Shown here in pieces: positions 1 to 27,031 of a stretch of DNA of 27,031 bases. Source of the DNA: a virus; the IMG/VR virus record IMGVR_UViG_3300032287_001212, positions 1 to 27,031 of that record; one strand, given 5' to 3'. Numbering within the stretch: position 1 is the first letter of the stretch; the number at the start of each line of letters is the position of its first letter. Under the pieces are notes generated by a model. The model ran no database searches. It was given only the letters and a program-made list of their open reading frames with translations, and was not told the origin of the DNA. Position numbers and translations under genes: made by a program.

Positions 1-25
1 TAATCGCGGTCGTGTTCATAATGTT

Positions 26-247
26 ATGGTTCCTATGGCTAATGATACTGATTCGAACGAGCCACACATACCGTGGAGTTTACTCGTCACCGTCCTTGTT
101 CTGTGTCTTGTGTTAGTGATAGCCCTACCCATAATGGGAATCATGTATATGGACATGAACAACGCTACTGTGATGGCAATGGAAGAAGTAAAAAAGATGC
201 GTGAGTTACGCGCCAAGATATTAATGCAAATGCAGGGGGAACAATGA
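26..247 (+). CDS. Small single-TM membrane protein, lysis region
   Basis: A 73-aa protein with a hydrophilic N-terminus (about 15 residues), one strong hydrophobic segment at about residues 17-42, then a charged helix rich in Lys, Arg and Met. I do not recognise the family. It sits first in a string of membrane proteins leading to the endolysin, so a holin or holin-regulator role is possible but is inference from context. The reading frame is open to the left window edge, so the true start could lie upstream. ATG 26 and ATG 35 are both possible and neither has a convincing ribosome binding site. Its stop overlaps the next start as ATGA. Confidence 0.6.
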   Translation: MVPMANDTDSNEPHIPWSLLVTVLVLCLVLVIALPIMGIMYMDMNNATVMAMEEVKKMRELRAKILMQMQGEQ

Positions 248-510
248 CGATGCAAGATATTTTAAAAGCCGTGTTGCCTATCCTTGTTGCCGCTATCGGG
301 TGGTTGCTGGGTGAAGTTGGTTCATTTAATACGCGCTTGACTAAGATTGAAGGGTCAATGCCAGCTTTGATTACTGAACAAGGTATTCCAACTGACAGCC
401 CTATTTCAGCCGAGCGTCGCCATGTAATGAAAGAAGAAATCTACAAAGAGATTCACGACCTACAGGTACGGGTCAAGCTTATGGAAGAAAGAGGTAAAAA
501 ACAATGCTGA
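244..510 (+). CDS. Small membrane protein with coiled-coil tail, holin-like
   Basis: An 88-aa protein with an N-terminal hydrophobic helix at about residues 8-24 (VLPILVAAIGWLLG), a linker rich in Pro and Thr, and a C-terminal charged helix (about 58-86) with heptad-like spacing. This topology resembles small phage holin or holin-associated proteins, but there is no diagnostic motif. The start forms an ATGA overlap with the upstream gene and the end overlaps the next gene by 7 nt, so the three are probably translated together. A role in membrane permeabilisation is inferred from position beside a 3TM-type holin and a lysozyme. Confidence 0.65.
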   Translation: MTMQDILKAVLPILVAAIGWLLGEVGSFNTRLTKIEGSMPALITEQGIPTDSPISAERRHVMKEEIYKEIHDLQVRVKLMEERGKKQC

Positions 511-1019
511 CACTACTTTCAACGCTTGTATCGTTTTTGATGGGCGGTCTGCCCAAGATATTGGATTTCTTTCAAGACAAAGCTGACAAAGGCCACGAGT
601 TAAAACTAGCTCAGATGCAAACAGAGCGCGAGCTACAACTAGCAGCCGCAGGCTACGTAGCACAGCAGCGCATAGAAGAGATCAAACTTGATGAGATAAA
701 GACGCAGACAGCTTCTGCGGAGAAAGTCTCGCTAATCGACGCACAACAAGCAGAGATGAGTGCCATCTACGCGCACGACATGAGCTTGAATGAAGGCACA
801 AGTAAGTGGATGAAAGACTTCCGCGCCAGTGTTCGTCCTGTGATTACTTACGGGTTTTTCTTCTTACTGGTTGGTATTGATTCTGTGTTGGCATACAAAG
901 GTTTGACTAGCGGCGTTGACTTTGTGCAGTTAGCTGACCAGCTTTGGGATAACGAGACTCAGGCGCTCTTCGCTTCGATTATTGCGTTTCACTTCGGTGG
1001 CAGGGCGTTTGGAAAATGA
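504..1019 (+). CDS. Putative holin (GTA holin 3TM-like)
   Basis: This 171-aa protein has an N-terminal hydrophobic stretch (about 2-20), a long Gln/Glu/Lys-rich helical region (about 25-100), then the segment KDFRASVRPVITYGFFFLLV at about 104-123 and a last hydrophobic segment near the C-terminus. The R-(A/S)-x-R-P-hydrophobic pattern before the second TM is what I recall from the family of 3TM holins linked to gene transfer agents and phages (PF11351). Such proteins disrupt the inner membrane so that the endolysin can reach peptidoglycan. GAGG at 491-494 gives a suitable ribosome binding site for ATG 504. Family assignment is from memory, not a search. Confidence 0.6.
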   Translation: MLTLLSTLVSFLMGGLPKILDFFQDKADKGHELKLAQMQTERELQLAAAGYVAQQRIEEIKLDEIKTQTASAEKVSLIDAQQAEMSAIYAHDMSLNEGTSKWMKDFRASVRPVITYGFFFLLVGIDSVLAYKGLTSGVDFVQLADQLWDNETQALFASIIAFHFGGRAFGK

Positions 1020-1093
1020 TCTACGTAATTTATTTCAGAATGCTTGTTACTTTAATAGCTAGTGTGTATCTAATTTTACATTTATCAAAATGA
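1016..1093 (+). CDS. 25-aa mini membrane protein between holin and next gene
   Basis: A 25-aa ORF, MIYVIYF... to ...LHLSK, that exactly fills the space between two genes. Its ATG overlaps the holin stop as ATGA (1016-1019), and its own TGA overlaps the next ATG as ATGA (1090-1093). About 20 of 25 residues form a single hydrophobic helix with basic residues near the middle and end. No homologue is recognised. Double coupling of this kind is strong positional evidence that it is translated. A small holin modulator or antiholin is one possibility, but that is speculation. Confidence 0.55.
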   Translation: MIYVIYFRMLVTLIASVYLILHLSK

Positions 1094-1713
1094 AGACCTT
1101 TGTTCTTCGCCCCGAGTTGATGTTTGTTGGTCAGGTACACGGTAAAAAAGTATCGTTACCACCACAAATTAAAGCTGCGACTGAAAAGTATGGTGCGTGG
1201 TACGAGGGTGACGGTGGTGACAAGATACAAGGCGTTTCCTATAAAGGATCATGGGATGATGCTGCCGCAAAAGATATAAAAGGCTATCCCAAGCATTTTT
1301 TGTTTGTGCTTTTTACTAACACAGCAACAAATGAACAGAAAAAAATATTGGCAGGTAATGGGACTATTTTTGACCGCATATTAAAAACGCAAGATAGCTT
1401 TGGTTATTTTAGTAATAAGCGGTTTGACGCAGATACGTTGACAAGTTTTTTGGAAGAAATGGGCGAGGATTATTTAAAGCTCAGTCGCTCACAAGCAACT
1501 AAAGAAAATGTAACGAGGTTTATAGATAAAGGCGAACGTGCTATGTGGGAATCTGGCGATACTCCCGCAAAGAAGATGGCAGACAAAGCAAATAATTACC
1601 GCGACATGTGGCTTCTATCCCAGCCTAAAGGCGTTTATTTTGTGGGTTCCGATCATATAAAAGATTTGGAAAATTTGTATAGAAACAAGGGAACAAGAGT
1701 TGAAAAATACTAA
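1090..1713 (+). CDS. Unrecognised 207-aa protein in lysis cassette
   Basis: A soluble-looking 207-aa protein with no signal peptide or TM segment. It has a mixed alpha/beta look: an aromatic and glycine-rich part at about 35-55 (KYGAWYEGDGGDKIQG), a hydrophobic strand (HFLFVLFTN) at about 69-77, then mainly charged helices to the C-terminus. I do not recognise the family and see no catalytic motif. It is coupled by ATGA to the 25-aa mini-ORF upstream and lies 13 nt ahead of the endolysin gene, so it is co-transcribed with lysis genes. It could be a lysis accessory or an unrelated host-takeover protein inserted here. Confidence 0.7.
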   Translation: MKTFVLRPELMFVGQVHGKKVSLPPQIKAATEKYGAWYEGDGGDKIQGVSYKGSWDDAAAKDIKGYPKHFLFVLFTNTATNEQKKILAGNGTIFDRILKTQDSFGYFSNKRFDADTLTSFLEEMGEDYLKLSRSQATKENVTRFIDKGERAMWESGDTPAKKMADKANNYRDMWLLSQPKGVYFVGSDHIKDLENLYRNKGTRVEKY

Positions 1714-1726
1714 ACTAATATAAATC

Positions 1727-2206
1727 ATGATTAGCCCCAGAGCCTTAAAGATGATCAAGCACCATGAGGGGGTAAGGATTAAACCTTACCGGTGCCCTGC
1801 ACGACTTTGGACGGTTTGCGTGGGCCATGTAATTGAACCTAGTCATGCGCGAGTACCGTTTGAAGACAGGCTACATTTGCCTTGTCCAGAGGGCTGGAAC
1901 CGCGTATTTACATTGGAAGAAGTGGATGCCATACTTGCAAAAGACCTTGAGCGTTTTGAGCGCGGAGTTCTTAAATATTGTCCTACTGCTGGTAGCCGCC
2001 AAGCTTGGTTGGATAGTTTGGTCAGTTTTTCCTTCAATCTAGGCTTAGGAACTTTGCAACGCAGCACACTGCGACAGAAACACAACCGGGGCGACTATGC
2101 AGGAGCCGCCGACGAACTTTTAAAGTATTGCAAAGCAGGCGGTAAGGTCTTAAAAGGCTTAGAGAACCGCCGCAAAGATGAACGCGCCATGTACCTAGGA
2201 GCATGA
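1727..2206 (+). CDS. Endolysin, GH24 phage lysozyme
   Basis: A 159-aa muramidase of the T4/P21 lysozyme type (GH24), which cleaves the MurNAc-GlcNAc bond of peptidoglycan. The E-(8)-C-(5)-T arrangement is present: Glu14 in HHEG, Cys23 in YRCP and Thr29 in LWTVCVGH. Cys in place of Asp at the middle position is known in several GH24 endolysins. A conserved helical part (DSLVSFSFNLGLGTLQRSTL, about 92-111) and the end (GLENRRKDERAMYLG) also fit the family. There is no N-terminal signal or SAR segment, so release depends on a holin. No clear Shine-Dalgarno precedes ATG 1727. Length is typical of T4-lysozyme-like enzymes. Confidence 0.92.
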   Translation: MISPRALKMIKHHEGVRIKPYRCPARLWTVCVGHVIEPSHARVPFEDRLHLPCPEGWNRVFTLEEVDAILAKDLERFERGVLKYCPTAGSRQAWLDSLVSFSFNLGLGTLQRSTLRQKHNRGDYAGAADELLKYCKAGGKVLKGLENRRKDERAMYLGA

Positions 2207-2207
2207 G

Positions 2208-2375
2208 ATGAAATCTAAACAAGTGTGGGATAAACCCCGGCCCGCGAATCTCGGACCAGCAAAGAAGTTGAGTTCAAATCAAAAGAAAGCGGCTAAGTCA
2301 TTTGCCAAGAAAACCGGTACGGTTTACCCTTCATTAGTCGCAAATATGCGTGGTGCAAGAGCTAAAAAGGGGTAA
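2208..2375 (+). CDS. Small basic protein, 55 aa
   Basis: A 55-aa Lys-rich protein (MKSKQVWDKPRPANLG...) with an AGGAG ribosome binding site at 2197-2201, six bases ahead of ATG 2208. The C-terminal part (QKKAAKSFAKKTGTVYPSL, then ANMRGARAKK) resembles short basic proteins I recall from aquatic phages, with a Y-P-x-L-V-x-N-M-R-x-A-R core. Function unknown. The strong charge would suit nucleic-acid or virion packaging contacts, but that is inference. It lies between the endolysin and another small basic gene 3 nt downstream. Confidence 0.7.
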   Translation: MKSKQVWDKPRPANLGPAKKLSSNQKKAAKSFAKKTGTVYPSLVANMRGARAKKG

Positions 2376-2378
2376 CAA

Positions 2379-2639
2379 ATGGCAAAGTCTCCAGCATGGC
2401 AAAGAGCAGAAGGGAAAAGTCCGGCGGGTGGTTTAAACGCGAAAGGACGCGCTTCTGCCAAGAAGCAGGGGATGAATCTAAAGCCTCCTGCCCCTCACCC
2501 AAAGACCAAGGAAGCCGCTGGTCGCAAAGCATCGTTTTGCGCCCGAATGACGGGAATGAAAAAGAAATTAACGTCAGCAAAAACAGCAAAAGACCCAAAT
2601 AGCCGTATCAACAAGTCATTAAAAGCGTGGAATTGCTAA
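2379..2639 (+). CDS. Small basic phage protein, DUF6321-like
   Basis: An 86-aa protein with the motifs SPAWQRAEGKSPAGGLNAKG (residues about 4-23), KPPAPHPKTKEAAGRKASFC, ARMTGMKKKLTSAKT and the tail DPNSRINKSLKAWNC. This matches my memory of a conserved short family in aquatic phages annotated DUF6321. No biochemical role is known to me. AAGGGG about 7 nt upstream supports ATG 2379. It is followed 5 nt later by the Cys-rich gene. A second ORF starting at 2396 in another frame is a shadow. Confidence 0.75.
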   Translation: MAKSPAWQRAEGKSPAGGLNAKGRASAKKQGMNLKPPAPHPKTKEAAGRKASFCARMTGMKKKLTSAKTAKDPNSRINKSLKAWNC

Positions 2640-2644
2640 TTACC

Positions 2645-3088
2645 ATGAAAATCAAAAAAGACGCAATTGGACAGGAGATTAAGAAAAGCTACGCCAGAAG
2701 AGGCGCTGAAATGGCTTGTCCTGTTGCCACACATGATATTCACGTTAACCTAAAAAACCGCAATAACGCCATCAAAGAGTACGGCTATGGTCCAATAAAT
2801 CCACTAGAGCCTTCAACTGCTTTTTGGAAAGACAAAGCAGACATGTGGGAGACTACTCCTACCGAAGCAAAGACTTCTCGATGTGGGAACTGTGCAGCGT
2901 TTATTCAAACGTCTTCTATGATGGAATGCATTGCTAGTGGAATTAAGTCAGGTGACGAGGAAGAGGAAGAGTCTTACGAATCTCAGGTCGTAGAAGCAGC
3001 TAATCTAGGATTTTGTGAGTTATTTCACTTCAAGTGCGCAGGAGATAGAACCTGTGATGCGTGGTTAGTTGGAGGCCCTATTACATAA
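2645..3088 (+). CDS. Cys-rich putative metal-binding phage protein
   Basis: A 147-aa protein with six clustered cysteines in its C-terminal half: a CxxC at 80/83 (RCGNCAAF), then Cys95, Cys124, Cys131 and Cys137 (FCELFHFKCAGDRTCDAW). An acidic Asp/Glu run lies between Cys95 and Cys124. The spacing suggests a zinc- or iron-sulfur-binding fold and the CDAW ending is what I recall in aquatic-phage homologues, but the ligand is unproven. ATG 2645 was chosen because an earlier ATG at 2627 would overlap the upstream gene and lacks a ribosome binding site. The stop overlaps the nozzle start as TAATG. Confidence 0.75.
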   Translation: MKIKKDAIGQEIKKSYARRGAEMACPVATHDIHVNLKNRNNAIKEYGYGPINPLEPSTAFWKDKADMWETTPTEAKTSRCGNCAAFIQTSSMMECIASGIKSGDEEEEESYESQVVEAANLGFCELFHFKCAGDRTCDAWLVGGPIT

Positions 3089-4956
3089 TGCCTTACCTAA
3101 GACTCACATTAAAGCCCGGTATAGATAAACAAAATACCGAATACGGCGCAGAAGGCGGATGGATCAACGGTGATTACATCCGCTTTCGCTATGGACTGCC
3201 TGAAAAGCTAGGTGGGTGGACGCAGTTTGGAGACACGTTAGTCTATTTAGTAGGGGTAGTTAGTGAGGTTTTTTCATGGAATTCGTTGGACGGTGTACCT
3301 CATCTGTTGGTTGGAACTACTCGTAAGCTGTATGGCTATGTAGGTGGTACATGGGGAGATGTAACGCCGTTGAGGGTTACTACCGCAGCGGGAGACGTTA
3401 CCTTTGCCGCGACTACCGGCAGTGATTTAGTCACGGTAACGGACTCGCTTCATGGAGCCATTAACGGAGATTTTGTCACCTACAGTGGAGCAGTAAGTCT
3501 AGGCGGAAACGTCACCGCTACTTATCTCAATCAAGAGTTTGAAATCCAAGAAGTATTAACCACAAGTACGTACAGAATTAAAGTAGGGGTGACTGCTAAC
3601 TCTTCCGACGGTGGAAATGGTGGTGGGGCTGTTGTAGGTAAGTACCAGATCAACATCGGTTCAGCCGTTAACTATTTTGACTATGGTTGGGGAACGGGTA
3701 CTTGGGGTCTATATTCGTGGGGAACACCGCGTCCTGCTTCAGCTGGTTTAACGCTCACCTCGCGTGTGTGGCAGTTAGATACTTTTGGCGAAGATGTAAT
3801 TTGTCAAATCGTAAGTGGTGGCATCTATTTATTTAATACCAGTGCGGGCGTGGTAAACAATCGTGCTACTGCAATTGCGGGTGCGCCTACTAAAAGTGAA
3901 TACGCATTAGTGTCTACCCCAGACAGGCACCTTGTTTGTTTTGGTACCGAATCAGTTATCGGTGACCCCACAACGCAAGACCCAATGTTTGTTCGCTTCT
4001 CTAATCAAGAGGACATAAACACGTTTGCCGAATCCGCTATTAACACAGCGGGTGGTCAACGTTTAACAGACGGCAGTACGATTGTTACGGCATTCCGTTC
4101 TCGCGGACAGATTATTATGTTAACGGACACCTCCATACATGGTATGCAATATGTGGGTCCTCCTTACACGTTTGGTTTTCAACAGTTAGGAAGTAACTGC
4201 GGGTGTATTGGACCGCATGCCGGAGCTGACGTTAATGGCGTGGCGTTTTGGATGGGAACTGAAGCTTTTTACATGTTTAACGGTACGGTAAATAAGCTTC
4301 CAAGTACGGTTCAAGATTATGTGTTTAAAGATATTAATCTTGTTCAATCTACTAAGGTCCACGTAGGCATTAATTCTCAATTTAACGAAGTAACGTGGTG
4401 GTATTGCTCTGCAACGTCTGACTATCTTGATCGTTTTGTTACGTTCAATTATTTAGAAAACGTCTGGTCCATCGGGTCAATGGCAAGAACATCATGGGTA
4501 GATATTGGTACTTACACTAAGCCCATTGCCTCTGAGTATTTACCTAGTAGCACTGCTGCTTCTATTTCTACTATTTATGGTTTAACAGCCGGTCGCTCGG
4601 TCTTGTATAACCAAGAGGATGGGAAAAATGGCAACGGCTCACCGATCACGTCGTACATCACATCAGGTTATTTTGACATTGGTGACGGCGACAGCATGTT
4701 GTACATGCGTCGTTTTATTCCTGACTTTAAAAATCAAATCGGGGATTTAACCGTACATCTCTTGTTACGTGCCTATCCTCAAGCAACAGCAAGTCCTAGT
4801 TCATTAGACCCGTACATCATTACCCCGACTACAGACAAAGTAGACACTAGGGCACGGGGCAGGCAGATTAGTTTGCGTATTGAAAGTTCTGCGTTAGGTG
4901 ATAACTGGCGGTTTGGCACAATGCGTGTAGACATACAACCGGATGGATTGAGATGA
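3088..4956 (+). CDS. Tail nozzle / head-tail stabilisation protein, P22 gp10-like
   Basis: A 622-aa virion protein. The N-terminus (LTLKPGIDKQNTEYGAEGGW) and the RFRYGLPEKLGGWTQ segment are typical of the phage stabilisation family related to P22 gp10 and T7 gp12, whose members form the beta-propeller tail nozzle. Repeated Trp/Gly/Tyr motifs (YGWGTGTWGLYSWGTPRP-like, about residues 198-220) and blade-like beta segments with GGIYLFN and MYMFNG-type strands fit a propeller. A separate beta module (about 97-185, with TVTDSLHGAINGDFVTYSGA) looks inserted in the N-terminal part. Start ATG 3088 gives a TAATG overlap; an upstream GTG at 3061 is rejected as inside the previous gene. The family call is from memory. 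Confidence 0.75.
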   Translation: MPYLRLTLKPGIDKQNTEYGAEGGWINGDYIRFRYGLPEKLGGWTQFGDTLVYLVGVVSEVFSWNSLDGVPHLLVGTTRKLYGYVGGTWGDVTPLRVTTAAGDVTFAATTGSDLVTVTDSLHGAINGDFVTYSGAVSLGGNVTATYLNQEFEIQEVLTTSTYRIKVGVTANSSDGGNGGGAVVGKYQINIGSAVNYFDYGWGTGTWGLYSWGTPRPASAGLTLTSRVWQLDTFGEDVICQIVSGGIYLFNTSAGVVNNRATAIAGAPTKSEYALVSTPDRHLVCFGTESVIGDPTTQDPMFVRFSNQEDINTFAESAINTAGGQRLTDGSTIVTAFRSRGQIIMLTDTSIHGMQYVGPPYTFGFQQLGSNCGCIGPHAGADVNGVAFWMGTEAFYMFNGTVNKLPSTVQDYVFKDINLVQSTKVHVGINSQFNEVTWWYCSATSDYLDRFVTFNYLENVWSIGSMARTSWVDIGTYTKPIASEYLPSSTAASISTIYGLTAGRSVLYNQEDGKNGNGSPITSYITSGYFDIGDGDSMLYMRRFIPDFKNQIGDLTVHLLLRAYPQATASPSSLDPYIITPTTDKVDTRARGRQISLRIESSALGDNWRFGTMRVDIQPDGLR

Positions 4957-5129
4957 GCAAGATTACTAACGTCCGTCTGCCGAATGCGGCAACGGGCGAT
5001 TACAATCCGGACCAGATTAACCAACTTATTCGCTCGTTAGAACAGGTAATTCTTCAGCTTAATAGTACGTACACCCCGATAGTTACGGAGAACAAAGATG
5101 CTGCGCTTACATGGTATGAAGCGGGTTAA
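4953..5129 (+). CDS. Small conserved protein after nozzle gene, 58 aa
   Basis: A 58-aa ORF (MSKITNVRLPNAATGDYN...) whose ATG overlaps the nozzle stop as ATGA and which ends 3 nt before the next gene. It contains a helical segment (PDQINQLIRSLEQVILQLNS, about 19-38) followed by a Thr-rich tail. I recall similar short proteins beside tail genes in aquatic phages. A role as a small tail or connector subunit, or a chaperone of a neighbouring protein, is inferred only from position. Confidence 0.7.
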   Translation: MSKITNVRLPNAATGDYNPDQINQLIRSLEQVILQLNSTYTPIVTENKDAALTWYEAG

Positions 5130-5132
5130 GTA

Positions 5133-5462
5133 ATGGCTAATAAATACCTACGAAAATACTTAAATCCGGTGGCTGCGACGGAAACGACGATCTATACCGT
5201 TCCGGATGCCAACACAGGGATTTTACGGTCGTTACGAGCAACTCATTCTGCGTCGTCAGGTAGCGCAACAATTACGGTTACCCAATATGTAGGGGCGGTA
5301 GCGAATTATTTGTTGAAAGGATATGTGTTGGCGCACAGCACTACGTTTGACGTGTTTAACGGAATACCGTGCATCGTAGAAGCGGGGGACATTATTAAAG
5401 TAACATCCTCCCATGCGGATGTGTATTTTTATTTAAGCTATCTAGAAGTAGACAGAAACTAA
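5133..5462 (+). CDS. Small beta-rich virion protein, probable tail component
   Basis: A 109-aa protein dominated by predicted beta strands (TTIYTVPDANTGILRSLRAT; GSATITVTQYVG; IIKVTSSHADVYFYLSYLEV). This looks like a compact beta-sandwich of the sort found in phage tail knob, decoration or head-tail proteins. No specific family is recognised. It lies between the nozzle block and the ejection-protein block, consistent with a structural role. Its TAA overlaps the ATG of a 30-aa mini-ORF as TAATG. Confidence 0.7.
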   Translation: MANKYLRKYLNPVAATETTIYTVPDANTGILRSLRATHSASSGSATITVTQYVGAVANYLLKGYVLAHSTTFDVFNGIPCIVEAGDIIKVTSSHADVYFYLSYLEVDRN

Positions 5463-5554
5463 TGATTTATCACATAATTCTAGCCAACTTCGCGTTTGTA
5501 ACGCGCGGCCCCGTGCGGCCATTGGCTACTTTTGAAAGGTACGAACATGGCTGA
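5462..5554 (+). CDS. Candidate 30-aa mini-ORF bridging two virion genes
   Basis: A 30-aa ORF (MIYHIILANF...FERYEHG) that starts in a TAATG overlap with the 109-aa gene and stops 8 nt inside the next gene. It exactly fills an otherwise unexplained 84-nt gap. The N-terminal half is hydrophobic and the C-terminal half basic and aromatic. No homologue is recognised and there is no clear ribosome binding site, so expression would depend on coupling. It could instead be a chance ORF in an untranslated linker that contains the direct repeat GCGGCC-ccgt-GCGGCC. Confidence 0.4.
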   Translation: MIYHIILANFAFVTRGPVRPLATFERYEHG

Positions 5555-7613
5555 CGCAATGCAGGGGATCATGTCCCTCCCTACTGAGATGGATACGCCC
5601 GGCGGTAAACAAAACTTTCTGACCCCAGAAAATCAGGCAGTTTTTGATCAACTGCGTCAAAACTTTACCCCTGAACAAATAAATCAAGAGCTATTAACGG
5701 CAGGCGAAGAGGTTGATCCTCAAGCCGTTATGGAGTTCAAATCGATGCTACGGGACATGCAATTGCCCGTAGAAATCATTGACGCTTTGGGTCAAATTGT
5801 TGACATGGCGCTGGCCGAACCAGATAAATATCCAGAGTTACGTGCCGAGTTGATTAAAGAAGGTGTTCCGGAGGACATCTTGCCCCCTGAGTTCGATGCC
5901 GCTTACTTTGGTGCTATGAATATGGCGCTAGATCAGATAAGCGCAGCAGCGGGGCCCACGCCTCAAGGCTTTGCTATGGGCGGCTCTGTAGGTAGGATGA
6001 ACCCTATCGCGTCCGGTATTGCTTCTTTGGGTCGCAATGGCGACACCATGTTGGCTCATATCACGCCATCTGAGGCACGTATGCTGCGTCGCAAAGGTGG
6101 TAGTGGCACCATGAATCCCCGCACAGGACTTCCAGAGTTTTTTATAGGCAAAATCGTAAAGTCGGTGGGCAAGGCATTTAAATCGGTTACTAAGGCCGTT
6201 ACTGGCGCGGTCAAAAGTGTAGTCGGTGCTGCTAAAAGCTTTGCTAAGAGCACTGTCGGCAAGGTGGTTATAGCCGCTGCTTTGGGTTTTGTATTGGGTC
6301 CAGCTGCAGCCGCTTACCTTGGTGTTAGTTCTGCCGCAGGCGTGGCGGCCATCGGTGGCTTTATTGGTGGTGCCGGTTCTACTATGTTAGCCGGTGGCAA
6401 TATAAAGGATGCTTTAAGGTCAGGTGCCATGAGCGCCGTTCTTGCTGGTGGGTTTACTGGGGTTTCACAAGGCTTTAGTACACCATACGCCGGTCCAACA
6501 ACGGTATCGGGTTCGCTAAAGAGTCTGGGCAAGGCGTTTAGCAGCGCGCCCGCAAGTGCTGCGGACGATGTGGTAACAGGTGCTGCTGACCCTGTGGATG
6601 ACTTTTTATACTCTAAGGGTCTTGCAAACAAGACGACGGATGCTGGATTAGCTACTCCAGAATTCACTCCTGCTAATGCTGCATTACAGAATGCGGACGA
6701 TGCACTGACAAAAGGATTGGCTACTCCGCGTGAACAGTTGTTGACTCCAGCAGAGTCTATTGCTAAGGCTCAAGCAGGAGCAAATGCTCCTTTGAGTAAT
6801 GCTGATGTTATAGCTAAATCCCAGCTTCCTCCTTCTGTATCTGACCCCGGACAGGGCTTTTTAAGTAAAACGGGTGCATCAGAAGGATTCAAGCTTACGG
6901 GGTCCGCTCCTAGTAGTGCAGCTAATTATTCGCTTACAGGTAATCCACCTACTTCTAGTATCTACGATAAAGTGGCAGGAAAAGTTAGCGACGCTTATCA
7001 AGGCACAAAGGACATTTATAACGAATATCTTTCCCCGTCAGGCATTCAGTCGCAAGGTGCCGCAGAGGCGCAAACAAAAGCAGTTGAGGCGTACAACAAC
7101 GCTTTGATGAATGGCGCTCCAAAAGACCTTGCTAACCAGATTGCAAAAGATACCTATAACGCTAATTTACCCGGAATGATGGCAACTTACGGCCCCTTAG
7201 CTGCCGTAGGTACTGCAGCCGCTTATGGCTTGGGCGCGTTTGATGGAAAACCGGCTGAAAAACCTGAACCACCTACTTTAGGTAGTGATGTTTTTGCAGC
7301 CAATCCACGGGATTATTTAGTCAATCAGGGGGGCGTAAATACTAGGTATTACGGAGACATCCAAGGTGCGCAGTACGGCCCACAGAAGATGAAAACGGGT
7401 GGTATTGCAGACCTTCCTACTAAATATCCACGTAAGAATGGTCCTATAGATGGTCCCGGCACTGGCACTTCGGACGATATCCCTGCCATGCTGTCTGATG
7501 GCGAATTTGTCTTTACTGCTAAAGCTGTTCGTAACATTGGCGGTGGATCACGTAGATTAGGTGCAAAGCGCATGTACACCATGATGAAAGCACTTGAGAA
7601 AAGGAGTGCGTAA
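5547..7613 (+). CDS. Large virion protein, probable ejection / internal protein
   Basis: A 688-aa protein. Residues 1-130 are acidic and helical. Then comes a short motif (NGDTMLAHITPSEARM, about 165-180) and a basic helix series (KIVKSVGKAFKSVTKAVTGA). Next is a Gly/Ala-rich hydrophobic zone (about 230-300) that could enter a membrane, followed by a long low-complexity Ala/Pro/Ser part. The C-terminus has GPGTGTSDDIPAMLSDGEF, a motif widespread in phage virion and tape-measure-type proteins. An internal or ejection protein of a podovirus is the best guess. ATG 5547 is preferred to TTG 5532 because GAAAGG lies 7 nt upstream of it. Confidence 0.65.
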   Translation: MADAMQGIMSLPTEMDTPGGKQNFLTPENQAVFDQLRQNFTPEQINQELLTAGEEVDPQAVMEFKSMLRDMQLPVEIIDALGQIVDMALAEPDKYPELRAELIKEGVPEDILPPEFDAAYFGAMNMALDQISAAAGPTPQGFAMGGSVGRMNPIASGIASLGRNGDTMLAHITPSEARMLRRKGGSGTMNPRTGLPEFFIGKIVKSVGKAFKSVTKAVTGAVKSVVGAAKSFAKSTVGKVVIAAALGFVLGPAAAAYLGVSSAAGVAAIGGFIGGAGSTMLAGGNIKDALRSGAMSAVLAGGFTGVSQGFSTPYAGPTTVSGSLKSLGKAFSSAPASAADDVVTGAADPVDDFLYSKGLANKTTDAGLATPEFTPANAALQNADDALTKGLATPREQLLTPAESIAKAQAGANAPLSNADVIAKSQLPPSVSDPGQGFLSKTGASEGFKLTGSAPSSAANYSLTGNPPTSSIYDKVAGKVSDAYQGTKDIYNEYLSPSGIQSQGAAEAQTKAVEAYNNALMNGAPKDLANQIAKDTYNANLPGMMATYGPLAAVGTAAAYGLGAFDGKPAEKPEPPTLGSDVFAANPRDYLVNQGGVNTRYYGDIQGAQYGPQKMKTGGIADLPTKYPRKNGPIDGPGTGTSDDIPAMLSDGEFVFTAKAVRNIGGGSRRLGAKRMYTMMKALEKRSA

Positions 7614-8740
7614 TGGCTACTGAATATAACGTACAAACGGTACAAGAAGCCCCAGCCGTTGAGGCAGCCCGACTAGGGCTAATGCAGTCTGCGAAGGACC
7701 TTGTAGCTAAACCTATTGACCTAGCTGCTTATCAAACAGCAGGACTTTCTACGACACAGCGTCAAGCAATTGATGCAGCAAAATCTGGCATAGGTGCTTA
7801 CCAGCCCTTTATTAATGCGGCAGGCGCAAATATTGGAGCAGGAGCTGATCTTGTAGAAACTGGTGCGGGCGGAATTGCAGGGATCAATATTGCCCCGCAG
7901 TACCAGCAAGCGTATGGAATGCTGGGCACTGGCGCGTTACAGGCGCAACAGGCTGCGCAAGCCCTTGGTGGCGGCATGTACGGCTACGACCCTAGTCGGG
8001 CTGCTGCTTTTATGAACCCCTACCAAGAAGCCGTAACGCAAAATGCGCTACGGGAGATGCGCCGTCAAGGCACTATGGCAAGTCAAGGACAAGCAGCACA
8101 GGCTGTTCGTTCGGGGGCGTTTGGCGGAACTCGCGAAGGCGTACAACGCGCAGAATCAGAACGTAATCTGCAGGATTTGATGCAACAACGAATCATGCAG
8201 GATTACTCGCAGAATTACGGTCAAGCACAAGCAGCGGCACAACAGTCGTTTGAAGCGCAGCAAGGCCGTCAACTAGCGGGTGGGCAAGCGTTAGGTAACC
8301 TTGCCAATACTTACGGTCAATTAGGTCAAGGAATAGGTTCATTAGCTGGTCAATACGGTCAGTTTGGCTTGCAACAAGGCACTGCATTGGGTCAGATGGG
8401 TGGTCAATTGGGTCAACTAGGCACTCAACAAGCTGCTTTGGGTCAGTTAGGCAGTCAACTAGGCCAAGGAGAGCAAGGGTTCTTGTTTAATCTGGGTTCT
8501 GCTGAACAACAAAATGCACAACAGACATTGGACGCAGCACGTGCTACTCAGTCGCAAAAATCTATGTTCCCATATCAGCAGCTGGCGTTTGTTTCAGACA
8601 TTTACAAAGGTACCCCAAGTGCGCAGATTTCTACTACGGCGCAAAGTGCACCTACGCCAAGCCCGCTAATGCAAGCGGCTAGTTTAGGTATTGCGGGTCT
8701 TTCGGCTGCCACAGGTGCCGCTAAAGCTGGTTTGTTTTAG
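7613..8740 (+). CDS. Gln/Ala/Gly-rich virion protein, probable ejection protein
   Basis: A 375-aa protein coupled to the upstream gene by TAATG and preceded by AAGGAG at 7600-7605. Residues about 120-215 are a charged Gln-rich helix region (YDPSRAAAFMNPYQEAVTQN, REMRRQGTMASQGQ, FGGTREGVQRAESERN). Residues about 220-300 are a Gly-Gln-Leu repeat. The C-terminus is Ala-rich and hydrophobic (LGIAGLSAATGAAKAGLF), perhaps a membrane-active tail. Proteins of this composition follow nozzle genes in many aquatic podovirus-like genomes. A role as an internal core or ejection protein is inferred from composition and position. Confidence 0.65.
   Translation: MATEYNVQTVQEAPAVEAARLGLMQSAKDLVAKPIDLAAYQTAGLSTTQRQAIDAAKSGIGAYQPFINAAGANIGAGADLVETGAGGIAGINIAPQYQQAYGMLGTGALQAQQAAQALGGGMYGYDPSRAAAFMNPYQEAVTQNALREMRRQGTMASQGQAAQAVRSGAFGGTREGVQRAESERNLQDLMQQRIMQDYSQNYGQAQAAAQQSFEAQQGRQLAGGQALGNLANTYGQLGQGIGSLAGQYGQFGLQQGTALGQMGGQLGQLGTQQAALGQLGSQLGQGEQGFLFNLGSAEQQNAQQTLDAARATQSQKSMFPYQQLAFVSDIYKGTPSAQISTTAQSAPTPSPLMQAASLGIAGLSAATGAAKAGLF
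8270..8490 (+). repeat. Coding Gly-Gln-Leu repeat
   Basis: Tandem imperfect units of the form (Y/L)GQ(L/M)G(Q/G) within the 375-aa virion gene, about a dozen copies. At DNA level the unit is close to GGTCAAtTaGGT with frequent synonymous change. It is a protein-level repeat rather than a spacer array. Confidence 0.75.
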
Positions 8741-8748
8741 GAGCAATG

Positions 8749-10755
8749 ATGAAATCAAAGGTATTGGATAGACCACTGTTTAAAGGTGATAAGTCCTCCA
8801 TGTCGGAAGAAGAAGCCAGTAATGTTGGCATTATGGACGGCTTTATGGAGTCCATGATGAGTGGCGAAATGGACGATAGTGAGCCTAGTGACGAGGACTA
8901 TAAATCACAGAAAGTTTCGGGACGTTCTCCTGATTCTCCTGAAATTCTCATGAATAACCTGCGTGGTGACATGCGTTCGGTAGATGCGCGAATAGATGAA
9001 CTCGCGGACATGGTAGGTATACGGGCAGCAAAAGATACGCCAGAAGAAGTGCTGGCGCTATTACAACCTGTTCTTGCTGGGCAAGCGGCACCTCCTGCAA
9101 TGCCTGCCGGTGGCATAGGTGGGTTACCTACGGGAATGCCCCCAGCGGGTGAGGCTCCTATGATGCCTCCAATGCCTGCTGCAGGCGAAGCACCCATGAT
9201 GCCTCCTCCAATGCCTATGGAAGGACCAGCTCCTGCTGCGATGCCCCCAGAAGCTGCCGGTGGTATCGGATCGTTGCCCACGGGCCAAGAAACACCTCCG
9301 CCAGTAGGTATGGCGCATGGCGGGTACGTACAACATTTTGAATCGGGCTCCGATGAGGAGGGCGTAGCCCCTGTAGCTGACAACGCAACCTATGCGTACT
9401 CTCCTGAAATGGTTCAACAAGCACAAGCTGAAATAGCTAAGTTATTGGCAGAAAAACCTGTAGCTGCGCCTAGTTTAGATAGAGCAATGGCATCTCGCAT
9501 TCCACAATACAAAGCTGTTCTAGGTGGAAGCAAAGACTTAACACAAGCGCAGATGCTGTTTGATCTTGCCGGTGGTTTTTTAAACGTAGCAGCAGGAACT
9601 GATGCAGAGGGTCGTCCAATACGTGGCGCTCCTTCATCTGCTATGCGTTTAGCCGCTGGTCTAAAGAACGTTCCAGCAATGGTTGGCGCACGTGCTGCTG
9701 AGTATCAAAAGTCGGACCGCGATGTCAAGATGATGGCAATGCAAGCAGGTGAGAAAGATATTGCTTTGGCCCGTGAGTACAACTACAAGTTGATTGACGG
9801 TCAACGTAAGATATGGACTGAAATTATTAAGGCGGACGCTAAAGCCAAAGGCGCTGGCGCTAAGGGCATGTTTGGTTCTGGCTTAAAAGCGCAGGCATGG
9901 GATTTTGTTACTAAAAATGCGCCTGATTATGCAGCGGCTAAATTAAGCCCTGAAGAGGATAATAAGTTTAAGAGTTCTTTTTCTATAATTAACGAGAAAC
10001 AGTATATTACTGACCCATTAAAAGGGACAACAACGGTAATAACACCAGAGATACCTGAATTTATAACAAGTGCTTTTGCTCAACGAAACAAATTAAGCAA
10101 TATAAAAAGTAAAGCTCCGGTTAGCAGTTCTGCTCCCGTTTCTACAACAGCAGCTCCTACAGATACTACGGCAGCACCTCCTGCAGTCAGTGCTTCAGTG
10201 GTTCCTTCAAGCACTGTTCCCACGGCAGAAAAGGCGGCTCCCGTAAAAGCAAGAAGGTCTCCGACGCTATGGGATTTGACAGGAGACATTACTGGACCTA
10301 TCCCTACCGTTAAGGACGTAATATCCAGCGTCCCGGGATTTGGTAATGTAGGAAAAGAGGTTACACAAGCGCGTAGTCGTTTTATGGGTGACTTTAGAGA
10401 ACTAGTTAAATCACTGCAAAACAGTCCTGTGTATGCTCAAGGGGAAAGAAAAAGTATTGAGTCGGAGTTAGATATTGAGCCACGGTTTTTTGATGATCCC
10501 GCCAAATTGCGCAATAAATTAATTGGTATAGATAATTATTTATTGGGAAGACTTCAGGACGCAAAGAAGGGTAAAGACGATGAAAATCTTTTTGTCAAAG
10601 ATAGACAAGACTTTATGAGAACTATTAAATTGATTGAAGATTTTCGTCCCAAGCTGGGCGTACCTGTTCGAGCTTATTCAATAGATGAAGTAAATAAACT
10701 TCCTTCTGGAACTCCATTTTTGTGGAATGGTACTGACGCTAGGGTGAAAAACTAA
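8749..10755 (+). CDS. Large virion-region protein with Pro/Met-rich linker
   Basis: A 668-aa protein of unknown family. The acidic N-terminus (about 1-65) is followed by a helix (LRGDMRSVDARIDELADMVG), then a Pro/Met/Ala/Gly-rich linker (about 110-200) with the repeat GEAPMMPP, and MAHGGYVQHFESG. After it comes a helical domain (about 230-340) with a Gly/Ala segment (LFDLAGGFLNVAAGTDAEG). A second low-complexity Ala/Thr/Val/Pro stretch (about 450-500) precedes a charged C-terminal part. AGGAG at 8739-8743 is 5 nt from ATG 8749 but only 2 nt from ATG 8746, so 8749 is chosen. Its place among ejection-type genes suggests a virion protein. Confidence 0.65.
   Translation: MKSKVLDRPLFKGDKSSMSEEEASNVGIMDGFMESMMSGEMDDSEPSDEDYKSQKVSGRSPDSPEILMNNLRGDMRSVDARIDELADMVGIRAAKDTPEEVLALLQPVLAGQAAPPAMPAGGIGGLPTGMPPAGEAPMMPPMPAAGEAPMMPPPMPMEGPAPAAMPPEAAGGIGSLPTGQETPPPVGMAHGGYVQHFESGSDEEGVAPVADNATYAYSPEMVQQAQAEIAKLLAEKPVAAPSLDRAMASRIPQYKAVLGGSKDLTQAQMLFDLAGGFLNVAAGTDAEGRPIRGAPSSAMRLAAGLKNVPAMVGARAAEYQKSDRDVKMMAMQAGEKDIALAREYNYKLIDGQRKIWTEIIKADAKAKGAGAKGMFGSGLKAQAWDFVTKNAPDYAAAKLSPEEDNKFKSSFSIINEKQYITDPLKGTTTVITPEIPEFITSAFAQRNKLSNIKSKAPVSSSAPVSTTAAPTDTTAAPPAVSASVVPSSTVPTAEKAAPVKARRSPTLWDLTGDITGPIPTVKDVISSVPGFGNVGKEVTQARSRFMGDFRELVKSLQNSPVYAQGERKSIESELDIEPRFFDDPAKLRNKLIGIDNYLLGRLQDAKKGKDDENLFVKDRQDFMRTIKLIEDFRPKLGVPVRAYSIDEVNKLPSGTPFLWNGTDARVKN
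9108..9288 (+). repeat. Nested Pro/Met repeat in coding region
   Basis: Two outer copies encoding GGIG(G/S)LPTG flank two inner copies encoding AGEAPMMPP. The inner copies share most bases, so a short tandem duplication within the linker is likely. Confidence 0.7.
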
Positions 10756-13700
10756 TGGCTGACCAACAAAGCGAATTAGACAAGCTGTCGAGGCCCGCTC
10801 TCTCCACGGGCGAACGCGTCAAAGAGGTATTGGGCATTACAAAAGATGGACCAGAGCTTCCTCCTGAGTTATCTACAGGAGATGCCACTGTCGGGGAAAA
10901 AGCGACGGAAGTTGGAATTGGTACAGCACAGGGTGTGTCTAGAAGTGCGCCTATTAGTACTGGCGTTCTGTTGGGCTTAAAGGGAGCAAGGTACATTGCC
11001 CCCGCAGCAGGAGCTTATTCCCCAGCTGTTACAGCAGGCATGGCAATTACTGGCGGTACTGCAGGATATTTGTTGGGTAACAATATTGATGAGATGTTCC
11101 CCGGAGTGTCTCGCCAAGATTTAGTTCCTTATCGTGAAGGCGGTAAAACCTTTGGCGACACGATTGGTTTTGCTCCATTTGCGTTTGCTATCCCTCCTGC
11201 AGTTGCTGAACGATTGTCTGCTGCTATTCGCTTGTCTGAGCCTGCGTTAAAAGAATTTGGCATGCAGGGCGCGGGCCGTGCCGCTAGGTTCATGACTGAT
11301 GTAGTAAAGGTTGCAGGAGAGACTGCTCGTAAGTTCCCTAAATCATTTTTTGGTGCAGAAGTATTAGGTGGAGCCGGAGCGGGTACTGGTGCAATCGTAG
11401 CGGAATCAGAATATCCCGGCGAGGCTGGACCTCGTATGGGGGCAGAAATTGTAGGCGGATTCTTCGCCCCGGGCCGTATGCTGATTAATCAGACGGGCAA
11501 TGTTAAAGCCATGCTGGGTAATCTAATGGGATCATTCTCCAGAGAGTCTAGAGAAGGACGTGCCGCGAACAAACTATATTCCATACTAAACGATGCTGGT
11601 GAGGACGTAGATAAGGTAATTAAGGCATTAGAAGCAAATGCCCCAGCAGGTATAAAGGCTACGGCAGGACAAAAGACAGGTGTTCGTTCTTTGTCTGTAT
11701 TGGAAAATTCCCTTGCAACGGACAGCGCGCGTTATGGTGCGGACATCACGGAACAAGGACAAAAGGCAATCAGGGCATATGAAGGTCTGATTGAGAACCT
11801 CAAGAACATTGGTACGCCAAAAGCGTTAACACGTGCAGCGCAAATGCGTGAAGATTATCACGTGCATTTGTTGTACAGTCGTTTGAATTTTGCAGAGACT
11901 AAGTCGGCTAACGCTATTGCAAAGATTAGCAAAGACACGCCTGAAGCACGTACAGCGATTGGAAACATTGTTCGGGACAATACGTTTGCTGCATTGTCGG
12001 ATGCACGTGCGCATGAGAAGTGGTTATGGAACCGTGCTTTAGTAGAACTGAACAAAGTCAGTCCTAAAAAAGTAACTCGTACGGAGATGATTCCCAATCC
12101 AGAACGTCAAGCGTTGGACAACTTCAATGTTTCTGCTTGGACGAATGCTGAAATGGAAAAAGGAGTGCAGTTTACGTTAGCCCGTGCTTCTGCAGCCAGA
12201 GAAGAAATGCGGTTACGTCGCTTACCTGAATTTGTTCCACAGAAGGTGACAGAGACTGTATTTGCCGGTCGTCAGGTTAAACCAGAAGAAACTGCAAAGA
12301 CCTTCCTTAACTCTATGCTCGACGTCTCCGACGTTGTCTTCAATCGCACTACGCCTGCTTTAGTCAAAGATATTATGGCTAAGCTAGGTGTTCGCGAAGC
12401 GGATATTGCAAACTTCAAAAAGGGTCGTCTTACGCAAGAGTTTGCGGACAACCAAGTTGTTCCAGATAGGTATTTACCGCCTTTAAAGCAGCTTGACCTA
12501 AGCGAACTAGTTAACATGCGCTCCAATCTATTGGAGTTATCTCGTCAAGCGTCGATCAAAGGCGATCTGTCTGATGCTCGTCTATACGGCACGATGGCAG
12601 AAGGTATGTTGCAGGATTTGAGCAAGATTAAATCTGTTTCGTTAGATGAAGCACGATCCTTTTCTAAAACACTGAACGACACTTTTACCCGTAGTTTTGC
12701 CGGTGACATGTTAGCGAAGAAGGGCACTGGAGCAGCTGCAATGCCCCCAGAAATCTTAGTACAAAAAGCTTATGGGTCGTTTAATGATCTTACTGCTTTG
12801 CGTATGCAGCAAATCGAAAACGCAGTGGGGCTTTTACGCGGTAGATACGACGATGCTGTAGCTAAGTTTGGTCTGCGTAGCAAACAAGCGCTGGCTTTAA
12901 AGCCAATGGCTGATCTAGTACCGGGTCGTGTTGTGTCTGTTCGTGACGCACATGATCGTGTATTACGTTTAGCAGCAGCGGAAACTATCGATCCGTTAAC
13001 AGGTAAAGTCAGTGCCTCTAGTTTACAGCGTTTTGTGAACGAGAACAAACCTATTCTTGACCAAATGCGGATCACTGACGATCTGACAGATGCTGTTAAA
13101 GCAGAAAGCTTACTCAAAGCAACGAAAGATACAAACAGTGCTATCCAGAAAGGCCTGCGCAATCAGACGGCGTTTGCACAAGTACTAAAGTTTGAGAATC
13201 CTTCGTCAGCGATTGCTGATGCATTGAATGGTCGCTTCCCCGTTAAGAGTTTTTCTGGAATAACCAAGCTGGCTAAAGCAGGTGGTCCAGATGCAGTAAA
13301 TGGATTAAAGTCCAGCCTCTTTGACTATGCGTTTTTAAAGGCAGGTGGAGATAAAAACTTTAGCCCTAATGCGTTTAACAAAGCGTTGTTTGAGCCTATT
13401 GCTCCCGGTCAGCCATCCCTCTTTAACATCATGCGCTCACAGGGTGTCATGACGTTAACTGAAGGCAAGAATCTAAAGCGTTTAGTTGATCCAATGCTGC
13501 GTATTGAGCAGTCTATGGGCGACAGGAAACTGCTTGAAGGCGTCATTGAAGGTGCTGATGCGGCTACTGAACTAGCCTTGCGAGTAGTTGGTTCAAAAAT
13601 TGGTACAACAGTATCTGGCGGCGGTCCTGCTTCTTTGATTGCAGCGTCTGCTGGTTCCAAATACATGCGTCAAATCTTTGATAAGTCCCCCATGATCATG

Positions 13701-14081
13701 GTTCGGGGGATTATTGAAGAAGCGACAAAAGACCCAAAGATGATGGCGCTGTTGCTTCGCAAGGGAACAACGGAAGCAGAAAAGCTCTCCATTGCACGTT
13801 CGTTAAATGCGTACTTAGGTGTTGCAGGACTCAACTACAACAAGTTTGAGGAGCCTGCTACGCCGCCAGAGGAGCAACGAGTAGATACATCTGCCGTGCG
13901 TCCAGCACAACAGAGCGTGACCCGTCGCCCACTGCCACCAACAGTACAATCTCGCGGCATACCGGGAGTGAACTTAGGTGGTCAGCAACAAGGTGGCGCG
14001 CCTGCAGCACCGCCGCCCACGGACACGAACAGCCGACAAATGCTTCAGCGACTGTTCCCGTTTGACGCTACCTTGCGATAA
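10755..14081 (+). CDS. Giant virion protein, probable ejection / internal core protein
   Basis: At 1108 aa this is the largest gene of the window, coupled to its neighbour by TAATG. Residues about 60-115 form a Gly/Ala zipper (ISTGVLLGLKGARYIAPAAG, ITGGTAGYLLG) that could insert into membrane. Residues about 170-260 hold a second hydrophobic region. From about 270 to 950 it is long alpha-helix with many Lys/Glu/Arg. Near the end is a Pro/Gln linker and the short tail QRLFPFDATLR. I see no lysozyme or transglycosylase motif. By size and position it may be the counterpart of large T7-type internal proteins, which form the DNA-ejection channel. That is inference, not homology. Confidence 0.65.
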   Translation: MADQQSELDKLSRPALSTGERVKEVLGITKDGPELPPELSTGDATVGEKATEVGIGTAQGVSRSAPISTGVLLGLKGARYIAPAAGAYSPAVTAGMAITGGTAGYLLGNNIDEMFPGVSRQDLVPYREGGKTFGDTIGFAPFAFAIPPAVAERLSAAIRLSEPALKEFGMQGAGRAARFMTDVVKVAGETARKFPKSFFGAEVLGGAGAGTGAIVAESEYPGEAGPRMGAEIVGGFFAPGRMLINQTGNVKAMLGNLMGSFSRESREGRAANKLYSILNDAGEDVDKVIKALEANAPAGIKATAGQKTGVRSLSVLENSLATDSARYGADITEQGQKAIRAYEGLIENLKNIGTPKALTRAAQMREDYHVHLLYSRLNFAETKSANAIAKISKDTPEARTAIGNIVRDNTFAALSDARAHEKWLWNRALVELNKVSPKKVTRTEMIPNPERQALDNFNVSAWTNAEMEKGVQFTLARASAAREEMRLRRLPEFVPQKVTETVFAGRQVKPEETAKTFLNSMLDVSDVVFNRTTPALVKDIMAKLGVREADIANFKKGRLTQEFADNQVVPDRYLPPLKQLDLSELVNMRSNLLELSRQASIKGDLSDARLYGTMAEGMLQDLSKIKSVSLDEARSFSKTLNDTFTRSFAGDMLAKKGTGAAAMPPEILVQKAYGSFNDLTALRMQQIENAVGLLRGRYDDAVAKFGLRSKQALALKPMADLVPGRVVSVRDAHDRVLRLAAAETIDPLTGKVSASSLQRFVNENKPILDQMRITDDLTDAVKAESLLKATKDTNSAIQKGLRNQTAFAQVLKFENPSSAIADALNGRFPVKSFSGITKLAKAGGPDAVNGLKSSLFDYAFLKAGGDKNFSPNAFNKALFEPIAPGQPSLFNIMRSQGVMTLTEGKNLKRLVDPMLRIEQSMGDRKLLEGVIEGADAATELALRVVGSKIGTTVSGGGPASLIAASAGSKYMRQIFDKSPMIMVRGIIEEATKDPKMMALLLRKGTTEAEKLSIARSLNAYLGVAGLNYNKFEEPATPPEEQRVDTSAVRPAQQSVTRRPLPPTVQSRGIPGVNLGGQQQGGAPAAPPPTDTNSRQMLQRLFPFDATLR

Positions 14082-14089
14082 GGAATTTT

Positions 14090-14782
14090 ATGGCAACCAA
14101 AACAACAAGATCAAAGACACCCGTTAGGAAAACTCGAAAGTTTGGGGGAGGAGGTTCTGTGATGGATACTCCTTCTCGGGATATGCGTAATCCTGCTTAT
14201 AGAAAACAGCTAGAAAAAGAACAAGCACTAGAAACCTCTACTGATGATCTTGAGCTTGCATTAGGGGTGGGGGCGGTAAGAAAGGGAATTGGATTCCTAG
14301 CCAAAGACTTCAAAAACAGTATACAAAGAGCACCTAGTCGTTCTATTACAAAGGGCATACAGATAGGCTCTAAAACGCCTGAGGCCATATACAAAAAGGA
14401 ATACGATAGGCTGCGCCAAATGGCCGATGATGCCTTGGCACAGGGACGTAAGGTGTCTGAAAAAGAAGTTAAAGAGAAGGCAGACTACTGGACAAAGTAT
14501 GAATTGAAAAAGATTAAAGACAATAAGCTACCTCCAAGAAAAGATTTAATAAAAGAAGAGGTAAAAGATAAAGCTTTAAAAGATGCGGAACGTGCGCTTT
14601 ACGCTACTTCGTTTGAGAATGCTCCTAAAGTATTAAGATCGTTTCAAGATAAAGAAGAGAAGCCCGCTGCCCTGAAAAAAGGAGGAGCGGTAAAAAAGTC
14701 TACTAAGTCCAAGGTCAACAAACAGCTTGTCAAGCAACCAAAACGCATTGCCGCGAAGCCCGCTAGGCTTCGGAAGTCTTAG
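14090..14782 (+). CDS. Basic 230-aa protein ending the virion operon
   Basis: A Lys-rich protein of 230 aa: a basic N-terminus (TKTTRSKTPVRKTRKFGGGG), a middle with helical charged segments, and a highly basic tail (KKGGAVKKSTKSKVNKQLVK). The family is not recognised. The charge suggests contact with DNA or packaging in the virion, but this is inference. AAGGA at 14080-14084 is 5 nt from ATG 14090. The gene ends convergently with the exonuclease gene, sharing its last 20 nt with it. Confidence 0.65.
   Translation: MATKTTRSKTPVRKTRKFGGGGSVMDTPSRDMRNPAYRKQLEKEQALETSTDDLELALGVGAVRKGIGFLAKDFKNSIQRAPSRSITKGIQIGSKTPEAIYKKEYDRLRQMADDALAQGRKVSEKEVKEKADYWTKYELKKIKDNKLPPRKDLIKEEVKDKALKDAERALYATSFENAPKVLRSFQDKEEKPAALKKGGAVKKSTKSKVNKQLVKQPKRIAAKPARLRKS
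14754..14772. terminator. Candidate bidirectional terminator hairpin
   Basis: CGAAGCC-cgcta-GGCTTCG, a perfect 7-bp GC-rich stem with a 5-nt loop at the meeting point of two convergent operons. It lies inside the ends of both genes. No T-run follows on the + strand. On the - strand TTTT occurs about 10 nt beyond the stem, so it is at best weakly intrinsic in either direction. Confidence 0.35.
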
Positions 14783-15455
14783 TCAAGAACTTCTCTACCC
14801 TCTCCATCCATTCTTTCTTATAGCGCTCGAATTCATGACCAGTGGTTGTGAATTCTTGCGTTGTCCCATCCTGTACCGACACTAGTACCACGCCGTAATT
14901 AATGTTTGTTCCATGCACAATATCGTGTGCCATGGCGTACGCAGCTAACTGGTGAAAGTAGTCGCCAATCCACTCATGCCGCTTAGGCTTGATGCTCTGC
15001 TTAAAGTCAACAATCGCCTCTTTCCCTCTGTAGACAGCGACTAAATCGGTCGTCCCAGCGTACTTGTCTGGATAGTACACGGGGACTTCTGACCCCCATA
15101 TCTCATCAATATTAGGAAAGAACTTGTTGATGAGCCTGTGCCCCATCTCGTAACCACGCAACTGCAGCCAATCCTCTGCTACAGGCAACGGCTCACCCGC
15201 GATGAAGGACTCCATCACCTGATGCATGGCGGTCCCTACGTGCGCAGCGTCTCGCTTTATGCGCTCCGCTTCCTCCGCACCAATCCTCGCGGCCCACGCT
15301 TCAAGGCTTGCGTTGTCCTTGGTAGCGGACAGGATGGTTGTCACGCTAGGCATATGCCCATTTTTCTCGCTTTTGTATACACGTCCCGTGGATGTGTCCA
15401 CTCTTTCCATTTTTTGATACACGTAGGGGCTGGATACTTTGATTAGATTAGCCAT
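14763..15455 (-). CDS. PD-(D/E)XK exonuclease, RecB/Cas4-like
   Basis: A 230-aa single-domain nuclease. The motifs are a GTAMHQ motif (74-79, RecB-type His), Glu123 in GSEVPVYY, Asp137 in AGTTDLVAV, the core D-x-K as Asp150/Lys152 in AIVDFKQS, and QLAAYAMA (169-176, motif IV Q...Y). Together they match Cas4/RecB-type phage exonucleases that trim DNA ends in recombination or genome processing. I see no four-cysteine iron-sulfur cluster as in Cas4 proper. A GGGAGAGGAG stretch precedes the ATG. It overlaps the SNF2 helicase stop by 13 nt, so both are one transcript, probably acting together on DNA ends or forks. Confidence 0.88.
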   Translation of the reverse strand: MANLIKVSSPYVYQKMERVDTSTGRVYKSEKNGHMPSVTTILSATKDNASLEAWAARIGAEEAERIKRDAAHVGTAMHQVMESFIAGEPLPVAEDWLQLRGYEMGHRLINKFFPNIDEIWGSEVPVYYPDKYAGTTDLVAVYRGKEAIVDFKQSIKPKRHEWIGDYFHQLAAYAMAHDIVHGTNINYGVVLVSVQDGTTQEFTTTGHEFERYKKEWMERVEKFLTKTSEA

Positions 15456-16894
15456 GCCTTTAGCTCCTCTCCCATAACTTGGTTGGCAATATTGATTTTG
15501 TCTCGCAATGCTTTGACTATCTTTTCATCCACGGTTTTGGGGCAGATCAAATCGACGTAGGTCACGTTTTTAGTCTGCCCGATACGGTGAGCGCGGTCCT
15601 CTGATTGCAGGCGCTTCTCTAAGTCAAAGGAGTTGCTGTAGTACACCACGATGCTGGCAGCCGTTAGCGTCAAGCCGTACCCGCCTGTGCTGGGGTTGCC
15701 CACAAAGAAGCGCATTGCGCTATCCGGATTCTGAAACTCTGACACTACGCGCTGGCGTTCATCCCCCGACGTGTCTCCGTAGTAAGTGCCCACTGCGCTC
15801 ATACCGTAGGCTTCCTGTAGCGCTAACTTAATTGCTTCGATGTCATGGCGGTAATTTGCCCAGATGATCATCTTGCCATCCGACTCTTCCGTCACATTCA
15901 AGAGTTCTTTAATACGGTTGTTCGGAAGGTGAATTACGGTGCCATCATCAAGCTTCACGTGCCCACAGACGATCTGATGCAGGCGCATGATCTGGGTTAG
16001 CGCGTTGACCGTGGACACCAGCCCTTCGCTAAACTGCGCCAGCGCCATTAACCGCATCTCGTTATATGCCTTTACCTGTTCTTCAGTAAGGTCAACCTCA
16101 CGCTTAACGTACAGCTTCTCTGGTAGGTCTAAGCACTCTTCCTTGGTTACCCTAAAGGAGAACTTGTCCAGCTTTTCTTTTAGCTCGTCCAAATGCCTAA
16201 AGCCCAGTATCTGTTTAAAGCTATGCGTTGCCAGTTGGCGTTCCTGAAGGACCGCGTACCGCGCTTGGAAGGTATAGAAGCTGGCATGCCCTAAACAGTT
16301 GTACGACAGAAACGCGCACTGCTGATACAGGTCCATAGGACTCTTGGTCACAGGAGAGCCTGTCATGATGCGTCGATAATGCGCTTCTTTGCCTACCTTC
16401 AGTGCGTTCTTCGCACGTGCCGCTGATGGCGTTTTGATCGTCGTAGATTCATCAATTGCCATAAATCCGTTATGGCAGAGTAAGTACCTACTAGCGAATT
16501 TAACGCCCTTTTCAGTAGACAGTGCTTCGATATTCATGACCAATATCTTTAAGTCTTCGCTCACTGAAAACAATTTATCTAACGCTTCTTTTTCTGCTTT
16601 CTTAGGATTCGGTGACCACAGTGCCATCTGATACACCACATGCGCAGGCATGTGTTTGGGTATCTCTGTATCCATCCAATTTCTATATACACCCTTGGGT
16701 GCAATGATTAATGCTGCATTAATTTCGCCGCGATCATACAACATGGCTATATTATTAATTAGCATAAAGCTCTTACCGGTCCCCATCTCCGAAAAGATAG
16801 CGGCCACTCGCTTCTCCCAAAAGCGCATTAAATAAGCCTGTTGATGTACAAAAGGTTTATTTTTATATGGGTATGTTTCTAAAAATTTATCCAT
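15443..16894 (-). CDS. SNF2-type SF2 helicase/ATPase
   Basis: A 483-aa helicase from ATG 16894. Helicase motifs: Walker A FSEMGTGKSF (34-43), motif II AIDES (146-150, replacing DEAH), motif III MTGSP (177-181), and, in the second RecA lobe, motif V GGYGLTLTAAS and motif VI EDRAHRIGQ. The last is diagnostic of the SNF2 group. It is ATP-dependent DNA translocase-like rather than a replicative hexamer. A GTG at 16930 would extend it by 12 residues, but it falls close to the predicted - strand transcription start, so ATG 16894 is preferred. Phage SNF2 proteins commonly accompany PolA/exonuclease replication sets; the precise role is unknown. Confidence 0.88.
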   Translation of the reverse strand: MDKFLETYPYKNKPFVHQQAYLMRFWEKRVAAIFSEMGTGKSFMLINNIAMLYDRGEINAALIIAPKGVYRNWMDTEIPKHMPAHVVYQMALWSPNPKKAEKEALDKLFSVSEDLKILVMNIEALSTEKGVKFASRYLLCHNGFMAIDESTTIKTPSAARAKNALKVGKEAHYRRIMTGSPVTKSPMDLYQQCAFLSYNCLGHASFYTFQARYAVLQERQLATHSFKQILGFRHLDELKEKLDKFSFRVTKEECLDLPEKLYVKREVDLTEEQVKAYNEMRLMALAQFSEGLVSTVNALTQIMRLHQIVCGHVKLDDGTVIHLPNNRIKELLNVTEESDGKMIIWANYRHDIEAIKLALQEAYGMSAVGTYYGDTSGDERQRVVSEFQNPDSAMRFFVGNPSTGGYGLTLTAASIVVYYSNSFDLEKRLQSEDRAHRIGQTKNVTYVDLICPKTVDEKIVKALRDKINIANQVMGEELKAWLI

Positions 16895-16917
16895 AGCATT
16901 CTTTCTTTCTAAAGGGG

Positions 16918-16947
16918 TTGCAATTCCCACGGAACTAAGTGTACACT
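16918..16947 (+). promoter_or_regulatory. Putative sigma70-like promoter for replication operon
   Basis: TTGCAA at 16918-16923 and TACACT at 16942-16947 are separated by 18 bp. The expected start near 16954 would leave a leader of about 24 nt before the GTG at 16978, which is preceded by AAAGGAG. Confidence 0.45.
16938..16947 (-). promoter_or_regulatory. Palindromic -10 element, putative divergent promoter
   Basis: AGTGTACACT is a perfect 10-bp palindrome, so the same bases give TACACT on both strands. It lies in the only divergent gap in the window. A - strand start near 16931 would serve the SNF2/exonuclease pair with a leader of about 36 nt to ATG 16894. No good -35 is visible on the - strand. 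It could also be an operator. Confidence 0.35.
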
Positions 16948-16977
16948 AATCGCTCGTACCTAGAAAGGAGAAATGAA

Positions 16978-17328
16978 GTGCCTAAAGTCTTTGTCGTCTC
17001 TGAAACAAGTCAACACAACATTGCAAGTGCAATGGACTTTGGAGACATTGAAACGATCTTGCCACCTAATGCGCAAGTGGCCTTCTCTGTTGCACCCACT
17101 GTCAAACGAGCTTATCGCGTATTAGATAAGTTTTGTGATGATGATTATCTATTGTTCATAGGTGATCCAACTGCTATGGCAATCGTATCTGCTGTAGCAG
17201 CAGAAAAAAATAACGGACGATTCAAATGTTTAAAGTGGGACAAATTTGAACGTCGTTATATCCCGATCCAAGTTGATCTACACCCCAAGAAAGGAGAAAT
17301 GGCAAATGAGTTTGACGAATATATTTGA
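16978..17328 (+). CDS. Conserved phage protein, first gene of replication operon
   Basis: A 116-aa protein (MPKVFVVSETSQHNIASAMD...) starting with GTG. The AAAGGAG at 16964-16970, 7 nt upstream, decides this start over the out-of-frame ATG 16973. The DDDYLLFIGDPTAMAIVSAVA segment (about 66-86) and FKCLKWDKFERRYIPIQVDL end are what I recall from a conserved small family next to phage exonuclease and SSB genes. Function unknown. The fold looks like a Rossmann-type alpha/beta arrangement (a strand, GDP, then a helix), but no cofactor site is provable. It overlaps the next gene by 23 nt. Confidence 0.75.
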   Translation: MPKVFVVSETSQHNIASAMDFGDIETILPPNAQVAFSVAPTVKRAYRVLDKFCDDDYLLFIGDPTAMAIVSAVAAEKNNGRFKCLKWDKFERRYIPIQVDLHPKKGEMANEFDEYI

Positions 17329-17860
17329 GCAGGATGCCGATGCCCTGCAGGTAAAGGATACCGATCTAGTAGGTATCTCTGCACTAGCAAAACGTGCAAA
17401 GCAACTTGAGAAAGAACTCGAGGATCAAGAAACAGTTGTAAAAGAAAAGAAAGAGCAGTACCGAAAACTAATCGAGGAAGCGATTCCTGAAGCGTTAGCT
17501 GGTTTAGGTATGAAGTCGTTCAAGATGGAAGATGGTTCATCCATCGAAGTCAAATCTTTTTACTCTGCGTCAATCTCTGAAGCACGTAGAGCAGAAGCGT
17601 TTGAATGGCTGCGAAACAATAACTTCGGTGACTTGATTAAGAACACCGTATCAGTTCGCTTTGGACGCGGAGAAGAACAGTTATGTCAGCGCGCTATGGA
17701 GATGCTTACATCAAGTGGCTTTCCTGTAGAGCAAGCTGAAAAGGTTGAACCTATGACGTTAAAAGCATGGGTCAAAGAACGAGTGGAAAAAGGGTCCGAG
17801 TTTCCCTCTGAGTTGTTTGGTGTTTATATCGGCCAAAAAGCGACAATTAAGTCAGTCTAA
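17306..17860 (+). CDS. Conserved phage coiled-coil protein in replication operon
   Basis: A 184-aa protein from ATG 17306, with AAGGAG at 17291-17296 nine bases upstream. Residues about 20-65 are a charged coiled coil (RAKQLEKELEDQETVVKEKK). A globular part follows (DGSSIEVKSFYSASISEARR; LIKNTVSVRFGRGE), ending with PMTLKAWVKERVEKG and LFGVYIGQKATIK. I recall similar proteins from many aquatic and proteobacterial phages, always near SSB and polymerase genes, but know no biochemical function. Its role in replication is inferred from this neighbourhood. The start at 17246 would run into the upstream gene and is rejected. Confidence 0.75.
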   Translation: MSLTNIFEQDADALQVKDTDLVGISALAKRAKQLEKELEDQETVVKEKKEQYRKLIEEAIPEALAGLGMKSFKMEDGSSIEVKSFYSASISEARRAEAFEWLRNNNFGDLIKNTVSVRFGRGEEQLCQRAMEMLTSSGFPVEQAEKVEPMTLKAWVKERVEKGSEFPSELFGVYIGQKATIKSV

Positions 17861-17881
17861 TTTATTCAAGGAGCAAGAACC

Positions 17882-18652
17882 ATGGCAAAAGGAACAGCAG
17901 TGGCAGAAGCCACAACAGGTAACGCATTAGTACTCATGAGCAGTTTTGAAGAGGATGCGCAGTCCGGCTTTGATGGCATGAATCAGGAAGACTTTGCGCT
18001 TCCGTTTCTAAAGCTACTAACCAATACCTCACCAGAGATTGGCGATGTAGAAGGTGCAGTGCCGGGTATGATCTATAACAGCGTTACAGGGACTCTCTTC
18101 GATGGTAAGAAGGGTATTCTGGTAGTTCCCTGTGCATACGTCAGGCAGTATATTGAATGGGCACCGCGTGGCAGCGGCTCTGGCGCACCTATAGCGATTT
18201 ACCCCAGTACTAGCGACATCCTCTCCAAAACTCATCGTGAGCCCGGAGAGAATCGGGATTACCTCGACAACGGTAATTACATCGAGAACACTGCCAATCA
18301 CTATGTGATGGTGTTGGATGATAACGGTGTACCTTCGCCCGCATTAATTGTGCTGAAATCCACGCAATTAAAGAAGTCGCGTAAGTGGAACAGCATGATG
18401 ATGTCTATAAAAATGCCGGGCAAGAATGGTTTATTCACGCCTCCGATGTACTCACAAATCTATCGTTTGACCACGGTCAAAGAATCAAACGACAAGGGCC
18501 AGTGGTTTGGTTGGGAAGTGGGTCACGTCAGTGCGATTGAAGATGCCAGTGTGTTTCAAGGAGCAAAAACTTTTGCCGCGTCTGTATCGTCAGGCGATGT
18601 AAAAGTGAAGCATTCGGATGAAGAGGCTACCTCTCCTTCTGCAGTGTTTTAA
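17882..18652 (+). CDS. Putative ssDNA-binding protein
   Basis: A 256-aa protein with a flexible N-terminus, a beta-rich core (about 30-220, with DFALPFLKLL, FDGKKGILVVPCAYVRQYIEWAPRG, FGWEVGHVSAIED) and a low-complexity acidic tail ending HSDEEATSPSAVF. Such acidic tails with a terminal aromatic residue are characteristic of phage SSBs such as T7 gp2.5, where they contact polymerase and helicase. Related aquatic-phage proteins are commonly annotated as ssDNA-binding, but no conserved fold signature is provable here. AAGGAG lies 8 nt before ATG 17882. Confidence 0.5.
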   Translation: MAKGTAVAEATTGNALVLMSSFEEDAQSGFDGMNQEDFALPFLKLLTNTSPEIGDVEGAVPGMIYNSVTGTLFDGKKGILVVPCAYVRQYIEWAPRGSGSGAPIAIYPSTSDILSKTHREPGENRDYLDNGNYIENTANHYVMVLDDNGVPSPALIVLKSTQLKKSRKWNSMMMSIKMPGKNGLFTPPMYSQIYRLTTVKESNDKGQWFGWEVGHVSAIEDASVFQGAKTFAASVSSGDVKVKHSDEEATSPSAVF

Positions 18653-18658
18653 TTGTGT

Positions 18659-18692
18659 GGGCCTGAAACCGTAAGGGAGTAGGGCCCTTTTT
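18659..18692 (+). terminator. Candidate intrinsic terminator after SSB-like gene
   Basis: GGGCC (18659-18663) can pair with GGCCC (18683-18687), followed directly by five T (18688-18692). The stem is only 5 bp with a 19-nt loop, so it may only attenuate. It would reduce transcription from the SSB-like gene into the primase. Confidence 0.4.
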
Positions 18693-18708
18693 GCCTGAGA
18701 AAGCAGAA

Positions 18709-20241
18709 ATGACTGACATCACCAAATTCAAATCGATTTTTGAGGGATTGGATATTGCTTATGGCACCTACAAAATCGAGAGGGCTAAGGACAGTGGCAA
18801 GCAGGCGGGAAAGGCTGTTGTCGTTCGTAAACCACCAACTGACGATTTGTGGGTTGCTCACTTGGAAGGTGTTGAGCCTTCCCTTGGCATTATTCCTATT
18901 CGCGCTGATAACCACTGCATATGGGGTTGTATTGATATCGATCAGTACCCTCTGGATCATGCGGGCCTTATTGCGAAAGTTCGTAGGTTAAATCTTCCCT
19001 TAGTTGTGTGCCGCAGTAAATCAGGTGGCGCTCACATATTTTTATTTGTTAAGACCCCTATTCCTGCTGCTGAGATGCAGAGGTTTTTAAACACGTGTGC
19101 GAGTTTACTTGGAGAAGCTGGTCGTGAAATTTTCCCGAAACAAACTGAAATCCTTGTTGAGCGCGGTGACACAGGCAACTTCCTTAACCTTCCGTATTTC
19201 GGGGGTGAAGAAACCATGCGTTACGCGATTAATGACGATGGAACAGCTTCCTCGCTTGATGAGTTCTATGCTCTCTACGACAAGTATGCCCAAGACGTGC
19301 CGCTTGTTCATCCGGAAGAGGCGAAAAAAGAAGCTGACAGCCCCGCAAAGGACGGCCCCCCTTGTCTACAGGCATTGTGTGGTCAGGGATTTCCGGAAGG
19401 CACTCGCAACAACGGCTTATTTAACATCGGCATCTATTTAAAAAAAGCCGCCCCGGGTGAGTGGGAAAACAAACTCATGGAATACAACATGAAGTACTTT
19501 GGGCCGCCATTGCCGCTCAATGAACTTCAGATCATTACTAAGCAGCTGAATAAAAAAGATTACAAGTACAAGTGCAAAGACGCACCGTTAAGCAGCTTCT
19601 GCAATTCTGGTTTGTGTAGAACACGCAAACATGGTGTAGGTGCTGACGGTCCTGACGCACCACAAATATCAAGCCTATCAAAATACAACTCTGAGCCACC
19701 GTTGTGGTTCTTGGACGTGAATGGTAAACGCATTGAGCTCGACACTGATCAACTGTTTAACCAGCCGCAGTTCCAAAAGTCCTGCGTTGAACGCTTGAAC
19801 GTTTTGCCGCCTACACTGCGCAGACAAGATTGGGAAAGCTTTTTAAACAGTTTGCTGCGTGAGATGGTGGAGCTTGAGCAGATACAAGATGCACCTGAAG
19901 ACACTAGCTACACAGGTCGCTTCACTGATCTACTAGAAGAGTTTACTACTCACTTGCAACAAGCCATGGACCGTGAAGAGATTCTTATGGGCCGCCCGTG
20001 GACGAGTGAAGAAGATGCGATGGTGTACTTTCGCATCAAAGATTTAGAAGCACATTTAAAGCGCAGTAGTTTTACTAGTATGTCTGCACCTCGCATGGCC
20101 CAGAAACTTCGCGACATAGGTGGTGAGCCTATCAGCTTATTTCTAAAAGGCCGTTCTGTACGTACTTGGCGGGTCCCACGTTTCGCGCGCCAAGAGTCAC
20201 CCTTTGAAACGCCTGAACACAGAAAAGGAGCATTCTTCTAA
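18709..20241 (+). CDS. Archaeo-eukaryotic-type primase (TOTE-like AEP)
   Basis: A 510-aa protein. Catalytic features of the AEP superfamily: DxD at Asp76/Asp78 in CIDIDQY, the SxxGGxH motif at about 103-109 (SKSGGAH), and IFPKQTEI and GNFLNLPYF (about 141-164). This set most closely recalls the primase domain of TOTE-type systems. A helical part (about 215-280, EGTRNNGLFNIGIYL) resembles PriCT-like domains, and Cys289, Cys298, Cys303 suggest a metal-binding cluster. It would make primers for the PolA encoded downstream. ATG 18709 replaces the TTG at 18691, which falls inside the T-run of the hairpin. The C-terminal part (about 400-510) is unassigned. Confidence 0.82.
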   Translation: MTDITKFKSIFEGLDIAYGTYKIERAKDSGKQAGKAVVVRKPPTDDLWVAHLEGVEPSLGIIPIRADNHCIWGCIDIDQYPLDHAGLIAKVRRLNLPLVVCRSKSGGAHIFLFVKTPIPAAEMQRFLNTCASLLGEAGREIFPKQTEILVERGDTGNFLNLPYFGGEETMRYAINDDGTASSLDEFYALYDKYAQDVPLVHPEEAKKEADSPAKDGPPCLQALCGQGFPEGTRNNGLFNIGIYLKKAAPGEWENKLMEYNMKYFGPPLPLNELQIITKQLNKKDYKYKCKDAPLSSFCNSGLCRTRKHGVGADGPDAPQISSLSKYNSEPPLWFLDVNGKRIELDTDQLFNQPQFQKSCVERLNVLPPTLRRQDWESFLNSLLREMVELEQIQDAPEDTSYTGRFTDLLEEFTTHLQQAMDREEILMGRPWTSEEDAMVYFRIKDLEAHLKRSSFTSMSAPRMAQKLRDIGGEPISLFLKGRSVRTWRVPRFARQESPFETPEHRKGAFF

Positions 20242-20483
20242 TGGACATTCTCGAACTCCCAAAATTTAAAGATGCCGAACTAGGTATCTGCACCACGTGG
20301 CATGGCAAAGAACTTGTAGAACGTATCGTCTACGAGGGCATAGGTATGGTTCATATTCTTGTTAAGCAAGAAGGCATGAGCGAAGAAGAAGCGGCTGAGT
20401 ATATTGAACGTGAGTTTGTGTTTAAGTTTGCAGGGGACACACAGCCCATTATTCTTTGGTCCTCAGATGAACCCCGTACATAA
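20241..20483 (+). CDS. Small protein between primase and helicase, 80 aa
   Basis: An 80-aa acidic protein, TAATG-coupled to the primase and overlapping the helicase gene by 17 nt. It has a helical segment (EGMSEEEAAEYIEREFVFKF, about 44-63) and a short N-terminal strand-rich part. No family is recognised. Being locked between primase and helicase suggests it works with replication, for example as an adaptor, but this is inference. AAAGGAG lies about 11 nt upstream of ATG 20241. Confidence 0.7.
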   Translation: MDILELPKFKDAELGICTTWHGKELVERIVYEGIGMVHILVKQEGMSEEEAAEYIEREFVFKFAGDTQPIILWSSDEPRT

Positions 20484-21969
20484 AGTATTTGGCCCCCCGG
20501 GGTCTGGCAAGACTACCTATCTTCTTGGTTTAGCTGAAAGCAAGCTAGAAGAGGGAGTCGCTGCCAACAGCATTGGATACTTTGCGTTTACACGAAAGGC
20601 CGCATCAGAGGCCAAGGACCGTGCGATAAAGAAGTTCCCTCATTTAAAAGGGGAGATAGATTTTCCATGGTTTAGAACGTTGCACAGTCTAGCTTATCGC
20701 TGCTTAGGTTTATCGGGCAAAGATGTAATGAAGCCAGAGCACTACAGAGAGTTTGCGCGAGAAGTTGGGTTAGACATGAGCATAGATACAGGAGAAGAAG
20801 ATTTTGTTATTAGAACAGATAACCCCATCCTTAACGAGATCAATATCGCGCGTGTCCGTGGGACAGACCTCAAGACTCATTACAATTGTAGTGCGCTTAA
20901 AATCGAGTGGCACCATTTTGAGTATGTCGAACGTGCTTACAGAAACTACAAAGAATCCAAGAATCTGCTGGATTTTACTGACATGCTCGAACACGTCGTT
21001 AGAGAGCCTGAATATCTGCCTCGATTGGGAGTCCTCATTATCGACGAAGCGCAAGACCTATCGCAGCTACAGTGGCAATTGGTCTTCGAGCTTATTAGAA
21101 GAGCGGATCAGACGTACATTGCCGGAGACGACGATCAAGCCGTGTATGTATGGGCCGGTGCTGACGTGCAGACCTTCCTTGGTATCCAAGGTGAAATCAA
21201 AATTCTTGAAAAGTCTTATCGCGTTCCTGCGTTAATCCACAATCTCGCCAACCGCGTAGTAAATCGAATTCGCACACGACAAGATAAAACGTGGAGTCCA
21301 CGTGAAGAAGCAGGCGTACTAAAAACGTACGACCGATTTGAGAGCGTTGATCTTACTACCGGTGAGTGGCTTGTTCTTGCTTCAACGAATTACATGCTGA
21401 ACGACTTGCATGAATGGATCAAGTCACAAGGATTGCTGTTCGAGCGTTATGGACAACGGAGCGTCTCAGAAAAAACGCTGATTGCTGTCATGGGCTGGGA
21501 GACATTGCGCAAGGGTAAAGAAATAGATTCGCAGACAGTCGAGACGGTGTACAAGCATCTAGGGACAGAGTTTGTTAAACGTGGGCACAAGTCACTTAAA
21601 ACACTGGACCCAGAAAAGCTATACACCATCGACATGTTAGAAGCAGATCACGGGTTACTCACTCGCGACATCTGGCATGAGGTGCTAACAAAGATTAGTG
21701 AGAACCAACGTAGCTACATTATTTCTCTGCTTCGTCGTGGCGTGAAACTCACGGGGGACGTTCCCATTCGACTCTCCACGATCCACGGAGCAAAAGGCGG
21801 GGAGGCGGACAACGTCTTACTGATCACGGACCTCTCGCCTAAGTTCGCTAACGAGTATGCAAAGAACTCTGACGACATTAATCGTCTGCTGTATGTAGGC
21901 ATTACTCGCGCCAGACAATCGCTGCATATCATCCTTCCTAAAAACGAACAAAAAGGATTTAGATTTTGA
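20467..21969 (+). CDS. UvrD/PcrA-type SF1 DNA helicase
   Basis: A 500-aa helicase from ATG 20467. Motifs: Walker A GPPGSGKTT (9-17), Ia YFAFTRKAASEA, the TLHSLAYR segment (71-78), motif II IIDEAQD (191-197), motif III IAGDDDQAVYVWAG (218-231), IV KSYRVP, V STIHGAKGGEADNV, and VI NRLLYVGITRARQ (about 472-484). It is shorter than bacterial UvrD (about 720 aa) but keeps all core SF1A motifs. Likely role: 3'-5' unwinding at the fork, ahead of PolA. The upstream GTG at 20404 is rejected as it would extend deep into the 80-aa gene. Confidence 0.9.
   Translation: MNPVHKVFGPPGSGKTTYLLGLAESKLEEGVAANSIGYFAFTRKAASEAKDRAIKKFPHLKGEIDFPWFRTLHSLAYRCLGLSGKDVMKPEHYREFAREVGLDMSIDTGEEDFVIRTDNPILNEINIARVRGTDLKTHYNCSALKIEWHHFEYVERAYRNYKESKNLLDFTDMLEHVVREPEYLPRLGVLIIDEAQDLSQLQWQLVFELIRRADQTYIAGDDDQAVYVWAGADVQTFLGIQGEIKILEKSYRVPALIHNLANRVVNRIRTRQDKTWSPREEAGVLKTYDRFESVDLTTGEWLVLASTNYMLNDLHEWIKSQGLLFERYGQRSVSEKTLIAVMGWETLRKGKEIDSQTVETVYKHLGTEFVKRGHKSLKTLDPEKLYTIDMLEADHGLLTRDIWHEVLTKISENQRSYIISLLRRGVKLTGDVPIRLSTIHGAKGGEADNVLLITDLSPKFANEYAKNSDDINRLLYVGITRARQSLHIILPKNEQKGFRF
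21953..21968 (+). promoter_or_regulatory. RBS supporting a TTG start for PolA
   Basis: AAGGA at 21953-21957 is 8 nt from TTG 21966, whose last two bases overlap the helicase TGA (TTGA). The next in-frame ATG, at 21978, lies 20 nt from this site, too far for normal initiation. The evidence therefore favours the TTG start. Confidence 0.5.
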
Positions 21970-23834
21970 ACAAGACAATGCCGTTGTTTCCTACCCAGAC
22001 GGAGTGGGTTCCGCCGTCTTCGTTTCCTGACTTATCTTCCGCGAAGGAGATTGCAATTGACCTCGAAACCTGTGATCCGAACATGGAAAGTATGGGGCCC
22101 GGTTGGCCTCGCAATGATGGTTATATTGTTGGTTATGCAGTGGCCGTCGATGGTTGGGCCGGTTATTTTCCTATTGCTCATGCTGGCGGCGGTAACCTCG
22201 ATAAGCGTCTTGTTGAGCGCTGGATACAACGAGTATTGGAATTACCCGCTGACAAGGTCATGCATAACGCCGCGTATGACCTTGGATGGCTTAGAGTTAG
22301 CGGGTTCACTGTCAACGGACGAATTATTGACACAATGTTGGCAGCGCCCTTGCTCGATGAAAACCGTTTCTCGTACAGCCTCAATGCGCTTGGCTTCGAC
22401 TACCTTAAAGAGACAAAATCAGAGCAAGGTCTTAAAGAAGCAGCTGGGGACTTTGGCGTTCATGCAAAGAAAGAACTCTGGAAGCTTCCGGCCCTCTATG
22501 TGGGCGCATACGCCGAACAAGATGCCGCCCTTACGCTCAAGCTCTGGCAATGTTTCAAACCTCTACTTATTAAAGACGAAGTCTCGTCCATCTTTACGCT
22601 GGAGTCAGAGCTACTTCCCGTCTTGGTATCTCTTACCCTCAAAGGAATACGCTTCGACAGAGATAAAGCTAAACGTGTTATCTCCGACTATCGAAAGAAA
22701 GAAATAAGTCTCATCAAAGACATTCGCAGTATGTGCGACAGTCCCGTGGATATCTGGGCGGCGGCGTCTATTGCCTTGGGGTTTGACAATCTAAAGGTTC
22801 CCTATCCAAAGACCACTACGGGCCTGCCAAGCTTTACTAAGTCCTTCCTCGACTCTTGTGATCACCCAGTGGCAAAGATGATCGTGGAAGCACGGGAGAT
22901 CAACAAGACGCACGGTACGTTCTTATCTCCCTACCTCGACTTCTCTGCCAAGGATGGACGCATTCACCCACACGTGAACCAGCTACGCTCTGACGAGGGT
23001 GGGACGGTCACAGGACGGCTGTCCATGGCTAACCCAAACCTGCAGCAAGTACCTGCCCGCCACGAAATCATCGGCCCGCTAGTGCGCTCTCTCTTCCTCC
23101 CCGAAGAAGGGGACATGTGGGCCGCATGTGACTTCAGTTCTCAAGAACCACGGCTCCTGATCCACTATGCCAATCTTCTTGAGTTATCAGGTGCAGACAA
23201 GATCGTGGGCGCGTACAACAGTAATCCAGATACCGACTTCCATCAGATGGTGGCCGACATGGCAGGAATTGGCCGTAAGCAAGCCAAGACCATCGGTCTG
23301 GGACTGATGTACGGCATGGGAAAGGGCAAACTAGCTGGTCAGCTGGACATTTCAATAGAAGAAGCCTCTGAGCTTATGTCCCTCTTCCACCAAAAGGTGC
23401 CGTTCCTTCGCGGAACAGTGGACGCCGTCATGAAGCGCATTGAGCATCCCGCCAGCGGTGGTGCCATTAGGACGCTACTGGGACGCAAATGTCGCTTCCC
23501 GCTCTGGGAGCCGATGGAATGGGGCGTGAACAAGGCCCTGCCATTTGAGCAAGCGCGCATTGAATACGGCCCAAGGATCAAGCGGGCATGGACGTATAAG
23601 GGCTTGAACCGCCTAATACAGGGCTCTGCCGCTGATCAGACCAAAGCTGCCATGGTTGCACTGTCCAAGGCTGGTTTTAACCTCCTCTTGCAGGTGCATG
23701 ATGAGATTGCACTGTCGGTCAAGAACAAAGAAGAGGCGCTGGCCGCTGCTGAAGTCATGCAAAACGCCGTCAGATTAGAGGTCCCCAGCCGCGTAGATGT
23801 AGACCTTGGTCAATCGTGGGGAGAGGCTGCATAA
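21966..23834 (+). CDS. polA: Family A DNA polymerase with 3'-5' exonuclease
   Basis: A 622-aa polymerase. Exonuclease motifs are intact: Exo I Asp32/Glu34 (AIDLETC), Exo II HNAAYD (Asp105), Exo III YAEQD (Asp186). Polymerase motifs: TGRLSMANPNLQQVP (349-363), motif A CDFSSQEPR (Asp389, Glu394), motif B RKQAKTIGLGLMYG (437-450), motif C VHDE (577-580). The position equivalent to E. coli Phe762 is Leu445. There is no 5'-3' exonuclease domain. It probably replicates the phage genome. Start TTG 21966 is favoured by the ribosome binding site; ATG 21978 is the alternative. Confidence 0.95.
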   Translation: MNKTMPLFPTQTEWVPPSSFPDLSSAKEIAIDLETCDPNMESMGPGWPRNDGYIVGYAVAVDGWAGYFPIAHAGGGNLDKRLVERWIQRVLELPADKVMHNAAYDLGWLRVSGFTVNGRIIDTMLAAPLLDENRFSYSLNALGFDYLKETKSEQGLKEAAGDFGVHAKKELWKLPALYVGAYAEQDAALTLKLWQCFKPLLIKDEVSSIFTLESELLPVLVSLTLKGIRFDRDKAKRVISDYRKKEISLIKDIRSMCDSPVDIWAAASIALGFDNLKVPYPKTTTGLPSFTKSFLDSCDHPVAKMIVEAREINKTHGTFLSPYLDFSAKDGRIHPHVNQLRSDEGGTVTGRLSMANPNLQQVPARHEIIGPLVRSLFLPEEGDMWAACDFSSQEPRLLIHYANLLELSGADKIVGAYNSNPDTDFHQMVADMAGIGRKQAKTIGLGLMYGMGKGKLAGQLDISIEEASELMSLFHQKVPFLRGTVDAVMKRIEHPASGGAIRTLLGRKCRFPLWEPMEWGVNKALPFEQARIEYGPRIKRAWTYKGLNRLIQGSAADQTKAAMVALSKAGFNLLLQVHDEIALSVKNKEEALAAAEVMQNAVRLEVPSRVDVDLGQSWGEAA

Positions 23835-23842
23835 AAAAGTTC

Positions 23843-23869
23843 TTGATCTTTGCAGAATTGATGTATACT
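23843..23869 (+). promoter_or_regulatory. Putative sigma70-like promoter for accessory operon
   Basis: TATACT at 23864-23869 with TTGATC at 23843-23848 (15 bp spacing) or TTCTTG at 23840-23845 (18 bp spacing), in the only gap of any size after polA. The -10 and the following CAGAAAGGAGAAAT closely match the arrangement at 16942-16972, where TACACT precedes AGAAAGGAGAAAT, so both operons may share a promoter class. Confidence 0.45.
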
Positions 23870-23891
23870 ACGCAGAACAGAAAGGAGAAAT

Positions 23892-24167
23892 ATGGCTGAT
23901 GGTGCTCATGGTCCCCGCTACAAGCGTCCTAAGAAGCGGGGCAGGCCCAAAAAACGTGGGAAGCCACGCGTGTATCGCGGAACACCGCCCAGCGAGCGTA
24001 AAACGCCTTATAAACCCATGCTTATCCGGCCTTTAACGCATGCCATGGTCAAGGAACTAGCTGGGTACTACGAAACAAGCATGATGGACATAGTTCACAA
24101 GTTAGTTGATGCAGCATTTAAAAAAACGCTACTAAAGCTTGAAGAAGACGAGAAAGGAGAAAGTTAA
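23892..24167 (+). CDS. AT-hook protein with ribbon-helix-helix-like part
   Basis: A 91-aa basic protein. Residues about 11-26 contain an AT-hook core (KKRGRPKKRGKPRV), a minor-groove DNA-binding motif. The C-terminal half (RPLTHAMVKELAGYYETSM, then DIVHKLVDAAFKK) resembles a short strand followed by two helices of a ribbon-helix-helix fold. This could make it a DNA-binding regulator or DNA-organising protein. AAAGGAG lies 4 nt before ATG 23892, and a promoter lies just upstream, so it is the first gene of the accessory operon. The AT-hook is clear; the RHH assignment is tentative. Confidence 0.75.
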   Translation: MADGAHGPRYKRPKKRGRPKKRGKPRVYRGTPPSERKTPYKPMLIRPLTHAMVKELAGYYETSMMDIVHKLVDAAFKKTLLKLEEDEKGES

Positions 24168-24451
24168 TGGAACAAATGCGATTGACCCATCAGACACAAA
24201 TACTCATGGGAATTGAGGTAGAGTTTATTCTGCAGCCTCCAGAAACACTGCCTGATGTAGCACTGCCCTTAGCAGTAGACATCACAGGTGTTTTTGTGAC
24301 GCTCAAAACTACACAAGACAAACCCCGACGAGTCAATATTCTTACTGCCTTGTCCGACTCAGATATTATTAATTTAGAGGACGATATCCTCACGCCTGAG
24401 TTTGTAAATAACTATTACAAGGTGCTGGAATGGCAGAAGAAACTATCATGA
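24167..24451 (+). CDS. Small unknown protein, 94 aa
   Basis: A 94-aa protein, TAATG-coupled to the AT-hook gene, with AAAGGAG at 24153-24159. It has a mixed beta-strand pattern (QTQILMGIEVEFILQPP; VDITGVFVTLKTT) and an acidic middle (SDSDIINLEDDILTPEFVNN). No family is recognised. It may be a partner of the AT-hook protein, given the coupling, but that is inference. Confidence 0.65.
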   Translation: MEQMRLTHQTQILMGIEVEFILQPPETLPDVALPLAVDITGVFVTLKTTQDKPRRVNILTALSDSDIINLEDDILTPEFVNNYYKVLEWQKKLS

Positions 24452-24675
24452 GGCATAGCAGCCCTAACACCATTGAGCATTGGAAAAGGCTCTCGGAGCG
24501 CTATCGTAAGCAACGCGATAGAGCTGTTCGTGAGATTCAATGCTTACAAAAAGAATTGTATATCGCTACCGGCGAAGCAAAAGACGGTAATGATTACCTT
24601 CGTCAGATCAAGGCCACTAACGTACGCTCTCCCATGTACGTCAGAGTACTCAATCTTTTTAGGAGAACGCTATGA
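24448..24675 (+). CDS. Small coiled-coil protein, 75 aa
   Basis: A 75-aa charged helical protein (EHWKRLSERYRKQRDRAVRE, about 10-29) with a basic C-terminus. ATG 24448 gives an ATGA overlap with the upstream stop, the usual pattern here. ATG 24430 would add six residues and is the alternative. Function unknown. Confidence 0.6.
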   Translation: MRHSSPNTIEHWKRLSERYRKQRDRAVREIQCLQKELYIATGEAKDGNDYLRQIKATNVRSPMYVRVLNLFRRTL

Positions 24676-24869
24676 GGTTTACTGAGCTACTTCGAGACAT
24701 GTCTGAAAACGTCGAGCGCCATGACTGCGATTCTATTTCTTTTGTCTTGCGAACTGCTGCCGACATTATCGACGAGTCCGGCTTGTACAAAATGCGCTGG
24801 GCTGCGTTGTCCGAAGAGATATCGAAACTTAAAAAAGAACTTGAAGCATTAAAAGGAAAAGATACGTGA
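24672..24869 (+). CDS. Small helical protein, 65 aa
   Basis: A 65-aa protein coupled by ATGA to its neighbour, with a helical N-terminal half (MRFTELLRDMSENVERHDCD) and a C-terminal coiled coil ending in a Lys/Glu run (SEEISKLKKELEALKGK). No family is recognised. It may form a heteromer with the adjacent coiled-coil protein. Confidence 0.6.
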   Translation: MRFTELLRDMSENVERHDCDSISFVLRTAADIIDESGLYKMRWAALSEEISKLKKELEALKGKDT

Positions 24870-25072
24870 GCAAAGAAAACTTTTTTGATATTAGGTTGTT
24901 TATACCTTGGGCCAAGGTTATCTGGACGTATGCCTTCTGGCCGTTGGTTGCCTTTTGCCTTGGTCTATTTATAGGAGCCACGGACGCCGAATCACGGATC
25001 ACTTCCGACTGCAAGTTTGCACAAGCCTTCCGCGTCTCGTCTCAAGCGTTTACTTGTCAAAGGAAAATATGA
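24866..25072 (+). CDS. Small single-TM protein, 68 aa
   Basis: A 68-aa protein starting with GTG that overlaps the previous stop as GTGA; AAAAGGA at 24851-24857 supports this start. A hydrophobic segment at about 16-37 (VIWTYAFWPLVAFCLGLFIG) is a good TM helix, followed by a small domain with two cysteines (SDCKFAQAF; AFTCQR). Position among accessory genes suggests an early membrane protein. Function unknown. Confidence 0.6.
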   Translation: MSKENFFDIRLFIPWAKVIWTYAFWPLVAFCLGLFIGATDAESRITSDCKFAQAFRVSSQAFTCQRKI

Positions 25073-25284
25073 TGAAAGCATTTCCGGGTAACAGATTTGA
25101 AGGTATGGAGTTGCGGGACTACTTTGCTGCTAGAGCTATGCAAGTACGTATGCCACAGATAAGAGAGATGTTTATTGATGGGACATTTGAAGATTGGGAT
25201 AACGAAGCAATACCTTCACTTGCTAAAGACGCATATGCCCTCGCTGACGCGATGATGAAAGCGCGGGAGAAGAAGGATGACTAA
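25069..25284 (+). CDS. Conserved small phage protein, GMELRDYFAA family
   Basis: A 71-aa protein (MMKAFPGNRFEG...) with the motif GMELRDYFAARAMQ (about 12-25) and a helix near the end (YALADAMMKAREKKDD). I recall this type from many proteobacterial phages, with no function assigned. The start at 25069 overlaps the upstream stop as ATGA and AAAGGA precedes it. An upstream GTG at 24907 would extend through the membrane gene in another frame and is rejected. Confidence 0.7.
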   Translation: MMKAFPGNRFEGMELRDYFAARAMQVRMPQIREMFIDGTFEDWDNEAIPSLAKDAYALADAMMKAREKKDD

Positions 25285-25477
25285 GGATGACATTATCCGC
25301 ATGGCGCGTAAAGCTGGTTTTGACCATATTGCAGAAGCAGATTATTGGCATCCTTTGTTTGAACGCTTTGCTACCTTAGTCGCAGCAGCAGAGCGCGAGA
25401 AATGCGCTGATGAACTTTTTAATGATGGCTGGGGATACGCTGCTAAAACTATCCGCGCATGGGGGCAGAATGACTAG
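25277..25477 (+). CDS. MT-K/R-DD small phage protein, paralogue A
   Basis: A 66-aa protein of the MTKDD...AAAEREKCA...TIRAWGQ type, a short helical family I recall from many proteobacterial phages. It starts MTKDDIIRMARKAGFDH and has a conserved EREKCA core. A paralogue lies directly downstream and a third at 26098. Function unknown. It overlaps the previous gene by 8 nt and the next by 8 nt. Confidence 0.7.
   Translation: MTKDDIIRMARKAGFDHIAEADYWHPLFERFATLVAAAEREKCADELFNDGWGYAAKTIRAWGQND
25451..25473 (+). repeat. Repeated gene-junction sequence, copy 1
   Basis: ATCCGCGCATGGGGGCAG followed by AATGA. It ends one small gene and carries the start of the next. Related copies occur at 25671-25694 and 26263-26285, and a shorter one (AAGGGGGCAGTAATGA) at 26086-26101. 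Confidence 0.65.
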
Positions 25478-25694
25478 AGATGACATGATCAAATTGGCGC
25501 GTGAAGCTGGCTGGGAATATGCAAATAACTATAGTGGCTTTGATCCATTGTGGAAATTTGGAGAGCTAGTCGCAACAGCAGAGCGCGAGGCGTGTGCGAA
25601 GTTGTGTGAAGAAATGGCTAAATGGCACGGTGACTTAGTAACTGCTGCATACGAAACTGCTGCTGACGCTATTCGCGCAAGGGGGCAGGAATGA
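25470..25694 (+). CDS. MT-K/R-DD small phage protein, paralogue B
   Basis: A 74-aa protein, closely similar to paralogue A at both ends (MTRDDMIKLAREAGWEY; ATAEREACAKLCEEM; ADAIRARGQE) but with a longer middle. DNA similarity is visible in the first 40 bases and at the last 25, pointing to duplication. The longer frame starting at 25410 runs through paralogue A and is rejected. Overlap with the next gene is ATGA. Confidence 0.7.
   Translation: MTRDDMIKLAREAGWEYANNYSGFDPLWKFGELVATAEREACAKLCEEMAKWHGDLVTAAYETAADAIRARGQE
25671..25694 (+). repeat. Repeated gene-junction sequence, copy 2
   Basis: ATTCGCGCAAGGGGGCAGG followed by AATGA. It encodes the IRARGQ end of paralogue B and contains the ATGA overlap with the next gene. 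Confidence 0.65.
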
Positions 25695-25921
25695 AAGGCG
25701 TTGTGGTTGGGTACACAGGTTGGTTTGGCGGCACTACACCCGCTAACGACTGCACGATTATTGAGATTAAAGGTGATCGTATTCTTGTGGAGCTGATGGA
25801 TGACGGAAGACAAGGTTGGATTGATGCAAAAGACTTTGTTCCGATGTATTTCAAAGGTGCAGGACAAGAGAAGTTGTACAACTTAAACAAAGAAGCCGGA
25901 AAAAATGGGGAGGAGTTATGA
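25691..25921 (+). CDS. Small beta-rich protein, 76 aa
   Basis: A 76-aa protein with strand-like segments (GVVVGYTGWFGG; CTIIEIKGDRILVELMDDG; GWIDAKDFVPMYF) suggesting an SH3-like or KOW-like beta barrel. That is inferred from the pattern of short strands, Gly turns and the LVELMDDGRQGW-type motif. The C-terminus is basic and helical. Function unknown. It is coupled to the upstream paralogue by ATGA. Confidence 0.65.
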   Translation: MKGVVVGYTGWFGGTTPANDCTIIEIKGDRILVELMDDGRQGWIDAKDFVPMYFKGAGQEKLYNLNKEAGKNGEEL

Positions 25922-26098
25922 ATGAAACCACTTGAGATTTTAGCAGTTGCATTCTACATATCCATAGCCCTGTTCTCTTTGTACTACGGCGCAAAGGTTA
26001 TTTCAGGAGAGCGGCAGATCATGTGTGGCGTAGCAGAGATTAATCCAGACTTCAGCGCAGCCGACCGCCTGCGGTGCAAACAACTAAGGGGGCAGTAA
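25922..26098 (+). CDS. Small single-TM protein, 58 aa
   Basis: A 58-aa ORF directly after the previous stop, with a GGGGAGGAG ribosome binding site about 8 nt upstream. An N-terminal hydrophobic helix (LEILAVAFYISIALFSLYYG, about 4-23) is followed by a short polar domain with two cysteines (MCGVAE; LRCKQL). The pattern parallels the TM/two-Cys protein at 24866. The stop overlaps the next start as TAATG. Confidence 0.6.
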   Translation: MKPLEILAVAFYISIALFSLYYGAKVISGERQIMCGVAEINPDFSAADRLRCKQLRGQ

Positions 26099-26289
26099 TG
26101 ACTAAAGACGACTTTGACCAGTTAACAGTGCAAGCAGCTTACTTGAACGGCATTTTAGTGGAGCGTGAAGCGTGTATCAAACTGTTGGAAGACTTCTCAC
26201 AAACGCAAATGGTTCCTGTTTTAGATACGTGGCGTATGGGTTTAATTGCGGGTGCTAATGCTATCCGCGCAAGGGGCCGAAATGAGTGA
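26098..26289 (+). CDS. MT-K/R-DD small phage protein, paralogue C
   Basis: A 63-aa protein with the family ends MTKDDFDQL and ANAIRARGRNE and the EREACIKLLE core, but a divergent middle. It is a third member of the series at 25277 and 25470, separated from them by two unrelated genes. ATG 26098 gives a TAATG overlap. The GTG at 26074 would extend it into the membrane gene. Confidence 0.7.
   Translation: MTKDDFDQLTVQAAYLNGILVEREACIKLLEDFSQTQMVPVLDTWRMGLIAGANAIRARGRNE
26263..26285 (+). repeat. Repeated gene-junction sequence, copy 3
   Basis: ATCCGCGCAAGGGGCCGA followed by AATGA. It encodes the IRARGR end of paralogue C and contains the start of the next gene. Confidence 0.6.
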
Positions 26290-26443
26290 TTACACCTACA
26301 CAACACATGAGATGGCTTGTTTTTACTTAGAAGCAGGCATGTACACCATCAAAGACTTAGAAGAACTGCTTGCAGACTTTAAGATTGCCAAGGAAATACA
26401 AGACCGCCATTTAAAAAACACATTGGGGATAAAAGATGAGTGA
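26282..26443 (+). CDS. Small acidic protein, 53 aa
   Basis: A 53-aa helical protein (MSDYTYTTHEMACFYLEAG...) with the segment KDLEELLADFKIAKEIQD. The start lies inside the previous gene by 8 nt. No family is recognised. Its first 12 bases (ATGAGTGATTAC) are identical to those of the next gene, another sign of local duplication. Confidence 0.6.
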   Translation: MSDYTYTTHEMACFYLEAGMYTIKDLEELLADFKIAKEIQDRHLKNTLGIKDE

Positions 26444-27031
26444 TTACGACATACATAGCTGCGGGTACTACTGCGATAGACCCTTTTGCATTAAAGCACA
26501 ACGCGATGAGTTGAGAGATAAATTGTTTTCAGATCAAGCCGTCAAGACGTATTCAGGTGGCAAGCCGAACTATACGCAGCCGATAGTTAGAATAACTACT
26601 CCTGAAGACATAGCAAAGATTAAAAGTAAGTGGGAGCCAACGATAGATGGATGGCCTTTGTGGTCAGGATTACCGCAGCCTGAGCCAATAGCGTACATCA
26701 ACGTAGAAGAGCGCAAACTTGAATGGGCAACGCCTATTAAATGGGAAACGCCAACGGTGGTGAAGATGGATAAGGTTCCGCTGTACGCCGCCCCACCAAC
26801 GCAACCTGAACCGGAGCCTGTGGCGTATAGATATTGGAATGAACACAACAAGTGTTATTTCTTTTGTGAGCATCAAGAGTCTGATGGTTCTGTGTACGAG
26901 CCTATATTTTCCACACCACCAAAGCGCGAATGGGTAGGACTGACTAATGAAGAGATAGAAGACATACGTTTGGAATATCACTACGCAGACGGAGCGGTGA
27001 AGGTAGGTTATGAACGCGCCATAGAAGCCAA
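26436..27031 (+). CDS. Partial CDS with repeated EP-hAY/PP modules, runs off window
   Basis: The frame stays open from ATG 26436 to the right edge, at least 198 residues; the gene is cut by the window. The Cys-rich start (SCGYYCDRPFCIKAQRDEL) may bind metal. Two related modules follow: PEPIAYINVEERKLEW...VPLYAAPP and EPVAYRYWNEHNKCYF...EPIFSTPP, ending REWVGLTNEEIEDIR. Similar modules are what I recall in variable-length accessory proteins of proteobacterial phages. Function unknown. It overlaps the previous gene by 8 nt. Confidence 0.7.
   Translation, partial: MSDYDIHSCGYYCDRPFCIKAQRDELRDKLFSDQAVKTYSGGKPNYTQPIVRITTPEDIAKIKSKWEPTIDGWPLWSGLPQPEPIAYINVEERKLEWATPIKWETPTVVKMDKVPLYAAPPTQPEPEPVAYRYWNEHNKCYFFCEHQESDGSVYEPIFSTPPKREWVGLTNEEIEDIRLEYHYADGAVKVGYERAIEA

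Follow-up and report, generated by a model that had tools for sequence, protein, structure and literature searches.

Holin activity in phages is subject to regulation by antiholins and related proteins such as lambda S107 and T4 RI, which target the membrane-bound holin and shift the time of lysis. Accessory small holin-like proteins, exemplified by those of Gordonia phages, are small membrane proteins encoded in overlapping frames beside the holin and endolysin genes, and the number of small membrane proteins in these lysis cassettes varies from phage to phage (PMC9671378). In the RNA phage GA the lysis gene is coupled by termination-reinitiation and started without a Shine-Dalgarno (SD) sequence of its own (PMC9955659). 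Short segments are swapped between diverged phages by mosaic exchange and at homing-nuclease slots, with nuclease genes located at the points of exchange (PMC3945230; PMC10448857) and marking its boundaries (PMC10448857).

The locus considered here lies in a viral contig of 27,031 nucleotides (IMG/VR record IMGVR_UViG_3300032287_001212), analysed over its full length and referred to as the window, and centers on a 25-codon open reading frame, the mini-ORF. By analogy with S107 and RI its peptide would act on the holin, although it is far shorter than either and no homology was found in Pfam or PHROGs. It differs from the Gordonia-type proteins in having only 25 aa and one helix and in forming an exact 74-bp cassette, a comparison made by description beyond the absence of Pfam and PHROG matches (PMC9671378). 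A termination-reinitiation start lacking its own SD is proposed here as in GA, but GA is an RNA phage with a different overlap and no inserted mini-ORF (PMC9955659). In contrast to the segments of known mosaic exchange, the unit comprises one gene of 25 codons whose edges coincide exactly with ATGA (PMC3945230; PMC10448857). The features of the window on which the argument draws are the following.

244..510, plus strand: 88-aa gene with a hydrophobic N-terminal stretch, in the same overlapping operon; possible spanin
504..1019, plus strand: holin-like gene (phrog_6637), 171 aa; relatives have it next to lysozyme
996..1013, plus strand: SD-like region within the 3' end of the holin-like gene; positioned to serve the mini-ORF here and lysozyme in empty alleles
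1014..1019, plus strand: left AAATGA of a direct repeat, where cross-phage identity ends; AAATGAT where lysozyme follows
1016..1019, plus strand: ATGA overlap of mini-ORF start and holin-like gene stop, present in all copies
1016..1093, plus strand: 25-aa single-TM mini-ORF, MIYVIYFRMLVTLIASVYLILHLSK; 24 contigs, 7 alleles, frame-specific purifying selection
1088..1093, plus strand: right AAATGA of the direct repeat, cassette boundary
1090..1093, plus strand: ATGA overlap of mini-ORF stop and next gene start, present in all copies
1090..1713, plus strand: 207-aa accessory slot gene, directly 3' of the mini-ORF; not the endolysin
1727..2206, plus strand: endolysin, Phage_lysozyme PF00959, E=1.5e-33

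The mini-ORF had been noticed in a sequence-only reading as a membrane peptide gene coupled through ATGA at both ends, and the coordinates of the three frames (504-1019, 1016-1093 and 1090-1713, with the TGA of the upstream frame at 1017-1019) bear this out; such a stop/start overlap is the one expected of a termination-reinitiation coupled pair. Double coupling was also thought to be rare by chance. This is the sole mini-ORF on either strand of the window that is locked by ATGA on both sides between frames of at least 60 aa, but 7.5% of dinucleotide shuffles of its 70 inner bases, with both ATGA ends fixed, stay open, which is only mildly improbable. The share that is both open and at least as hydrophobic as the real peptide is 0.9%. 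Such odds, taken from the window alone, are suggestive of coding; it is the relatives that decide. The description of the product as almost wholly one hydrophobic helix agrees with a GRAVY of 1.61, but needs qualification, as a basic residue at position 8 (R/K8) and the polar residues T12, S16 and K25 are kept across two clades. The peptide has no match in Pfam or PHROGs and no homology there to holin or antiholin families, searches with low power at 25 aa; no relative was found in bacterial genomes, and neither the peptide nor the 207-aa protein has a relative among named phages. RNA structure was considered as the conserved feature and rejected, the region folding no better than shuffles (z 0.77). 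A gene this short, outside the Pfam and PHROGs families, could easily be missed by gene callers.

The search for relatives used the proteins encoded on either side, the peptide itself and DNA patterns that tolerated inner stops. Within a family of uncultured phages the mini-ORF was found in 24 viral contigs, the window included, as 7 DNA alleles encoding 7 peptides in two clades, all of 25 aa. Peptides of one clade read MIYVIYFRMLVTLIASVYLILHL[SP]K plus variants and those of the other MIYLIYTKMALT[LM][LF]ISGYLILNLPK, with MIYxIYx[KR]MxxTxxxSxYLILxL[PS]K common to both. Every context-true copy (24/24) lies in the slot after the holin-like gene and keeps the frame and both ATGA overlaps, followed by lysozyme in 18 contigs and by the 207-aa gene in 6. 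A copy with the same flanks and a broken frame, which would have spoken against a gene, was looked for and not found among the 24 contigs, and relatives lacking the mini-ORF show a clean absence. No instance of the peptide was found outside the slot between holin-like gene and lysozyme anywhere in the viral collection; pattern matches in L142, L143, L144, L365 and L369 proved unrelated. Substitutions between alleles spare the amino acids: the main allele differs from allele 1 (L037/L153/L154) by 17 nucleotide changes that alter 5 codons where 10.3 are expected (P 0.0004-0.0008) and from L041 by 1 changed codon against 5.3 (P about 0.0012-0.0015), while between-clade pairs have 10 changed codons where 14.7 are expected (P 0.0018) and 11 where 14.9 are (P 0.0045), pairs that share ancestry and are not independent tests. 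No such bias was seen in the five other frames of the allele pairs tested. With an intact, conserved frame and excess synonymous change, 1016-1093 is, on this comparative evidence, a real protein-coding gene conserved at the protein level and not a chance frame. The earlier claim of a real membrane-peptide gene locked by both ATGAs is thus upheld, although its optional and horizontally exchanged nature had been overlooked.

That nature is apparent from the DNA of the copies. The same 78 bp are identical in phages that differ at 15-39% of bases in the flanking genes. Between L153 and L154 all 78 of 78 bases agree, against 68% identity in the holin-like flank and 61% in the lysozyme flank, and the identical stretch ends 2 bases to the left and 1 base to the right of the ATGA-bounded unit; L358, L360 and L361 likewise share 78/78 bases between flanks that are 76-87% identical, and 8 contigs with 73-100% upstream identity carry the main allele unchanged. 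In divergent pairs there are 0 differences in 70 cassette bases, whereas flanking 70-bp windows differ by at least 5-14 (mean 12-21), with lower minima in a few more recent pairs. Constraint on the DNA itself was rejected as the source of this identity, because alleles without recent exchange differ as much as their flanks do (17/70 in the mini-ORF, about 19/70 in the flank). Since identity stops within a few bases of the ATGA junctions, the 25-codon gene appears to pass from phage to phage as a unit of exactly 74 bp with AAATGA repeats at its ends, a horizontally exchanged cassette far more alike than both flanks and with sharp edges; occupying a single slot, 74 bp long and carrying no enzyme, it does not fit the definition of a transposable element. 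The AAATGA(T) repeats are also present at empty sites, so that recombinational loss between them would restore the empty allele exactly. Relaxed phage recombination (PMC3945230) and the homing nucleases found in the slot (PMC10448857) are candidate routes for the gain of the cassette. As few as 25 codons thus suffice for a phage gene under selection and horizontal exchange.

In most relatives the mini-ORF is absent and the ATGA of the holin-like gene starts lysozyme directly, as at 55 of 86 distinct junctions surveyed. The mini-ORF occupies 12 of the 86 (5 with the 207-aa gene behind it), the 207-aa gene alone 3, and inserts the size of a GIY-YIG gene 4, three of which were checked against Pfam and all match GIY-YIG; the remaining junctions have other contents. 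A second survey took 117 junctions by the C-terminal DNA pattern of the holin-like gene, and about 98 were empty (87 plus 11, these 11 and the split of the other contents being read manually from the listing), 12 held a 50-aa ORF (MIWTLVLVTGIN..), 2 a 48-aa ORF, 3 other ORFs and 1 the mini-ORF, with 1 cut by a contig end. By these comparisons the mini-ORF is an optional gene of the lysis operon, and the empty and filled alleles with the same neighbours form a natural series. Other cargo of the slot comprises GIY-YIG nucleases, 207- and 209-aa genes and several small ORFs; none of the slot genes tested against a defence library gave a match. The homing-type GIY-YIG nucleases, each with ATGA at its start and two of the three with NUMOD3, lie between holin-like gene and lysozyme at the following positions.

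L057, 3296-3835: GIY-YIG homing-type nuclease
L060, 1583-2122: GIY-YIG homing-type nuclease
L074, 641-1120: GIY-YIG homing-type nuclease

An insert of GIY-YIG length at L070:4513-5050 has no long open frame listed and is possibly a decayed nuclease. A second small slot gene of about 50 aa (MIWTLVLVTGINMN...), starting in the ATGA and without a Pfam match, was seen in contigs L246, L251, L254, L262, L275, L305, L315, L328, L329, L330, L332 and L344. In L269, where the holin-tail match is at 3164-3196 on the minus strand, the slot ORF behind it (MTRLLILVLLCILVAFHIFGC...) has a lipobox-like start and is possibly an outer-membrane spanin.

The genes around the slot give it its lysis context. The upstream gene had been called a holin; it does lie beside lysozyme in relatives, but its match to PF11351 (GTA_holin_3TM) is below the curated cut-off (E=0.18, 2/16 members) and does not place it in that family. 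An RP and F-F-G pattern is shared in the alignment, and this pattern together with the lysozyme neighbours suggests that the 171-aa protein works like a holin; the label holin-like refers to where the gene lies and how its product is built rather than to a family assignment. Named phages have only distant relatives of this gene, adjoining lysozyme, and in one Bradyrhizobium phage such a relative lies near a peptidoglycan-binding protein. The 88-aa gene overlaps its neighbours at 244 (ATGA) and 504 (ATGCTGA). The family of the 207-aa gene (1090-1713 in the window; L089-L129) occurs at different sites in other phages, and the protein yields a confident predicted model (pLDDT 87) with no match in the PDB at E<0.001.

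Insertion of the cassette also alters the translation signals, as judged by the best pairing with the 16S tail within 18 bases 5' of each start. In the window the pairing energy is -6.0 kcal/mol before the mini-ORF, +2.0 before 1090 and +1.6 before 1727. Across alleles the mini-ORF start has -4.9 to -6.2 kcal/mol and, in empty alleles, the lysozyme start -5.5 to -6.2; for the gene behind the mini-ORF it is about +1 to +2, the SD-like site being lost in every copy tested. Capture of this site by the cassette would leave the follower gene to reinitiation, and lysozyme behind the mini-ORF should depend on it; lower lysozyme output with the mini-ORF is a prediction, not a result. Reinitiation in overlapping pairs depends on the SD strongly but variably: of five E. 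coli pairs studied, three lost 60-90% of their reinitiation once the SD was removed (PMC6728339). In the window the lysozyme start at 1727 has no SD-like site either, though it does not adjoin the mini-ORF, so initiation in AT-rich sequence might be enough for these genes and coupling unnecessary. A -1 frameshift at ..AAATGA that would fuse the peptide to the holin-like protein was judged unlikely by inspection, the base before AAA being variable (GGN AAA), and is further disfavoured by the use of the same junction to start lysozyme in empty alleles.

How these properties translate into function can be framed around a preferred reading, in which about even confidence is placed: the mini-ORF product would be an accessory membrane component of the lysis slot and would modulate the holin, the lysozyme level or both. 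A lysis-timing peptide is the leading hypothesis; it gains plausibility from a location confined to the slot that separates the holin-like gene from lysozyme, and from the missing SD-like site at the lysozyme start. Ribosomes finishing the holin-like gene would start on the mini-ORF, produce an inner-membrane peptide of 25 aa with a single helix, stop, and restart on the gene behind it, lysozyme or the 207-aa gene. The peptide would probably contact the holin-like protein in the membrane and shift the moment of triggering, and the relay would lower lysozyme synthesis; both effects would change when the cell lyses or how large the burst is, optionally and depending on the niche. Points against this reading are that the upstream gene has no above-threshold holin match, that most relatives live without the peptide, that the gene directly after it in the window is the 207-aa one, and that its location may be due to a hotspot for insertion and not to any part in lysis. 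A more elaborate version, somewhat doubtful, sees a 74-bp plug-in lysis timer that would combine a holin-binding peptide with removal of the lysozyme RBS to create the reinitiation relay, the ATGA junction serving as a standard port for small genes. The locus offers a simple test of whether an inserted termination-reinitiation step in a lysis operon alters lysis timing.

Other explanations part with the preferred reading at different points. Chance can be set aside almost entirely: AT-rich DNA does yield hydrophobic codons and 7.5% of the shuffles leave an open frame, but 24 intact copies in two clades, selection in frame 0 only and the retention of both overlaps refute a chance ORF in a short spacer. 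The relay might instead act alone, with a near-idle peptide and a cassette whose SD-less termination-reinitiation step lowers lysozyme relative to holin; ATGA coupling, the consistent loss of the downstream SD-like site and the published effect of the SD on reinitiation (PMC6728339) would fit, but a mere relay has no need of conserved residues such as R/K8, T12, S16 and K25, and it is considered unlikely. Rather improbable too is a membrane peptide with a role apart from lysis timing, for example one that alters the host membrane to counter superinfection or a defence system, and that is lodged in a permissive slot. The slot does take unrelated cargo, but the peptide, unlike the 207-aa gene, was found only there in the viral collection, and not in bacterial genomes. 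A selfish or neutral cassette, spread and lost through recombination at the AAATGA repeats, perhaps aided by homing nucleases and of no benefit, would account for the precise edges and the 78 bp shared by divergent phages, and GIY-YIG genes do share the slot, as nuclease genes mark phage exchange boundaries (PMC10448857); frame-specific purifying selection and the lack of decayed copies already disfavour it and make it very unlikely.

Elsewhere in the window, the frame at 18691-20241 encodes a primase-like protein with a match (E=4.7e-13) to the TOTE conflict-system AEP domain; a UvrD-type helicase gene and one for a family A DNA polymerase lie downstream of it.
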